Source of the DNA: Roseibacillus persicicus
Lineage (GTDB): Bacteria > Verrucomicrobiota > Verrucomicrobiia > Verrucomicrobiales > Akkermansiaceae
Length of the DNA: 64,000 bases
NCBI RefSeq assembly: GCF_014651675.1
Contig: NZ_BMXI01000014.1
Location: 62,001 to 126,000, forward strand
Direction: 5' to 3'
The translations under genes were made by a program, and so were the position numbers. The notes under the pieces are model-generated. The model ran no database searches. It had not been told where the DNA came from and saw only the letters and a program-made list of their open reading frames with translations. How positions within the stretch are numbered: the stretch's first letter is position 1; each line of letters starts with the position of its first letter. Shown piece by piece: positions 1 to 64,000 of the stretch.

Positions 1-1
1 A

Positions 2-850
2 TACGGAGCCTTCGTCGAAATCGAAAAAGGAGTGGAAGGTCTCGTTCACGTCTCCGAACTCTCTTGGGTCAAGCGCATCACTCGCCCGAGCGATGTCCTC
101 GAACTCGACCAGGAGCTCAAGGCAGTTGTCCTTGGCATCAGCGAAGACGAGCAGAAGATTTCCCTCGGTGTCCGCCAGCTCGAAGAGAACCCATGGGACG
201 AAATCGAGTCTCGCTACCCAATCGGCAAGCAGGTCAAAGGAGAAATCCGCAACCTCACTGCCTACGGCGCCTTCATGGGCCTCGAGGAAGGTATCGATGG
301 CATGATTCACGTCTCCGACCTCTCTTGGACTCGCAAGATCAACCACCCCTCCGAAATCCTCAAGAAGGGCGACGAAGTGGAAGCGGTTGTTCTCAGCATC
401 GACAAAGAGAACCAGCGCGTGTCCATGGGCATGAAGCAGCTCGACAACGACCCATGGTCCGACATCGACAGCAAGTTCAAGGTCGGCGACATAGTCAAAG
501 GAACTGTCGCGAAGATCGCCAGCTTTGGTGCCTTCGTCAGCCTCGACGGCGATATCGACGGACTCATCCACATCTCGCAGCTTAGCGAAGAGCACGTGGA
601 GCGCGTCAAAGACGTCATCAAGGTCGGCGACGAAGTGGAAGCCCGCGTTATCAAGGTCGACAAGATCGAGCGCCGCGTCGGACTTTCCATCAAGGCTGTT
701 GCCTACACCGACGACCAGTTGGAGAAAGAAAGCGCCAGCTTCGAGACCCTTCGCCCAGCCGGCGACCTTGTGGGACTCGAGCAAGCCTTCAACCTCGCCT
801 CCTCCTCGACTCCGGAAACGGAAGAGTGGAGCCCAAGCGACGACAAGTAA
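2..850 (+). CDS. rpsA: 30S ribosomal protein S1, C-terminal part (5' end outside window)
   Basis: The reading frame is open to the left edge, so this is the last 282 residues of a longer protein. It contains the end of one S1 RNA-binding domain and two further complete ones, each with the typical pattern of YGAF, then GLVH/GMIH/GLIH followed by a V/I-S-x-L motif. The domains are linked by ENPWD/NDPWSD sequences seen in S1 proteins. S1 binds mRNA on the 30S subunit and helps load leaders that lack a good Shine-Dalgarno site, which fits the weak ribosome binding sites in this window. A 40-residue acidic tail follows the last domain. A strong terminator follows directly, so the gene ends its transcript here. 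Confidence 0.95.
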   Translation, partial: YGAFVEIEKGVEGLVHVSELSWVKRITRPSDVLELDQELKAVVLGISEDEQKISLGVRQLEENPWDEIESRYPIGKQVKGEIRNLTAYGAFMGLEEGIDGMIHVSDLSWTRKINHPSEILKKGDEVEAVVLSIDKENQRVSMGMKQLDNDPWSDIDSKFKVGDIVKGTVAKIASFGAFVSLDGDIDGLIHISQLSEEHVERVKDVIKVGDEVEARVIKVDKIERRVGLSIKAVAYTDDQLEKESASFETLRPAGDLVGLEQAFNLASSSTPETEEWSPSDDK

Positions 851-878
851 GACTGGCTCTTCTAACAAACGATTCTTC

Positions 879-910
879 AAAAACGCCTCGGGAAACCGGG
901 GCGTTTTTTT
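879..910 (+). terminator. Rho-independent terminator of rpsA
   Basis: AACGCC pairs with GGCGTT around an inner CGG/CCG stem with a GAAA tetraloop, followed by a run of seven T. It starts 29 bases after the rpsA stop codon. Confidence 0.9.
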
Positions 911-1106
911 GTTGGCGACTGTGCCTCGGACGGGAGGGATTCATTTTCGAGGGAGAAATCCCAGCCAGCCCGCCGAGTCCTTTTTGGGGGCTGTTTCCCT
1001 AAAGGACGGGCACGGGACGAATCTTGCTGGTGGGCAAGCTGTCGCGGCTACTGGCTAGTGCAACTTCCGCCTTCCGATCCCGCCCCTGATCGTTACACTG
1101 CCGCCG

Positions 1107-2042
1107 ATGGCTGGCTTCGATGCTCCTTTTTTTGAAAAGCTCTGGGCGGCGTGCTACTCGCGCTATCGCCGACCGGTTGAGGGGGTGCTCCTTCCAGAGG
1201 ATGTGACCAAGGAAAGGGTCGTGGAACTTTGGGATCGCCTGATGAGCCGTTATCCCCAATTGCCGGGCAAGCCCGCGTTCTCCGCCGCTTTGCTCGATGA
1301 AGCTTATGAGGGCTCCCGACACCAGGTCCGGGGTGAGCGCACGGAAAACGCGGACCCCCAGCGGCATCACGACCCCGACGACCAGCGCTACGAGGCGAAT
1401 CTGGATTTGGACAAGCTGCAGCAGCGCAGCGCGGACGACTCCTTCGTGGATCGTGAGTGGAATCTCTTGGCGCCCCTGCTCCGTCCCTTTGGTTTCGCAA
1501 CCCTTGGTCGCAAAGGGATTCGAGACCACGATGCCGAGGATGTCTTCATCGAGACCTTTGCCGAGTTGCCCCGTCTCAAAGGCTCCGACCAACGGGCTCC
1601 GATTGAAACGATCAGTCTTTTCGAGGAGATTATTCCGCTCTTTACCAAGATGCTGCAGTTCCGATCCATTGATTGGCGTCGCAGGCAGTCCGCGCTCAAG
1701 AACCAGCCCAATACCCAGCATTCCTATGAAGATCTGACCGAGGAGCAGGAGAATCGGCGTCAATTCGAGGACAAGTCCGCCCGGGTCTTCGGAGATCCTG
1801 CCGACCTGACCTTCGACCGTATTTATGAGCTGTGTGAGGAAGAGCTCACGGCCTTGGAGTGGGAGCTGGTCTTCGCCATTCACGTCGGACAGACCCACAC
1901 TATGGGCGAGCTTTTGGACGAGAAAGAGATTTTGGGCAAACTGGCGCTTAAGCCCACGGATTCAACCTCCAAAAAGCGTCGGGTCCTCAACGAGCATCTT
2001 CATGGAGCCCTCCACAAGTTGGCCAAAGTGCTGCAAAATTGA
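1107..2042 (+). CDS. Divergent sigma-70-like factor (putative)
   Basis: A 311-residue soluble protein. Around residues 141-150 it reads DAEDVFIETF, which resembles the sigma region 2 signature DAED-x-x-QETF, and near 187-193 SIDWRRR resembles the region 2.4 motif of ECF factors. The last 70 residues are helical and basic, as expected for a region-4-like helix-turn-helix. The N-terminal 110 residues and the long insertion between the two regions are unusual for ECF factors. The next gene, 42 bases on, encodes a single-pass membrane protein, matching the usual sigma/anti-sigma arrangement. I infer a regulatory role. A second, conventional pair lies at 50882-52856. The overlapping reverse-strand frame is judged a shadow. 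Confidence 0.55.
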   Translation: MAGFDAPFFEKLWAACYSRYRRPVEGVLLPEDVTKERVVELWDRLMSRYPQLPGKPAFSAALLDEAYEGSRHQVRGERTENADPQRHHDPDDQRYEANLDLDKLQQRSADDSFVDREWNLLAPLLRPFGFATLGRKGIRDHDAEDVFIETFAELPRLKGSDQRAPIETISLFEEIIPLFTKMLQFRSIDWRRRQSALKNQPNTQHSYEDLTEEQENRRQFEDKSARVFGDPADLTFDRIYELCEEELTALEWELVFAIHVGQTHTMGELLDEKEILGKLALKPTDSTSKKRRVLNEHLHGALHKLAKVLQN

Positions 2043-2084
2043 AAATCAGGCACATTGCATCCGGTTTAATAATTAACCCCACAA

Positions 2085-2678
2085 ATGAAGATGATTTCCC
2101 CCCAAGACGAGACTCCCGAAGAGCTTCGCGGTATTACCGAGATTCTCGAAAAAAGTCTGCAGCCTCATCCGCAGGAGGAGGTTCCTCCCATGCCCGACGA
2201 TCTGCGGGAGCGCCTGCGGGGCCAGTATGGTGACCAGCAGGCGGCCAGCGAGGTGAAAGCACCCGGGCTCTGGGCACAGTTGAAAAGCCTCTTTGCGCAG
2301 CCTGCTTTTTCCGGAGCTCTTGCTGCCCTCGTGCTGGTGGGAGTTCTCATGTCCCTCCTCCTCAAGCCCGACCCTGCGGGCGAAGCCGAGCAGATGAGAG
2401 GCAAAACGACCGGGCCTTCTTCTTTCACTGCTATCATCCTCTTTGATTTGGACGAAAGCCAAACGAAGGCCGTAATGGAGAGTGGCTATTTCGACTCCGC
2501 CCATCTTCACCCCGTCACCACCGAGGCAGAGCTCATGGATTGGATCTCTCGCGAAGGACAAAGCATCGTGGTGAACGGAGCAACGGGTGAAATCCGTCAC
2601 GAAGATGGACGCCAAGTCCCCATGCCAGCCAAAGAGTCCGACATCGCCGATCTTGTCGCCGAGCTTTTGGCAAAATAA
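2085..2678 (+). CDS. Single-pass membrane protein, putative anti-sigma partner
   Basis: 197 residues with a cytoplasmic-looking N-terminal segment (1-70) rich in Glu, Pro and Arg, one hydrophobic helix at about 75-93, and a periplasmic C-terminal domain of about 100 residues. No zinc-binding anti-sigma motif is visible. The role is inferred from topology and from following the sigma-like gene by 42 bases. A second in-frame ATG two codons downstream is an equally possible start. The C-terminal domain has no family that I recognise. Confidence 0.55.
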   Translation: MKMISPQDETPEELRGITEILEKSLQPHPQEEVPPMPDDLRERLRGQYGDQQAASEVKAPGLWAQLKSLFAQPAFSGALAALVLVGVLMSLLLKPDPAGEAEQMRGKTTGPSSFTAIILFDLDESQTKAVMESGYFDSAHLHPVTTEAELMDWISREGQSIVVNGATGEIRHEDGRQVPMPAKESDIADLVAELLAK

Positions 2679-3332
2679 CCGAGCGGCGGCGATCCTGTCC
2701 GGCCGCCTTCCGGTCATCCCAAATCGGCCAGCTAAAAAAAGAGGTCAACCCCTTTGGGGGGATTCCTTCCCTCGTCGGTTTTGGGAAAAGTTCTTTTCGT
2801 CGAGCAGCGAGCCTTGTCGATAAACGGAGGCCTTGCTTGCCGTAATATCTTCGCGCTCTTTCAACTCTAAAGAAGCGGTGATTTCTAAGTAGTCACCAAA
2901 TACATGAATTCATTTTCATAAGATATCGATTTCCTTGAGGAGATGCGGTTTACCGTAAGAAAGTTCACTGAATCAATAGACAGGTTGAGTGGTGGATTTG
3001 TAATTTTATGTAAAATGCTCTTCCTCCCGAAATGATGATTTCTTTCACCTAAATTTGCGAAAAGAGCGGGAAAAAAATTCAAAACAAGTGAACTTAATTT
3101 TTCGTGGCGTGTCTCAGTCCCTGTAGTTTCAAAGGAATCCAGTAATTCGCTGCTTGGGAATCCAATGTTGATTCGTTTGAGGCTACTTCGCTTAGCATCA
3201 ATCTATTTTGCCCAATCACAAATGATTTCAATATTGTTACAAATCGAGTGCTGGCCCGGAACGTGCTTTCCGCAGATATCTTCCCTGTAATCTCACTTGT
3301 ATAAATTCAATTTCTGATCTGTCTTCCCATCC
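2679..3332. other. AT-rich intergenic region before the exopolysaccharide locus
   Basis: About 650 bases with no convincing gene. A weak GC-rich inverted repeat lies just after the upstream stop codon. Base composition then becomes AT-rich. A TATAAA box near 3300 lies about 30 bases before the next start and could be part of the promoter for the polysaccharide operon. Short frames here look spurious. Confidence 0.5.
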
Positions 3333-4868
3333 ATGAGGTTCACGCATCCAATGCTCCAGAAGATGTTTCCAGTTTTAGCGGCAGGAGTAGGTCTTGGTTT
3401 TCCGGCTCATGCGCAAAATTTTCTCCCTGCGCCAGGAGAAGGAGTTCCAGCGGAAGCATCCGAGGCTAGTTCCGAAATCCCAGTTCCGGAAACTGACAGC
3501 GCAGAATCCATCGAGGCGGAGAACCTTACTGAAGAGCCTCTGGAGGAAGTTCCCTTGGAGGAGCCAGTAGTCACTCCCGTCGACCCTGTCCCAGTGGTGC
3601 AGCAAGCGACTTCACAAGAAAACTCGTCTGCCTCTGTTGCGCAAAGCGGAGAACTTCTCCCCGGTGGCTCCAACGGCGACTTCAGCCGCGAAGGCTGGAT
3701 CTTCGGAATAGCCGCCAATGTGGGCTATGATAGCAATATCCTGCAGGATGAAGATGACGAGCAGTCCGATTTTCTGCTGAACTTTGCTCCCACCATCAAC
3801 TTCAGCTCAGCCCCTCCGGGAGGAGCGGAAACGATTTTCGAGTTTAGCTACTCTCCCATTGTTAGGGCCTACCTTGAGAATGAGTCCCAGAATGCCTTCG
3901 ATCAGCTTGGGGGAGCGTCTTTGAACTATCGGGGACCAATCGCGCAGTTTTCTAATATCTTGTTCTTGAGCCAGATTACTCAGGCCGATCGCTTCGCCGA
4001 CGGTCGTACGCAGAATCGTCAAATTTCCTATGTGGGGAAAGGAGAATACCAGTTTTCGGAAAAGACCTCCTTGGCGATCGGTTTGGGGTGGGGTTCGTTC
4101 GAAAGCGACTCTTTCTCTCTTTCCGACGTTGACACCACGTTCGCATCCTTGACCGCCTATTGGGCCTTCACTCCATTGTTGAGGGTCGGACCTTCGGTCC
4201 GATACGCCAAGACCGATTCAACCAACCTTGGAGTCACAGAGTCGACCTCATTTGTTTTGGATATGAGCTATGATGCCACCGGTCTTTTAGACTTGTCGGC
4301 ATTTGCTGGATTCGAATCAGTAGACTTCTCAGGCATTGGAGGAGGGGAGTCGGGTCCGGCATTTGGGATTGCCGCTGATTACCAGGCTCCAAACCGGCCT
4401 TGGTCGTTGCAGGCTGAACTGACCTATCAATCCGTTCAGCAAATCAACAGTCCCACTGACCGTGGGGGTGGGAACGGAGAGGCGCGCGTCGGCGCGAGTG
4501 TTTCTGCGAACTACGATCTCTCCGAATACACCAAGCTTAAGCTCTTGGCGCGTTACGGGACCTTTCCTTCGCCTGACTCGGTGGGTCTTCTTATCAATGA
4601 CTTCGATGTCACTTTGGGGTTGAGCCATAACTTTGGCTCTTGGATTCTCAGTGGGGGCGTTTCCTATGGTTTGGCCTCCTACGAGTCCGTGGGTCCCACC
4701 TCGACCACTCGGGAAGACTTAACGACCGGCAGTTTATTCTTGAAGCATAGAACGACCGCCATTAGTGACCAACTCATCTGGGACAATTCGGTTCGACTTT
4801 CGACTTCTGCGGGAGATCGGGATTGGAACCGTGTTCAGCTAACTTCCGGTCTAAGTATCGATTTTTAG
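3333..4868 (+). CDS. Outer-membrane beta-barrel protein of the exopolysaccharide locus
   Basis: 511 residues. A signal peptide ends at about residue 27 (AHA before QNF). An acidic, Pro/Glu/Val-rich linker runs to about 115. The remainder alternates polar and hydrophobic residues, carries a GYDSNI segment typical of barrel proteins encoded beside polysaccharide exporters, and ends in Phe, a classic outer-membrane insertion signal. It directly precedes wza and wzc, so it probably helps the polymer cross the outer membrane. An alternative ATG six codons downstream would leave a shorter but still adequate signal peptide. Confidence 0.75.
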   Translation: MRFTHPMLQKMFPVLAAGVGLGFPAHAQNFLPAPGEGVPAEASEASSEIPVPETDSAESIEAENLTEEPLEEVPLEEPVVTPVDPVPVVQQATSQENSSASVAQSGELLPGGSNGDFSREGWIFGIAANVGYDSNILQDEDDEQSDFLLNFAPTINFSSAPPGGAETIFEFSYSPIVRAYLENESQNAFDQLGGASLNYRGPIAQFSNILFLSQITQADRFADGRTQNRQISYVGKGEYQFSEKTSLAIGLGWGSFESDSFSLSDVDTTFASLTAYWAFTPLLRVGPSVRYAKTDSTNLGVTESTSFVLDMSYDATGLLDLSAFAGFESVDFSGIGGGESGPAFGIAADYQAPNRPWSLQAELTYQSVQQINSPTDRGGGNGEARVGASVSANYDLSEYTKLKLLARYGTFPSPDSVGLLINDFDVTLGLSHNFGSWILSGGVSYGLASYESVGPTSTTREDLTTGSLFLKHRTTAISDQLIWDNSVRLSTSAGDRDWNRVQLTSGLSIDF

Positions 4869-4875
4869 TCAGATT

Positions 4876-4894
4876 CAACAACAACAACAACAAC
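4876..4894 (+). promoter_or_regulatory. (CAA)6 leader immediately before the wza start codon
   Basis: Six CAA units plus C end directly at the chosen ATG and no Shine-Dalgarno sequence is present. A shorter AACAACAACAA leader precedes the start at 24931. Unstructured CAA leaders can favour initiation without Shine-Dalgarno pairing; that role is inferred here. The repeat also argues against the longer frame beginning at 4823, which would translate it as poly-Asn. Confidence 0.5.
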
Positions 4895-5962
4895 ATGCAC
4901 AATCTCACCTTGCGGGTCCTGGCGACCCTCTGTCTCCTGCTGTCTTTGATTCAGTGGGGGCAGGCAGCTGATGTCTATCTTCTAAAGGGAAATGATAAGA
5001 TTCGGCTGAATGTGTTCGGCGAGCCGGATATGAGTCGTGAGGTTCAGCTTACTGTGACCGGAGAGGCTTCTTTACCTCTGATCGGTTCAGTCAAGTTGGG
5101 TGGGTTGAGCCTTTTGGATGCAGAGGCGAAGATTACTGAACTCTACAAAGGCGATTATCTCATTTCCCCTCAGGTTAGTGTTAATTTGATGAATGCTGCT
5201 GATGAACAGGTAATGGTCATGGGCGCGGTTCTTAAGCCTGGACCGGTCACAATTCCGGCCAACACTTCTCTTGATTTGGTGAGCGCTATTAATACGGTGG
5301 GAGGATTGGCTCCCCACGCGTATCCCGAGCGTATCGAGGTGGTGAGCGGTGACAAATCGCAGTTCTATGATTTTGAGAAAGTCACTCTTGCTGGCACAAA
5401 TCCGGTCGTTCTTAAGCACGGTGATATTGTGAACGTTGCTACCAATCCTTATGTGAATAAGCATGTCACTATCCTCGGCGAGGTAGAAATGGCAGGTCAG
5501 CTGATCTTTCCGCGCACTGGAGAACTCGATATTGAAACAGCTATTGGAATGGCCAAGGGTTTGACCGAGGAGGCCGATCCTGAACGAATCACCCTTAAGC
5601 GAGCTGGGAAGATCTATTCGGGCGCTCTGAGTACCCAGGCACGGGCCAAGGTCATGCCTGGAGATATCATCACCGTCCCCAAGAGTCGCTTCGTCGACAA
5701 ATACATCACGATGTTGGGCGAAGTGGCAAAGCCCGGGCAAGTGGAATTCCCGATTGATGGAAGGCTTGATTTGTTGACCGCGGTTTCTCTTGCGGGTGGC
5801 TTCGACCGTCTTGCCAACAAGAAGAAAGTCACCGTATCGCGGCAGACTGCTGGAGGGACCCAGGTCGTCGAATTCGATGTTACGGATATGGAAGAGGGTA
5901 AGATTAAACTGCACTACCTCATGCCGGGAGACTCAGTGAATGTGCCGGTTCGTCGTTTCTAA
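4895..5962 (+). CDS. wza: Wza-type polysaccharide export protein
   Basis: 355 residues from the ATG after the CAA leader; the longer frame from 4823 would hide the signal peptide. The signal peptide ends at about residue 24 (GQA). A Poly_export domain (about 28-105) begins with LLKGNDKIRLNVFGE. Three SLBB-like repeats follow, each opening with a pattern such as VMGAVLKPG, ILGEVEMAG or MLGEVAKPG. No lipobox Cys is visible, so unlike E. coli Wza it may not be a lipoprotein. The family forms the outer-membrane export channel for capsule or exopolysaccharide and works with the co-polymerase encoded next. Confidence 0.9.
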   Translation: MHNLTLRVLATLCLLLSLIQWGQAADVYLLKGNDKIRLNVFGEPDMSREVQLTVTGEASLPLIGSVKLGGLSLLDAEAKITELYKGDYLISPQVSVNLMNAADEQVMVMGAVLKPGPVTIPANTSLDLVSAINTVGGLAPHAYPERIEVVSGDKSQFYDFEKVTLAGTNPVVLKHGDIVNVATNPYVNKHVTILGEVEMAGQLIFPRTGELDIETAIGMAKGLTEEADPERITLKRAGKIYSGALSTQARAKVMPGDIITVPKSRFVDKYITMLGEVAKPGQVEFPIDGRLDLLTAVSLAGGFDRLANKKKVTVSRQTAGGTQVVEFDVTDMEEGKIKLHYLMPGDSVNVPVRRF

Positions 5963-6011
5963 TCTCGATGGGACCGCTTCCGCCCTCTTTTCTCACTTCA
6001 ATTTTTAGATT

Positions 6012-8123
6012 ATGCCAGTAGCTAAAGCCAAAAAGGCTCCGACTCCTCCGCGTTCCGATGACTTTTCGCAAGAAATGATGGAGTCTGGTGAGGGGATTCT
6101 CAATCTCAAGGACCTCGTCACCCGCATTCTCGCTCGTTGGCCTTGGATTATCCTCTGCCTACTTTTAGGTGTTTCCACTGCCTTTTTTATCATCTGGCGT
6201 TCCGCTCCCGAGTTTAAGTCTACGACCACCATTTTGGTTCGCGACAGCAGCGTGGATGCTTTTGGGAAAAATGATGCTGGGGATTTTGATGTTAAAAATG
6301 AAGAGGCCCTCGAAACCATTCGTTCAGGCCTCACCACCTTGGAAATGTGCGAGGCGATCGCGAATGAGCCCCACATCCGCAAGCTTTCCCACCTCATTCC
6401 TCTCGGACCCAAGCCGCTTCCTTTTATGGGTGATCCGGACCGTGGCAAGATTAAGTCCAAGGTCCCTCCTGCAGCCGAGTTGGCCCAGATGATTCAGGAT
6501 TGGGTCTCTGTTGAGGTGCGGCGCAATACGCGCTTGATCGATATTTCGGTTGTTCACGAGGACCCGCTCGTTGCCCGTGAACTGGCCAACGAGTTCGTCG
6601 CGCAGTACGACAAACAGCGAATTGAGAAGAAGGCCAGTGTGAGCCAGGAGAATCTTCAGTATCTCATCGGCGAAACCAAGCGGGTGAAGACCGACCTTCA
6701 GGAGGCTCAAAATGTTTCCGCCAGTTATTCCTCGCCCCTTGAACTTGAAAAGGCGCTCACGGTATCGGAAGCCAACGCCAAGTCACTTTCTCTCCGCTAT
6801 GGTCCCCTGCATCCCACGATGCGGGAAGCCAATGATCAGTTGGAGAGTGCCCGCGAACAACTTCGGATGAGCCTGCTGCGGGCGATGGATAATCCTGTCG
6901 ATGCCGAATACTGGGCTTCCTATCGGAAAGAAGAAGGAGACTTGGAGACGGTGGAGTCCCTCAACCGAATTCGGGATCTCTTCATCGCGCGCCACACCGT
7001 GCTAGAGAGCGAAATCGAAAGTCAAAACCTTCTCTACTCGACCATTCTCGCGCAGATGGAAACGCTCGAACTCGGCCCTGATGGCAGTTCGTCCGAGGTG
7101 TCCCGTCAGTCTGCCGCTCGCGAGGGCGAACAAATCGCTCCTCGCAAATCCCTCATTCTTGCCGGTGGGGTCATGGGTGGTTTCGCCATCGGCCTCGGTC
7201 TCGCCTTCTTGCTTCAGCTCGTCGATAGCAAGTATCATAGCCCGGGCGATCTGGAATCCCAATTTGACTACCCGGTGCTCGCTGCCATTACCGATATCCC
7301 TGAGCTGTCGAAAGCAACTCAATCGGTTTCAACTGAGAAGAGCAAGCGGCGCAGCAAGGAGGGAGCCAGTGGGCAGCCGTCGGCTGGCTTGCTCTTCGCC
7401 AACGACGCCATCAAGTCCAACTATCTCGAAATGTTTCGGGTTTTGCGCACTTCCGTTGCTCTCTTGGGACCAGCGCATGAACGCAAGGTGACGATGGTAA
7501 CTTCCGCTACTCCCGGGGAAGGGAAAACCTTTGTGGCTTCGAATTTGGCCTCTGCATTCGCGCAGCAAGGACAGAAGACTCTCCTCATCGACTTCGATTT
7601 GCGTAAGCCCTCGGTGCACAAGCTCTTCGGGCATACACGGGATCAGCAGGCTGGATTGGTAGAGCTCCTGGTGGCCAAGGCTCAGCTGGGCGACATTTTT
7701 CAAAGTTGTGGGTCGGTTCAGAACCTCACTCTGGCCCTTTCGGGAAGTCCTGCACCCAATCCCGGGGAGCTTCTAGAATCCACTCGCATCAAGGCGCTCT
7801 TTGATGAGTTGCGGAAACACTTCGAACAGATTGTGGTGGATACCGCTCCGATTCTCCCTGTTCCCGATTCGCGCTTGATTGCTCCTCTCGTTGACAATTT
7901 GCTCCTCGTCGTGCGGGCCGAGCAGACCACTCGGGGGATGGTGAGTAGTGTGCTCTCTGTTCTCGAAAATGCAGACGCAGGACCGGAGGGAATTGTGCTT
8001 AATGGCTACAACGAGCGCAAAGCTTTCGGAGGGAAATATTCTTACGGTTATGACCAATATGGGTACGGATCTAGCTACGGCGACGTCTACGGGGATGGCT
8101 CATCCTCCAAGACTCCCAAGTAG
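6012..8123 (+). CDS. wzc: Wzc-like polysaccharide co-polymerase with BY-kinase domain
   Basis: 703 residues. TM1 is at about 43-62, followed by a Wzz-type periplasmic domain with coiled-coil segments (about 200-360). TM2 is at about 379-402, then the cytoplasmic P-loop domain. Walker A is SATPGEGKTF (about 498-507), Walker A' is LLIDFDLRKP (about 524) and Walker B is IVVDTAP (about 607). The C-terminal 25 residues hold a Tyr cluster (YGYDQYGYGSSYG), the usual autophosphorylation tail of bacterial tyrosine kinases. The protein controls chain length and export together with Wza, encoded 49 bases upstream. The tail supports phosphorylation-based control. Confidence 0.93.
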   Translation: MPVAKAKKAPTPPRSDDFSQEMMESGEGILNLKDLVTRILARWPWIILCLLLGVSTAFFIIWRSAPEFKSTTTILVRDSSVDAFGKNDAGDFDVKNEEALETIRSGLTTLEMCEAIANEPHIRKLSHLIPLGPKPLPFMGDPDRGKIKSKVPPAAELAQMIQDWVSVEVRRNTRLIDISVVHEDPLVARELANEFVAQYDKQRIEKKASVSQENLQYLIGETKRVKTDLQEAQNVSASYSSPLELEKALTVSEANAKSLSLRYGPLHPTMREANDQLESAREQLRMSLLRAMDNPVDAEYWASYRKEEGDLETVESLNRIRDLFIARHTVLESEIESQNLLYSTILAQMETLELGPDGSSSEVSRQSAAREGEQIAPRKSLILAGGVMGGFAIGLGLAFLLQLVDSKYHSPGDLESQFDYPVLAAITDIPELSKATQSVSTEKSKRRSKEGASGQPSAGLLFANDAIKSNYLEMFRVLRTSVALLGPAHERKVTMVTSATPGEGKTFVASNLASAFAQQGQKTLLIDFDLRKPSVHKLFGHTRDQQAGLVELLVAKAQLGDIFQSCGSVQNLTLALSGSPAPNPGELLESTRIKALFDELRKHFEQIVVDTAPILPVPDSRLIAPLVDNLLLVVRAEQTTRGMVSSVLSVLENADAGPEGIVLNGYNERKAFGGKYSYGYDQYGYGSSYGDVYGDGSSSKTPK

Positions 8124-8482
8124 GTGACAGTGATGTCACTGTCTGCTCCGAAAAACTTTCATTTTGTTCTCGCTCCTATCGGTTCTATCAGCTTACTTCC
8201 CGCCCAACGAGATATCAGTTGCTTGCGCGATTAGATATTCTTGAAATCTATCTTAACGGCTTTCCCCGTCACCCCCGAATTGATTGTCCTCGGGTCGTTA
8301 ACCTTGTGGCAGCGCTTGGCGTCTGTCCTCAGCTTTCTCGCATGAGAACGCAGTTAACATCTTCTTTTTCTGAATGGGGTTCTTGCGTCTAGCGAGTGAC
8401 CAATGGCGGACGCTTAACTAGATGTTTGCTTCGAAGTTACTATCTGTAATTCTTGTGAATCCGACTCAGTCAAAACGATAAG
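8124..8482. other. Intergenic region between wzc and gmd
   Basis: About 415 bases up to the chosen gmd start. Apart from the inverted repeat near its start, no gene or clear RNA element is seen. The region probably carries a promoter for the sugar-nucleotide genes, but no consensus boxes stand out. Confidence 0.4.
8126..8143. repeat. 18-bp perfect inverted repeat after wzc
   Basis: GACAGTGA and TCACTGTC are separated by TG, starting two bases after the stop codon. There is no T-run, so it may be a transcript-end hairpin or a protein-binding site rather than a classical terminator. A weaker GAGTGA/TCACTC repeat occurs at 25758-25778. Confidence 0.6.
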
Positions 8483-8539
8483 ATGTTTCGGGGTTCGCAA
8501 ACCTTCGAGGAAGAAATACTTAATCAAAAATTCTTAAAA

Positions 8540-9595
8540 ATGAAAAAAGCACTTATCAGTGGAATTACCGGACAAGACGGGTCTTATCTCGCGGAGCAAC
8601 TTCTGGAAAAAGGTTATGAGGTGCACGGCATGATTCGCCGGGCCTCTTCCTTCAATACTTCTCGTATCGATCACCTTCATGACGATCCCAATGTAGGCGG
8701 GCAGTCCCTCTTTCTTCACTACAGCGACCTGACCGATTCATCGAATTTGAATCGTCTCTTGGAAAAGATTGAGCCTGACGAGATCTACAACTTGGGTGCC
8801 CAGAGCCACGTGCAGGTTTCTTTTGAAGTGCCCGAATACACTGTCGATGTCGATGGGGTGGGGACTCTTCGTTTCTTGGATGCCATCAAGGAAGCCGGTT
8901 TGAAAGACAAGACCCGCTTCTACCAGGCCTCCACCTCAGAGCTCTACGGTAAGGTGCAGGAAATCCCTCAAACGGAAACGACTCCCTTTTATCCTCGCTC
9001 TCCCTACGCCGTCGCCAAGCAATATGCTTACTGGATGGTGGTGAACTACCGCGAGTCCTATGACCTGCACGCTTCCAATGGAATCCTCTTCAATCACGAG
9101 TCTCCCCGTCGCGGCGGCACCTTCGTGACCCGCAAGATCACCCAGGCGGTCGCCCGCATCAAGTTGGGCCTGCAGGAGAAACTCACCATGGGCAACATCG
9201 ATGCCAAGCGGGATTGGGGCTATGCACCGGAATACACCGAAGGCATGTGGCGCATCCTCCAGCAGGATGAGCCCGACGATTATGTCCTTGCCACCAACCG
9301 GACCACCACCGTGCGTGACTTCATCACCATGTCCTTCAAAAACATCGGAGTGGAGATTGCCTATCAGGGGGAAGGGGTCAACGAGACAGCCATCGACACC
9401 GCTACTGGCAAAGTAGTCATGGAAATCAACCCTCGCTACTTCCGTCCTGCTGAGGTGGAACTCCTTATTGGCGACCCGGCCAAGGCCAAGGAGAAGCTCG
9501 GTTGGGAACCCACCACCCACGTCGAGGAACTCTGCCGCATCATGGTCGAAGCCGACCTCGCCGAAATTAGCAAAGGAATCGTTGGAAGTGCTTGA
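8540..9595 (+). CDS. gmd: GDP-mannose 4,6-dehydratase
   Basis: 351 residues from the ATG that gives the family start [17 protein letters not shown]; the frame extends 19 codons further upstream without support. The Rossmann GxxGxxG motif is at 8-14, STSELYG lies near 131, and the catalytic YAVAK motif is near 156-160. The enzyme converts GDP-D-mannose to GDP-4-dehydro-6-deoxy-D-mannose, the precursor used by the GDP-fucose synthase encoded at 10107. The stop codon is followed at once by a heptamer repeat. Confidence 0.96.
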
Positions 9596-9615
9596 GACAG
9601 GGGACAGGGGACAGG
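9596..9615 (+). repeat. Upstream heptamer array, GACAGGG x2.9
   Basis: A perfect period-7 repeat beginning on the base after the gmd stop codon. It forms the left boundary of the inserted four-helix-bundle gene. A reverse-oriented related heptamer array lies on the right side at 10024-10067. Confidence 0.8.
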
Positions 9616-9672
9616 TTTCAGGTCGACTCGTTTTGGAGTTGGCAGGGTTTGGGGGAGTGGATTCAGTTGGGA

Positions 9673-10020
9673 ATGGCTGGATTTGAAGAGTTGGATGTTT
9701 GGAAGAGGTCGGTTGAATTGAGTGCTGAGGTCTACCGGAGTCTCGCAAATTGTCGGGACTTTGGTTTTAAGGACCAAATCACTCGCTCGGGTCTCTCCAT
9801 TCCTTCCAATATCGCTGAGGGGTATGAACGACAAACGATTCCCGACCGAATCAAATTCCTCGACTACGCCCGAGGCTCCTCCGGCGAATTCCGCACCCAA
9901 GCGTTAGTCGGCGTCAAAGCCGGACTCTTGCCTGCGGAACTTGCCGACTCCTGGATAAACGAAAGCAAACAACTCTCCGCCATGATCCAAGGCCTCATCC
10001 GTTCACTCAGAAGCCGCTAA
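9673..10020 (+). CDS. Four-helix bundle protein (23S rRNA intervening-sequence-protein family)
   Basis: 115 residues starting MAGFEELDVWKRSVEL, the usual N-terminus of this family; the longer frame runs back into the heptamer repeats. The motif ITRSGLSIPSNIAEGYER is characteristic, and the rest is helical. Members form pentameric four-helix bundles; some are encoded within 23S rRNA insertions, but most are free-standing and their function is unknown. The gene is wedged between gmd and fcl with period-7 repeats on both sides, which suggests a recent insertion rather than a role in fucose synthesis. Confidence 0.85.
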   Translation: MAGFEELDVWKRSVELSAEVYRSLANCRDFGFKDQITRSGLSIPSNIAEGYERQTIPDRIKFLDYARGSSGEFRTQALVGVKAGLLPAELADSWINESKQLSAMIQGLIRSLRSR

Positions 10021-10023
10021 GAA

Positions 10024-10067
10024 CTGCCACCTGCCACCTGCCACCTGCCACCTGCCACCTGCCACCT
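10024..10067 (+). repeat. Downstream heptamer array, CTGCCAC x6.3
   Basis: Six perfect copies of a 7-base unit plus CT, starting three bases after the four-helix-bundle stop codon. Read on the other strand the unit is GTGGCAG, related to the GACAGGG unit upstream. Two copies of a 16-base unit (CCTAAAAYCCTTCCCA, 10065-10096) follow directly and reach the fcl start region. Confidence 0.9.
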
Positions 10068-10106
10068 AAAATCCTTCCCACCTAAAACCCTTCCCACCTC
10101 CACCCA

Positions 10107-11069
10107 ATGTCTGACTCCAGCAACCTCACTCCAGCAACCTCCCAAAAATACTACGTCGCCGGCCATCGCGGCATGATCGGTTCCGCTCTCGTCCGTGCCC
10201 TCGAAGCGAAAGGCTGCACGAACATCGTGAAACGCACTTCTGCCGAGCTCGACCTGCGAGACCAGGCCGCGACCCATGCTTTCCTCGCGGAGGAAAAGCC
10301 GGACGTGGTCATCATCGCAGCCGCTAAAGTAGGCGGGATTCATGCCAACAACACCTATCCGGCCGAGTTCATTCACGAAAACCTCCTGATTCAGGATAAT
10401 CTCATTCACGGCAGCTACCAGGCTGGGGTGGAGCGCCTGGTCTTTCTCGGTTCCTCCTGCATCTATCCCAAGCTCGCCGAACAGCCTATGCGAGAGGATG
10501 CTCTCCTCACTGGCCCGCTTGAGCCCACCAACGAGGCCTACGCCATCGCTAAGATTGCGGGCCTCAAGACCTGTGAATATTACCGCAAACAATACGGCGT
10601 CACCTATCACTCGGTGATGCCCACCAACCTTTACGGACCGGGCGATAACTATCATCCCGAGAATTCTCACGTTCTTCCCGCTCTCATTCGACGCTTTCAC
10701 GAGGCCAAGGAACAAAACCTCACCGAGGTCGTGATGTGGGGGACCGGTTCTCCGCTCCGTGAGTTTCTTCATGCCGATGACTGCGCGGCCGGGATTCTCC
10801 ATCTCCTCGAACTCGAAGAGCCGCCTGACCTCGTCAACTTGGGGAGCGGAGTCGAAATCACCATCAAAGACCTCGCTCATCTCATTGCCAAAATCGTGGG
10901 CTTTGAAGGCGAAATCACCCATGACCTCAGAAAGCCGGATGGAACTCCACGCAAACTGATGGATTCCAGCCTTATTCGTTCTCTCGGCTGGAGCGAAATT
11001 CATAGCCTCGAGTCCGGAATACAGCATGCCTATGACTGCTTTCTTCGCGATGGCCTCGTCGAACGCTAA
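10107..11069 (+). CDS. fcl: GDP-L-fucose synthase
   Basis: 320 residues. The NADP-binding motif [10 protein letters not shown] begins near residue 19, SSCIYP lies near 118, and the catalytic YAIAK near 145-149. It carries out the epimerase/reductase step from GDP-4-dehydro-6-deoxymannose to GDP-L-fucose, following Gmd. The first 14 residues contain a small duplicated stretch (SNLTPAT then a second CCAGCAACCT at DNA level), so they may be an extension from the adjoining repeats and the real start is slightly uncertain. Confidence 0.95.
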
Positions 11070-11142
11070 AGGGAGCGCGAGTTTTAACCCGCCCCACCAA
11101 ACTCGTCTCACTCCCTAGGCCTAAAACCACACCTTCTTCGCG

Positions 11143-12531
11143 ATGAAAATTAAAACTATCTGCTGTCTCGGCGCCGGCTATGTCGGCGGTCCCACCATGG
11201 CCATGATTGCCGCCAAATGTCCGAAAATCCAAGTGACCGTCTGTGACTTCATTCAAGCGCGCATTGACGCTTGGAATTCAGACACTCTTCCGGTCTACGA
11301 ACCTGGCTTGAAGGAAGTCGTCGAATCTGCGCGTGGAGAAAACCTTCATTTCACCACCAAAATCAAACCGGCCATCGCAGCCGCGGACCTCATCTTCGTT
11401 TGTGTCGGGACCCCGACCAAATCTTACGGGATTGGGGCCGGCCGGGCGGCTGATTTGCGCTACATCGAATCCGCAGCCCGTCTCATTGCGGAGGTCTCGG
11501 ACTCGGACAAAATCATTGTCGAAAAGTCCACCATCCCGGTAAAGACCGCTTCGGCCATTCAGACTATTCTGAGCGCGAACAATACTTCTGAAGCCACCTT
11601 CCAAGTTCTCTCCAACCCCGAATTCCTTGCCGAAGGCACCGCTGTCTCCGATATGGAAAATCCGGACCGGATTCTCATCGGGGGCGAACAAACTCCGGAG
11701 GGGCAGGCCGCACTGGAATCCTTGGTCGAGGTCTACGCCAATTGGGTCCCGCGCGATCGCATCATCACTACCAACCTTTGGTCCTCGGAGCTCTCCAAGC
11801 TCGTGGCTAACGCCTTCTTGGCGCAGCGAATCTCTTCCATCAATTCCATTTCAGCCCTTTGCGAGGCCACTGGAGCCGATGTCGATGAGGTCTCACGCGC
11901 CATTGGATATGATTCCCGCATTGGACCGAAGTTTCTCAAAGCCTCGGTGGGCTTCGGCGGCTCTTGCTTTCAGAAAGATATCCTGAACCTCGTCTATCTC
12001 TGCGAATCCTTTGGCCTACCTGAAGCGGCTGACTATTGGCGTTCAGTGGTCACCATGAACGACTGGCAGAAGTCTCGGTTCGTCGAGAAAATCGTACGTA
12101 CCCTCTTCAATACCGTCTCTGGCAAGCGCATTGCCATCTTGGGCTTTGCCTTCAAGAAGGACACCAACGACACCCGCGAATCAGCTGCCATTAATGTCTG
12201 CCGCGACCTCATCGCCGAGAACGCGCAGGTAATCATCTATGATCCGCGGGTGCCGCTTGAAACCATCCATCGCGACCTCCTTGAGGTCGGTGTTTCCCAA
12301 AACGCCATCAACCAGAACGTGAAAGTGGTGGCTGACCCTTATCAAGCGGCGGCGGGCGCGCATGCGCTTGCGACTCTCACGGAGTGGGATGAATTTCGCG
12401 AACTCGACCTCCCTCGCGTATATGATCTAATGTTGAAACCGGCCTTTTTTTTCGATGGTCGAGCGATCCTTCCCCTCGAAGCCCTCAAGAAACAAGGGTT
12501 CGAAGCCTTCGCCATTGGAAAAGGACGGTAA
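11143..12531 (+). CDS. ugd: UDP-glucose 6-dehydrogenase
   Basis: 462 residues, close to the length of the animal-type enzyme. GAGYVG lies at 10-15. The catalytic Cys is at about 275 within [23 protein letters not shown] is in the C-terminal UDP-binding domain. It oxidises UDP-glucose to UDP-glucuronate with two NAD+. Its place after gmd and fcl suggests the polymer contains uronic acid as well as fucose. Confidence 0.95.
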
Positions 12532-13294
12532 GAGGGGGGAAATCAGTATGTTTATTAATTCTTCAAAGGCAATGTTCCATTAATAAATGTGCCTAGAGCT
12601 TAGTCTCTACAAGAGAGCCTCAAGAAAACCCTAGAAAGTATTCCCCAATCAACAATCTTAGGGCTTGATGGCTTTCGTGGCTTGGCTCCAAGTGGGAAAC
12701 GCAACTGTAGGCCTTGATAAAAACTCTGGTTAAATCGCCAAACCCGACCAGCAATGTTTCAATTCAAGCACTTAACCCGTCAAGACCGATACACGATTGA
12801 AGTCATGCTGCTCAAGCTGAAGTCGCTTGCACTCTAGGGTTTAGTAATTCTGCGACCATTCATGGAATGCATTATGATGGCATGTCGCACTCTTCATTTT
12901 GCAACAGGCGCCCTCAGCGCAACACCTGCTCCGTTCGTCAACCCTCGCCAAAATACAAATCTCCAACTCTCTGTAAGCTTGATGTAAAGAATCTCAACAA
13001 GCATTGGAGTCCTGGAGAATTCGACGGTTTCTAGCTAAAACCCACGAGCTTTAACTATACACTTCAATATCTTCCAAATCAACGAAACTTGTCTAAGTTC
13101 ACAATTCGAAAACTTCCGTGGTCTAAAGCATCTTCCAATCAAGATGAAAAACGCTCTATTACGCCACCCCAGACGATATCTTCTTCAAGCAAGCCAACGT
13201 TAACTTTCCACGTTGAATTCGCCAACTGGATAAAGATGTTCTAACCTCGTCATGTCTCTAGAAAGCCAAACAAGAAAATAAGACTAACGGAAAA
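12532..13294. other. AT-rich gap between ugd and the low-GC glycan core
   Basis: About 760 bases with no frame of credible length, no tRNA-like TPsiC motif and no strong hairpin. Its composition falls towards that of the low-GC genes that follow, so it probably marks the left edge of the exchanged segment. It may be decayed sequence or hold the promoter for the next operon. Confidence 0.5.
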
Positions 13295-14044
13295 ATGCGG
13301 GAAAAACTAAAAAAAATATTTATTTTAATATGTAAACGACACATTTATTCGGTGGTGAATCGTGTTCCGGGTCCGATAATGTCTTTTATTGTTCGGATTT
13401 CATATGGTAATCCGTGGAGTGAGTATCCGCCAATAGCGGATAAGATTCTATTTATACACATACCTAAAAATGCTGGAAGTTCCGTCACAAAATCAATTTA
13501 TGGAAAACATCAAAACCATAGACCTCTATTCATGTTTGAAGCATGGGATAAGAAGAAATTACAAAATACAAAAGTTATCGCAATCTACCGTGATCCTTAC
13601 GAAAGATTCTGTTCGACAGTTCGACATTTCATCTACTCTGAGAGAGCAAGTGTTACAGACCTCGAAATGGGTAAGATAATTGAAGAACAATTTATAGATA
13701 TAAATTGTTTTGTAGAGTCATTTGTCAACAGTAAAGACACGAGAAACCAATTCGTCGCGCACCCCTTATTCCTACCTCAAAAAATCTGGGTAAGTTCACT
13801 AGGTGGAACGAAAATAGACGTAGCACTATTTTCAATCGATGAGCTAGACAAGCTTGAACAAATCCTGAATCTTGAGTCAGATTCAGGAATTCAAGATCGA
13901 AGGATTAAGAAAACGAATGTTACATTGAATGGCGATGAGAGATGGGATCGTGCTCTGCTCACTAAACGATCTGAGAGCCTAATAAAAAAGTATTATTCTC
14001 AGGATTTTAAAATGATTGAAGAAATAAATGCTGAAGGAAATTAG
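13295..14044 (+). CDS. Sulfotransferase family protein (carbohydrate sulfotransferase-like)
   Basis: 249 residues. IPKNAGSS at about 56-63 matches the 5'-phosphosulfate loop, and IYRDPYERFCS at about 97-107 matches the 3'-phosphate-binding motif, in the spacing seen in Golgi-type carbohydrate sulfotransferases and their bacterial relatives. These enzymes move sulfate from PAPS to a sugar hydroxyl. It is the first gene of a tightly packed low-GC cluster and overlaps the next by 17 bases. I infer that it sulfates the exported polysaccharide or its precursor. The acceptor cannot be read from sequence. Confidence 0.8.
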   Translation: MREKLKKIFILICKRHIYSVVNRVPGPIMSFIVRISYGNPWSEYPPIADKILFIHIPKNAGSSVTKSIYGKHQNHRPLFMFEAWDKKKLQNTKVIAIYRDPYERFCSTVRHFIYSERASVTDLEMGKIIEEQFIDINCFVESFVNSKDTRNQFVAHPLFLPQKIWVSSLGGTKIDVALFSIDELDKLEQILNLESDSGIQDRRIKKTNVTLNGDERWDRALLTKRSESLIKKYYSQDFKMIEEINAEGN

Positions 14045-15332
14045 AGGGAAGATTCGCTCTACTACTCTTCAGCGAGTAGGTAAGACTTTCCTGGCCGTTT
14101 TAACTGGTAGAGCGCTAATAGCGGTTCGACAAATTGCAGTTGTTCCGATTTTTCTCAGTGCATGGGGTGTCGATTATTATGGGCATTGGCTCATACTTAC
14201 GGCGATACCGTCTTTTCTCTCGATTTCCAATTTGGGGTTAGGGACTTCGGCGTCTAACGCGATTGCATTGAGTGGGAGTGTAAATGCAAACTCTAATGAC
14301 AATGGTAGACTCCTATCTTCTTGTTGGATTTACACATCAATAGTTGCTACGCTAGTAGTAACCGCAATTATATTAATTGGGGATCAATTTAATTCGAAGG
14401 GGCAGATTGAGCACCCAGAATACTTGCTTTCACTACTAATAACTGCCCAGTTTATCAAGATGCTTGTCCAGCCGCTACAAGGTTGGTGGGTTGCACAAGG
14501 GCGCCCATCTAAATCAATTAATCTGATAAACACTCTTATATTCGGGGAGTTATTGCTTAGCTGCTGTATTCCCTTGGTTGGAGGACACGGGTTTGATCTA
14601 GCACTATTTTTGTTACTATGGACGCTCATTTGGTTTGTCTGGGTCATCGTGGCTACCAAGATGAAAGGGTGTAAAATTATTCTTACGTCCCGCCCACGGT
14701 CGCGAACTATCAAATCACTAGGCGTGATTGGAGCTGGCCATCAATTGGGACCATTGTGGCAAGCAATATATTTTCAGGGAACAATTATAGTAGCTGGATC
14801 GTTGTTTGGAGCAACCGGTGCCGCAATCTGGGGCTCGGTTAGAGTTTTAGCGAGATTCGGAAATCAGTTGGTAGAAGTGATATCTCAAACCATTCGGCCT
14901 GAATTTCAGCGAAATTATTCCAAAGGTTCCTTGTATAAAAATAAGGCTCTTTATATAAGAGGAACATGGGCATCTTTGGCTGTTTCAATGGTATTTGGTG
15001 TCTTCCTTATAACTTTTGGACCAAGGATTTTTAATGTTTGGACGATGGGTAAATTTGATGTGTCCATAACAATGTGGATTCTTCTAGCGTCGTCGCTTTT
15101 ATTTTATGCTCGCTGGTGGATTGCTGCGGAATATCTACGTTCCTTGAATAGACCTTGGGGGTTGAATCTAATTGCTATTCTTGTATCTGTATTGGCTATT
15201 CTCGTTGCTTACTTTTGCAATCATCTTAATCTGGGGATTTACTCTCTTGCATACTCTTTTTTGTTCTTCGATGTTAGTATGTCAATGTTAGTCCCCAAAT
15301 TAGCGAGTGAAAAAATGTGTGCAGGAAAATAA
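14028..15332 (+). CDS. Wzx-like polysaccharide flippase
   Basis: 434 residues, almost entirely hydrophobic, with roughly 12 predicted membrane helices and basic loops, as in the polysaccharide transporter/MATE-like family. The N-terminal pattern of a basic stretch followed by a long helix and a VVPIFLSAWG segment is typical of O-antigen flippases. The start overlaps the sulfotransferase gene by 17 bases, and the stop is one base before the next start, so the three genes are cotranscribed. It should move lipid-linked repeat units across the inner membrane. The gene name is withheld because Wzx proteins diverge strongly. Confidence 0.82.
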   Translation: MLKEIRGKIRSTTLQRVGKTFLAVLTGRALIAVRQIAVVPIFLSAWGVDYYGHWLILTAIPSFLSISNLGLGTSASNAIALSGSVNANSNDNGRLLSSCWIYTSIVATLVVTAIILIGDQFNSKGQIEHPEYLLSLLITAQFIKMLVQPLQGWWVAQGRPSKSINLINTLIFGELLLSCCIPLVGGHGFDLALFLLLWTLIWFVWVIVATKMKGCKIILTSRPRSRTIKSLGVIGAGHQLGPLWQAIYFQGTIIVAGSLFGATGAAIWGSVRVLARFGNQLVEVISQTIRPEFQRNYSKGSLYKNKALYIRGTWASLAVSMVFGVFLITFGPRIFNVWTMGKFDVSITMWILLASSLLFYARWWIAAEYLRSLNRPWGLNLIAILVSVLAILVAYFCNHLNLGIYSLAYSFLFFDVSMSMLVPKLASEKMCAGK

Positions 15333-15333
15333 A

Positions 15334-16563
15334 ATGAGAAAGTATTTAGTATCTCACCCAACTGGTAATCAAAATGTAAGGGGAGTCTTAGCTGGTTTGC
15401 ACGACAGTGAGGCGTTGTTAGAGTTCCACACAGGTTTTGCCTGGTTCAATGATAGGAATAGTACGAATCTAAGCCGAAGATTGCTCTCGGTACTAGCTCC
15501 TCGAACTTACGAGAATTCGTATAAGGAGCTAACGAAGATATATCCCAAAGTAGAGGCAATACGGGTTCTCAAGCAAAAAATTGGGGGCTATATTGGCAGC
15601 ATTCAGTATGGTTCTGTTGAGGATTCGTATGATTATATCGACAAGAAAGTCGCCAAAAGATTGTTGAAATGTGGTCCCGAAATCACGGACGTGTTTTTGT
15701 CTCCAAACGGAGGTAGTGTCTTAGAGACGATGAAAGCAGCTAAGAAAAGAGGTAAGAGAGTAACGTATGAGTTAGTGTTAGGATACTGGAGAGAAGCTGA
15801 GCAAGTGCTTGGTAACCTTGCTCTTGAATATCCCGAATGGGCTCCTACTATCCCAATGGTGTCAACTAGTGAATCTGGTAAAAGAAGGCTAGATGAAGAA
15901 CTATCTCTTGCGGATAGAGTGATCGTGGCAAGTGAATATACTTTAAAAACGTTGAATAGTTTCCCGGGTTCTATAAAAGAATTAAAGATGATTCCTTATG
16001 GATATCCTGAAGTAAGAAAAGACAATGTCAAGATTTCAACCGGCAATGCAAAGCAGTTAAACGTACTTTATACTGGGGCTCTTTCGCAAAGGAAAGGAAT
16101 TAAAGAGGTTTTTGAATGCGCGACTCGACTAAGTGACAAAATTAACTTGACTGTGATTGGTGCAAAGATTGGTAATAATAGTAGAGTACTTGACCAACAC
16201 CTAAAGAATGTGCATTGGCACCCGTCTTTACCCCATTCCGAAGTGCTAGAAGAAATGAGAAAGGCTGACATTCTTTTGTTTCCTTCCCACTTTGAGGGCT
16301 TCGGATTAGTTATAACCGAAGCAATGTCAACAGGAACACCCGTTATTACGACGAAAAGAACCGCTGGCGCGTCAATAATTCGGGATGGAATTGATGGTTG
16401 GATAACCGAACCGGGTGACGTTGGCCATATGGTGGACATACTAGAGGATTTACTCGGAAATCCAAAGAAACTTGCGAGGGTGAGCTCGGCGGCTCTATTA
16501 GCTGCCGAGGGAAGGCCGTGGAGTCAGTATGGCTCTGAAATCGCAAAATACTTACTTGAGTAA
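15334..16563 (+). CDS. Glycosyltransferase family 4 protein
   Basis: 409 residues from the ATG one base after the flippase stop; GGAAAA in front may serve as a weak ribosome binding site. The C-terminal half has the GT-B donor domain with LYTGALSQRKGIKEV near 245 and the EX7E-type motif in SHFEGFGLVITEA near 317. The N-terminal half is family-specific and I cannot assign an acceptor. It sits between flippase and polymerase genes and presumably adds one sugar of the repeat unit. Confidence 0.85.
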   Translation: MRKYLVSHPTGNQNVRGVLAGLHDSEALLEFHTGFAWFNDRNSTNLSRRLLSVLAPRTYENSYKELTKIYPKVEAIRVLKQKIGGYIGSIQYGSVEDSYDYIDKKVAKRLLKCGPEITDVFLSPNGGSVLETMKAAKKRGKRVTYELVLGYWREAEQVLGNLALEYPEWAPTIPMVSTSESGKRRLDEELSLADRVIVASEYTLKTLNSFPGSIKELKMIPYGYPEVRKDNVKISTGNAKQLNVLYTGALSQRKGIKEVFECATRLSDKINLTVIGAKIGNNSRVLDQHLKNVHWHPSLPHSEVLEEMRKADILLFPSHFEGFGLVITEAMSTGTPVITTKRTAGASIIRDGIDGWITEPGDVGHMVDILEDLLGNPKKLARVSSAALLAAEGRPWSQYGSEIAKYLLE

Positions 16564-16601
16564 TTAAAGGTCTCTTGGAACTAAGCGCGATTTGATATTT
16601 T

Positions 16602-17774
16602 ATGGCAAATGGTCAAAATAGAGCAATAAGCTTACTCGAGGTGTCATTCTTACTGGCTTTGGTTGTCTATCCATATGGCGGATTTTTTGCGCATCTAGGG
16701 CTTATCGATATAGGTAGAAAGTGGCTTGATGTAGGTTTATTGTTTCTGTCATTTTTAGGCTTTATCGGTGTTCTCGTGCAAAGAAAAAATGTATTTCTCT
16801 CCAAGCGGAAAATAATAGCTATATCATGTATTATTGTTCCTGTCGTAGTCTCTGTCGTTCTTTCTCTAATCCGAGGGTTACGTTTTTACGATCCTAGTGC
16901 TTTTTTTACAGATATAAAAATTTTTGCGTTGGCTATTTCATTCTTTATTGTCGTGCTAAGCGGTGCGCATATCCGAAAAAATGTCTTAATAGTCTCTTCG
17001 TTGCTCCTCGCTCTTCTTGTGTATGTTTCATTTGGATACGATGTGGTAGTTAGTGGGGAAGGGAAACCATTCGTAAGTGGTGAACCGAATTATGATGCAA
17101 TACTGTTGACCCTTTGTCTTTTTTTGTTTGATGCTTCAACTCAAGGTCGTAATTGTAAAAATTCTCATCAGATCGTCAAGATTGTTCTTTTGGTTGCAAT
17201 TGTGCTAACATTTTCAAGAACATCTCTGCTGTTAATTTCTTTTGGTTTGGGTCTAAAAATCTTTTCACAAAAAATAAGGGTAGTCAGTATGATTACGATT
17301 CTTGTTTTGGCCGTCGTTGTGGCAGGCGGTATTTACTTTTCCTTTGTTGGGCGGGGGTTGGCATTCGATCTAAATTCACTTGATCGGGCCCAAATGTTCA
17401 TTATGTATGGTGAGATAGTTAAAGATTATCCTGTAGAAGGATTGTTTGGTTTCGGAGTGTCATCATCAGTAGACGCTAGTCTTGTGCCTAAACTTGAGTA
17501 TTTGTGGGAAAAGCAGATGGTAGAGATGTCTGTAGACGGTGTTTCTGCTTTTATGTTTCATGGATTTTGGTTGCGGTGGGCCTTCTGTTTCGGCATGTTG
17601 TCAGTGCTGTTGTTTTGGTTGGTGCTTGTAGTTGTTTTCGTCAAAGGTTCAACTTATAAGAGGTCGGTTGTATTTGGGTTCTGGATGTCGTCGTTTTTTA
17701 TGGGTAGTCTTTATCTCAGTGCAGTTTCGTGGCCGTTTCTATATTTCTTATTTAAGGAGGAGGAGAAATGGTGA
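16602..17774 (+). CDS. Wzy-like polysaccharide polymerase (O-antigen ligase/polymerase superfamily)
   Basis: 390 residues with about ten membrane helices and one larger periplasmic loop (about 265-320), the architecture of Wzy polymerases and WaaL-type ligases. Sequence identity in this superfamily is low, so assignment rests on topology and on its place among flippase and glycosyltransferase genes. A second member of the superfamily is encoded at 25937; this low-GC copy inside the unit-assembly cluster is the better candidate for the polymerase. Confidence 0.7.
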   Translation: MANGQNRAISLLEVSFLLALVVYPYGGFFAHLGLIDIGRKWLDVGLLFLSFLGFIGVLVQRKNVFLSKRKIIAISCIIVPVVVSVVLSLIRGLRFYDPSAFFTDIKIFALAISFFIVVLSGAHIRKNVLIVSSLLLALLVYVSFGYDVVVSGEGKPFVSGEPNYDAILLTLCLFLFDASTQGRNCKNSHQIVKIVLLVAIVLTFSRTSLLLISFGLGLKIFSQKIRVVSMITILVLAVVVAGGIYFSFVGRGLAFDLNSLDRAQMFIMYGEIVKDYPVEGLFGFGVSSSVDASLVPKLEYLWEKQMVEMSVDGVSAFMFHGFWLRWAFCFGMLSVLLFWLVLVVVFVKGSTYKRSVVFGFWMSSFFMGSLYLSAVSWPFLYFLFKEEEKW

Positions 17775-17793
17775 AATATTTATTTGAAAATAT

Positions 17794-18990
17794 ATGAGGG
17801 TTTTAAGATTAATTACTACGGTCGACCCCGGAGCCGGGGGGCCTGCACAAGGCCTGCAAGGATTATTGCCAGCATTGGACTCTATGGATATACAAAATGA
17901 GGTTGTTTGTTTAGACCTCCCAAGCGCAGATTTCTTGCAGACGCGATGTTTCGACGTTACAGCGCTTGGCCCTGCTCGATCAAAATGGGCTTTTTCTAGC
18001 CATTTGGTGCCTTGGCTTCTTAAGAACCTCTCTAGATTTGATTGTGTTATTCTTCACGGACTCTGGCAATTTCCAGGTTTTGCTCTTCGAAAAGCTATTA
18101 ACCAATTGAAAAAAAAAGGCGAGCGTGTGCCCCCATATTTTGTTTATCCACACGGAATGCTGGACCCATGGTTTCAAGAAGATTCTTCGCGTAAGCTGAA
18201 GGCTTTACGAAATGTATTTTTTTGGAAGTTTTTTGATAGGAGTGTAGTTAATGAATCTTCTGGCATTCTCTATACTTGTCAGGAAGAGATGGTTTTAGCT
18301 CGGCAAACTTTTCCGGATTATGACCCCATTGGGGAGTATAATATTGGCTATGGAATTCCGAAGCCACCTGTTCGAACTTCAAAAATGAAGCAGGCATTTG
18401 GAGCTAGTTGCAAGACCCTCGATCCAGACAAGCCATTTCTACTTTTTCTAAGTAGAATCCATCCCAAGAAAGGCGTTGATGTATTATTGAGATCATATCA
18501 TAAGATGGTATTAGAAAATTTTGACGTGCCAGATTTGGTTGTCGCAGGGCCTTTAGGGTGCCGTTATTCATCTGAAATGAAAATTTTGGCTGGTGAATGT
18601 ACTGACTCTAGTGGTGTAAGTTTGCTTGACTCGAAGGTTCACTTCTGCGGGATGTTGCAAGGGGATTCCAAATGGGGCGCATTCTATTGTGCTCGTGCGT
18701 TTGTATTACCTAGTCACCAGGAGAATTTCGGAATTGCGGTTGTTGAAGCTCTAGCCTGCGGTAAAAGTGTTTTAATTACAGACAAGGTCAATATTTGGAG
18801 AGAAATTAAAGAAAGTGAGGCTGGGGTTGTAGTCTCTGATACAGAGGAGGGTGTTGTGGAAGGTTTGCGTGAGATACTCAAATGGGATTCTTTTTCTGAG
18901 AAAAAATCAATAGACTGTTACTGTCTAAACTTTTCAGTAGATGGAGCAGCAAAGAATCTTGAGAATTTGATTCGGGAATATGAAAAATGA
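17794..18990 (+). CDS. Glycosyltransferase family 4 protein
   Basis: 398 residues. The N-terminal TTVDPGAGGPAQGL and the central HGMLDPWF motif recur in a group of exopolysaccharide GT4 enzymes. LFLSRIHPKKGVDVLL near 212 and SHQENFGIAVVEALACG near 306 form the donor-binding side. The gene overlaps the following acetyltransferase gene by 11 bases, which indicates translational coupling. The donor and acceptor sugars are not predictable from the sequence. Confidence 0.87.
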   Translation: MRVLRLITTVDPGAGGPAQGLQGLLPALDSMDIQNEVVCLDLPSADFLQTRCFDVTALGPARSKWAFSSHLVPWLLKNLSRFDCVILHGLWQFPGFALRKAINQLKKKGERVPPYFVYPHGMLDPWFQEDSSRKLKALRNVFFWKFFDRSVVNESSGILYTCQEEMVLARQTFPDYDPIGEYNIGYGIPKPPVRTSKMKQAFGASCKTLDPDKPFLLFLSRIHPKKGVDVLLRSYHKMVLENFDVPDLVVAGPLGCRYSSEMKILAGECTDSSGVSLLDSKVHFCGMLQGDSKWGAFYCARAFVLPSHQENFGIAVVEALACGKSVLITDKVNIWREIKESEAGVVVSDTEEGVVEGLREILKWDSFSEKKSIDCYCLNFSVDGAAKNLENLIREYEK

Positions 18991-19543
18991 TACGGTAAAT
19001 AAAGATACATTCACGGGGCCTTCTTTTTCGTTTGAAAACCGTTTGTTGAGATTTCTTTGGATTTTAACTTGGAATTCTCTTGGTGGATGGACGCCGATTC
19101 CGTTTTTTGCTTGGCGATCATTTTTACTGAAAAGGTTTGGGGCGCAGATTGGCAAGGGCGTCCATGTATACCCAAAGGTTAAGGTCTGGGCCCCATGGAA
19201 TATTGCACTCGGAGATGAGGTCGGAGTGGGGAATGGAGCAATCTTGTATTCTCAAGACAGGATCGAGATTGGAAATAGGGCTGTAATTTCTCAAGGCGCT
19301 CATCTCTGTACAGGAACCCATGACTATGATAAGCAAGGATTTCCGCTCGTTACTAAGCCTATTGTGATTGGTTCCAATGTATGGGTGGCAGCTGAAGCTT
19401 TCGTCCACCCTGGAGTTAAGATTGGGGATGGTTCTGTAGTCGGTGCCCGTTCAGTTGTGACAAAAGATCTACCCGCTTGGATGGTTTGTAGTGGATTTCC
19501 AGCGAAACCGCTTAAAATGCGAAAAAATAACAACAATATATGA
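18980..19543 (+). CDS. WcaF-like acetyltransferase (left-handed beta-helix)
   Basis: 187 residues. The N-terminal NRLLRFLWILTWNSLGGWTP is typical of the WcaF group. It is followed by hexapeptide repeats such as IGKGVH, IGNRAVISQGAHLC and IGDGSVVGARSVV, ending in the GFPAKPLKMRK capping segment. The family transfers acetyl groups from acetyl-CoA to a sugar hydroxyl of exopolysaccharides. It overlaps the upstream glycosyltransferase by 11 bases and the downstream one by 4. Confidence 0.88.
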   Translation: MKNDTVNKDTFTGPSFSFENRLLRFLWILTWNSLGGWTPIPFFAWRSFLLKRFGAQIGKGVHVYPKVKVWAPWNIALGDEVGVGNGAILYSQDRIEIGNRAVISQGAHLCTGTHDYDKQGFPLVTKPIVIGSNVWVAAEAFVHPGVKIGDGSVVGARSVVTKDLPAWMVCSGFPAKPLKMRKNNNNI

Positions 19544-20373
19544 TATCGGTTTTAGTTCTTACAAAAAACGAAGAGCGAGATCTACCAGGATGTTTAGAAT
19601 CTGTTGCCTGGTGTGATGATGTTCACGTTTTCGACTCGCTCAGCGATGATGAGACTGTGAATATCGCTGAAAAGTTCGGAGCGAAGGTGACTAGGCGAAA
19701 ATTTACTAACTGGTCGGCGCATCAAAATTGGGGCCTGGCGCATATTTCTTTTAAGCATTCTTGGGTTCTTTATATTGACGCGGACGAACGGGTCTCGGAT
19801 AAACTACGAGAGGCTGCTTTGAAAGTGGCGCAGGTTGATGCGCCTGAAAGTGCCTTTCGGCTTCGTCGTCGGGACTTCTTTGGAGATGGAACATGGCTCA
19901 AGCATGCGCAAATTTCGCCATATTTCCTGCGACTCTTTCGGCCCGAAAAGATGAAGTATGAGCGCCTTGTGAATCCAGTCTCAATCGTCGACGGTCCCAT
20001 TGGCGAGGTGGAGGGATTTCTGGACCATTATCCCTTCAGTAAGGGGATTTCTTTTTGGTTACAGCGGCATATCAAATATTCCGATCTCGAGGCAAAGACG
20101 ATTCTGGAGAATCGTAAAAAGGGTGGAAAGTTTTCACTGGCAAAGGCTTTTACGGCTTCGGATTTTACTGAAAAGCGGTTTCACCAGAAGGAGTTCTTTT
20201 ACCGGTTGCCTGGGCGGCCTTTTATAAAATTTTTCTACATGTTCGCCTTACGTAGAGCATTTCTAGATGGGCGAGCAGGAGTGACTTATTCCGTTCTGCA
20301 GTCAATCTATGAATACTTCATAGTCCTGCGAGAGCGAGAGTTGACGCGGGCTGCCGAAACGGATTCAAAGTGA
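19540..20373 (+). CDS. Glycosyltransferase family 2 protein (WaaE-like)
   Basis: 277 residues. It starts MISVLVLTKNEERDLPGCL, the usual GT-A N-terminus of this group, with the metal-binding DADER near 80 and an acceptor-side region containing RRRDFFGDG. It resembles the LPS core/beta-glucosyltransferase subgroup. The 4-base overlap with the acetyltransferase gene supports translational coupling. Base composition begins to return to the genome norm here, marking the right side of the low-GC core. Confidence 0.87.
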   Translation: MISVLVLTKNEERDLPGCLESVAWCDDVHVFDSLSDDETVNIAEKFGAKVTRRKFTNWSAHQNWGLAHISFKHSWVLYIDADERVSDKLREAALKVAQVDAPESAFRLRRRDFFGDGTWLKHAQISPYFLRLFRPEKMKYERLVNPVSIVDGPIGEVEGFLDHYPFSKGISFWLQRHIKYSDLEAKTILENRKKGGKFSLAKAFTASDFTEKRFHQKEFFYRLPGRPFIKFFYMFALRRAFLDGRAGVTYSVLQSIYEYFIVLRERELTRAAETDSK

Positions 20374-20395
20374 GACACTTTGTTCGATTTAATGG

Positions 20396-22507
20396 ATGAG
20401 AGTTTCGCTTTGCCTCAAAGCAATGAAATTGCGGTTCATCATAGTCTCTCTATGGGTGGGGCTTTGTGTTCCTCTGATTGGGTTTTTGCTTTTGCGATCG
20501 AGTCCTCGGGCGCAAGGCATCGTAATTTTTCCTTCTGAAATAGCCGCTTGGCTCGATAGTCATTGGGATCTACGAACGTGTGTCATGGCGTTGGGGGTCT
20601 CTCTGGTTCCGGCTTTTCTCTTCGTACGAGACTCTCTCCTACGCCGATTGATTCTCGCTGCGCTTTTGCTTTGCTTGTTGCTGGGGGAGTTGGTGCAGAT
20701 CTGGCTCCCTCTTCGAACCTTCTCTTGGATAGATATCGGGTTTTCAGTTTTAGGGGTGGCGGTTGCGGAGTTACTGGCGGTTTTAATGAAGGGGGCAGGA
20801 AGAGCGTGGCAGGGAGAAGGATTTAGGTTGCAGGAGTCGGGCGGCAGGAATCAGGAATCAGGAAATCCGAGTGCGGGCTTTTCTCCTCAGCAGTTAGCGC
20901 AGACCGAAGAAAAATTGACTCCCGACGCCTGTCCGCTGACTCCTTCCTCACAATCACATTCTACACACATGAAAGTCTTAATCTATGGATTGAACTATGC
21001 TCCGGAGTTGACAGGGATTGGGCGCTACACGGGCGAGATGGGGCCTTGGCTCCAGAAGAGTGGGGTCGACGTAAGGGTGGTAACGACGCCTCCTTATTAC
21101 CCTCATTGGAAGATAGCGGATGGTTATCGCAAGTTTTGGTTTCAGAAAGAAGTTGTTGAGGGGGTTCCGGTCTGGCGTTGCCCTTTTTACGTTCCCGCGA
21201 AGCCTACGACCATGAAGCGGTTGGTTCACTTGGGAAGTTTTGCTGTAACCGGGTTCCTAGGCCTCTGGCGGCATTTGCTCTGGCGACCGGATTGGGTCTT
21301 CATGGTGGAGCCGGCGAGTATGACCGTTCCGGGTGGGTTGATTTTTGCCAAAGTGGCAGGTGCGAAGTCATGGTTGCATGTCCAGGACTTTGAGATGGAG
21401 GCGATGTTGGGCTTATCCAAGGAGTTGGACAGCAAGACACAAGACAACAAGACCCAAGACACAAGAGGGGTAGCTGAGAAGGAAGTTGTTGCTGGCGGTG
21501 GTTCGCTGGATTCAAGGAGCGCGGACTTGAGTCCGCCCCAGAGCAAAGGGGAGTTAGTCGATTCGGTGGGGCGGACTGAAGTCCGCGCTTCAGGGGAAGG
21601 GGCTGTGGAGCGAGCTGCCTCCTCCGCTGAAGCCTCGAAGCCCGCAAGAGCTCGCAGACCGTTGGGGTTGCAATTGGCGGCGGGATTGGAGGCTTGGTTG
21701 AAGCGGCGCTTTGACCGGACTTCGTCCATTTCGCGGGTGATGATGGGGAAGCTGGCGGAGCGAGGGATTCCTGAGGAGAAGATTTCTTTTTTCCCGAATT
21801 GGGTTGATATCGATTTCATGTCTCCGGGGGAGCCCAAGCGAAACTTCCGGGAAGAGTGGGGCATCGGGAAGGGTGAGTGTTTCGTGCTCTATTCTGGTAA
21901 CATGGGCCGCAAGCAGGGCTTGGAAATGGTGCTCGAGGTGGCAGAGAGGCTTGAGAAAGAAGAGCGAGTTGCCTCCTCTGCTGAAGCTTCGAAACACGGG
22001 GGGGCTCATGGTCCGCTCTTTCGGTTCGTGATTGTAGGGGAGGGAGCGGCCAAGGAGGAGTTGATGGCGGAGGCGGAAAAGCGGGGGCTGAAGAATATTC
22101 AGTTCCATCCTTTGCAGCCCTACGAGGATCTTCCTGATTTGCTACGTTCTGCTGATGCGCACCTGGTGGTTCAGAAGAAGGGGGCGGCTGATGCGGTCTT
22201 GCCCTCGAAATTGACTTCCATCCTGTCGGTGGGAGGCAATGCCATCATAACCGCGGAGAAGGACACTGAGTTGGGGCGACTGGATGAGAAGTTTCCCGGG
22301 ATGGTTACTCTGATTGAGCCCGAAGATGCCGGAATCCTGACGGACTGTCTCAAAAAGAAGGGAGCCTACTATCGGGAAACGGTCCTGAACGAGCAAGCCC
22401 GGGATTATGCGGAGCGATTCCTGGAGCGGGATGCGGTCCTGGGCCAGGTTCGACTCGAAATGTTGGAGGGATTGGGGAAGAGCGAATCGCTGGTTCCTGC
22501 CTCATAG
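20396..22507 (+). CDS. VanZ-like membrane domain fused in frame to WcaI-like glycosyltransferase
   Basis: 703 residues. Residues 10-135 form a VanZ-like domain with four or so helices and the signature Q-I-W-L-P-L-R-T-F-S-W-I-D. A 55-residue low-complexity linker (about 140-190) encoded by repeat-like DNA follows. A complete GT4 enzyme then starts at Met192 (20969), reading MKVLIYGLNYAPELTGIGRY, as in WcaI of colanic acid synthesis. The GT domain carries two extra in-frame repeat insertions at about 343-422 and 523-539. Translation could also begin at 20969, giving a 512-residue enzyme; in that case the N-terminal part is a separate VanZ-like gene that has lost its stop codon. Confidence 0.8.
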   Translation: MRVSLCLKAMKLRFIIVSLWVGLCVPLIGFLLLRSSPRAQGIVIFPSEIAAWLDSHWDLRTCVMALGVSLVPAFLFVRDSLLRRLILAALLLCLLLGELVQIWLPLRTFSWIDIGFSVLGVAVAELLAVLMKGAGRAWQGEGFRLQESGGRNQESGNPSAGFSPQQLAQTEEKLTPDACPLTPSSQSHSTHMKVLIYGLNYAPELTGIGRYTGEMGPWLQKSGVDVRVVTTPPYYPHWKIADGYRKFWFQKEVVEGVPVWRCPFYVPAKPTTMKRLVHLGSFAVTGFLGLWRHLLWRPDWVFMVEPASMTVPGGLIFAKVAGAKSWLHVQDFEMEAMLGLSKELDSKTQDNKTQDTRGVAEKEVVAGGGSLDSRSADLSPPQSKGELVDSVGRTEVRASGEGAVERAASSAEASKPARARRPLGLQLAAGLEAWLKRRFDRTSSISRVMMGKLAERGIPEEKISFFPNWVDIDFMSPGEPKRNFREEWGIGKGECFVLYSGNMGRKQGLEMVLEVAERLEKEERVASSAEASKHGGAHGPLFRFVIVGEGAAKEELMAEAEKRGLKNIQFHPLQPYEDLPDLLRSADAHLVVQKKGAADAVLPSKLTSILSVGGNAIITAEKDTELGRLDEKFPGMVTLIEPEDAGILTDCLKKKGAYYRETVLNEQARDYAERFLERDAVLGQVRLEMLEGLGKSESLVPAS
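20822..20960 (+). repeat. Heptamer-like mosaic forming the VanZ/WcaI linker
   Basis: Contains GGAATCAGGAATCAGG (period 7). Towards its end, read on the reverse strand, it gives four degenerate 7-base units (GGAGTCA, GCGGACA, GGCGTCG, GGAGTCA). It lies where an intergenic spacer would be expected, yet has no stop codon in the VanZ frame. Confidence 0.6.
21424..21660 (+). repeat. In-frame repeat insertion 1 within the WcaI-like gene
   Basis: Starts with five units of a degenerate heptamer (ACAAGAC, 21432-21467). Two oppositely oriented copies of a palindromic element with core GCGGACTTGAGTCCGC follow (about 21516-21540 and 21567-21592), able to pair over about 23 bases. It ends with a 33-base segment (21608-21640) that recurs at 21962. 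The encoded low-complexity stretch, rich in Ser, Asp, Lys and Glu, lies between conserved parts of the GT-B fold. Confidence 0.75.
21962..21994 (+). repeat. In-frame repeat insertion 2 within the WcaI-like gene
   Basis: Matches 21608-21640 at 29 of 33 positions, in the same reading frame, encoding ERVASSAEASK against ERAASSAEASK. Three of the four differences are synonymous. Confidence 0.8.
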
Positions 22508-22804
22508 TAAGCGCAACTTCATGCAACTTTCTCGGAGGGCGATTTAAAACTTTTCGGCAACTCGCGAAGAAAATTTTTCATTTAGGTTTTCGCATGAATT
22601 CTATTTCTCGTTTTCTATGGGTTTCCCCCACTGAAACTACTCAAAGTCGATTTTTGAATCTTTCTGTAAGATTTGTATTCTGCTCTGTTTCAATAGTTTA
22701 TGGGTTGGTTTTGAATCGTGGGAATAATCTATCAAAAAAACTACAAGGGAGGTCTTGACTTGGCTCACCACTTGCTTAAAGAACCTGCGCGCTCGCATCG
22801 CATT
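22508..22804. other. AT-rich intergenic region before the small secreted protein gene
   Basis: About 300 bases without a credible gene. The sequence TTGACT at about 22756 followed 17 bases later by an AT-rich hexamer, some 25 bases before the next start, is a possible sigma-70 promoter. The frame running upstream from the next gene has no signal peptide and is not supported. Confidence 0.35.
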
Positions 22805-23173
22805 ATGAAAACAACAACACTTATTCAACTGACTCTCATCGCCGCGGCTATCGCACAGCCGCTTCACGCTGAGTCCAAATCATCATCCCTTCTGGTGGGT
22901 AAAACCTTGCGGGTTGCCAGTCAGGCTGGGAAGCAACCCGAAGCCAAGGCCGGTAATACCAAGGGACCTCTGGTTACTCCAGCGGAACCCTTTGGCGAGA
23001 CTGCAACCACCGAAGAGTTGATTCAAAAGGCTATGGAATCTGAGCAGGCCACAACGGTCTACGTGCAGCAAGTGAGCAATGCTCTGGATACCTTGGCGTC
23101 AGGTGGCACCGTGAGCTTGGATGCATTCCGCACCAACTTCCGGGATGCGCTCAATGCCTTCTTCGGTCTCTAA
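22805..23173 (+). CDS. Small secreted protein of unknown function
   Basis: 122 residues from the ATG that places a signal peptide at the N-terminus (MKTTTLIQLTLIAAAIAQPLHA, split after the final Ala). The mature part of about 100 residues is hydrophilic, without Cys, and has a helical C-terminal half ending in FRDALNAFFGL. I recognise no family. It lies alone between the glycosyltransferase cluster and the initiating transferase and is followed by an 11-bp-stem hairpin, so it is probably its own transcription unit and a periplasmic or matrix component. Confidence 0.65.
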   Translation: MKTTTLIQLTLIAAAIAQPLHAESKSSSLLVGKTLRVASQAGKQPEAKAGNTKGPLVTPAEPFGETATTEELIQKAMESEQATTVYVQQVSNALDTLASGGTVSLDAFRTNFRDALNAFFGL

Positions 23174-23253
23174 TTTGCCATTCCACTTTCAATAGTCTGT
23201 CTACGACAGGCTTCTTGGATTGGTAGTCTATCCAATCTCAATTCTTACAGTTT

Positions 23254-23284
23254 CCAGCAAAGGGTCGTTGTGGCCCTTTGCTGG
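23254..23284 (+). terminator. Strong hairpin, probable transcript end after the small secreted protein gene
   Basis: CCAGCAAAGGG pairs perfectly with CCCTTTGCTGG around a 9-base loop. No T-run follows, so it may be an RNA-stability or regulatory hairpin. It overlaps the upstream extension of the next reading frame, supporting the start chosen at 23353. Confidence 0.5.
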
Positions 23285-23352
23285 GAGCTTGTCCAATCTT
23301 GCGGCTATCGTTCTGCCCCCAGGTAGTCGCAGTTCAACATAGAATCAACGTT

Positions 23353-24729
23353 ATGGTTTCCAATCGCGAATCCAATCTCTATCAAGCGCACATCATCGGG
23401 CAGGCAATCATCATTGTTGCGCTGTATCTTCTAGTCTTGGCTCTGGTTCTGGGCGTGGCCTATGAGCAGAACATTCCGACTTCCTCCTATCTGAAGTATC
23501 TGGGGGTCATCTTTGGAGCATTCCTTTTTGAAGCGGTTGGGCGGCCGGGGCATCTCCGCTTTGCGATGAGTCAATCGCGCCGAGTGGCTTGGCGGGTCAC
23601 CGTTCGACAGGCTTCGGTGATGTCGATCGCGCTCCTTGTCTTTCTGGTCTTTTCCCGGGATGTCAGGATTTCGAGAGGTTTTCTCGCAATCTATACCATC
23701 ACCGCATTGGTGGCGGTGTTTCTCACCAATCGTTTCGTCTTCCGAAAGATGATCGACTACCTGACCAAGCGGTCGGCTTCCTGGTCATTGCGAACGGTTG
23801 TCCTGGGGCCTGAAGAATGGAGCGAGTCCGTTATCGCCAAGATGACCCGTTCCAATTGTGCCTTCTCGGTCGATAATGTGATTCATATTGGTCGTTACGC
23901 CACGGTAGAAGAGATTCGGGAAAAATTGGATGGGCTTCCCATCGATCTCCTGGTGGCTTCGGCCTACCATCTCCGTCCGGAAGTGAGTGCCTATCTTATT
24001 TCGCGAGGAGAGCGTCGCGGCTATCGCACTTGGTTACCGCTTGAATTGTCCCGCTGCAAAGATCGAAAATTTGTGGTGGAGAGGGTGGGAGACATTCAGA
24101 TGCTGACTCCTCCACCGACTCCGTTGGAGAACACTTTCAATGTCTTTGCGAAGTCGATTTTCGATAAGACCGTTGCTCTCTTCGTGGTGCTCTTTGTTTT
24201 GCCTCCCATGATTGTGTTCGTTTGGGTCTTGCAAAGAATCTATTCGCCTGGACCTCTTTTCTTTGTGCAGGAGAGAGTGGGCGCCTATAACCAAACATTT
24301 AAGATTTTCAAGTTTAGGTCCATGAAGGTCTTGAATGATGACGAGGCCCGTCAAGCGACCTCTGATGATGACCGTTTCTATCCCGGAGCCAGTCTACTCC
24401 GTAAGACGAGTATTGATGAGTTCCCCCAGTTTCTAAATGTTTTGATGGGGCAGATGAGTGTGGTGGGACCACGTCCCCACATGCTGAAACATGAAGACGA
24501 CTTTCAGGAGCATTTCGAGCGATATGGTGTTCGCCGCAGTGTGAAGCCCGGGGTGACGGGGCTGGCCCAGGTGAAGGGATTTCGGGGGGAAATCAACGAT
24601 TCCAAGGATATTCGCAACCGGGCTCGGCATGATATTCTGTACATCCAGAGTTGGAGTTTCTTTTTAGATATTCGAATTATTTTGGGCACTCTGCTTTCAG
24701 TGGTGAAGCCTCACTCAACAGCTTATTAG
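23353..24729 (+). CDS. Polyprenyl-phosphate sugar-1-phosphate transferase (WbaP/WcaJ family)
   Basis: 458 residues from the first ATG; a TTG-started frame reaches 23278 through a hairpin and is less likely. Four N-terminal membrane helices (about 15-125) and a CoA-binding-like region are followed by a fifth helix near 270 and the bacterial sugar transferase domain. That domain contains FKFRSM, LRKTSIDEFPQFLNVL, MSVVGPRPH and the CKPG-like KPGVTGLAQV. Such enzymes start repeat-unit assembly by loading a sugar phosphate onto undecaprenyl phosphate in the inner membrane. This is the only initiating enzyme seen in the locus. The transferred sugar (Glc or Gal) is not resolved. Confidence 0.92.
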   Translation: MVSNRESNLYQAHIIGQAIIIVALYLLVLALVLGVAYEQNIPTSSYLKYLGVIFGAFLFEAVGRPGHLRFAMSQSRRVAWRVTVRQASVMSIALLVFLVFSRDVRISRGFLAIYTITALVAVFLTNRFVFRKMIDYLTKRSASWSLRTVVLGPEEWSESVIAKMTRSNCAFSVDNVIHIGRYATVEEIREKLDGLPIDLLVASAYHLRPEVSAYLISRGERRGYRTWLPLELSRCKDRKFVVERVGDIQMLTPPPTPLENTFNVFAKSIFDKTVALFVVLFVLPPMIVFVWVLQRIYSPGPLFFVQERVGAYNQTFKIFKFRSMKVLNDDEARQATSDDDRFYPGASLLRKTSIDEFPQFLNVLMGQMSVVGPRPHMLKHEDDFQEHFERYGVRRSVKPGVTGLAQVKGFRGEINDSKDIRNRARHDILYIQSWSFFLDIRIILGTLLSVVKPHSTAY

Positions 24730-24930
24730 AAGATGTCCAGGCTGAGTTTGAATGACTTGTGAAACAATTGATTCAAGTGGAAAAGGTTAACCGAGTTTTC
24801 ACTTTCATTATGAACATTCTCTAACTTAGGATGACCGCGCCAGAGAGATTCTGTTTTGGGATGAAACCTGCTTGCGGTTTAATAGTGGTGAAAATTTCTG
24901 CGCTTAAAATAATCTAACAACAACAATCCG

Positions 24931-25575
24931 ATGAAATTCAATAATATACATAAAGTGCGTTCTCTCAGTATGCGCACTTCTCTGTTCCTGGCCGTCTGTT
25001 CGGTGGCAGGAACCAACATGGGTGAAGGAGCCCTTGTATCAGTGGGAGGGGATTCGCTCACCAGTTCGACAACGGTTGCGAATAGTGTCACCTTCGACCT
25101 CGATGGTGATACCAATAACGACCTACTTCTCGCATTTTTCGGTCAAGGTAATTTGATTGGTCGAGGGTTGGGAACGGCATCCTTTGCGGGAGCCCTTGAC
25201 GCGGGGAACTTCATTGTGACCGCCTATGATGCTTCCTCTGGATTTACCATTGGACCAGCTACGACCTTTGGTGGCAATGACTCCGGGACTCCGTCTTTTG
25301 GTGATTTTGCAACGGAGTCGTCTCCGCTTGGAGAATGGGCAGGTGGTGAAGATGCCTACTTTGGATTCGTTTTCCAGATTGCCGGTGAGGATCACTACGG
25401 CTACGGACGTTTGGCCTACAACCCGACTGAAACGCCCGACACCAGCTCGTTAAACGTCAGTGAATTGGTTTATGAAAGCACTCCCGGGACTGCTGTGACC
25501 GTTGTCCCCGAACCGTCCGCGGTGCTCTTGGGTGGGCTTGGTTTTTTTGGGATGCTTTTGCGTCGCAAGCGCTAA
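24931..25575 (+). CDS. PEP-CTERM sorting domain-containing surface protein
   Basis: 214 residues. A signal peptide-like N-terminus ends near residue 33. The mature region is Gly/Thr/Asp-rich. The C-terminus is VVPEPSAVLLGGLGFFGMLLRRKR-like: a PEP motif, a membrane helix and an Arg-rich end. This tripartite signal is processed by an exosortase, an inner-membrane Cys protease often linked to exopolysaccharide loci. No exosortase gene is present in this window. An AACAACAACAA leader lies just ahead of the start, as before wza. The protein is probably exported into the polysaccharide matrix. Confidence 0.88.
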   Translation: MKFNNIHKVRSLSMRTSLFLAVCSVAGTNMGEGALVSVGGDSLTSSTTVANSVTFDLDGDTNNDLLLAFFGQGNLIGRGLGTASFAGALDAGNFIVTAYDASSGFTIGPATTFGGNDSGTPSFGDFATESSPLGEWAGGEDAYFGFVFQIAGEDHYGYGRLAYNPTETPDTSSLNVSELVYESTPGTAVTVVPEPSAVLLGGLGFFGMLLRRKR

Positions 25576-25666
25576 GTTTCACGAGATAGTTATCAGTAGG
25601 GGAAGAGGGTTCTTTCTCCTTTGATCACTCATCAGGACTCTTTTTTGCCGAGTTCAAATTGTTCAG

Positions 25667-25720
25667 TCCGTGAATGACAAAGTTTTGCCTGAGGCAAAGC
25701 TTTTCATTCACGGATTTTTT
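25667..25720 (+). terminator. Long-stem terminator after the PEP-CTERM gene
   Basis: TCCGTGAATGA...TTTGCC pairs with GGCAAA...CATTCACGGA over about 22 bases, with one small bulge, a three-base loop and a following run of six T. The remaining 216 bases up to the next gene contain a GAGTGA/TCACTC repeat (25758-25778) and no credible gene. Confidence 0.9.
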
Positions 25721-25936
25721 CTAGGCGTTGGGGAAGTTAAGGGAGATGTGTGGCTTGGAGTGACGAATGAAGTCACTCAAAGGGGTGAGGAGAAAGAGGG
25801 GAGGGAGAGGTCGTTTCGGGTTTCAAAGGCGCCCGCTCTGTTTGTGGAGGAAACTGCTCGGAGAGGCAGATTGTCTTGTCGCCCGAAGGCGTGTTTTTCA
25901 GTGGGTTCGTGTCAGTTGCTTTATTGATTTTAATAG

Positions 25937-27370
25937 ATGTATAGGAAAAGAAATCAGGTTTGTTTGGGGTTGTTTGCGTTCGCCCTTGCTTGGGCGGTGT
26001 TCATGTTTGGCTCGGTAACGGGAGGGCCTCGTGTTATTGCCGGCATCTTGGCGGGTATGACCGGTTTGGTTACACTCTGTCTTCTCGAGAAAGAGCGGAA
26101 GATGCCTCCAGTTCCGATCATTTTGTGGGTCTGCATCTTCGTTCTCGTGGTTTTCGGGTGGTATATGACCATCAACGCACGGGCGGATCACTCGATGGCC
26201 CTTTGGATTTTTGTTCCGGTGGAAGGACGGCCTTTGAATTTCGATTGGGCCCCGGGAAGTGTGGCTCTTTCGAGTAGTCTTCGGGTCGTAGTTGAAGTCA
26301 CACTGATCATGATAGCGTTGGTGGCGGCGGTGAGAACGGCCGAGTCCGGTGCCTGGCGGGCGGTATTGAAAACGATCGCAATCCTTGGGGCTCTGGTTGC
26401 GCTTACCGGTTTTCTTCACAAGGCTCTGGGTGCCCGTACGGTTTGGTGGATCGATGATGAACTTTCGCGAGCGGGATTCTTTTTCGCTCCCTTTGTCTAT
26501 CACGCCAATGCGGGTGCTTTCCTCAATCTTTGTCTGCCGATTGCAATCGCGTTGAGTCTTTCGGAAGGGGATTCCAAGAAGGGGCGTTCCTGGGCGATGG
26601 TTTGGATGCTGATTTCTGTTCTGCTGATCGCGGCAGTCTTTGCTACTGCCTCGAAAGGGGCGATGGCGATTCTCGTGGTGCTGCTTCCCTTTATCTTCGT
26701 ATTGAACTTCAAACGCATGGCGGTGGTGGTGGGAGGCTTCTTCTTGGATCGGCGCCGCAGGGTCGAGAGAATGGCATTCGTGGTGATCCTCTGGATGACG
26801 GGGATCGTCTTCGTTGCGCTTGGGATCGAATCATCACTTGACCGCCTGGATGAGTTCATGAGTCGCTTTGATGACGACCAACGGGAATCTCTCAACGGCC
26901 GAGTCCCGATGATGCAATTGATGTTGCGGATGATTCGGCCGGACGAGGGGAGCTGGCATGGATTTGGGCCGGGCTCTTTTCCTCATTTGGTTCCTTATTT
27001 CACGGCGACTCAGGAAACTGGCGAGAAAGCAGTTTTGTCCGGACGCTGGTTGCACGGACACAGCGATCCTTTGCAGACCATTGTGGAGTGGGGCTACCTC
27101 GGAGCAGCAGCTTGGTTTCTGATTGGAGTGGGAGCAGTCTTCTGTGCGATCTATCTGCTCAAGGGGTCAAAGGTGAGTCGGCAAGACCTGCCTCTCGTGC
27201 GCGGGATGATTGTGGCTCTCGTGATGGTCGGCTTGCATTCCTGCGTGGACTTCCCGCTCTCGCTGCTTTCCATCCAGCTGGTTGCCTTGCTGATGTGCGG
27301 AATCTGCTGGGGTTTGTTTGGGGTTTACCGTCGGGAGAGGAAGAAGGAGAAGGCTCTTGCGGGTGAGTGA
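25937..27370 (+). CDS. O-antigen ligase/polymerase superfamily membrane protein
   Basis: 477 residues with roughly ten to twelve membrane helices. The large periplasmic loop between about 295 and 370 contains RWLHGHSDPLQTIVEWG, which matches the H-x-H/N-D-x-L-Q-x-x-x-E-x-G region of the Wzy_C/O-antigen ligase domain. It could ligate finished chains to an anchor or be a second polymerase. Base composition is that of the host genome, unlike the low-GC homologue at 16602. It follows the PEP-CTERM terminator and so has its own promoter. Confidence 0.85.
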   Translation: MYRKRNQVCLGLFAFALAWAVFMFGSVTGGPRVIAGILAGMTGLVTLCLLEKERKMPPVPIILWVCIFVLVVFGWYMTINARADHSMALWIFVPVEGRPLNFDWAPGSVALSSSLRVVVEVTLIMIALVAAVRTAESGAWRAVLKTIAILGALVALTGFLHKALGARTVWWIDDELSRAGFFFAPFVYHANAGAFLNLCLPIAIALSLSEGDSKKGRSWAMVWMLISVLLIAAVFATASKGAMAILVVLLPFIFVLNFKRMAVVVGGFFLDRRRRVERMAFVVILWMTGIVFVALGIESSLDRLDEFMSRFDDDQRESLNGRVPMMQLMLRMIRPDEGSWHGFGPGSFPHLVPYFTATQETGEKAVLSGRWLHGHSDPLQTIVEWGYLGAAAWFLIGVGAVFCAIYLLKGSKVSRQDLPLVRGMIVALVMVGLHSCVDFPLSLLSIQLVALLMCGICWGLFGVYRRERKKEKALAGE

Positions 27371-27490
27371 GGGCCGGGGTTGTTTGGGTGGTGAGCGGAA
27401 CGTTTTTAGGGGAGGCTTTTTGGGAAGGGTGATTGGGCTTTTTGACGCAGAGGCTCGGAGACGCGGAAGGAGCGCGGAGCCTTTTTTGGA

Positions 27491-27616
27491 CCAGGATGGA
27501 TGGGATGGATGGGATGGATGGGATTTCTTTTGAGACTGAAGGGATTGTTATTGCTTCAGTTGAGAGAGTAGGCAGTTCAGGCAACTGAATCCTATTTATC
27601 CTATCCATCTTGGTCC
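27491..27616 (+). repeat. Minisatellite ATGGATGGG with a degenerate inverted copy
   Basis: Three to four copies of a 9-base unit (about 27496-27528) within GGACCAGGATGG...GGGATT. A degenerate reverse complement (AATCCTATTTATCCTATCC...TTGGTCCTC, about 27587-27620) lies about 60 bases downstream, so the pair could form a long imperfect hairpin. The preceding GACGCAGAGGCTCGGAGACG belongs to the repeat type also seen at 28876. Confidence 0.65.
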
Positions 27617-27632
27617 TCTCTTCAGAGACCGG

Positions 27633-27656
27633 GGCTCCCTGACGGGGGCCTTTTTT
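27633..27656 (+). terminator. Rho-independent terminator, rightward
   Basis: GGCTCCC and GGGGGCC pair around a TGAC loop, followed by six T. It would stop transcripts from the O-antigen-ligase-like gene before they run into the opposing glycosyltransferase gene, whose stop codon it touches. Confidence 0.75.
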
Positions 27657-28860
27657 ATTTGGTGAGATGGTAGCGGTCGAAGATCTCGAACCAGGCTTCG
27701 ATGAACTGTTCTTTCGAAAAGGATTCCATGCTGCCGCGGGCTTCGGAGCGGAGTCGCTCCACGAGGCCGGGGTTGTTGCCGATCTCGTAGAGGAGTTTGG
27801 AGAGGTGTTCGGTATTGAGCGGGTCGAAGGTGAACCCGTTGACGTAATTCTCGACCAGCTCATGGGCGCCGGCGCGGTTCGAGACGAGGACGGCTGAGCC
27901 TCCGGCAAGGGCCTCGTTGATGATGAGCCCCCATTGGTCATCAGTGCTGGCCAGGATGAGGGATTCCGAGAGGCGGGCGGCGCGGGGAATTTGCTGATAG
28001 GGCAGCCAGTCGATGAGGGTGATGCGGGACCCCAAGTTGAGTTCCGCGATGCGAGCTTCCACCTGTTCGCGGAGAGGACCTCTCCCGGCGATGATGAGCT
28101 TGGGAAAATTTTCGCTCCGGGATTGGGCCATCTGATAGGCTTCGATGACGCGGGGAATGTTCTTTTTGGCGATGAAGCGGGAGGGGAGAAAGAAGTAGCG
28201 TTCGCCCTCCTGCAGCTGAAAAGTCTCTCGGATTTCTGCATCGAATGACGAATCGTCGCCAGACTTGGCGAGTGCTTCATTGTCCAACACATTCCAGCCC
28301 TTGATGAGGGCTGGTTTTTTTTTGCCCGCGAGGAAGCGGGTGTAGTCGACGCACTCCTGGCCAGAACACATGAAGAAGTGATAGATCCGCACCGTAATGG
28401 CCTTCAGGGTCTCCATGGAAAAGGTCTTGGAGTAAGACTCGGCGTCGTTGAAGCGCGAGTCGTGCATGACCCCGGTCTTGAAAAAAAGCAGCCTGCCCAA
28501 CAGGCCGATGACGAGGCAAGAGGGGCGATCGTATCCTCCGACGAAGGCGATTCGTGGTCGATTGGAAAGGACGTTGCAGAAGGTTTTCCACGCGGTCTTG
28601 AAGCCCAAAGCGGTGAAGTATGGACGGAACCCGAGTCCGTGAAACCTGTCCATGAGGATGGTCACCGGGACGCCCCCGTATTCCGCGTTCAGGTCACCGG
28701 CTTCCCAATTGTAGTTCGAGTCTGTGTTTGCGGAGAGCAGGACCCGCATGCGGATCCGATCGCTCAGGCCACGCTTCTCGATCTCCTCCTGCAGGGACTT
28801 CACGCGGAAAGCGAGATAGGGGGTGTGCCCGTCGAAGCTGATGAGGACGTTGGGTTTCAT
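27655..28860 (-). CDS. Glycosyltransferase family 4 protein
   Basis: 401 residues from the ATG giving MKPNVLISFDGHTPYLAFR; the frame extends 13 codons into repeat DNA without support. The C-terminal GT-B domain has FLPSRFIAKKNIPRVIEA near 218 and STDDQWGLIINEALAGG near 302. It is convergent to the main locus and separated from the epimerase gene behind it by repeat DNA. It probably adds a sugar to the same or a related glycan. The donor is not predictable. Confidence 0.87.
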   Translation of the reverse strand: MKPNVLISFDGHTPYLAFRVKSLQEEIEKRGLSDRIRMRVLLSANTDSNYNWEAGDLNAEYGGVPVTILMDRFHGLGFRPYFTALGFKTAWKTFCNVLSNRPRIAFVGGYDRPSCLVIGLLGRLLFFKTGVMHDSRFNDAESYSKTFSMETLKAITVRIYHFFMCSGQECVDYTRFLAGKKKPALIKGWNVLDNEALAKSGDDSSFDAEIRETFQLQEGERYFFLPSRFIAKKNIPRVIEAYQMAQSRSENFPKLIIAGRGPLREQVEARIAELNLGSRITLIDWLPYQQIPRAARLSESLILASTDDQWGLIINEALAGGSAVLVSNRAGAHELVENYVNGFTFDPLNTEHLSKLLYEIGNNPGLVERLRSEARGSMESFSKEQFIEAWFEIFDRYHLTK

Positions 28861-28875
28861 GGGGGTGGTTTTCTT

Positions 28876-28985
28876 GGTCGCAGAGTCTCGGAGACGCAAA
28901 GGGTCACAGAGAAATCCTGTTGGAAAGATTGAATTGGAATCCCTTTCTTTCCCCCGCGACTCTGTGTCTCTGCGTCAAAAAATGG
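28876..28985. repeat. Dispersed 'CGCAGAG' repeat, two inverted copies
   Basis: GTCGCAGAGTCTCGGAGACGC at the left and GCGACTCTGTGTCTCTGCGTC at the right are imperfect inverse copies around a 50-base spacer. A third copy lies at about 27439-27475. This repeat type is widespread between genes of several environmental bacterial phyla; its role is unknown. Confidence 0.65.
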
Positions 28986-28995
28986 GGGCGAGCGC

Positions 28996-30048
28996 TTAAC
29001 CGATGCAGGCTTGGTAGATTTCGCCGAGAATGCCGTCGATGTCGTATTCGTATTGCCAGTCGGGGTAGTGGTTTTGGAATTTGCGGACGTCGGAGATATA
29101 CCAAATGTGGTCGCCGATGCGGTTGTCTTCCAGATAGCTGAATTCCAGCTTGTTGCCGGAGAGTTCCTCGCCCTTGCGGATGGCTTCCATCATAGAGCAG
29201 TTGGAGTGACGCGAGCCGCCAATGTTGTAGACCTCACCGCTGCGGGGTGCGCGGTAGAAGTGCATGAAGGCGTTGACGAGATCGTGGGAGTGAATGTTGT
29301 CGCGCACTTGCTTCCCCTTGTAGCCAAAGATGCGGTAGGGGCGCTTGGTGACGATGCACTTCATGAGGTAGGCGAGGAAGCCGTGGAGTTCGGCGCCGGC
29401 ATGGGCGGGACCCGTTAGGCAGCCACCGCGGAAGACAGCGGTCTTCATGCCGAAGTATTTGCCATACTCCTGCACCATGACGTCCGCAGCCACCTTGCTG
29501 GCGCCGAAGACGGAGTGCTTGCACATGTCGATGGACATGTTTTCGTCGATTCCGATGTTGTAAGCGTGGGAGGGATCGATTTCCCAACGGAGTTCCTGCT
29601 CGATGAGGGGGAGCTCGTTGGGGCGGTCGCCGTAGACCTTGTTGGTGGAAGTGAAAATGAAGACCGCCTCGGGAGCATGCAGGCGGGTGGCCTCTAACAT
29701 GTGCAGCGTTCCGGTGGCATTGACCCCGAAATCGGTGAGAGGCTCCTTGGCCGCCCAGTCGTGGGAAGGTTGCGCGGCGGTGTGAACGATGAGGTCGATG
29801 TCGCTGCCGTATTTCTCAAAAATAGCGGCCACGTCGTCGAAGTTGCGGATGTCGACGGCCTCGTGAACAAAGTTCTGCGAGAGGTCCTGTAGCTCGGAAG
29901 TGGTGCCCGCGGTCGAGGCCTCATCTCCGAAGAAGTAGGCTCGCATGTTGTTGTCGATGCCGACCACGCGGTGACCGTTTTGGAGAAGAGTTTTCACGGT
30001 CTCGGAGCCAATCAGGCCACTGGAGCCGGTTACAATCGCAGTTTTCAT
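28996..30048 (-). CDS. NAD-dependent epimerase, CDP-paratose 2-epimerase-like
   Basis: 350 residues. The N-terminal [10 protein letters not shown] is the Rossmann NAD motif. STNKVYGD lies near 134, a motif shared with CDP-paratose 2-epimerases (tyvelose synthesis). Where short-chain epimerases have the YxxxK catalytic pair, this protein reads FGASK, so the Tyr is replaced by Phe and only Lys is kept. I recall the same substitution in related bacterial sequences, so it may be a subfamily feature. It likely modifies a nucleotide sugar for the polysaccharide, but the substrate is uncertain. Confidence 0.8.
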
Positions 30049-30440
30049 ATAAGGGGTGAACGGGGGGACATTTTCCCGGCCTTCAAGTTTTCTTGAAAGT
30101 GAACTCCGGTTGAATGCACGGATTTTTATAATACTTCTGTCATGTAATGGCGAGGCTCATTTCGCAAAAAATTCGAGTTCGGCTTCGCAAGAAGAATGAA
30201 AGCAGACTTTGCGAGGAAGAACGGTGGGGAAGTGTCGGGTGGCCGCCTGAAAGATATCGAATCTTTGTTGCGGAGCGACCAGACACTGCTTCAGGGGCTC
30301 TCGGGGGTGGGAAAAAATCGCGCAAGGTAGAGACCGCGAAAGAATTCGTAAGCAATTGTTTTGTGACTAGAACGACACTGAATTTTTCGTCACGAGAAAC
30401 CGGTTCGTTTGACGATTTTGCCGCTCTATGAGTCGCGGCG
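30049..30440. other. Divergent intergenic region
   Basis: About 390 bases between the leftward epimerase gene and the rightward surface-protein gene, so promoters for both should lie here. A short rightward frame (30147-30431) shows no family features and is not called. No strong hairpin or operator was identified. Confidence 0.4.
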
Positions 30441-33400
30441 ATGCACAACACACATCGATCTTCGTGGGAGAGCGCTACTCTTTCCCTTCTTCTCGGCTCG
30501 ACTTCGCTTTGTGCGATTGAGTTCGGGAACATCGAGATCACACAACTTAATAGTAGCAATAGTGGTTTGGACGCTGCGGAGCCTGCGGTTTCGGTTCAGA
30601 TCCTGCCGGGGTCCACAACGGGTTTCACCATTCGGGGAGCGAATCGGGGGGACACCGATATGGGATTTGGAGAGGGAGCGAACGACATCGAGCGCGGTCT
30701 TCTTCTTCCAACTGTGAGCGAGAATGCCCGTAACAACTTTGCAGGGGGCGATTCGGTCAACGGATGGAACTATGCCAATACCAGCGTGGCCTTGGGTGGG
30801 AGTGGCTACTTCGTGCCGACCCACAACATGGGTGGGAGCGCCCAGAGTTCCGGGGGGCGCAGCGAGTACAACATCAACTACGGGTTTGGATACTTTCCTT
30901 ACGTGGATTTCCTGGGTGCACATGGAAACCAGACCTCCAATGGAGGGGCTCTTTCGGAGGTTCGCGGTTCGGCCGGAATCACTTTGGGAAACCAGCTGAT
31001 CGACAATGGCAACGGAGTCTTCGGCGTTGATTTGTCGGGACTGACAACTTTCGGTCTCAACGGAGTAGCGGCCACTCCCGACAATGGGGTCTTGCTGACT
31101 GTCCATGGAAAGAATGAAGGGAACTTCACCATGGGGCAGGACAACGAGGACGGAACGTTCACCGTCTCGATTATGGACAACGGAACTTACGGGGGAGATG
31201 TCCGCTATGAGCAAGACACGCTTGGCTTTGTCTACATTCCCACTAATGCTGCAGGTCGTGACCTCATTACTGCGGTTGGCCGGGTTCAAGGCGATGGCAC
31301 GGCCGAGGTCTCGGGGGGAAACTTCACTGTCACCCCACGACGGAGCATTTCCAGCTTGGGCAGTGTGTTGGCCAGTGGGTCATTCGAAGCCGAGTTGACC
31401 GACGTGGAAGCCAACTTTGCGGGGCTGATTAGTGATTTCTCCGCAGATACCTACCTTTTGGAAATTCTCTCCGGTCCTGACGCGGGATCCTATCTGGAGG
31501 TGACAGCATCGCCAACCGGCACCACCCTTACGGTTAATGGGACCCTCACCGCGGCGGAAGCCGACTACCCGGTTGATTATCGTCTGGGAGTGGCAGGGCA
31601 TGAGTATCTGCTGGAAATTCCTGGAAAGAGTCCGGCCAACGGAACACTCTTGGTCACCCCAGAGGGAGGTGTCGCGGAAGTTACCGAAACAGAAATCACG
31701 ACGGGCACTCTGGAGGCCGGATTGGTTGATGACGAGGCCACTTTCCAGACCTCTCTGGGACTCCAGGGAATTGCCGATGGGGAGTTCTTCTTGGAGATCA
31801 CCAATGGCCCTGACGCCAATGGAGTTTTTGAGGTCACCGACTTGATCTCCGATACCGAAATCGAAATTTCCGGGACTTTGCAAGCCATCGAGGGCGACTA
31901 TCCGCTTTCCTATCGAATCTTCAGCAAAGTCAAGCCGGACAATACCGACAACTTTGTCTCCTACGAGTGGGATGCCACTGCGGGAGCAGAGGGTGGTTGG
32001 GTGATCCAAAGCCGCGACGTTCCCCGGGGTTTCATTACCGAGAAGGGAGCGACTGCGGATGAGGATCTTTTCAGCTTCGTCTTCCTGACTTCGGAGCCCG
32101 ACAACGGGCAGCCTAGCATCACCTTGGACAGTGCTCTCGATGGAGCGCAGATTGTGGTGGGTTCGACCCAGACCATTTCCGCGACTGCCGTCGATGAAGC
32201 ACCCGGTTCGATTGCGGGAGTAGAGTTCTTCATCAATGGGGTTTCTCAAGGGGTTGATACAACCGCTCCCTATGAAGTGACCAACGCTGGACCTTTCAAC
32301 TCTCTTGAAAGCGTCTTGGTCGAAGCGGTCGCGACGGATAATGAAGGAGCCCGCACGGCCGCCGAGTCGGTCACCTTCTCGGTGGTTCCTCCTACCGGAA
32401 GCGGAGGTCTCTACTTCAACGGAGTCGACCAGTATGTGACTTTTGGAGATGAGCCCTCCTTCAAGCTGTCGACCTTCACCCTGGAGACTTGGTTCAAGCC
32501 TGAGGGTGATTTCGGTATCGCAACCAGCACAGGAAGCGGTGGCGTAAGCGGCTTTCCTTTGGTCACCAAAGGGCGTGGCGAAGATGACCAGTCGAATGTC
32601 GATGCGAACTACTTCCTCGGAATTCAAGCGAGCGACGGAGTTTTGGTAGCCGACTTTGAAGACCTGATCTTGGGCACCAACTCTCCTGTTGTGGGACAGA
32701 CTCCTGTGGAAGCCGGGGTTTGGCAGCATGCCGCAGTGACCTTTGATGGAACCACTTGGAACCTCTATTTGAATGGCAATCTGGAGGCAACCAAAGACGC
32801 GGAAGGATTGACTCCGCGAGCGGACAGCATTCAGCATGCTGCGCTTGCCACCGCGATGAATTCAGAAGGAGAACCTGCCGGGTTCTTCCAAGGATACATG
32901 GACGAGTCTCGTATTTGGGACCGGGCCTTGAGCCAGTCCGAAATCCGCGAGAAGTGCAACTTCGAGGTTCCGATGGAAGCCGGTTTGGTTGGACGCTTCG
33001 CGATGACGGAGGGCTCGGGAGTTTCTCTCAGCTCCACTGCCTCGGGTGTTGTTACTGGAAGTCTAGTAGGTTCACCCAGCTGGGTCGACGGTGCTCTTTT
33101 CAGCAACAACGTGAAACCAAATGTCATCATCACCCAGCCGGGACAAGGCGATCTTGTTAACCTTGGTGAGACGGTCGAAATCGTGGCGGTCGCAGATGAC
33201 CCCGATGGCAGCATTACTCAAGTGGAGTTCTTTGATAACGGAGTCTCTCTCGCGGTGGATGCGGTTGCTCCGTATGAATTGAGCTATGTCGGAACCGAGT
33301 CGGGTTCCCACTTGATCAAGGTAGTGGCCACTGACAACGGGGGACAGTCTTCCTACTATAATGTGGGGGTGCAGGTGATTCTCCCCGCGCCCAATCTCTC

Positions 33401-36323
33401 GGGATACACGGTGGGAATTTACGATGGGGGGAGTAAGGACCTCGATACACCGGACTACACTCCGGCCGGCAATGATTCCTTCACGTGGGTCGCCGAGAGC
33501 AGCACCAGTTCTCCGGCCTTTGGAAACGGAGGGGGAAATCGGGGAGACTTGAGTCCCAACATTGAGGGCGCTTCCATTGCCTACACTTCGGGACTGATTC
33601 TCGGCACGAATCACCCGACGCTGGACAACCTGGCCTCGCTCGACAACACCATCGCGCCAGAGCGCAATGGCAGCGGCAACTACTACGTCAGTGTCGTCGA
33701 TAGCGAAGGACCGGGCGCCGATGAGCCAACGACCGCAGAGGAGTCCGGACGACTCTCGGTGGGATACTTTCCCTGGGCCGATGGCTGGGTTGGTGCGAAT
33801 GTGAATGCGGATGGATCTATTCGTCACAGTAGCTTCAATTTTCCTGAGGGAACGGCGGTGGCGATCACCAAGCCGGAAGAAACCGATGGAATCTATGAGA
33901 TCACTGGGTTGCCCACCGCGGGGAACATGATCGCCATCACTGGCAGCAACGGAAGTGACAATATCACCAGCGTTGCGAAAGTGGGGGAAAAGTGGGTCGT
34001 AAACTCACGGGACAACAATAGTGACCGGGAGGACGAAGAGTTCGCCTTTCTCTATGTCCCTTACAACACCCGTCAGGTGATGAGTGGTTTGGTTGACAAC
34101 GACGGCAATCTGGAGCCGCTCAACCGGGAGCTTGAGCTTCTTGGCGCGAGCGTGAACCTCGGGGCACAAGGTTACGAAATCACAATCGGAGATGGTAGTG
34201 TGATCAACCCATCCAACTCCGTTCTGTTTGTAACCGCTGACTATGAGAATGGTGCTGGAGGAGACAATGTCTATAGTTACTTCTCCAATGGAAATGCCTT
34301 CGTGGTGTTCTCGCACGATGCTCCCTTCTTCACGAGCCAGTTTCAAAAAGGCGGTTTCCGCTTCCTTGTGATGCCCCTTGACCCAGTTGAGTTGACTGGA
34401 GATGAGGTTGTGGTGGTAGCGACTGATCCGACCAGCACCGAGGGTGGTGACAGTGCGACCCTCACCTTCACTCGGTTCGGTGATGCCAGTCAGTCGCTTA
34501 CGATTCCGATTGGCGTTTCCGGAAGTGCAACAGCTGGTTCCGACTACGCGGCCTTGCCGGGCACAGTGACCTTCGAAGCTGGGAGCTCGACAGCTCTCCT
34601 GGAGGTGTCTGCGCTGGAAGACGGTCGTTTGGAGCTACCGGAAACGGTGACGGTCACTCTGCAAGGAGGAGCAGGATACGACTTGGGCGCCTATGTCTCC
34701 GCGACGGTGACGCTGGTGAATGTGAATCCCACCGTGGCAACAACTACGGTGAGCTTCCAAGAGGGAGTTGACGGTTACACTGGCCAGTTTGGCAAGCGAG
34801 TCGGCGGGAATGGAATCAATGAACTGGGGTCAAGCGTACAGGCATACTATTTGGACGGTCTGTCTGGAGATGACAGCTTTGACATCAATGGCATTGTTCG
34901 TTTCGACAACATTTTTGGAACCGGGCCCGGGCAGATTCCGCCAGGGGCCGGGATTCAAGATGCCCAATTGATCATCACGACTTCTACCGCTGGCGATGCT
35001 CAATCACCCGGACCGTATATCGTTGACCAGCTCGTGAAGCCGGTCACCGAGGAGACCACTTATGCCGACCTGCAGTTTGGAGAAGTTGGCGATGGATTCG
35101 AAGGGGTGCGTGGATCCGGAACCGGATTCCCCGTGGCAGGATTTGGTTCCATTGCCAATGGGGAGGTCGTTCAGGCCAACGTGACCCAGCTGGTGCAGAA
35201 CTGGTCGAACGGAGCAGTGGACCTCAGTCGCGGATATGCGAATGAAGGCTTTTCCATCTATACCGGAGGAACGGCAAATGGCTGGTCCTACAACACGGTG
35301 GGGAATGATAATCCTCTGCTGCGTCCCAAGCTCCAAGTGACGTATACGACGGATACAACCTTGAAGGACTACTTCTTCTTCGCGGATCAGAATTCCATCA
35401 TCAACAATTCGCAAGGCAATAATAACACGAGTTCGGCGGCGTTGGATGGTTCGACCATCTTGAGCCAGTATATGGATCTCAATAATGCGAACTCAGGCAC
35501 GACCGAGGCCCTCCTCCGGTTCCCGGTGAGCTTCGGTGACCCCTCCGACTTGAATAGTATTCCAGATGGAGAAACGGTGATCAAAGCCGAGCTTCTGATG
35601 ACCACGAACGGTCCCACCTTGACCGGAACATCCCATTCACAAGGCCGCGGTCCCTACGCGATTCACCAGATGCTGGTGGACTGGGATGTGACCACGACCT
35701 TCGGTCTCACTGGTCCCGTGGTGAATTCGGAAATTGGTGAGGCGGTGACCCGGCTCAGGGGAATGGGGCAACTCTCCACCACCTATGGGGATATTACTCC
35801 GGTTGTTCAGAATTGGCGGGCAGGAGCTCCGAACTACGGAGTGAACCTAAAACCCGAGGACGATGACGGATGGCAGCCTTTCTGGATGGGAGCGATTAAT
35901 GAACCCGGCTATCAGGACGCCGCTCCGATTCTTCGGGTGACGACTGCGATTCTGGAGGCCACGCCTTTCGATGACTACATGGCAGCCAATGGAGCCGCAG
36001 GAGCGAACTTCCTGGATGATCGCGATAAAGACGGAATCGTTGGTCTGCTGGAGTATGCATTGGGCTTGGACCCGACTGCCTTTGATGTCCTTCCCGGCCT
36101 GGTGGCCGATGGAAGTGACTTCAAGCTGAGCTTCGCCAAAGGAGCGGCAGCGGCGGCTGACTCCCGATTGAGCTACGTGATTGAGACCAGTCCGGACCTT
36201 GAGAACTGGACGCCAGTTGTTGCTGAGGTGGATAGTTCAACCGAGATCATGGCGATGATCCCTGGACCGAATCTTCCCTCACAGGGTTTTCTCTTCGCTC
36301 GGATTCAAGTTGATTACAACTAG
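30441..36323 (+). CDS. Giant modular secreted protein (LamG, Ig-like, Calx-beta, DNRLRE-type domains)
   Basis: 1960 residues. A signal peptide ends near 25. Residues about 100-300 and 990-1310 look like two diverged copies of one module (GYFPYVDFLG and GYFPWADGWVG; FVYIPTNAAG and FLYVPYNTRQ). Two copies of a roughly 75-residue unit lie at about 311-386 and 420-493. Big_7-type Ig-like domains are at about 557-645 and 890-985, a LamG/concanavalin-like domain at about 654-870, and a Calx-beta domain at about 1328-1420. Two DNRLRE-like domains lie at about 1430-1840. The final 100 residues hold DDRDKDGIVGLLEYALG and an ETSPDLENW-type module. No PEP-CTERM signal is present. It is probably a surface or secreted adhesin or matrix protein. 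Confidence 0.8.
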   Translation: MHNTHRSSWESATLSLLLGSTSLCAIEFGNIEITQLNSSNSGLDAAEPAVSVQILPGSTTGFTIRGANRGDTDMGFGEGANDIERGLLLPTVSENARNNFAGGDSVNGWNYANTSVALGGSGYFVPTHNMGGSAQSSGGRSEYNINYGFGYFPYVDFLGAHGNQTSNGGALSEVRGSAGITLGNQLIDNGNGVFGVDLSGLTTFGLNGVAATPDNGVLLTVHGKNEGNFTMGQDNEDGTFTVSIMDNGTYGGDVRYEQDTLGFVYIPTNAAGRDLITAVGRVQGDGTAEVSGGNFTVTPRRSISSLGSVLASGSFEAELTDVEANFAGLISDFSADTYLLEILSGPDAGSYLEVTASPTGTTLTVNGTLTAAEADYPVDYRLGVAGHEYLLEIPGKSPANGTLLVTPEGGVAEVTETEITTGTLEAGLVDDEATFQTSLGLQGIADGEFFLEITNGPDANGVFEVTDLISDTEIEISGTLQAIEGDYPLSYRIFSKVKPDNTDNFVSYEWDATAGAEGGWVIQSRDVPRGFITEKGATADEDLFSFVFLTSEPDNGQPSITLDSALDGAQIVVGSTQTISATAVDEAPGSIAGVEFFINGVSQGVDTTAPYEVTNAGPFNSLESVLVEAVATDNEGARTAAESVTFSVVPPTGSGGLYFNGVDQYVTFGDEPSFKLSTFTLETWFKPEGDFGIATSTGSGGVSGFPLVTKGRGEDDQSNVDANYFLGIQASDGVLVADFEDLILGTNSPVVGQTPVEAGVWQHAAVTFDGTTWNLYLNGNLEATKDAEGLTPRADSIQHAALATAMNSEGEPAGFFQGYMDESRIWDRALSQSEIREKCNFEVPMEAGLVGRFAMTEGSGVSLSSTASGVVTGSLVGSPSWVDGALFSNNVKPNVIITQPGQGDLVNLGETVEIVAVADDPDGSITQVEFFDNGVSLAVDAVAPYELSYVGTESGSHLIKVVATDNGGQSSYYNVGVQVILPAPNLSGYTVGIYDGGSKDLDTPDYTPAGNDSFTWVAESSTSSPAFGNGGGNRGDLSPNIEGASIAYTSGLILGTNHPTLDNLASLDNTIAPERNGSGNYYVSVVDSEGPGADEPTTAEESGRLSVGYFPWADGWVGANVNADGSIRHSSFNFPEGTAVAITKPEETDGIYEITGLPTAGNMIAITGSNGSDNITSVAKVGEKWVVNSRDNNSDREDEEFAFLYVPYNTRQVMSGLVDNDGNLEPLNRELELLGASVNLGAQGYEITIGDGSVINPSNSVLFVTADYENGAGGDNVYSYFSNGNAFVVFSHDAPFFTSQFQKGGFRFLVMPLDPVELTGDEVVVVATDPTSTEGGDSATLTFTRFGDASQSLTIPIGVSGSATAGSDYAALPGTVTFEAGSSTALLEVSALEDGRLELPETVTVTLQGGAGYDLGAYVSATVTLVNVNPTVATTTVSFQEGVDGYTGQFGKRVGGNGINELGSSVQAYYLDGLSGDDSFDINGIVRFDNIFGTGPGQIPPGAGIQDAQLIITTSTAGDAQSPGPYIVDQLVKPVTEETTYADLQFGEVGDGFEGVRGSGTGFPVAGFGSIANGEVVQANVTQLVQNWSNGAVDLSRGYANEGFSIYTGGTANGWSYNTVGNDNPLLRPKLQVTYTTDTTLKDYFFFADQNSIINNSQGNNNTSSAALDGSTILSQYMDLNNANSGTTEALLRFPVSFGDPSDLNSIPDGETVIKAELLMTTNGPTLTGTSHSQGRGPYAIHQMLVDWDVTTTFGLTGPVVNSEIGEAVTRLRGMGQLSTTYGDITPVVQNWRAGAPNYGVNLKPEDDDGWQPFWMGAINEPGYQDAAPILRVTTAILEATPFDDYMAANGAAGANFLDDRDKDGIVGLLEYALGLDPTAFDVLPGLVADGSDFKLSFAKGAAAAADSRLSYVIETSPDLENWTPVVAEVDSSTEIMAMIPGPNLPSQGFLFARIQVDYN

Positions 36324-36352
36324 ACCGGAATAAACTTTCCAGGCAATCCAAC

Positions 36353-36386
36353 AAAGCGGCGTGTCCTTCGGGGTGCGCCGCTTTTT
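36353..36386 (+). terminator. Rho-independent terminator of the giant surface protein gene
   Basis: AAAGCGGCG pairs with CGCCGCTTT around a GC-rich loop, followed by a run of T. It lies 29 bases after the stop codon. Confidence 0.9.
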
Positions 36387-36402
36387 CGTTGTTGCTCTGA
36401 CG

Positions 36403-37862
36403 GTAGGGCGGTTTTGATCAAACAGCCGCGGATTTGGGGGAATCCTGAGAGGGCGTCTGGAAAGTGCCAAGCGAGCGTTCTTGATATCAGCTCGCTGAAG
36501 TGCTGGTGGAGTGGACGTCTCGTTCACTTGTTGTTCGGTTGAATGGGTGGACGAGAAGGCCTTCCGTTGGACCGCGAGTGCCCTCACTCGCCCCACCGAA
36601 TCGTCCCGCCCAGGCGTTGAGATGTCGTTGAACAAGTCGGGCGACGTTCACCGGTAGGGCGGTTTCGGCGAAACAGCCGCGAATGTTCGGGGAAGGTCCC
36701 CAGGCTCTCGCCCTTCGTCCGCGAGGGAACCTCTCGAACAAGCCAGAACTCTCGCGGTCCTTTTATCAAAAGGACCCTACCGGGGGGAGTCGAGAGTGCG
36801 GTGTGGGGGTTTGGGTTATTTGGTGGGGGGCACTCTTTGATTCGGGGTGGCTGGGAGGTTGAGCAAGCAAGCTTTGCTCTTCCCGGGGAGTTCCGAGAAC
36901 GAAGACATCCACCCTAGAGCGGCAGCAAGCGGCACGCACTCCAGAAGGCCTTCCGTTGGACCGCGAGTGCCCTCACTCGCCCCACCGAATCGTCCCGCCC
37001 AGGCGTTGAGATGTCGTTGAACAAGTCGGGCGACGTTCACCGGTAGGGCGGTTTCGGCGAAACAGCCGCGAATGTTCGGGGAAGGTCCCCAAGCTCTCGC
37101 CCCTCGTCCGCGAGGGAACCTTTCGAACAAGCCAGAGCTCTCGCGGTCCTTTTATCAAAAGGACCCTACCAGGGTGGGTCGAGAGTGCGGGGTGGGAGTT
37201 TGGGTTGTTTGTTGAGGTGCACTCTTTGATTCGGGGTGGCTGGGAGGTTGAGCAAGCAAGCTTTGCTCTTCCCGTGGGGGATAAAGAACGAAGACATTCA
37301 CCTCAGAGCGGCAGCAAGCGGCACGCACTCCAGAAGGTCTTCCGTTGGACCGCGAGTGCCCTCACTCGCCCCACCGAATCGTCCCGCCCAGGCGTTGAGA
37401 TGTCGTTGAGCAAATCGGGCGACGTCCGCCGGTAGGGCTGTTTCGCCGAAACAGCCGCGAATGTTATGGGAGGGTCGTCGGGCTCTCGCCCTTCGTCCGC
37501 GAGAGAGCCGTTCGAATAAGCTAGAACTCTCGCGGTCCTTTTATCAAAAGGAACCTACCGGGGTGGGTCGAGAGTGCGGGGTGGGAGTTTGGGTTGTTTG
37601 GTGGGGGGCATTCTTTGATTCGGGGTGGCTGGGAGGTTGAGCAAGCAAGCTTTGCTCTTCCCGTGGGGGATAAAGAACGAAGACATCCACCTCAGAGCGG
37701 CAGCAAGCGGCACGCACTCCAGAAGGCCTTCCGTTGGACCGCGAGTGCCCTCACTCGCCCCACCGAATCGTACCGTCCAAGCGTTGAGATGTCGTTGAGC
37801 AAATCGGGTGACGTCCACCGGTAGGGCGGTTTCGCCGAAACAGCCGCGAGTGTTCTGGGAGC
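36403..37862. repeat. Tandem array with a 389-bp unit, about 3.4 copies
   Basis: The segment AGAAGGYCTTCCGTTGGACC starts at 36554, 36943, 37332 and 37721, exactly 389 bases apart each time. Three full units and the first 142 bases of a fourth are present, with a rearranged partial copy at 36403-36553. Each unit holds several hairpins: GCGAGTG/CACTCGC, GGCGGTTTCG/GAAACAGCCGC, GGTCCTTTT/AAAAGGACC inside CTCTCG/CGAGAG, and GAGCAA/TTGCTC. Units differ at scattered positions. Short frames recur on both strands but show no coding character. Confidence 0.92.
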
Positions 37863-37887
37863 AATGTCGCTTCGTTAGTCTGTCGTT

Positions 37888-40800
37888 CTAGACTTCTTCT
37901 TTTGAGAGCCAGCGGAAGCTTTGGATTTCGAAGCGGCGGCCGAAGTCCGGGGCGCCTTTGATGACTTGAGGATTCAAGCCAGAGTCATCGGGGTTCACTG
38001 GGGCAGGAGTTCGGGCCACCACTGCTTCGCACCATGCGGTGGAGGCAACTTTGCCATCTTTACCCCGCGATTCGCCGTAGCCTCGGATGATAAAACTGTC
38101 CGAGCGGACGAAGAAGTTGTGACCGAGGGACTGGAGAAGATCGGCTTGAGTGAGGAATCCCAAAGCGCCCCAAGCGGTGGTGGCGGGCTTGTAGGTTTGT
38201 TCGATTCGGGTGGGCTCCTCAATGTTGTCGCTGTGATTGAAGGAAGGGAGGGAACGACCATTGTCGAGTGGGAACGAAAGTTCGAATTCCTCGTTGATCC
38301 CCGCGCGGTCGATGGCGGCTTGCAGGCAACCCTTGAGACCTTCCTCGCCGATGGTGAGCTTTCGGTTCACAAAGTCGGACATGGAGAGAAACGGTCCCCG
38401 GGTTTTCACCTCGCGGACAATCTCAGTCGCGAGGCGCTTGACTTCATCGCGGTCTAGAACGCGGGTTCCGGCCCAGGCTTCGCTCGCTTCAGCGGAACGA
38501 CCATCGTATTCGCCGAGAGGCGCATCGAGGATACGTGGGAACGCGACTTTCTGTCCTCCGTATTGAGTATTAATAGTGGAAAGCAAGACCGCTTCCCACG
38601 CGGTTTCGCTGGTGGAGTTGACATTGAATCCTCCGTCGCTGGTCAAGACCGAGGCGGCGCGGTGGAAGTCGAGGATGTCGCGCTCGGGGCGGGCGGCTTG
38701 TTGGTCGAATACTCGCAGGCGACCGTTGGGAAGAGGGTTGGCGACGCTGTCGCTCATGAAGGCGTTCTTTTCTCTCCGGCTGCCGGTCGAGAGGAAGTAC
38801 CGGTCCCAGAGGCTGTGATTCAGCTCGAAGCTAAGATCGAACTGGACGGTATTGTCTTCCACATTTTCCTCAAGCAATCCGCGGGCGTGGTGAGCCCAGT
38901 TCTCTTGATTGGAGACTCCTCCCCCGTTGCTGTTCGAGCGGCCATCGTTGGACCATCCGATGGAATCCTTGTTCCATCCGCCCTGCCGTGAATTCAGTGA
39001 GCTGTCACGGCGGGGCTCGGTGCGGTCCAGGGGCATTCTCGGATCGGCCAGAGAATTTCCGAAGGCAAAAGTGGGATGCCAGGTGAACTCTGAGAACTTC
39101 ACATGCTGGAAGGCTCCCAAGGACTGGATGCCGGTCTCGCTGCGCGGAACATCGAAGAGAACCCGGCGGGGAGTGGAGACTACCGGGGGGTTAAAGGGGT
39201 CGCCCACGTTCTTGCCGCTGCGTTGGCTCGGGCTCATTCCCTCCCAACTGACGTCTCCGTCGAAGAGGTCGCGCGTGTAGCCGCTGAAGTAATGGGGAGC
39301 CACGTCGCTCACGTTCTCGAATGGTGAGCGGAAGGAGTAGGACGAGCGAACATTCCAGTTGCCGATTAAGGAGGATTCCAAATGTGGGGTGCCTGCGAGG
39401 CTGCCTCCGCCATTGCGATTGGAAGGGTGCTCGTTGAACCAACGGAGCCGGAAGCCATCGCGTGTCCGCCGGTCGGGGACCTCGCCAATCGCGCCTGTTC
39501 CAGAGGAGTTGGGGACGGGGACGGGGAAGCTTTCGCTCCAGACAACGGGGAGCTCGTCCTCATCGCCGTACTGGTAGGCGCAGGAGACAAACTGACCGTG
39601 AGGAAGGGAGGAGAAGCTGTCCAAGGTGATGTTGCTGCCGGAGCTGCCGTTGAGGGGCTTCCAATACATATAGTAGTCATCGGCCTGGGTGTATCCTGCG
39701 GCCTGCACATCGCCCAGGGGCTGGGGTTCGAAATACTCACGCCACTCGCTTGGTTCCGCGACAACATGGTTGTCATAGAAGACGCCTTGAGGCTCGGGGA
39801 AGACCGGAGATTCTACCTCGAAGAGAGGGTCGCCATCGCTGCGTTCATCCAGGAAAAAGGAGCGGGTGGGACTGGGGGGCAGGTTGGGGGAGAGGAGATT
39901 GCGGTCAAAGAAGGTCTCGCTGTATTGCGTGTTTCCCCGGGGGGCAAAGACGACGGTCTCGCCGGGCTCAATGGTTACTCCTTCCAAGCGGAAATAGAGG
40001 CTGCCTCGGCGATAGCGCTGCATGCTGCCGTTCTGGTTCTTCAAGTTGCCCCAGCTCATGGTGTAGCGGGTGTGGGAGATTTCAATCTGTTTGGGGGGGC
40101 CGAAGCGTTGGGGGATCAGAATAGTAGCGGCAGGGGTGAAAGAGACTTCCACTTTTTTACCTCCATTGACTTGCAGGGCGATCATGGAGGGCGGGACCTC
40201 GAGATCGAAGTTGTAGGGGTTCCAGAGGGCGACGCGGGGATAGAGGTGCAGTCGCAGCCCCCATTCCCGGGGGCTGGGGAGTCCGGTTTCGTAGGAGCTG
40301 ATGTTGTAGTAGGTCGAGCCTTCCACCAGGACTGGAGAGAAGTCGCTCCGGCTCTTTTGAAAGTACTTGGCTGGTAGTCTGTTCTGTCCGCCATAGGTGC
40401 GGATGTCAGGTTCGGCCGGACGGGTTTCGGGGCCTTGGGCCGCTACGCTGATGTTCCCCAAGCGGTGGTCGCTGGAGCGGTTGGCCCAGTTTCTCAGCAG
40501 GGCAAAGGTGGGGGACACCTGTTCGAGTCGATCGGCTTCCTCTCCATCGGGCAAGAGTCGGGCTTCTTCACCATTGCGTGGGCCAATCAAATTATCGCTA
40601 TCGCTGACGCCCAACTGGGCCAGGCCCTCGCTTTCGTCATCGCCGGAAATCACGCCGCTGCCGAGTAAATAGGCGGTGAGGTCCTTCATCAGACCTCCCT
40701 CGCGTGCATTCGCAAAGACGGATTGAGATCTTGTGGTGAAGTCATGGAAGTAGTGCCCGATATCTTCCGTGTCTTTATTCTGGGAGATCTCCAGTTGCTT

Positions 40801-41655
40801 GTTCGAGAGCAGGCGGGAGCGGGTTTGGTTACCGATGTCTTCGGCATCTTTCATGGCTGCCAAAGAGGCGTCTTGCGCGAGCTGCACCCGACGCAATTGT
40901 TGAACGCTTCCTGCAAGTCCTTCGAATGAGTCGGGTGTGGCGATGTTCGCCTTCGTATTGAGGTCTCCCACCCACCAGGCGTAAGCGCCAGAGGGTTTGG
41001 TTGACGAGGCTTCGTCGCCAGAAGTGTCGTTAGGGGATTGGTCGAGAATGGGATCGGTGATTTCGATGAGGGGGGCATGAACCAGAAGTTCCTCCGGAGC
41101 GTCTTCTCCCAGAGTGCCCGCGCCCACCAGCGTGGTCATCTCCATATCGGCCAAGTCGTCCTCTTCCGTCTTGTTGCCTGTGAGGATTTCCTGCCCACTG
41201 ACCAGAATGGCGTAGGTATCATCTTCGGCGTCCCATTGGTTGGACACCCGGAGGTCGCGGAGCCCCCCGTCTTCTTGCGCTCTTTGAATGAAGGGAGTTC
41301 CGTCGTCTTGTTGAGTCTTCCAAACACGCACCCACTGGGGATTGCGAACGCCATCAATTTTAACGGTCTCGGGATTGTTATCCAGAAGGCTGGAAGGGGC
41401 GGACACCCTTTGGTCAGGGCCGAGAGTTTTTTGAAGCTGCCCTAGAGCCATCATCAGCGCCAGGCGAGCATTGGCCCGGGCTTCGAACTGCGCGTTTGAT
41501 TGAGCGGTGCTTCGGACTTCGGTAAGGCTGAGGCTCAAAACGCCAAGGGACAAAAGGCTGAGAAGAACGAGCATTGTCACGGTGACAACCATGGCAAAGC
41601 CGCGCTCTTTTGGCTCTTTCCGGAGGGGATTGTGTATCTTGACAGGCAGTTTCAT
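37888..41655 (-). CDS. Verru_Chthon cassette protein A-like pseudopilin-type protein
   Basis: 1255 residues. The N-terminus has a basic leader followed by ERGFAMVVTVTMLVLLSLLSL, a type IV pilin/pseudopilin-like processing site and helix. Next comes a region rich in Ala and Arg (ARANARLALMMALGQLQKTLG) that is characteristic of the Verru_Chthon cassette A family. The rest is a long, mostly soluble region rich in Asn, Ser, Trp and Pro. In described members the gene is followed by cassette proteins B, C and D; here none is adjacent, so it is an orphan. The family is proposed to belong to a secretion or pilus-like system, but function is unproven. Confidence 0.8.
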   Translation of the reverse strand: MKLPVKIHNPLRKEPKERGFAMVVTVTMLVLLSLLSLGVLSLSLTEVRSTAQSNAQFEARANARLALMMALGQLQKTLGPDQRVSAPSSLLDNNPETVKIDGVRNPQWVRVWKTQQDDGTPFIQRAQEDGGLRDLRVSNQWDAEDDTYAILVSGQEILTGNKTEEDDLADMEMTTLVGAGTLGEDAPEELLVHAPLIEITDPILDQSPNDTSGDEASSTKPSGAYAWWVGDLNTKANIATPDSFEGLAGSVQQLRRVQLAQDASLAAMKDAEDIGNQTRSRLLSNKQLEISQNKDTEDIGHYFHDFTTRSQSVFANAREGGLMKDLTAYLLGSGVISGDDESEGLAQLGVSDSDNLIGPRNGEEARLLPDGEEADRLEQVSPTFALLRNWANRSSDHRLGNISVAAQGPETRPAEPDIRTYGGQNRLPAKYFQKSRSDFSPVLVEGSTYYNISSYETGLPSPREWGLRLHLYPRVALWNPYNFDLEVPPSMIALQVNGGKKVEVSFTPAATILIPQRFGPPKQIEISHTRYTMSWGNLKNQNGSMQRYRRGSLYFRLEGVTIEPGETVVFAPRGNTQYSETFFDRNLLSPNLPPSPTRSFFLDERSDGDPLFEVESPVFPEPQGVFYDNHVVAEPSEWREYFEPQPLGDVQAAGYTQADDYYMYWKPLNGSSGSNITLDSFSSLPHGQFVSCAYQYGDEDELPVVWSESFPVPVPNSSGTGAIGEVPDRRTRDGFRLRWFNEHPSNRNGGGSLAGTPHLESSLIGNWNVRSSYSFRSPFENVSDVAPHYFSGYTRDLFDGDVSWEGMSPSQRSGKNVGDPFNPPVVSTPRRVLFDVPRSETGIQSLGAFQHVKFSEFTWHPTFAFGNSLADPRMPLDRTEPRRDSSLNSRQGGWNKDSIGWSNDGRSNSNGGGVSNQENWAHHARGLLEENVEDNTVQFDLSFELNHSLWDRYFLSTGSRREKNAFMSDSVANPLPNGRLRVFDQQAARPERDILDFHRAASVLTSDGGFNVNSTSETAWEAVLLSTINTQYGGQKVAFPRILDAPLGEYDGRSAEASEAWAGTRVLDRDEVKRLATEIVREVKTRGPFLSMSDFVNRKLTIGEEGLKGCLQAAIDRAGINEEFELSFPLDNGRSLPSFNHSDNIEEPTRIEQTYKPATTAWGALGFLTQADLLQSLGHNFFVRSDSFIIRGYGESRGKDGKVASTAWCEAVVARTPAPVNPDDSGLNPQVIKGAPDFGRRFEIQSFRWLSKEEV

Positions 41656-41731
41656 TTCGGGCGGAACGTCCGGTCAGTTGGTGTTATAAACCAGCTTTCG
41701 CTGGTGACGGAAATGTCAGGAAAGAAGGCAA

Positions 41732-41763
41732 TAAAAAGTCCGGGAGCCGCAGGCTACCGGACT
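41732..41763 (-). terminator. Leftward rho-independent terminator of the GDPD-phosphoesterase pair
   Basis: AGTCCGG pairs with CCGGACT, with an inner AGCC/GGCT stem, followed on the leftward strand by TTTTTATT. It lies about 45 bases past the glycerophosphodiesterase stop codon. Confidence 0.88.
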
Positions 41764-41806
41764 GAGTTGTCCGCCCGTTGACTGGGGCGGTGGGATGAGG
41801 AGGGGC

Positions 41807-42586
41807 CTACTTGGCGACTTTGCTCTCCAGGCTACTGCGGAGCTGGCCGGGAAAGTCCGTGGTGATTGATTGAGAGCCCATATCCATCAGCTCGCGGGCC
41901 TTGTCTGCCTCGTTGATGGTCCAGCTGTGGTATTCAAAGTCAGCAGCTTTCACTCCCTCAACGAAGTTTGCATCCAGAGCGGGATGGGTGTTCGTCGAGA
42001 CTCCGTCGGCCCCGGTATCTTTCAGCTTCTCGATCACTTCTTGCAAGGAAGGGGAAAGGCGTGGCACACGACGGTTGAAAGAGATCAAGAGCATGGTGCG
42101 GGACTCTGGTTCGGCAGTCTTCCATTGTCTCACGAAGTCTTCGTTGAAGGAAATGACGACGAGTTGTTCGGGGGAGAGCTCGGAGGCTGCCAGAGTCTTG
42201 GCCAAGGTCGGGACGATTTCGGGCCCGCACTTGACTTCCAAATAGAGCTTCTTGCCCTCGGGAATGGTGGCGATTACTTCTTCCAGGCTGGGGATGCGTG
42301 TTCCCGCAAACTTTGGCGATTTCCACGAGCCAACATCCAGCTTGCGAAGCTCTTCAAAAGTAGAGTCGGCGACCATCAGCTTGGTTCCGGCGACCTTGGT
42401 GGTGTCGTAGTCATGGATGCAGGCGATGCGATTGTCTTTCGTGAGGTGAAAGTCTCCTTCAATCGCGTCCGCACCCTGTTCCCAGGCTTGTTCAAAGGCC
42501 GGAAGGGTGTTTTCGGGGGCATCACCGGAAGCCCCGCGATGGGCGACGATGAAGAGACTGATGGCGAGTTCGATGGCGGTATTCAT
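41807..42586 (-). CDS. Glycerophosphodiester phosphodiesterase
   Basis: 259 residues with a hydrophobic N-terminus leading into AHRGASGDAPENTLPAF, the GDPD signature with catalytic His near 16. IHDYD near 53 supplies the second His. LYLEVKCG near 115 provides further metal-site acidic residues, and the C-terminus has the usual HSWTIN segment. It hydrolyses glycerophosphodiesters to glycerol 3-phosphate and an alcohol. The gene lies 29 bases after the phosphoesterase gene, so the two are probably cotranscribed. The short N-terminus gives no clear signal peptide. Confidence 0.9.
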   Translation of the reverse strand: MNTAIELAISLFIVAHRGASGDAPENTLPAFEQAWEQGADAIEGDFHLTKDNRIACIHDYDTTKVAGTKLMVADSTFEELRKLDVGSWKSPKFAGTRIPSLEEVIATIPEGKKLYLEVKCGPEIVPTLAKTLAASELSPEQLVVISFNEDFVRQWKTAEPESRTMLLISFNRRVPRLSPSLQEVIEKLKDTGADGVSTNTHPALDANFVEGVKAADFEYHSWTINEADKARELMDMGSQSITTDFPGQLRSSLESKVAK

Positions 42587-42615
42587 ATTCTCGAATTGAA
42601 GTGAAAGGTTGTTTT

Positions 42616-44634
42616 CTATTGTTGCTCGCGTGCTTGCTGGCGAGGGCTTCCGTGGAGGATGGCGTGAACTCCGTTGTGGGACTGGTCGTAAGTTTGCGAG
42701 CCAAAGAGAACGTCCATGTTGAGGAGGAGTGAGGTTTCGTCATCGCTCGTGAGCGTTGATTCAACTTCCACTTGTTCGCTCTGATAGCGAGCGACTTTGG
42801 ACAGGCGCACGGTGTCGATGAGACCATTGAAGTGTGAACTCGCTCCACCATTGCCAGTGACGTCCGCCCCGATGAGGAGGGGGAGGTCGTTGGTTTTTCT
42901 CTTACCGGACCGCTTGTTGGTATCCACCAGCACTCCGTCGACATAGAGCCGAAGTTCTTTGCCATCATAGACCCCGGCCATGTGATGCCATTGGTTGGTT
43001 TTCAGCATGGGTTGAGGTGAGCTGACGGAGGCATAGCTTCCGCCCAAGTGGACTGAGAAATGTGGCCGTCCGTCGTTGACGAAAAGGCCATACTCCGAGC
43101 CTTGAGTTTTGGTGGCGAGGCCGACGCGGGAACCGAATGAGCGGGCCTTGAACCAAGCTTCCAGAGTGAAGGCTTCGTCCAACGGAATCTTGGCGGAAGG
43201 CACTTCGATGTATTGATCCGAGCCATTGAAATCGAGAGCGAAGCTCCCTTTGCTCGGAGGAGGAGTCGCGAAGGTGTAAGGGAGGGGGATTTCGCGAACA
43301 GGGAGGGGATAGCGCGAAGACTCGGTGAGATACTCGGTTTGGAGAGTCAGGATGGGAGAGGCAAAGGCTTCATCGAGGGCTCCTTCCAAACGGGTGACCT
43401 GAAAGTCGGCGCTGACTTTTTCTCCCGCTCTCGCCGTGATATGGAGGTGGTCGGGGGTGAAGCTCCAGCGACTGTCACGGCAGCTGGGTAGTAGGGTGAG
43501 CTCGAGGTCGCGGTCCACCGGGTTGGTCATGGAAACCGTGATTTTTTGGTCGAGAGAGTTGTTCTCCTTCAGGGTCAGAGCGGGCTCGATGGCGACCGAA
43601 GCGCCGGAGACAGCTTGCAATTTCTCCAAGAGCTCGGGGGTGATGTCACGGACATCAAGCGCCTCCCCAACGGGATAGGCCGTGATGGCAACCTGGTTTT
43701 CCCGAACTGTGACCACGTGGTAGTGGTGGAGATATCCGGCACTCGGGAAGGCTCCCGGCTGGTGACCACCTGTGGTGGCCAAGGTGATGTAGTCGATGCC
43801 GTCCTTGGGATCCGAGCGCATGTAGTGCACGTGACCAGCAAAGACTGCCGAAACATTTCCGGCCTTAACCAGTTCATCATGAACCTTTTTCCAGTCATCG
43901 CCATAATTGTTGCCGATCCAGCGGGGGTGGTGGAGGAAGAGGAACACGTGCTCGGAGTCCTTGGCTTTACCGAGAACATCTTTAAGCCATTCGAATTGTT
44001 CGGGAGACATCTTTTGGGACTTCGGCTTGTGGAAGTTGCGTTCGTCGTTTTCGGGATTCGCTTCGTCGGAATAAAGGACGATGAAGAAGCAGTCCTTGTG
44101 TTCGAAGGCATACCAGAGAGGTCCGAAGTGAGTTTCGTAGGCGGGCTCATGCTCCCCGGTGGGACGGTTGTCGCCACGCCAGTAGATGTCGTGGTTGCCG
44201 GCAACAGGGAACCAAGGGCAGAGCAGATTGTTCATGATGCCTTTGTATTCCTTCATCTGGGGCATCCACTTTTCACTCGTATTGTAGCCCTGAATCAGAT
44301 CACCGACGGTCATCACGAGGTCTGGCTCCAAGAGGTTCACGTCGCGCACGGCGTCGGCCAGGATGTTGACGCCGGAGTCCGGTCCCCCGGTGCGGTCGCC
44401 AAAGACGGCGAAGGTAAACATTGGCTCTTCATTGGTGAGCTCCAATGGTGCTCCCTCCCGATTGGTAAAGAAGCGGTCCTCCATGGCGGGGACGCGTTCG
44501 TGCCGGGAATTGTGAGTGTGGGTGTGGCGGTCGTGAGTGAGGTTCTCCAGTTCCTTCTCTTGGGAAAAAAGGGAGAGAGGGGCGAGGACTGGTAGTAGCA
44601 GATATCCCAGCCGGATAGCTTTGATTCGTTTCAT
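42616..44634 (-). CDS. Secreted calcineurin-like phosphoesterase with C-terminal LamG domain
   Basis: 672 residues. A signal peptide ends near 25. A His-rich stretch (about 34-46) follows. The metallophosphoesterase core carries FGDRTG near 79, VGDLIQGYN near 109, GNHD near 147, FLHHPRW near 233 and GHVHYM near 270, covering the metal-binding set of this superfamily. An all-beta region (about 330-460) leads to a LamG/concanavalin-like domain (about 465-640) with FNGSDQYIEV. It is probably a periplasmic or surface phosphoesterase directed to a polymer or membrane surface. It is the first gene of a leftward pair with the glycerophosphodiesterase, which suggests phosphate or phospholipid scavenging. 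Confidence 0.85.
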   Translation of the reverse strand: MKRIKAIRLGYLLLPVLAPLSLFSQEKELENLTHDRHTHTHNSRHERVPAMEDRFFTNREGAPLELTNEEPMFTFAVFGDRTGGPDSGVNILADAVRDVNLLEPDLVMTVGDLIQGYNTSEKWMPQMKEYKGIMNNLLCPWFPVAGNHDIYWRGDNRPTGEHEPAYETHFGPLWYAFEHKDCFFIVLYSDEANPENDERNFHKPKSQKMSPEQFEWLKDVLGKAKDSEHVFLFLHHPRWIGNNYGDDWKKVHDELVKAGNVSAVFAGHVHYMRSDPKDGIDYITLATTGGHQPGAFPSAGYLHHYHVVTVRENQVAITAYPVGEALDVRDITPELLEKLQAVSGASVAIEPALTLKENNSLDQKITVSMTNPVDRDLELTLLPSCRDSRWSFTPDHLHITARAGEKVSADFQVTRLEGALDEAFASPILTLQTEYLTESSRYPLPVREIPLPYTFATPPPSKGSFALDFNGSDQYIEVPSAKIPLDEAFTLEAWFKARSFGSRVGLATKTQGSEYGLFVNDGRPHFSVHLGGSYASVSSPQPMLKTNQWHHMAGVYDGKELRLYVDGVLVDTNKRSGKRKTNDLPLLIGADVTGNGGASSHFNGLIDTVRLSKVARYQSEQVEVESTLTSDDETSLLLNMDVLFGSQTYDQSHNGVHAILHGSPRQQAREQQ

Positions 44635-44777
44635 CTCGATTAAATGGGCAGGCCGACAGGTTTCGCACCAGTGTTGGAAAGTGACAACTTTGAAGCAATT
44701 GCGCCGAAAGAATTGCCCCTTCCAAATGTTTCGAAAATGACACCTCAGAGTTCTGTTTTATTGTTTGGCGAGTGCTC

Positions 44778-45530
44778 ATGGGAACGTCCGTGAAAGCTCT
44801 TCTCGCCCTCGCCTCCCTTTTTCTAACAGTATTGCCGCTTGCTGCTCAGGAATCACAACCTGTCCGTAGCATTCGCGTCTTGTGTCTCGGAGATCCGCCG
44901 CCCTTTGTACAAGAAGTGAGAAACGGAATCCGCTACGAAGTCGACCCACCCAAGGGCTCGGTCCCGCCGCCGCGAGTGAACATTCGCGGCATTCAGGTGG
45001 AGAGCGGTCAGCCCAGTCTCTCACTGCGGTTGCGCCTCGCAAGCAAGCGTCACACCTATGTGGCGGGGGAAGAGGCGGTTTTGATTCTTGAAAATCCTGA
45101 TGGTTCGGAGTGGCTGCGCGCACCACTGCCGCAGTTTCAAAAGAGCATGCTTGTGCTCTGGAGGGATAAGTCCGGGACATGGGAAGAGCCCCGGCATCTC
45201 TTTGTCTCCGACGAAGTTCCTTCCGGTTCGGTTCGGGTGCACAACTTCTCAGGTAGCATGAAGGGCATCGTATTTGGTGCACAGAAACTGAAAGTCGCTC
45301 CGGGGAAGGCGACCAAGTTGCAGTTTCCAGATGGAGCCTCCCGGGCGGACTTTGCTCTTCTCTATCAGCAGGCCGATCAGAGCTTGCGCCCCTTTCACAC
45401 CACTTCCTTGATGGCCGACGACAGCCTCGAACAGCAGTTCTTTATCTACGCTGCAGATGTGAAAGACAGTCGAATGCCCTTCAAGGTAGTGACTCTGACA
45501 GAGCCCAAGGTCGTGCGTAGCGAGAGCTAG
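44778..45530 (+). CDS. Secreted protein of unknown function
   Basis: 250 residues from the ATG; a GTG two codons upstream and one four codons downstream are also possible. A signal peptide ends near 23 (PLAAQ). The mature protein is mostly beta-rich, with no membrane helix and few Cys. I do not recognise a domain. It is divergent from the phosphoesterase gene (143 bases between starts) and its stop is 7 bases from the opposing HupE-like stop codon. Confidence 0.6.
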   Translation: MGTSVKALLALASLFLTVLPLAAQESQPVRSIRVLCLGDPPPFVQEVRNGIRYEVDPPKGSVPPPRVNIRGIQVESGQPSLSLRLRLASKRHTYVAGEEAVLILENPDGSEWLRAPLPQFQKSMLVLWRDKSGTWEEPRHLFVSDEVPSGSVRVHNFSGSMKGIVFGAQKLKVAPGKATKLQFPDGASRADFALLYQQADQSLRPFHTTSLMADDSLEQQFFIYAADVKDSRMPFKVVTLTEPKVVRSES

Positions 45531-45537
45531 TGGCTCC

Positions 45538-46665
45538 TTACATAACCCGCTGGATGGTCCAGATTAGACCGGTCAGAGCGATGGCGATTGAGGCACTGAT
45601 TCTGAGCCATTGATAGGGCTTGCGGTCTTGCCACCAGTAAGTCAGTCCCAGCGCTGTTAGAAGTATCGCGACTTGAGCGACCTCGACTCCGAGATTGAAG
45701 CCGAGGATGGGAACAATGAGCGCCGAGCGGTCAACAGGGAGCTCGCTCATCACCGAGCCGAAGCCCATTCCGTGAAGGAGACCCAGTGCGAAGATGAGAC
45801 CGAGCCGCCAGGGTTTCAGCTCTTTGATAAAAAGGTTTTCGATGGCCACGTAGGCGATGCTGAGAGCGATGAGGGGCTCGATGATACGCGGATTGACCGG
45901 TATGATCTGGGCGACGGTGAGACCCAGCGTGATGGTGTGGGCGAGGGTGAAAACGAGGCTTTGGGTCAGGAGGGGCTTGAGCTTGGGAGTGAGGAGGAAG
46001 ATGCCGAGGATGAAGAGAATGTGGTCCAAGCCCATGGGCACCACGTGCTCGATACCGAGCTTGAGCCAAGCAAAGAACGACGGTTGATGGGTGGCTGATA
46101 CTGGCGCGGCTTGGCTGGCGCCATCAATGGCGGCTAGCGAATAGGTCTCGTGTTGGGAAACCGTCACGAGGTCGAGGGCGCGCCCATTGGAAACGGTTTG
46201 GAGGGCGAGCGAGGGGCCTTCTTCTCTCTCGTTCCAAAAAAGTTCCAAGTGGCCGTTGCGGTCTTCATAATCCCAGCGCACATCCCAGACCATGCGCTGA
46301 AAGGTGTCGGGGCGTTGCTCGAAGTATTGCCCCCAGTCGGTTCCCCATTTTGCGAAGCTGATGGTGTGTTCGAGGGGCTCGCCATCGAGGTGGAACTTTA
46401 GAATTTCGCTGAGGTAAAGTTGGCCCTCGATCTTGATGCGTTCCTTTTCGCTGTCGGGGAGGTTGGCAAACCATTCGCCAGTAGGCCGGGTCTCGTCTTC
46501 GGTGGAGCGGAGTTCGGGCAGGGCGTAGCCGGCGTCCATTTCGAGCCGGGCGGCGAAGTGATCGTTCTCTAACAGCAACCTCATGAAGTGCTGTTCGACT
46601 TCATGGGCAAAAGAGAAAGAAGAGGTAGCGAGGAGGGAAAGGGTGAGAAGGAGCCAGCGACGCAT
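45538..46665 (-). CDS. HupE/UreJ family membrane protein
   Basis: 375 residues from the ATG that places a signal peptide (RRWLLLTLSLLATSSFSFA) at the N-terminus; the frame extends 18 codons further without one. A periplasmic domain of about 160 residues precedes a six- or seven-helix C-terminal half. That half contains HVVPMGLDHILFILG, AHTITLGLT and GLLHGMGFG, the conserved His-rich helices of the HupE/UreJ_2 group. Relatives include nickel/cobalt permease-like proteins. No hydrogenase or urease genes are nearby, so the transported ion is uncertain. Confidence 0.82.
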   Translation of the reverse strand: MRRWLLLTLSLLATSSFSFAHEVEQHFMRLLLENDHFAARLEMDAGYALPELRSTEDETRPTGEWFANLPDSEKERIKIEGQLYLSEILKFHLDGEPLEHTISFAKWGTDWGQYFEQRPDTFQRMVWDVRWDYEDRNGHLELFWNEREEGPSLALQTVSNGRALDLVTVSQHETYSLAAIDGASQAAPVSATHQPSFFAWLKLGIEHVVPMGLDHILFILGIFLLTPKLKPLLTQSLVFTLAHTITLGLTVAQIIPVNPRIIEPLIALSIAYVAIENLFIKELKPWRLGLIFALGLLHGMGFGSVMSELPVDRSALIVPILGFNLGVEVAQVAILLTALGLTYWWQDRKPYQWLRISASIAIALTGLIWTIQRVM

Positions 46666-46732
46666 CGGGGGGAATTTGAGATTTGGCAGAACTTCTGCCA
46701 AGGGAATACGGTGCCCCAATTCGGCGGGTTTG

Positions 46733-47479
46733 CTACTTCTTCTGCGCGAACATCCATTCCCAGAACTGTGGATTGCGATAGGTCATAGTCCAGGAATCGT
46801 GGTCGGTGAGGAGGTGTTCGGTATAGTGCGCCTCAGGGGCCTTCACCTTTTGCAAGGCTTGATAGAGATGGCGCGAGAGAGCGACAGGCACCACGCTGTC
46901 ATCCTCGCCATGGACAATGTGGATGGGGACATCTTGAAAGCGTTCCACGGTAGCGGCTTCGCCTCCACCGCAAATCGGAAGCGCGGCAGCCCAGGTGTCG
47001 GGCGACTTGGCGAGGAGAGCGAAGGTGCCGTATCCTCCCATGGAAAGACCGGTTAAGTAGATGCGCTTGGTATCGATCTGGTGCTCCTTGGCGGAGGCTT
47101 CGATGAGGGCAAGGAGGGCGTCGAGCATGGGCTGGCTCTCGTTGAAATTCAGTTCTTCCGGGGAGCGGTAGTTCTCGACCTGCGCCCACCAGATCCCACT
47201 GGGACATTGAGGAGCGAGGATGTGGCAGGGCTGGTCGGCTTTCTGACTCCATGCGAGGAGCTCTTGCATGCCGTGCTTCAGTTGAGCCTGGTTATCGGTG
47301 CCTCGTTCGCCCGCGCCATGCAGAAAGAGAACCAGGGGAAGCTTCTGATCGGCGGGACCTTGGCGAAGGGAGGCATAGGGCAAGGTGGTTTCCTCATGCT
47401 GAAAAGTCTGATGCTTCCACTCGGGGCTTTCAGCGAGCAGAGGCGTGAACGTCAGAAGAAGGACTAGGAAAAATTTCAT
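46733..47479 (-). CDS. Secreted alpha/beta-hydrolase, predicted esterase
   Basis: 248 residues with a signal peptide (about 1-16). LFLHGAGERGTDN near 50 is the oxyanion-hole region. GLSMGGYG near 143 holds the nucleophilic Ser. HGEDDSVVP near 188 and the His in TDHDSW near 226 complete the triad. The pattern matches the predicted-peptidase/LpqC-type esterases, which often release acyl or feruloyl groups from polysaccharides. The substrate is not known. The gene is divergent from the archaemetzincin-like gene, with 70 bases between starts. Confidence 0.85.
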   Translation of the reverse strand: MKFFLVLLLTFTPLLAESPEWKHQTFQHEETTLPYASLRQGPADQKLPLVLFLHGAGERGTDNQAQLKHGMQELLAWSQKADQPCHILAPQCPSGIWWAQVENYRSPEELNFNESQPMLDALLALIEASAKEHQIDTKRIYLTGLSMGGYGTFALLAKSPDTWAAALPICGGGEAATVERFQDVPIHIVHGEDDSVVPVALSRHLYQALQKVKAPEAHYTEHLLTDHDSWTMTYRNPQFWEWMFAQKK

Positions 47480-47549
47480 TCACTTGAGAGAAGACGATTT
47501 TCCTTAAGAAATTCCAAGAAAGAATCTTTGTGAGCCGTTGGTGTTGGGA

Positions 47550-48518
47550 ATGATCTCTTTGGCGCAAAGTCGTTTTCTCCTTCCGGTCGGGCTTCTTTTT
47601 TTAGCCGCAGGGTGGGTAGTGGGCGATTTTGTTCTGCCGGACAAAGGCGCGCGCGAAGCTGCCGTGGGGTCCTTGGCTGGGATGGAGCCATCCTTCCGGC
47701 GCTGCTTTCAAGCAGGAGAAGACTTTGAGCTCAAAAGGGAACCGGATCTTGGCGACTGGCTCTTCCATCACGAAGAGCCCGGTCAGACCGTGCGTGAGTA
47801 TCTCGATTCCCAGCCCAATAAAGTGGGGGCGAATGGTCGGAGCAAGTTGCACATCCTTCCCTTGGGGGAATTTCCCAAAGAGACTTCGCCAGATCTACAG
47901 GAGTTGAAAAAGTATATGGAACTCTACTACGCCCCGATGGTGGTTGAGATCCTCCCGATTATTCCGGCCGAGGAAGTTCCAGCGGTGACGAGGGAGAACC
48001 TTTCCTCTGGAAAATTGCAGTGGAACTCCTCTCATCTGCTCGGGGCCTTGCGGGGACAGGTGCCGCGGGACTCTTATGGGTTGATCGCGGTGACGATGAC
48101 GGATCTCTACCCGGAGGAGGGATGGAACTTTGTTTTCGGACAAGCCTCTTACAAAAACCGGGTCGGGATCTTCAGCTTCGCCCGATATCATCCTGCGTTC
48201 ACGGGCGAGGAGGGGGAGGGCGATGCGGCGCGGCTGGTTCAGCAAAGGGCGAGCAAGGTGCTCACCCACGAGATGGGCCACATGTTCGGCATCAAGCATT
48301 GCATCTATTACCAGTGCAACATGAACGGGGTGAACTCCTTGCCCGAGTGCGATGCAACGCCTATGCACCTTTGCCCGGTATGCCTGCGCAAGCTCCAGCG
48401 TGCGGTGGGATTCGATCCGCTCTCGCGCTATCAGGAGTTGGAAAAGTTCTACCGCCAGCATCAGTTGCTCCCCGAGGCTGACTGGGTGAAGGGTCGTGTG
48501 GACTGGATTGCGCAATAG
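47550..48518 (+). CDS. Archaemetzincin-like zinc metalloprotease
   Basis: 322 residues from the ATG; a TTG/GTG start four codons earlier is possible. A hydrophobic N-terminus (about 8-25) may be a signal or anchor. The motif HEMGHMFGIKHC (240-251) is followed by C256, then NM, and a downstream CPVC pair. This matches the archaemetzincin signature HExxHxxGxxHC-x4-C-x-M-x17-C-x2-C, in which three His and Glu form the active site and four Cys hold a second zinc. Most family members are short cytosolic proteins, so the N-terminal hydrophobic segment and extra 100 residues are notable. Confidence 0.87.
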   Translation: MISLAQSRFLLPVGLLFLAAGWVVGDFVLPDKGAREAAVGSLAGMEPSFRRCFQAGEDFELKREPDLGDWLFHHEEPGQTVREYLDSQPNKVGANGRSKLHILPLGEFPKETSPDLQELKKYMELYYAPMVVEILPIIPAEEVPAVTRENLSSGKLQWNSSHLLGALRGQVPRDSYGLIAVTMTDLYPEEGWNFVFGQASYKNRVGIFSFARYHPAFTGEEGEGDAARLVQQRASKVLTHEMGHMFGIKHCIYYQCNMNGVNSLPECDATPMHLCPVCLRKLQRAVGFDPLSRYQELEKFYRQHQLLPEADWVKGRVDWIAQ

Positions 48519-48588
48519 GGCTGTTAGAGACCCTTCGTCGGGGAAGCGACCGGTTGCGGGTTGCCTGAATCTCAGTTAGCCTTTCACC

Positions 48589-49023
48589 ATGAGAATCATT
48601 CTTCTTCTGGTTACTGGTCTCGTTCTTCTAACAAGCTGCGGACTTTCCAAAAAGGACGAGGAGGAAAAAGCCAAGCCATCGCAAACGGTGGTCATCGGCG
48701 AGATCACCAGCGTTCATTCCGAGCAAGGCTTTGCCTTGTTCCGGCGCTATGGACCGGGAGATCTGGTGGAAGGGGGCTTGCTCAGTGCGCGCAGTCTCGA
48801 TGGAAAGCGTGGTGTGAACCTGACTTTAAGTCCGGAAAAGTTAGGCCGATTCTACACCGTGGATTTCGATAAAGAGGCGGCTCCACCGCGGGTGGGGGAC
48901 CTCGTGGTCCTTACCAAACTGCCCGATGACACAAAAAACAGCCCGATTTTGGAAAAAAGTTCGGATTCGGATGCTTCAACTTTTGAAAAAGTCACATCCT
49001 ATTCAGAGCCGGAAAACCTTTAA
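48589..49023 (+). CDS. Small lipoprotein of unknown function
   Basis: 144 residues. The signal peptide ends in the lipobox LLTSC (Cys17), followed by GLSKKDEEEK. The Ser/Lys-type residues after Cys give no inner-membrane retention Asp. The mature domain is about 90 residues and predicted beta-rich, with a charged Ser/Asp tail. No family recognised. It stands 70 bases after the metalloprotease gene and may be cotranscribed with it. Confidence 0.7.
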   Translation: MRIILLLVTGLVLLTSCGLSKKDEEEKAKPSQTVVIGEITSVHSEQGFALFRRYGPGDLVEGGLLSARSLDGKRGVNLTLSPEKLGRFYTVDFDKEAAPPRVGDLVVLTKLPDDTKNSPILEKSSDSDASTFEKVTSYSEPENL

Positions 49024-49064
49024 AGTAGGGCATCTTGGAGGTGTCGATAATAGCGGTTCGTATT

Positions 49065-49080
49065 AATTTTTATAAAAATT
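49065..49080. promoter_or_regulatory. 16-bp perfect palindrome upstream of the marR gene
   Basis: AATTTTTATAAAAATT is self-complementary and ends about 96 bases before the marR start. MarR proteins often bind AT-rich palindromes of this size in their own promoters, so this is a candidate operator. The AT-rich context makes chance occurrence possible. Confidence 0.4.
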
Positions 49081-49176
49081 TAAGAATTTACTTCACTTCT
49101 TTTGATTTTTCGGCCAAGTTCCTCCTACTCAGCTGCTGAGTAACCATGTTGTTCCAAAAACATAACCAGTCCAGTA

Positions 49177-49626
49177 ATGAAAACCAGTACTACCAGCCGC
49201 AAAGGCGCGGTGCAGGCGGAAGCAGACCGCTTGGCCGATTTCGTGTTGTTCACGCAACGTTCATGTATCCTCAACCTGTCAAACGAGCTTAACCGCGGGC
49301 ACATTTCGTTCCCTCAGTTCTTTCTTCTGACGTATCTGTCCAGTGAGGAATTCCTCACGATGTCCGATATCGCCAAGAAGATGGGCCACTCGACAGCTGC
49401 AGCGACCGGCCTCGTCGATCGTCTGGAGAAAATTGGCTACGTCGAGCGTGTGCATGCCGCAGAGGACCGTCGCAAGATCATGGTTCGAATCACCCAAAAG
49501 GGAATCGAACTCGTGGCTCACATGCGTAAGGAAATCGCAAACGACCTCGCTTCCATCATGGATGAAGCCGATGAGGACGAAGCGGAGACCATTGATTACG
49601 CACGTCGTGCGATGAACAAGTCTTAA
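49177..49626 (+). CDS. MarR family transcriptional regulator
   Basis: 149 residues. The winged helix-turn-helix is at about 60-125, with LTMSDIAKKMGHSTAAATGLVDRLEKIG as recognition region and AEDRRKIMVRITQKG as wing; flanking helices form the dimer interface. MarR proteins repress target operons and release DNA on binding small aromatic ligands or on oxidation. No obvious target operon is adjacent apart from pgeF downstream. The palindrome at 49065 suggests autoregulation. Confidence 0.92.
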   Translation: MKTSTTSRKGAVQAEADRLADFVLFTQRSCILNLSNELNRGHISFPQFFLLTYLSSEEFLTMSDIAKKMGHSTAAATGLVDRLEKIGYVERVHAAEDRRKIMVRITQKGIELVAHMRKEIANDLASIMDEADEDEAETIDYARRAMNKS

Positions 49627-49719
49627 TGGCCTGTCCATCCAGCAAAAGGCTTGGCCCATTTGGACCTCTTGGCCCTTTGCTTCCTATTCCCCACTCAGTT
49701 TTGGAGACAATATGGTGGT

Positions 49720-49750
49720 CTAGGGAAAACGTTGTTTGATCAAACCCTAG
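49720..49750. repeat. Nested inverted repeat between marR and pgeF
   Basis: CTAGGG and CCCTAG form the outer arms (49720-49725, 49745-49750) and enclose the palindrome GTTTGATCAAAC (49734-49745). It may be a regulator-binding site or RNA hairpin. Confidence 0.5.
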
Positions 49751-49766
49751 TCCTAGCAAGTTCACC

Positions 49767-49801
49767 AAAGTTCCACTATGCTCTGCGTAGTGGAACTTTT
49801 T
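49767..49801 (+). terminator. 12-bp-stem hairpin with T-run, overlapping the pgeF start
   Basis: AAAGTTCCACTA pairs perfectly with TAGTGGAACTTT around a 9-base loop and ends in a short T-run. It fits the terminator of marR but contains the first ATG of the pgeF frame, so it may also control pgeF initiation. Confidence 0.75.
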
Positions 49802-50458
49802 ACGTACTTGGACCCGCTTCGGGAGGCAGGATTCGCGGTGGACTTCGTACCACGGGTCGAGGGAATCGTGGGAAGTTACGACAAGGAGGAGACTCTCCGC
49901 GAGCTGGAGCCGGTTCACAGGCAGGCGGTGGAGGGCCTGGGCTTTCAATGGTCCCAACTCTGGCGCGCGGAGCAGGTTCATGGGGCGGAGGTATTCTCAA
50001 TCGCAACGGACGGGCCCGGGCGAGTGGTGCCAGCAGTCGATGGTTTGTTGACCAAGCGGGACGACGTTCTATTGGGAATCTATGTTGCCGATTGTGGTCT
50101 CATCTGGATCGCTGATCCGGTGACCCGGGCGATGGCCTTGCTGCACTCCGGTAGGAAAGGCACGGAAGGAGAGATTCTGACCCATGCGGTCGAGTCGCTG
50201 AAACGGGAGTATGGAAGTCGACCGGAGGATCTGATCGTGGTTCTGGGCCCTTGCATTCGTCCGCCGCACTACGAGGTCGATATCGCGACCCAGATTGCCC
50301 GGCAAGCGAGAGCGGCGGGCATCAAGAACTTCCATGACTGTGGGATCTGCACTGGTGCCAATGTCGCCGATTATTATAGTTATCGCCTCGAGAAAGGATG
50401 CACCGGCCGGATGCTGGGGTTGCTGGGGCAGGGGATTCCCGCCCCGAGAGGTGAATGA
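49778..50458 (+). CDS. pgeF: PgeF/YfiH-type laccase-domain protein
   Basis: 226 residues from the ATG at 49778; GTG at 49790 or TTG at 49808 are alternatives because the ATG lies in a hairpin loop. EQVHG near 66, VADCG near 105 and LLHSGRKG near 123 hold the His, Cys and His metal ligands of the family. GPCIRPPHYEV lies near 153 and a TGRML C-terminal motif is present. The usual HAGWRG reads HSGRKG here, keeping His but losing Trp. E. coli PgeF is a peptidoglycan editing factor that removes misincorporated serine; other members have purine-nucleoside activity. Confidence 0.85.
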   Translation: MLCVVELFTYLDPLREAGFAVDFVPRVEGIVGSYDKEETLRELEPVHRQAVEGLGFQWSQLWRAEQVHGAEVFSIATDGPGRVVPAVDGLLTKRDDVLLGIYVADCGLIWIADPVTRAMALLHSGRKGTEGEILTHAVESLKREYGSRPEDLIVVLGPCIRPPHYEVDIATQIARQARAAGIKNFHDCGICTGANVADYYSYRLEKGCTGRMLGLLGQGIPAPRGE

Positions 50459-50881
50459 GGTGGTTGATTCCTATTGGTTATCAATCTGTTGGGTGGGCTT
50501 TGAGGTCTTGGTGAAAGGTGTCCGTGGACGACGCGGATGGGGTGGGGAATGCTTACGCAATTTCCATCGGCCGGAAGTGACTCTTCTCGCTTTGGAGGTG
50601 TCTATTGAGTGACTGTTGAATCAGCTCTTCATTTGATTTTTGGAATTTCTACATGAGATTGGAAAATGAAAGAACTGATTTCGGTTGTTTCAATTGAGGA
50701 GGTTTCGGCGAAGCGCGCTTTTTGTGTGTGAGCACGTCAGTCGAAGCCTCGACAACGTTTTCCCCTGACGGGGAGGCATCGAAAGAGAACAGAGGGCGGG
50801 CCTGGTGGTCCGCCCTCGACTTTTTTCCACTTTTTCCAAGAAAGCTATCGCGAGAAACGTTTCTCTGCTAACTTGACCTGA
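50459..50881. other. Intergenic region with possible structured RNA
   Basis: About 420 bases without a credible gene. The right part (about 50690-50826) has a TCCCC/GGGGA hairpin and ends in a strong terminator more than 330 bases past pgeF, so a small RNA or a leader with its own terminator is possible. A GAAGCCTCGA string resembles the repeat at 21608. Confidence 0.35.
50792..50826 (+). terminator. Rho-independent terminator upstream of the ECF sigma gene
   Basis: GAGGGCGGGCC pairs with GGTCCGCCCTC (one G-T pair) around a TGGT loop, followed by GAC and six T. It lies 56 bases before the sigma factor start. Confidence 0.88.
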
Positions 50882-51424
50882 ATGGGCCAGTCGAAACAGG
50901 AGATGACCGCGCTCGCACGAGATGAATTCGTAGCCGATGCTTTAGCCAAATATGAGGCCCCCCTCATTGGCTATGCGACTGGTATTGTCCGCGATCACGA
51001 GCGCGCCCGGGACGTGGTCCAGGACACCTTCATTCGACTTTACCAACAGGATATTGAAAAGGTCCGCAAGGGGCTGAAGACCTGGCTCTACACGGTTTGT
51101 CGCAATCGGGCACTGGACGTGCTTCGCAAGGAGAGCCGGGCGGTCGTTACTGAAGAAGCGGGCTTTGCCAAGTGGGAGGCCGATGGGCCCTCCCCGCGGG
51201 CGATGACGGATTTGGATGAGCGGCTCCAACAGGTCACCGAGTGTCTGGACAAGTTGTCAGACAACCAGCGGGAGGTGGTCCGACTCAAGTTTCAACAAGG
51301 CATGAGCTACAAGGAAATCAGCGCAATCACCGGGCTCACCTCGGGGAACGTGGGATTTCTCATCCATACCGGACTCAAGCGCATGCGCTCCCTTCTCCCT
51401 GACGATTTACTAGAAGACATTTAG
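50882..51424 (+). CDS. ECF-type RNA polymerase sigma factor
   Basis: 180 residues. Region 2 is at about 25-90, with DVVQDTFIRLY and TWLYTVCRNRALDVLRKE, the -10-recognition and core-binding motifs. Region 4 is at about 120-175, with LSDNQREVVRLKFQQGMSYKEI and a helix-turn-helix. It redirects RNA polymerase to a dedicated promoter set. The gene is one base apart from the next, which encodes a membrane protein expected to hold it inactive. A terminator upstream isolates the pair. Confidence 0.95.
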   Translation: MGQSKQEMTALARDEFVADALAKYEAPLIGYATGIVRDHERARDVVQDTFIRLYQQDIEKVRKGLKTWLYTVCRNRALDVLRKESRAVVTEEAGFAKWEADGPSPRAMTDLDERLQQVTECLDKLSDNQREVVRLKFQQGMSYKEISAITGLTSGNVGFLIHTGLKRMRSLLPDDLLEDI

Positions 51425-51425
51425 T

Positions 51426-52856
51426 ATGAAAGAACTGCAACCAGACGATCCTCGATACACGGCATACATTCTGGGCGAACTCCCGCCCAAGGAGGCCAAG
51501 ATCATAGCCGAACGTGCGGAGTCAGATCCTGCAATCGCTTCTGAAATGGCAAAGACTCAAGCGCTTGGAAAGCTCCTGTGCGAAGCCTACGAGCGGGAAG
51601 GGCTTTCCCTTCATCCGGTTCAGCGAGCCGTCATCCGGCGAGTGGGTCAGAGTCAGGAGGCTATGGCGATGCGGTCGGCCCGGCGCCGGGTCGATTGGTA
51701 TCGGGGCGCGGGAATTTCTCTCGCAGCTGCGGCCAGCATCACCATCGTGCTGTTCCTGTTGGCCAAGACCCCCGTTGATTCACCCCAGCAGGCGGCAGCC
51801 GAACCTGAAGAGCTACGCATGGACGTGGTGTTGAGCCCCGCTGCTTTGGCAAACTGGGGAGGGGAAGAGGACGCGGCCTCCGGAAGCATGGCCTCCGTTG
51901 CGAAGGTTGCGCGGGAGAACGAAGAACCGAAGGAAGCATCCTCCGAGAAAGCCGACGAATCCCGCCGGGAATTCGCCGAACGGATTCTCAGCGATCCAGA
52001 GCGGTTCTTTGTCTCGGCCGAGCGGACTGCCCGCAGCCAGATTCTTCCGACTCCGGACTCCTTTATCCCGCTGCAGGAAAATGAGTATCTTTCTACCAGC
52101 GATAGTCCCAGCACGACCGTTCCCGTGATGGCCGGTCGAACCAGCTTCGCTTGGGTTGAGCGCTTCCTGCGTGAGCGGGGCCAACTGCCCCCAAAGGACG
52201 CGGTCCGTTTGGAAGAACTGGTCAACTACCCCGACTATCAGGAAAGCGCCGGAGCCGAGGTTGGTGGTGTGGCACTGACCAGTGAGCTGGTGCCTTGTCC
52301 TTGGAATAGCGACTCACTTCTCCTGGGCTTGCTTTTGCAGCGACAGCCGGGGTCCGCCGAGCGCGAGAAGGTTTCCGTCAAACTGGAGATCGATGAGGAG
52401 AGAGTGGCCGAATACCGTCTCTTGGGTTTTGCCCAACCCGATGGAGAAGTCGTCGCAGGAGCCGATGCCTCCCATCCGCTGGCGGCAGGGAACTCGACCT
52501 ACGTTTTTTATGAGATTCGCCCTGGCGATGTGCCCTTCGACGATGTGCCTCTGGGAAAAATCGCTTTGAAAGTCACTGATGGAGTGGGGTCGCCCGTCTA
52601 CCGCAGCCTTGAGGTGCCTTCCATTCCCAATCGTTGGCTCGATAGCTCCAACTCTTTCCGCACCGCGGCGACCGTCGCGGCCTATGCGCTCGTGCTGCGG
52701 GATTCGCCTTTCAAGGGGAACTTGAGTTTGGCGTGGGTGGAGTCTTTGGCGCGTCAGACTTTGCTGGAGCATCCCAAGGCTAATTCCGCGACTCGCGAGG
52801 TGTTGGAACTGATCATTCAGACGCGCTCCTTGGCGGGCCTGGAACCCACCGCATAG
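51426..52856 (+). CDS. Membrane anti-sigma-like protein with YfbK-type N and C domains but no VWA domain
   Basis: 476 residues. Residues 1-90 resemble a cytoplasmic anti-sigma segment (YTAYILGELPPKEA), with a membrane helix at about 95-112. Residues 215-275 match the N-terminal domain of YfbK-like VWA proteins (LSTSDSP, FLRERGQLPPKDAVRLEELVNY). LVPCPWNSDSLLLGLLL follows, the stretch that in YfbK runs straight into the VWA domain. Here it passes after about ten residues into the YfbK C-terminal-type domain (YRLLGFAQPDGE, STYVFYEIRPGD). No MIDAS motif DxSGS is present, so the VWA domain looks excised. It starts one base after the sigma gene. Confidence 0.75.
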   Translation: MKELQPDDPRYTAYILGELPPKEAKIIAERAESDPAIASEMAKTQALGKLLCEAYEREGLSLHPVQRAVIRRVGQSQEAMAMRSARRRVDWYRGAGISLAAAASITIVLFLLAKTPVDSPQQAAAEPEELRMDVVLSPAALANWGGEEDAASGSMASVAKVARENEEPKEASSEKADESRREFAERILSDPERFFVSAERTARSQILPTPDSFIPLQENEYLSTSDSPSTTVPVMAGRTSFAWVERFLRERGQLPPKDAVRLEELVNYPDYQESAGAEVGGVALTSELVPCPWNSDSLLLGLLLQRQPGSAEREKVSVKLEIDEERVAEYRLLGFAQPDGEVVAGADASHPLAAGNSTYVFYEIRPGDVPFDDVPLGKIALKVTDGVGSPVYRSLEVPSIPNRWLDSSNSFRTAATVAAYALVLRDSPFKGNLSLAWVESLARQTLLEHPKANSATREVLELIIQTRSLAGLEPTA

Positions 52857-52865
52857 ACGTTTGAG

Positions 52866-53507
52866 CTAGAGAGCTTTCGCTTGGTCGGCCTCGGCTTTGG
52901 CAACCTTGCGGCACTGGGAAACCAGATGGTTGCAGGCTTCTTCGCAAAGAAGGGGGATTTGGCGGGCGGACTGATTTTCCTCTTTGCAAAGGGCGGGTGA
53001 TTCTTTGAGGGGGACCTCTTCGTCGAGGTGCCAGAGAATCATCTTCGAACAGTTTTCGGGATGGCACTCTTTGGCAACGAGGGCTTGAGCCCCCTCGTCA
53101 GAGATAGTGTGCGCGAAGCGATACATGCCGGTCTGACGCTTGAGCTTGGGGCGCAGGTTCTGCACGTGGAGCCTGCCGTCCTCTCGCGCCAACCAGAGGC
53201 CCACCGCAGCTGGGTAAAAGAGGTCGAGGGCCTGCCGCAATTCCTCTTCATCAGCAAGGAGAAGAAGCCAGCCCCGCTTCAGATTCAAGGCTGCCTTGAG
53301 AAAGCGAAATTCCCCTTCATCATCCAGCTTGGCGATCTCGCGCGCAGCGAAGGGATCGCGGTGAACGGTGAGGGAATCGATCAAGTCCAAGTCCTGCTGG
53401 TGACAAAGGGCATATGGTGAACTCTGAGTGTCGGTTAGTATAGCGACTTGGCCAATCCGGTCGACTTTGGCTTGGACGGCTTGCGAGAGACGTTGCGAAA
53501 TTTTCAT
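52866..53507 (-). CDS. DR2241-like protein with C-terminal Cys-rich (possible Fe-S) domain
   Basis: 213 residues. The N-terminal 140 residues resemble the domain found with CbiX-type chelatases in DR2241-like proteins. The C-terminal 70 residues have Cys in ECHPENC, ALCKEE, LLCEEACN and SQCRK, enough to bind an iron-sulfur cluster. It is the last gene of a leftward operon, 33 bases after cbiX. In DR2241-type proteins both parts occur in one polypeptide; here they are split. A role in siroheme or cobalamin metallation is inferred. Confidence 0.6.
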   Translation of the reverse strand: MKISQRLSQAVQAKVDRIGQVAILTDTQSSPYALCHQQDLDLIDSLTVHRDPFAAREIAKLDDEGEFRFLKAALNLKRGWLLLLADEEELRQALDLFYPAAVGLWLAREDGRLHVQNLRPKLKRQTGMYRFAHTISDEGAQALVAKECHPENCSKMILWHLDEEVPLKESPALCKEENQSARQIPLLCEEACNHLVSQCRKVAKAEADQAKAL

Positions 53508-53540
53508 AGGAAAGGAAGAAGTGGGAGCAGTGGAGGGGGG

Positions 53541-54347
53541 CTATAGGTGGTTTTCGCGGAAGGTATGCACTTGGTCGATGATGACTTCGCCCAAGGCGGG
53601 TTCGATGCCGATGGCGCTGGTGTAGTAGAGAGTTTTCCCGCGGATCTGATAGGGATTCTGGCGGAAAATATCTTTCTGCGAGGCGGGCAGGCCCTCGTCT
53701 TCTTCGAAGCCTAACAGCACGGGGATGTCCTGATAGGAGTGCAATCCGTCGGCGATGAAGAAGGGGACCACGACCGCATTGGGGGTCTCGCAGTGCTTGT
53801 CCCAGTCCTCGATGAACATCTCCTGTTCCATGAAGGTGGGGTGCACGGCGGCAAACTCGGGAAAGCGTTCGGCCAACAGCGCGGCCTGATCCTTGACCGC
53901 ACGCGTGGTGTTGTCATTGAGAGCAGTGCCATGGCCAACCACGAAGAGAGTGGTGTCCTCGCGGCGGATATCGGGCGCTTCCTGCTCCACCCGACGGGAA
54001 AGAATAGTGGTCATGGTTGGATGAATCCCGACCGGCGGACAATAGTGGACGGTCTTGCCGTGGACGACGGTGGTGGGGCCATCGAGTTCTAGTTCGCGGG
54101 GAATGACCTCTTGGGTAAAGTAGCCTTCGGAGATGAAGTCGGGCACGACGTAAATTTCCTCCGCATCGATCATGTAGAAGGCCTCGCGCAAGGACGGTTC
54201 TTCTTTCCAGAAGGCGAGATGAACCTCGGCGAAGAGCCCTTTCTCGCGTACCGCGGCGGCGTGGTCGAAGTAAGGACCCGAGGAGTCCGGATTTTCCGTT
54301 GACCCATGGCCAACAATGAGAAGCGCAGTGTGAGAAAGATCGGTCAT
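53541..54347 (-). CDS. CbiX-type sirohydrochlorin chelatase, tandem domains
   Basis: 268 residues from the ATG that overlaps the upstream stop as ATGA, which shows translational coupling; the frame runs 36 codons further inside the neighbouring gene. Two CbiX half-domains are present, opening with LLIVGHGSTENP near 10 and LFVVGHGTALND near 130, each with the metal-binding His. The family inserts Co or Fe into sirohydrochlorin. The DR2241-like protein encoded downstream is the likely partner. Fe or Co preference cannot be decided. Confidence 0.8.
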   Translation of the reverse strand: MTDLSHTALLIVGHGSTENPDSSGPYFDHAAAVREKGLFAEVHLAFWKEEPSLREAFYMIDAEEIYVVPDFISEGYFTQEVIPRELELDGPTTVVHGKTVHYCPPVGIHPTMTTILSRRVEQEAPDIRREDTTLFVVGHGTALNDNTTRAVKDQAALLAERFPEFAAVHPTFMEQEMFIEDWDKHCETPNAVVVPFFIADGLHSYQDIPVLLGFEEDEGLPASQKDIFRQNPYQIRGKTLYYTSAIGIEPALGEVIIDQVHTFRENHL

Positions 54348-54979
54348 TTCGTGCTCGGAGAGAGTGCCACGACTTGGGCTTCTGTCCAGTGGCCAAATGA
54401 AAAGGCCTTCACTTCCGCGGGAGATTGCAGGTGAATAGAGCGAATGTGGCTCCACTGATCATCGCTCATGGCCGCGAGAGTTCTCTCTCGATTTTTCCCA
54501 TAAGTTTTCCAAAGCCAACGGAGCAAAGACTCCTCCTTCCAGATGGCCAGCTGCGGCCAAAAGCGTTCAGTGTTGCATCCCCAGAGCAGTTCCCGCGTGC
54601 GCCAACGCTGCCACGAGCGCCGCAGCAGTCGCCGGCTGAGCAAGCCGAGCGGGAGGTCGAGCCAGATGAGGGTCTCGACCCGGGGCCAGATCAGTTCTTG
54701 CGAAAAGCTTGTGTAGTTCCCCGTCACCACCCAGCTGTCGCCCGCAGTGGCGGCGCGAATCTTTTCCCGAAATCGTTCGGGGTCGGATTGATGGAGACCG
54801 ACCCAGTCTCTCTGCCAGTTCAAGGCGTCCAGATCGACATGAGGCAGGTTCAGGTCCTCTGCCAGCCGCGTTCCCAACGTGCTCTTGCCGGCATTGGTGC
54901 TACCGATAATGAGAACGCGTTGTCCCAACTGCGGTGGGGGAAGACTGTCTTTTTTCGCCGCGTCCATTGTTGATCCCAT
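54344..54979 (-). CDS. P-loop NTPase, adenylate kinase/topology-modulation-like
   Basis: 211 residues. Walker A is IGSTNAGKST near 25-34. HVDLDALNW near 47 and VVTGNYTS near 85 match the small adenylate-kinase-related group annotated as FlaR or DNA topology modulation proteins. The C-terminal half is rich in Trp and Arg. AGGAGG lies 12 bases before the chosen start. It is the first gene of the leftward operon with cbiX (4-base overlap). Its biochemical role is unknown. Confidence 0.75.
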   Translation of the reverse strand: MGSTMDAAKKDSLPPPQLGQRVLIIGSTNAGKSTLGTRLAEDLNLPHVDLDALNWQRDWVGLHQSDPERFREKIRAATAGDSWVVTGNYTSFSQELIWPRVETLIWLDLPLGLLSRRLLRRSWQRWRTRELLWGCNTERFWPQLAIWKEESLLRWLWKTYGKNRERTLAAMSDDQWSHIRSIHLQSPAEVKAFSFGHWTEAQVVALSPSTK

Positions 54980-55061
54980 CAGAGCGTCTGTCCTCCTGCG
55001 ATTGCAATCACCAATTGGAAATGGAACTGACGAATCACCGGGGAAGGACTAGAAGAGGTCC

Positions 55062-55802
55062 GTGAACCAAACACCACGACGAGTTTATCTGCCAAAGAAC
55101 TGGGAACTTCCGGCCGCGATTCTCAATCGCCTGGGGCCCGAGCCCGGTCGACAGCGTCTTATGGATGAGGACGGGCATTTGCTGCTGATTCTGCACCAAG
55201 TTCCCCAGGCCTCGGATGACGAAGTCCGCACGGCGGCCCTCTTTTGGCGGCAGCCCGATGGCACTTGGAAGAGCACCCCGCAACCGGGTGGGCTCTCCGC
55301 GCTGGAGGAGCACTTGAAGGCTTATCGCGAAATGATTCACCATCTGGATGCTATGGTGGAAAAGGCAGCGAACCCCACCGATTACTTCGAGGTGATGCAG
55401 GAGGTGCAACCAGTGCTGCGCGCGACCCGTCACCAGTTGGAGGTGCTGCAAGCCGCGCGACAAGCGCGCAAGGATGAGTCCGCTCTCATCGGACTCCGCG
55501 ATAGCGCCGCGGTGCTGGAGCGTGCGATTGACCTCGCGGCGGGCGATGCCAAGGCGGGGATGGATTTCTCGTTGGCCAAGAGCGCGCAGGAGCAGTCCCA
55601 GGCCGCGCACCGCAGCAATGTGGAGGCCCGCCGCCTGAACCGTCTCGTAGCCTTCTTCTTTCCCCTCGCCACCTTGGTCTCGTTCTTCTCGATGGAAAAC
55701 ACCGGGCAAGTCTTGGGCTCGCCGATGAGCTGGGGCGTGGTGGCTGCCGGAGTTCTCTTTGGCTGCTTTGTTCTCGTTGCGGTCACTCGCGGGAAAGGCT
55801 AA
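55062..55802 (+). CDS. CorA-like membrane protein of unknown function
   Basis: 246 residues from a GTG preceded by AGAAGAGGT. A long helical region (about 85-190) precedes two C-terminal membrane helices: RLVAFFFPLATLVSFFSMEN (about 193-212) and WGVVAAGVLFGCFVLVAV (about 222-239). This layout matches the CorA Mg/Co transporter C-terminus, where FxPLTxxxxxxGMN ends the pore helix; the GMN signature is replaced by SMEN. It may be a CorA relative with changed or lost selectivity. Confidence 0.6.
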   Translation: MNQTPRRVYLPKNWELPAAILNRLGPEPGRQRLMDEDGHLLLILHQVPQASDDEVRTAALFWRQPDGTWKSTPQPGGLSALEEHLKAYREMIHHLDAMVEKAANPTDYFEVMQEVQPVLRATRHQLEVLQAARQARKDESALIGLRDSAAVLERAIDLAAGDAKAGMDFSLAKSAQEQSQAAHRSNVEARRLNRLVAFFFPLATLVSFFSMENTGQVLGSPMSWGVVAAGVLFGCFVLVAVTRGKG

Positions 55803-55814
55803 GAAGCAGGAGTG

Positions 55815-56639
55815 ATGACATTTGGGATCTTTCAATTGGGCATTGTCCTTTGCACCGCGGAAGCGAAGGCCGGGGAATCGGGCGACGGCTATCAGCTCGT
55901 CTGGGCCGAAGAGTTCGACAAGGACGGCACGCCCGATGAAGAGGTCTGGTTTTTCGAAAAAGGATTCCAGCGCAATCACGAGCTGCAGTGGTATCAGAAG
56001 GAGAACGCGCGCTGTGCCGATGGCTTTCTCGTGATTGAGGGGAAGCGGGAGCGGGTGGCGAATCCTGATTATCGTCCGGATGCTCGTTCGTGGAAAGACA
56101 AGCGCGCCTTTGCCGAATACACCTCGGCTTCTTTGCTGTCGAAGAAGGACTACGCCTGGACCTACGGCCGCTTCGAGGTGCGCGCCAAGATTGTGGCGGA
56201 GAAAGGACTCTGGCCGGCCATCTGGACCACGGGCAACGGGCGTTGGCCCCATGCCGGGGAAATCGATATGATGGAGTACTACGATCACGGTCTGCTGGCC
56301 AACGTGGCGTGGGCGGGCCCCGGTGGACGCGACAAGTGGGACGCGAGCTTTATCAAGATGGAGGAAGTCGGTGATGAAAATTGGGATCAGGATTTTCACA
56401 CTTGGGTGATGGAATGGACCCCGGAGAAGATCGTGCTCTCCGTCGATGGCCGGGTCTTGAACACCACTTTGCTTAAGGACACCATCAACGAGGATGGGGA
56501 AAAGAAGTCTCCCTTCCACGAGCCCCAGCGCCTTCGCCTGAACCTTGCGATTGGCGGCCAGAAGGGCGGCGATCCTTCCGACACCGAATTTCCGACCCAG
56601 TATTTGGTCGACTACGTGCGGGTCTACCAAAAGAAATGA
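55815..56639 (+). CDS. Secreted glycoside hydrolase family 16 (beta-glucanase/laminarinase-like)
   Basis: 274 residues from the ATG; a GTG one codon earlier is too close to AGGAG. The signal peptide is short. LVWAEEFDKDG near 28 is the usual GH16 opening. YGRFEVRAKI near 117, LWPAIWTTG near 133, and the catalytic GEIDMMEYYDH near 149 follow, with the two Glu acting as nucleophile and acid/base. The C-terminus has LNLAIGG and DYVRVYQKK. It hydrolyses beta-1,3 or mixed beta-glucans, consistent with algal polysaccharide use. The start is 12 bases after the CorA-like gene. Confidence 0.92.
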   Translation: MTFGIFQLGIVLCTAEAKAGESGDGYQLVWAEEFDKDGTPDEEVWFFEKGFQRNHELQWYQKENARCADGFLVIEGKRERVANPDYRPDARSWKDKRAFAEYTSASLLSKKDYAWTYGRFEVRAKIVAEKGLWPAIWTTGNGRWPHAGEIDMMEYYDHGLLANVAWAGPGGRDKWDASFIKMEEVGDENWDQDFHTWVMEWTPEKIVLSVDGRVLNTTLLKDTINEDGEKKSPFHEPQRLRLNLAIGGQKGGDPSDTEFPTQYLVDYVRVYQKK

Positions 56640-56641
56640 GC

Positions 56642-56664
56642 GAGTGGGTCGCCCGCTCTTCTTT
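56642..56664 (+). terminator. Weak terminator after the GH16 gene
   Basis: GAGTGGG and CCCGCTC (one G-T pair) flank a TCG loop and are followed by TTCTTT. It lies between two convergent genes. Confidence 0.45.
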
Positions 56665-56694
56665 GAAATCTTCGCCGGAAATTTTCTGTTAGAT

Positions 56695-57273
56695 TCAGCC
56701 TTCGGCAAGCGCCTCTTGAAGGTGCTGGTAGAAGCTTGAGGAAAAAGGGCTGTCGATTAGACCCGGCAGGAGGATGCTCCCTTGATGGAGAAGCCCGTGG
56801 CGAGTCCTCCGTTGCGCGGCGCCCGCCAACTTTTTTCTCGTGGTGGCATCGATGAGATCTCCGGGGACGGGATGGACAAAACAGGCCGGTCCTTCGCCTT
56901 CCTCTTTTTCTAACAATTGACTTCTCAGTCCACATGCAGTCAGCGCTCGCTGGGCCGCTTGATGAATCTGATAGTAGGAATCGGCGCGCTGGCCTTGGGC
57001 TAGCTTGTGGGATTTTGGGATCAGCAACGTGTAGGTCAGATCCTCGCGGTGGTCGACGATCCCGCCGCCGGTGGGACGCTTGACGAAGTGGAGGTCGGCG
57101 TTGGGAAAGTGCGCGATGGCGTCGGCTTCGCTTTGGAAGTAACCGTAGCTCGCCCAGTTGCCCGACCACTGGTAAAAGCGGAGAAGAGGCTCGTCGCCCA
57201 GAGTCTCTAACAGGTCCAGATCCCGTTGCATGTTGGTGGGGCCATCGGCGGGTGGATCTTGGATGAGTTGCAT
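56695..57273 (-). CDS. Lipoate-protein ligase A family protein
   Basis: 192 residues. MQLIQDPPADGPTNMQRD is the usual N-terminus. VKRPTGGGIVDH near 63 is the lipoyl/biotinyl-binding loop. RKKLAGAAQRRTRHGLLHQGSI near 145 carries the catalytic-type Lys and the GxAQRR motif. It could attach lipoate or transfer octanoyl groups to lipoyl domains. The protein is shorter than full LplA and lacks the C-terminal accessory domain, so a LipM-like transferase role is as likely. Confidence 0.8.
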   Translation of the reverse strand: MQLIQDPPADGPTNMQRDLDLLETLGDEPLLRFYQWSGNWASYGYFQSEADAIAHFPNADLHFVKRPTGGGIVDHREDLTYTLLIPKSHKLAQGQRADSYYQIHQAAQRALTACGLRSQLLEKEEGEGPACFVHPVPGDLIDATTRKKLAGAAQRRTRHGLLHQGSILLPGLIDSPFSSSFYQHLQEALAEG

Positions 57274-57337
57274 CAGAAAGAGACGGTGCTGTCGGTGTTT
57301 ACTCTCCCTTGTGGGCTCCTGTCATTGCAAGAGTGGA

Positions 57338-57655
57338 ATGGTGAAAGAGATTTTGGGGTTGGTCGTTCAACTGGGCCCGTTCGTGGTGGCTGCAGTCTGG
57401 CTCAAGTTGATGGGCCCGCTGCGTGCCAGAAAGGTCTTTCTGCTGCTGCTCGGTTTGGCCTTCGTGATCTCGGGAGGGGGCACCTATCTGGGCGCGCGGT
57501 ATTTGGGGTTCTCGGGGCGGACTCGTTCGAGCAGCCTGTCGGCGGATGACTTTCTCGAGATTTCCCCCTGGATCGCGGTGACCGGGGTGGTCCTGATTGC
57601 GATCCAGGGTTTGCTTTGGCTGGGAGTCTTTCTCTTTCGGAAAAAGGAGTCCTGA
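57338..57655 (+). CDS. Small membrane protein of unknown function
   Basis: 105 residues from the ATG giving MVKEILGLVVQLGPFVVAAVW; the upstream extension is antisense to the lipoate-ligase-like gene. Three membrane helices are visible (about 3-22, 31-50, 78-98). I recognise no family. It is divergent from the lipoate-ligase-like gene, and its stop codon abuts the alaS stop codon with no base between. Confidence 0.55.
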   Translation: MVKEILGLVVQLGPFVVAAVWLKLMGPLRARKVFLLLLGLAFVISGGGTYLGARYLGFSGRTRSSSLSADDFLEISPWIAVTGVVLIAIQGLLWLGVFLFRKKES

Positions 57656-60511
57656 TTAAGCCAACTTCTCCTTGGCTGCTTGCACGAGCTCTTCCTTTTT
57701 GTCGCGTTGCGGAGCCGCGCCGCGAGCCATGTCGGGCTTGCCGCCGCCCTTGCCGCCCACGAGGGGAGCGAGGTCCTTGATGAGGTTGCCGGCCCCGAAT
57801 CCAGCATCGTGACCATCTTTACCGCAAAGGGAACCGAGGTGGAGCTTGTTGCCATCATCGACGATGAGGAAGGCCGCGTGGGTGAAGTGCAGCTTCTTCA
57901 AGCCGTTCATCAATTCCTGAAGCAGGTTGGCAGGGCCTTCGACCGCATGAACGATGTTGCCGGAGAGTTGACCGTTCTCGGCGAGACCAGCCAGGAAGGC
58001 ATCGGCTTCGCGAGCGGCGTTCGCAGTCTGGGCTTTCTTCAAAGACTTCTCCGCCTCGACTGCCGCTGCCTTGGTGGCCGCGAGGGTGTCGCGGAGGGAG
58101 GACAGGCTTTCCTCGGCGGGAGCTTTCACTTCGGCAATCGGATCTTGTTCGAGATTCTTGAGCGCCTCGTTGGCGGTGTTGAGTTTTTCCTGGGCCAGGG
58201 TGATTTCTTTTTTAAGTTCTTCGATTTGTTCGTCGAGATAGGCTTCCGCGGCTTTGCCAACGGCGGCCTCGATGCGCCGCACCCCGGAGGCGATGGCTTC
58301 CTCTTTCTTGATGATGAATTGCCCGAGCTCGCTGGTGTTGCGGGAGTGGGTGCCGCCGCAGAGTTCCATCGAGTATCCGTTGAGGGCCTGGGGCTCGCCT
58401 CCAATTTGAACCACGCGCACGAGCTCGCCGTATTTGTCACCGAAGAACTGCATGATGTCCTCGCGACCCTTGATGTCGGCGTGGGGGACTTCTTTCCAAG
58501 AGACGGGCTGGGCTTCGGCGATGGCGGCATTGACCTTTTCTTCGATGGCGGTGAGCTGATCGGGAGAAAGAGCTGCGGAGGTGAAGTCGAAACGGAGGCG
58601 GTCGGGGGTGACGAGTGAACCCTGCTGGGTGGCGTCGGGAGAGACCACTTCGTGCAGCGCCCAGTGCAAGAGGTGGGTCGCGGTGTGGTGGGCCTCGATG
58701 GGGCGACGACGCTCGGCAAAAACGCGCAAGGTCACCTTGTCCCCGACTTCGAGTTGGGCTTGCGGTGGCACCAGGTGGCCCCGCGCGCTTCCGATCTGCT
58801 GGGTGCCGCTGACGAGGTATTCCGCATCGCTGCCTTCGTGCAACATCTCGCCTTCGTCACCCTGCTGTCCACCCATCTCGGCAAAGAAGGGAGTCTGGTC
58901 GGTGATGACGAGGAGCTTGTCCTCGGTGGGATGGAGCTCGAGAATGGTGGCCTCGCATTCGTCGCTGTTGAAGCCAACGAAGTTGGTGACGGCTTCGGAT
59001 TTGATGTCGAGGGCGGCGACGACGGTTGTCTGCTGATTCTCTTGGGAAAGCTTACGTGCTTTTTCGAAAAGAGCTTCGACCGCTTTTTCATCAAGAGTGA
59101 GTCCGCGCTCGCGGCAAAGCAGGGCGGTGAGATCGATGGGGAAGCCGAAGGTGTCTGAGAGCTTGAAGGCGTCCTCGGGTGGGAATGCTTTTTGGGTCGA
59201 CGAGACGTCCACCCCACTGGCGACTTGTTCGAAAAGAGCAAGTCCGCGATCGAGAGTTTTGTTAAAGCTGTCTTCCTCGCGCTGAAGAGTTTCTTTGACG
59301 GTGGAAGTCTTCGCTTTCAACTCGGGAAAGACTCCACCGAGTTGTTCGCTGAGGGTGTCGACTAGATCTGCGAGGAAAGTCCTCTCGCCCGAGAAGCCGA
59401 GGTTGCGGCCATACTTCACCGCCCGGCGCAAGATGCGGCGCAGGACGTAGTTGCGGCCGTTATTGCCGGGGAGGATGCCGTCGGCGATGGAGAGGCTGAG
59501 GGTGCGGATGTGGTCGGCGATTACGCGGAAGGCGATGGCTTCTTCGAGCTGAGCTGAGGGAGTCGAAGATGGCTTGTTGGCGTCATCCTCCGTTGAGGCG
59601 CTGGGGTTCACAGGCGGGACGCCTGTGCTCCTTGAGTCGTTGGGGTAAATGTCGACATACTTCTTGCCGGAGAGTTCTTCCAACTTGCGGAAGAGAGGCT
59701 GGAAGGTGTCGGCGTTGTAGTTGGTCGGCTTTTGCGAAAAGTCGGTGAAGCCTTTGGTGTTTTGAATGATGGAGACCACGCGCTCGAAGCCCATGCCGGT
59801 ATCGACGTGCTTGGCGGGGAGGTCGCGGAAGGTGCCGTCGGCTTCGGCATTGTATTGGATGAAAACGAGGTTCCAGATCTCGATGCAAAGGTCGCTGTCG
59901 GCATTGACGAGCTTGCCCTGGGTGTCGCCCTCGGGGGTCATGTCGACGTGGAGTTCGGAGCAGGGACCGCAGGGGCCGGTGTCGCCCATCATCCAGAAGT
60001 TGTCCTTCACGTTGCCATTGACGATGTGGATGGCGGGGTCGAGGCCTACCGACTCGAACTTGGCTTTCCAAAGGTCATAGGCCTCTTGGTCGAAGTGTGA
60101 GGGGTCGCCTTCGCTGGGCGAGTAGACGGTGGCGTAGAGACGTTTGGGAGGAAAGCCCCAGCGGTCGACGAGGAGTTCCCAGGCCCAGTTGATGGCTTCG
60201 GTCTTGAAGTAGTCGCCAAAGGACCAGTTGCCCAGCATCTCGAAGAGCGTGTGGTGATAGGTGTCGTAGCCGACATCCTCGAGGTCGTTGTGCTTGCCGC
60301 CGGCGCGAATGCACTTCTGGGTGTCTGCGGCGCGAGGAGGGGAGTAGGGCGCGGCCTGCTCACCGAGGAAGTAGGGCACGAACTGGTTCATGCCCGCATT
60401 GGTGAACAGCAATCCGGGGGACTGGGGCAGGAGGGAAGCGGAAGGCACGATGGTGTGCTGCTTCTCCTGAAAGAAATCGAGGAAGGACTGTCGGATCTCG
60501 GCGCTCGTCAT
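57656..60511 (-). CDS. alaS: Alanyl-tRNA synthetase with in-frame repeat insertion
   Basis: 951 residues starting MTSAEIRQSFLDFFQEKQH, the usual N-terminus; the longer frame passes through a terminator. The catalytic core contains AGMNQFVPYFLG and FEMLGNWSFGDYF, then NGRNYVLRRILRRAVKYG. The editing domain has HHTATHLL and the C-G-G-T-H motif of its zinc site. A coiled-coil linker and a C-terminal DHHA1 domain with GGGKPDMARG complete the protein. About 30 extra residues (about 290-320), just before RVIADHIR, are encoded by a palindromic repeat plus a Ser/Asp-rich stretch. The enzyme charges tRNA-Ala and clears Ser or Gly misacylation. It is almost certainly essential, so the insertion must be tolerated. 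Confidence 0.97.
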   Translation of the reverse strand: MTSAEIRQSFLDFFQEKQHTIVPSASLLPQSPGLLFTNAGMNQFVPYFLGEQAAPYSPPRAADTQKCIRAGGKHNDLEDVGYDTYHHTLFEMLGNWSFGDYFKTEAINWAWELLVDRWGFPPKRLYATVYSPSEGDPSHFDQEAYDLWKAKFESVGLDPAIHIVNGNVKDNFWMMGDTGPCGPCSELHVDMTPEGDTQGKLVNADSDLCIEIWNLVFIQYNAEADGTFRDLPAKHVDTGMGFERVVSIIQNTKGFTDFSQKPTNYNADTFQPLFRKLEELSGKKYVDIYPNDSRSTGVPPVNPSASTEDDANKPSSTPSAQLEEAIAFRVIADHIRTLSLSIADGILPGNNGRNYVLRRILRRAVKYGRNLGFSGERTFLADLVDTLSEQLGGVFPELKAKTSTVKETLQREEDSFNKTLDRGLALFEQVASGVDVSSTQKAFPPEDAFKLSDTFGFPIDLTALLCRERGLTLDEKAVEALFEKARKLSQENQQTTVVAALDIKSEAVTNFVGFNSDECEATILELHPTEDKLLVITDQTPFFAEMGGQQGDEGEMLHEGSDAEYLVSGTQQIGSARGHLVPPQAQLEVGDKVTLRVFAERRRPIEAHHTATHLLHWALHEVVSPDATQQGSLVTPDRLRFDFTSAALSPDQLTAIEEKVNAAIAEAQPVSWKEVPHADIKGREDIMQFFGDKYGELVRVVQIGGEPQALNGYSMELCGGTHSRNTSELGQFIIKKEEAIASGVRRIEAAVGKAAEAYLDEQIEELKKEITLAQEKLNTANEALKNLEQDPIAEVKAPAEESLSSLRDTLAATKAAAVEAEKSLKKAQTANAAREADAFLAGLAENGQLSGNIVHAVEGPANLLQELMNGLKKLHFTHAAFLIVDDGNKLHLGSLCGKDGHDAGFGAGNLIKDLAPLVGGKGGGKPDMARGAAPQRDKKEELVQAAKEKLA
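59570..59640. repeat. Palindromic repeat inserted in frame in alaS
   Basis: CACAGGCG-GGA-CGCCTGTG (59609-59627) is a perfect 8-bp-stem palindrome within GGGGTT...CTCCTTGAG. This resembles a dispersed intergenic repeat that I recall from Verrucomicrobia and Planctomycetes. Here it is translated, on the minus strand, as STGVPPVNPSAS. Confidence 0.75.
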
Positions 60512-60571
60512 GTTGCAAGCGTTTTGAACATGAACAGACGAGAGGGAAAATGAAAAAGAAGAGGGAAAACG

Positions 60572-60608
60572 AAAAAGCGGCACCGGTGGGGGCCGGGTGC
60601 CGCTTTTT
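60572..60608 (-). terminator. Terminator of the entericidin-like gene, usable in both directions
   Basis: AAAAAGCGGCACC pairs perfectly with GGTGCCGCTTTTT. On the leftward strand it ends in TTTTTCGTTTTCC. It lies about 60 bases before the alaS start, so the alaS promoter must be very close or within the hairpin region. Confidence 0.85.
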
Positions 60609-60623
60609 CTATTTTTGGGGGAA

Positions 60624-60677
60624 GTGGGGACTTGGGGGAGTCCCCACCTTTGGGGGGAATGAACACCCATTCGGGTG
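60624..60677. repeat. Two further hairpins between alaS and the lipoprotein gene
   Basis: GTGGGGACT/AGTCCCCAC (60624-60647) and CACCC/GGGTG (60664-60677). With the terminator they form three hairpins in 110 bases. They may be repeat remnants or transcript-end structures. Confidence 0.65.
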
Positions 60678-60710
60678 AAACCAGAGGGGGGCCGGTGGGG
60701 AGGGAAAAAA

Positions 60711-60929
60711 TTAGTTGCCTGTGACTACGCGTCCGGCAGCGGAAGCGTCTTCTTTGATGGCGCCGCCAACTTTTTTGGTCGTGTCAACGGTGCCTTCCGC
60801 GACGGAACCAACGGCACTACCAGTTGCTTTGACAGCTCCACCAGCGGCATCGCCAACTGAACGTGCAGTGTTGCAAGAGGCGAGTGCGAATCCAATAACC
60901 GCGAGGGAAGAGATAGTAATGAGTTTCAT
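60711..60929 (-). CDS. Entericidin-like small lipoprotein
   Basis: 72 residues. The signal peptide ends in the lipobox ALASC (Cys19). The mature part is Ala/Gly/Lys-rich with short amphipathic repeats such as GSAVGSVAEGTVDTTKKVGG, as in the entericidin A/B family of small membrane lipoproteins linked to stress and bacteriolysis. Homology over so short a sequence is weak. It is a single gene with its own terminator. Confidence 0.75.
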   Translation of the reverse strand: MKLITISSLAVIGFALASCNTARSVGDAAGGAVKATGSAVGSVAEGTVDTTKKVGGAIKEDASAAGRVVTGN

Positions 60930-61087
60930 AAGTTATAATTGTTCCATCAACGTTTCATTGCTGACGACCCTTAAGACAGCCCACTCCCCCCAATGGTCAC
61001 TAATAATCCTGAAAAAGTTTCCTAATTCTGGATGAGATCGGTTTAACTTGTTGGTTTTAAATGTGTTTTATCTGTTTTCAGGAAAAT

Positions 61088-62020
61088 CTAACAAATGAAA
61101 ATTCGTCCCTGCCTACGCCTCAGGTGACGGTTTCCCGGCAGGTTGATGGCGGGAGGGCCTTGGGATGCAATGAGAGTTCTCGCTTCCTTCAAGAGGCGAT
61201 TGGATATCTCCTGAACTTCGTTTTTTCGTAAGTATTCCTTTAGGCAAGCGAGTTGGAGCCCGGGTGACAACTCGCGAAGTTTTGGAAGGAAAAGGCGACC
61301 CTGGGGATCGAGGAGATCGAGTGTTTGAAGCAATTGGTCCAAGATGTGGTCTTTCTCGTCACTGGACCCCGCCGCGCGAATCAGAGGGGGGATGATGTCC
61401 CGTCCCATGACCTCCGTCAGCAGGGGCATGACCTCATTGCGAAAGCGGTTGCGGGTGTGGGCGGGATCCTGATTGGAGGAGTCTTCCCGGAATTCAATTT
61501 TTCGATTCTCGAGATAGGAATCGATGTCCTTTCGCCGCGCTTGCAGGAGGGGGCGAAGGATTCGGAGCTGTTCTGGTCCAACCGCGAGGGTGGTTTCCGG
61601 TTTCATTCCGCGTGGACCAGAAGAACCGCGCAGGAGGTTGAAGAGGATGGTTTCCGCTTGATCCTCGGCATGGTGGGCCAGCAGGACTGATGAAGTTCCG
61701 GTCTCGGCGGCGACCTCGGCAAAGAGTTGGTGACGGGCGTTGCGCGCTGCGGTCTCAATGGAAAGGCCGTTTGCTGCGGCGAGTTCGCCGACGGGGAGAC
61801 GGGAATGGGTGAGGGGGAGCTCCAACTGGCGGGCGAGATCCTTCACAAAGAGTTCGTCAGCATCGGCATCGGCTCCGCGCAGTTGGTGGTTGAGATGGAC
61901 GAGATGGAGATTGCGAAAATGATTTTCCAGCAAAAGGTGCAAAAGACATACCGAATCCCGCCCGCCCGAGAGGCCCAGGAGGTAAGTGGTGTCAGGGGAG
62001 ATTAGGGTGAGGTCGAGCAC
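61088..62020 (-). CDS. tilS: tRNA(Ile)-lysidine synthetase
   Basis: 310 residues. The PP-loop LGLSGGRDSVCLL near 15 binds ATP. HLNHQLRG near 41, AHHAEDQAETILFNLLRG near 115 and EDSSNQD near 182 are family motifs. The enzyme modifies C34 of tRNA-Ile(CAU) to lysidine, which changes its decoding to AUA. The C-terminal part is shorter than in E. coli TilS, as in many other phyla. It is divergent from the next gene by 90 bases. Confidence 0.94.
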   Translation of the reverse strand: MLDLTLISPDTTYLLGLSGGRDSVCLLHLLLENHFRNLHLVHLNHQLRGADADADELFVKDLARQLELPLTHSRLPVGELAAANGLSIETAARNARHQLFAEVAAETGTSSVLLAHHAEDQAETILFNLLRGSSGPRGMKPETTLAVGPEQLRILRPLLQARRKDIDSYLENRKIEFREDSSNQDPAHTRNRFRNEVMPLLTEVMGRDIIPPLIRAAGSSDEKDHILDQLLQTLDLLDPQGRLFLPKLRELSPGLQLACLKEYLRKNEVQEISNRLLKEARTLIASQGPPAINLPGNRHLRRRQGRIFIC

Positions 62021-62110
62021 TGGGGGGATAGAAGCAAATACGGAAGTCCCGAGGCCAGACTCAAATTTCAGCGTGACTTGCGGGGGCGGGCTGCTGTCTA
62101 ATGAATTGTT

Positions 62111-62398
62111 ATGAGTATAATTGCGTGGACGGTGATGGGCCTGTTGGCTGGTTGGTTGGGTAAGGTAATCATGCCAGGCAAAGACCCCGGCGGTCTCTTG
62201 GTGCAGCTCGCGCTCGGAGTTGGGGGAGCCTTTTTGGGAGGCTTCCTCTGGACCGCAATTACAGGAGGCAAGATGACCACACGAGGATTTCTACCCGGAT
62301 TGGGCGATGTGCTGATCGCGACGGTGGGAGCGGTGATCATTCTCGCAATCTATCGCTTTGTGAAAAGCAAGAGAGGCGATTCTTCAAAGAAGGACTAA
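62111..62398 (+). CDS. GlsB/YeaQ/YmgE family membrane protein (transglycosylase-associated)
   Basis: 95 residues with three membrane helices. The N-terminal GLLAGWLGKVIMPGKDPGG and later GGAFLGGFLW are the signatures of the YeaQ/YmgE group. The family's function is unclear; members are often induced by stress. The Lys-rich C-terminus (VKSKRGDSSKKD) is cytoplasmic. The gene stops one base short of the opposing stop codon. Confidence 0.9.
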   Translation: MSIIAWTVMGLLAGWLGKVIMPGKDPGGLLVQLALGVGGAFLGGFLWTAITGGKMTTRGFLPGLGDVLIATVGAVIILAIYRFVKSKRGDSSKKD

Positions 62399-62399
62399 G

Positions 62400-63512
62400 C
62401 TACAGATTCACCGCGAATCGTAGGAAACCGGTTTCGAGAGTGGGGAATGAGATGGCAATGGAGCCGCTGGTTCCCCTCGAGATCGGATTGTTGCCGGGGA
62501 GGTAGCTGGAATTGAGAGGAGTGAAGTCGGTTTCCAGATCCGGCGAGTAGAGCACTTGGATTGGAAAGCCCAGCCCACTGGCGGGCGCTGTCAGGAGGGC
62601 GCTGGGTCCGCCACTGTGATCGAAGGTGATAGGCAGGCTGGTGGAGCTTCCCGGGAGGCCAAGGGCAAAAAGAACGGCGTAGGGGAATCCCGCTTCGTTC
62701 TTTTCCTGCCCGGTAGTGAGATCCAATCCGTTGTCTAGAGCCCATTGACCGAAGGCGGTGGGAATGGAAAAGGTGGTGCTGGCACTGAGAGCGCCGGTCT
62801 CGAGGTAGCGCTGTTTGAACTGCTGGTTTGAAGGCAATCCAGCGGCTTGAATCTGGGCGTCGGGCGCTTGAGTGGGCACTTGGATGATGGAAAAAAGGGA
62901 GGCTGAAAAGTCCTTGGTGAACAGGTTGGATCCTGTCTGGGTGCTGCCCACGGATGAAGCACCCGTGCCGGTGGGAAAGAGGCTTTCTCCCGAGATGAGA
63001 TCGGAGGAGCCGGTCGCAAAGTCTACCGTCTCGGTGACAGTGCCTTGGGTGTGGCCTTCCTTGCTATAGTTGGAGACCTCCAGAAGGCCCGAGGTCAGGG
63101 TTGTGAAGTGGACATCGCCATCCAGGATCCCGCCGCTGAGAACCTGCATTTCATTGCTGGATGCCGTGCGGACCAGACCTGCTGCCTGAAAAGTGATTTG
63201 GAAGGGCACGTTTCCGACCGAGGCTTCCAGCAGGGCTGCTGTCGGAGCGGTCGAGATGGCGCCTCCCGTGAAGCGGATGCCGTCAATGGAACCCGTGCTG
63301 TCATTGACCTCGGCGATGGCCAAGATGTTCCCCGAATAGGCGACTTCGGCGGTATGAATGTCTTGGAAGGAGGCCTCCTGATGGATTGCGGTCAATCCGG
63401 TCCCGACGCGATAGGTCAAATTAGCCTTGGAGTCGTTCTGAATAGTGAAGTCCAGCGGCACTTCGATGGCCCAGCAAGCGGGCGATAGGAGGGCGAAAAC
63501 AAGAAGCTTCAT
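62400..63512 (-). CDS. Secreted protein of unknown function
   Basis: 370 residues with a short signal peptide (about 1-15, CWA before IEVP). The mature protein is Ser/Thr/Gly-rich and beta-predicted, without membrane helices. Near the C-terminus, QVLYSPDLETDFTPL resembles the SPDLENW module at the end of the giant surface protein (30441-36323), suggesting a shared terminal domain. The last residues (LRFAVNL) also parallel that protein's end. No catalytic motif seen. Confidence 0.65.
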   Translation of the reverse strand: MKLLVFALLSPACWAIEVPLDFTIQNDSKANLTYRVGTGLTAIHQEASFQDIHTAEVAYSGNILAIAEVNDSTGSIDGIRFTGGAISTAPTAALLEASVGNVPFQITFQAAGLVRTASSNEMQVLSGGILDGDVHFTTLTSGLLEVSNYSKEGHTQGTVTETVDFATGSSDLISGESLFPTGTGASSVGSTQTGSNLFTKDFSASLFSIIQVPTQAPDAQIQAAGLPSNQQFKQRYLETGALSASTTFSIPTAFGQWALDNGLDLTTGQEKNEAGFPYAVLFALGLPGSSTSLPITFDHSGGPSALLTAPASGLGFPIQVLYSPDLETDFTPLNSSYLPGNNPISRGTSGSIAISFPTLETGFLRFAVNL

Positions 63513-63553
63513 AAGGGCGCTACCCTCCTACGATTCTTCGGGATTGGCGATTC

Positions 63554-64000
63554 TTATTCGACGGTGATCCGAATGAGCGGAGACTCGCCGGGAGTGGTCG
63601 CCAAGGGGGCATCTTCGTTGGGGACGGGAGGGAGTTCGTCCTGTGCCTGACCCTCGTTCCCAGCGTTCTCTTCGGGAGCTTCTTCCGGGGATGATTCTGT
63701 TTCAGTTCCTTCTGCTGCCTCCGCAGGCACGTCGGGTAGGGACTCCGGGATGAGTTCGTCTTCGCCCTCGCGGTTGGCATTCCAGTCGGTGGCAATGACT
63801 TTCAGGATTTCGAGACGGGCAGGTTTTTTATTTTCGAGGTCTTCCTTTTCGATGCGCTTGACCTGTAAGACAGCGCGAATGGCTGGCTTGCCCTTGTGTT
63901 TCAGCTCGGTTTGTTCCAGCGCTGTGGTGAGGGTTTTGAATTCCTCGGAATCTCTGCGAACTACGGCAAAGGCCACAACCTCCTCGGTGAAGTTATGCAA
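63554..64000 (-). CDS. C-terminal part of an unknown protein (5' end outside window)
   Basis: The frame is open at the right edge; the only initiator-like codon is TTG at the boundary, so the start is probably beyond it. 148 residues are visible: about 75 residues of mixed alpha/beta character, then an acidic Glu/Pro-rich tail of about 60 residues, ending SPLIRITVE. I do not recognise a family. It lies 41 bases upstream of the secreted protein gene on the same strand and could be cotranscribed. Confidence 0.55.
   Translation of the reverse strand: MHNFTEEVVAFAVVRRDSEEFKTLTTALEQTELKHKGKPAIRAVLQVKRIEKEDLENKKPARLEILKVIATDWNANREGEDELIPESLPDVPAEAAEGTETESSPEEAPEENAGNEGQAQDELPPVPNEDAPLATTPGESPLIRITVE

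What the first reader, a model, noticed from the sequence alone, without database searches (positions are those of the whole stretch)
21424..22013. Repeats and palindromes inserted in frame inside a glycosyltransferase gene
The WcaI-like gene carries a heptamer stretch, an inverted pair of GCGGACTTGAGTCCGC elements and two copies of a 33-base segment 354 bases apart, all without breaking the frame. The 33-base copies share a frame, and three of their four differences are synonymous, as if selected as peptide. This recalls Rickettsia palindromic elements, which insert in frame in coding genes.
Basis: partly seen in the sequence, partly recalled or inferred. Interest (0 to 1): 0.7.

Follow-up and report, generated by a model that had tools for sequence, protein, structure and literature searches.

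The report
Palindromic repeat inside a glycosyltransferase gene
A small mobile palindromic DNA repeat (a pair of inverted REP sequences, probably once moved by a RAYT transposase) sits in frame inside the linker of a WcaI-like sugar-transferase gene of a Roseibacillus-like bacterium; such in-gene REP repeats are already known, but here part of the repeat's DNA has changed far less than the silent sites of the surrounding gene.

Summary
The repeats and palindromes are real and in frame. The inverted pair (21516-21591) is a REP doublet (REPIN-like): relatives of its arms lie outside credible genes elsewhere in this genome, and such doublets flank a frameshifted RAYT transposase gene on contig C20. 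The same kind of doublet precedes a truncated RAYT in another genus of the family. In wcaI it lies in the interdomain linker of an intact VanZ-WcaI fusion gene under strong purifying selection. The syntenic Roseibacillus ishigakijimensis orthologue carries it at the same place; the JB023 homologue does not, so the insertion is old. The comparison speaks against selection on the peptide: in spacer, right arm and tail 1 of 22 third codon positions differs, against 70 of 153 in the adjacent core, and the five differences are spread over all codon positions; the left arm has turned over. The claimed synonymous bias of the 33-base copies is not significant (P about 0.1), and that element was found nowhere else. 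Heptamers and 46-nt copies are separate additions at two indel-tolerant loops. In-gene REP dimers were described in 2013, including in a verrucomicrobium. New member of a known kind; the nucleotide-level conservation is the one unexplained point.

The parts
20396..22507 (+). Intact VanZ-like/WcaI fusion ORF, 703 aa; WcaI part starts at Met 20969
   Evidence: NCBIfam PRK10307 E 9.5e-140, above its cut-off; VanZ match is weak (E 0.066, below the Pfam cut-off)
20845..20864 (+). CAGGAAT heptamer repeat (2.9 copies) in the VanZ-WcaI junction
   Evidence: in a gap of the R. ishigakijimensis orthologue (alignment)
21428..21466 (+). GACACAA heptamer array (5.3 copies), start of the linker insert; only a remnant in R. 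ishigakijimensis
   Evidence: similar arrays at C10:60887 and C8:16248
21516..21540 (+). Left REP, GGAGCGCGGACTTGAGTCCGCCCCA
21541..21566 (+). Spacer of the REP doublet; 2 differences in 27 nt (21539-21565) from R. ishigakijimensis; not found elsewhere in this genome
21567..21591 (-). Right REP (inverted), GAAGCGCGGACTTCAGTCCGCCCCA; its 16-nt palindrome is identical in R. ishigakijimensis
21608..21653 (+). 46-nt repeat, copy 1, in the interdomain linker; most of it falls in a gap of the R. ishigakijimensis orthologue
21962..22007 (+). 46-nt repeat, copy 2 (80% identical, same frame), in a second length-variable loop; R. ishigakijimensis has a different insert there

Best explanation
The inverted pair is a REP doublet (REPIN-like non-autonomous element), probably once moved by a RAYT (Y1 HUH) transposase. 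It inserted in frame into the inter-domain linker of wcaI in the common ancestor of this organism and R. ishigakijimensis, after the split from the JB023 lineage. The linker tolerates length change, so the enzyme kept working and the element is presumably translated as about 25 extra residues (RSADLSPPQSKGELVDSVGRTEVRAS). It persists as tolerated DNA, not because the peptide is useful. Later the window lineage expanded a heptamer array beside it and gained two copies of a 46-nt segment, one in the same linker and one in a second tolerant loop. Shown: the anatomy, the dispersed copies, the RAYT association, the shared position, the intact and constrained gene, the non-coding pattern of change. 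Inferred: movement by RAYT, translation, neutrality for the enzyme, the order of events.
For: Dispersed REPs: 15 copies elsewhere in this genome within 3 mismatches, against 2 for the reversed control; another at window 11072. Those ORFs overlapping REPs that were tested have no Pfam domain. Of 14 Y1_Tnp genes one, at C20:80249-80680, has an inverted doublet on each side, the second arm upstream being degenerate with 4 mismatches. In a genome of another genus (G089) the same kind of doublet lies just upstream of a truncated relative of that gene, 66% identical over 47 residues. A doublet elsewhere in G011 has the same left/right loop asymmetry (CTTGAG/CTTCAG) as the one in wcaI. JB023 lacks the insert, R. 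ishigakijimensis has it in the same place of a syntenic locus. dN/dS 0.02-0.03 in the core. Very stable hairpin as single-stranded DNA, z -8.1.
Against: The head is GGAG/GGAC, not the GT(A/G)G of described REPs. Copy number is low. The RAYT next to the REPs is frameshifted, so present mobility is unlikely; most other RAYT relatives scanned lack this REP type nearby. The arms in wcaI are one base shorter (16 nt) than the majority type in this genome (17 nt). Spacer and right arm are too well conserved at silent sites for a simply neutral old insert (17 of 18 same-residue codons identical against 134 of 298, P 2.8e-5; the segment was picked after looking).
Confidence: 0.78

Rival explanations
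1. The spacer and right arm are maintained as DNA or RNA: a protein-binding site, an mRNA structure, or an internal signal inside wcaI under selection at nucleotide level.
For: Between this genome and R. ishigakijimensis 1 of 22 third positions changed against 70 of 153 in the core; changes spread over codon positions 2/2/1; perfect 16-nt palindrome kept.
Against: The large hairpin is not kept in R. ishigakijimensis (RNA z -1.8; left arm changed at 10 of 24 sites). No Rfam match. Only one pair of species; region chosen after inspection.
Confidence: 0.12
2. Recent parallel insertion, or a short conversion or transfer tract, put nearly the same doublet into the two species independently of the old gene divergence.
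For: Low divergence of spacer, right arm and tail (5 of 66 sites) inside a gene saturated at silent sites; the left arms belong to different REP types, that of R. ishigakijimensis resembling the GCGAG/CTCGC REPs of G011.
Against: The spacer was found in no other place of either genome; insert sequence just upstream (21476-21514) is diverged like old coding sequence; R. ishigakijimensis has at most one other weak REP.
Confidence: 0.12
3. The inserted peptides are selected: the repeats were recruited as a linker peptide of WcaI.
For: Frame kept in both species; the two 46-nt copies share the frame and 3 of 4 differences in their 33-nt core are synonymous.
Against: P about 0.1 for that bias; dN/dS over the doublet 0.75 against 0.02-0.03 in the core; four residue changes but one silent change in 22 codons of the right half; JB023 lacks it all.
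Confidence: 0.04
4. Not an element at all: a low-complexity, hypervariable linker in which palindromes and repeats arose by slippage.
For: Both sites vary in length between species; the heptamer does look like slippage.
Against: Both arms match dispersed REPs with the same head and tail, which occur in inverted doublets and next to RAYT genes.
Confidence: 0.03

Closest known systems
Intragenic GTAG/CGTC REPs and REP dimers (Di Nocera et al. 2013, PMC3733652), including Opitutus terrae (Verrucomicrobia)
   Same: REP dimers inside ORFs, encoding 20-30 residues, apparently tolerated; [quoted passage not shown]
   Different: Head here is GGAG/GGAC, not GTAG or CGTC; the target is a polysaccharide glycosyltransferase, whereas many listed targets are DNA repair genes; here an insert-free homologue and an insert-bearing orthologue date the event
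REPINs and RAYTs (Nunvar 2010, PMC2817692; Bertels and Rainey 2011, PMC3116915)
   Same: Two inverted REPs forming a long hairpin, similar spacing, doublets flanking a Y1 HUH transposase gene, mostly extragenic
   Different: Low copy number, head not GT(A/G)G, RAYT frameshifted here, one copy inside a gene
Rickettsia palindromic elements (Ogata 2000; reviewed in PMC2229807)
   Same: Palindromic elements inserted in frame in conserved genes without destroying them
   Different: RPEs are 105-146 bp with other sequence and, for RPE-4/6, CGTC tags; many genes hit in one genome

Membership tests
REP/REPIN-RAYT system | Short GC-rich imperfect palindrome able to form a hairpin | tested here: met
REP/REPIN-RAYT system | Inverted doublets with regular spacing | tested here: met
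   45-52 nt start to start in wcaI, C20, G089, G128 and G011; a few pairs are wider (C1, 139 nt)
REP/REPIN-RAYT system | Cognate Y1 (PF01797) transposase gene flanked by the REPs | tested here: met
   C20 gene has doublets on both sides; G089 truncated gene on the upstream side. Other RAYT relatives scanned lack this REP type within 1.5 kb
REP/REPIN-RAYT system | GT(A/G)G head | tested here: not met
   head is GGAG or GGAC; some TnpA-REP classes lack GT(A/G)G (PMC6006769), so called REP-like rather than a canonical REP
REP/REPIN-RAYT system | High copy number | tested here: not met
   about 15-20 copies here, up to 31 in another genome
REP/REPIN-RAYT system | Movement by RAYT | not testable with these tools
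   needs a cleavage or excision assay
Rickettsia palindromic elements | Sequence and CGTC-type tag of RPE | tested here: not met
   head GGAG; tag definition from PMC3733652
Rickettsia palindromic elements | In-frame insertion in several protein genes of one genome | tested here: not met
   one gene only among the REP copies looked at

The most novel reading that the evidence does not exclude
A REP doublet caught inside a coding gene has become a DNA- or RNA-level functional site: its spacer and right arm are held at nucleotide level against a silent-site-saturated background while the encoded peptide is free to change.
Probability: 0.12. Interest if true: 0.6.

Novelty: new member of a known kind. 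Interest (0 to 1): 0.38.

Why it matters
It adds a vertically inherited case of an in-gene REP doublet with a homologue lacking it and an orthologue keeping it, in a genus where the REP type can be tied to a RAYT gene. That allows a direct test of whether such inserts are kept for peptide, for DNA, or for nothing. It also links GGAG/GGAC-headed palindromes of this verrucomicrobial family to RAYTs.

Tried and rejected
Peptide selection on the 33/46-nt copies: not significant. 46-nt element as a dispersed repeat: none elsewhere in this genome or in 96 relatives within 3 mismatches. Rfam: no match. Solved structures: no sequence relative at E 1e-5. AlphaFold model with three sequences: mean pLDDT 46.8, too poor to use; the insert has pLDDT 21-31 and no predicted secondary structure, only weakly suggestive. 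Wider WcaI sampling: only genomes of the window's own genus gave strong matches among 195 family and 387 phylum genomes. A conserved mRNA hairpin as a folding pause between the domains: considered and rejected because the large hairpin is lost in R. ishigakijimensis. REPs in other genomes' genes: of 10 overlapping ORFs only one had a Pfam domain (YkuD), with the REP in a probable false N-terminal extension. Two requests failed.

Full report
Observation. The ORF at 20396-22507 is open throughout and encodes a weakly VanZ-like N-terminal part joined to a WcaI glycosyltransferase. The heptamer stretch, the inverted pair and the direct repeat exist as described and exceed shuffled controls. The direct repeat is 46 nt, not 33.

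What the inverted pair is. A BLAST of the insert against the whole genome shows that its pieces recur separately: heptamers at C10 and C8, and the arms of the inverted pair on C2, C3, C8 and C20. A consensus search lists 15 copies of GCGCGGRYYTTNAGYCCGCCCCA within three mismatches, against 2 for the reversed control. They lie outside credible genes as far as looked at: the overlapping ORFs tested have no Pfam domain. They carry a GGAG head and mostly a CCCCA tail and occur as singlets and as inverted doublets. Of 14 Y1 transposase (PF01797) genes one, on C20, has such doublets on both sides. Its N-terminal and C-terminal parts are in different frames (+2 and +1, aligned with L087), so it is broken by a frameshift in this assembly. 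In G089, a genome of another genus of the family, the same kind of doublet lies directly upstream of a truncated relative of that transposase. 29 of 195 family genomes have this palindrome type. A doublet in G011 reproduces the architecture of the wcaI doublet, including the CTTGAG/CTTCAG loop asymmetry. These facts identify the pair as a REP doublet.

Position and age. The insert lies between the two domains of the enzyme: the JB023 homologue goes from KEL to the conserved KRxFDR region with a much shorter, unrelated linker, while R. ishigakijimensis has the doublet. The locus is syntenic with R. ishigakijimensis: acetyltransferase upstream, sugar transferase and PEP-CTERM-type protein downstream. 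The simplest reading is one insertion after the JB023 split. A second loop (around 21962) is also length-variable. The 46-nt copies occupy both loops in this genome only.

Mode of evolution. The wcaI core has dS near 1.7 and dN/dS of 0.02-0.03. Over the doublet the pattern is different. The left arm differs at 10 of 24 sites, with two double changes that keep pairing and two single changes that break it, and in R. ishigakijimensis it looks like the GCGAG/CTCGC REPs of G011. The spacer, right arm and tail (21539-21604) differ at 5 of 66 sites, spread 2/2/1 over codon positions, while 70 of 153 third positions of the adjacent core differ. The segment was chosen after inspection, but it is also the best window of its size in the whole gene. 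So the peptide is not what is being kept. Whether the DNA is kept by selection, was refreshed by conversion, or is an accident of one comparison cannot be decided with two sequences.

Literature. REPs inside genes, many of them dimers encoding 20-30 residues, were catalogued by Di Nocera and colleagues (PMC3733652), with the verrucomicrobium Opitutus terrae having most intragenic GTAG repeats. They also state that most REPs are intergenic and argue that in-gene insertions are largely neutral. RAYT-flanking REPs and doublets as the mobile unit come from PMC2817692 and PMC3116915. Rickettsia elements are reviewed in PMC2229807.

Verdict. The finding is a new member of a known kind, with one open point at nucleotide level.

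Naming. Equating G024 with R. ishigakijimensis and G011 with JB023 is an inference from matching sequence and positions.

Noticed in passing
window 36554-37860: 389-bp tandem satellite (3.4 units) carrying a REP-like palindrome GGACCGCGAGTGCCCTCACTCGCCCC (four copies) and a GTAG-headed palindrome such as GGTAGGGCGGTTTCGCCGAAACAGCCGCGA; related units at C11:181559-182356 (spacing 390) and C5:140003.
   Followed up: partly
window 20396-22507: VanZ-like and WcaI parts form one ORF here and in R. ishigakijimensis, but are apart in JB023 with another gene between them.
   Followed up: partly
window 11072-11095: A further REP copy (GGAGCGCGAGTTTTAACCCGCCCC) a few bases after the end of ORF 10107-11069.
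   Followed up: yes
window 9596-9615, 10024-10067, 20845-20864, 21428-21466: Several arrays with a 7-bp period but different units (GACAGGG, CTGCCAC, CAGGAAT, GACACAA).
   Followed up: no
L057 1220-1803 (contig C20): The RAYT gene next to the REPs is split by a frameshift between its N- and C-terminal parts.
   Followed up: yes
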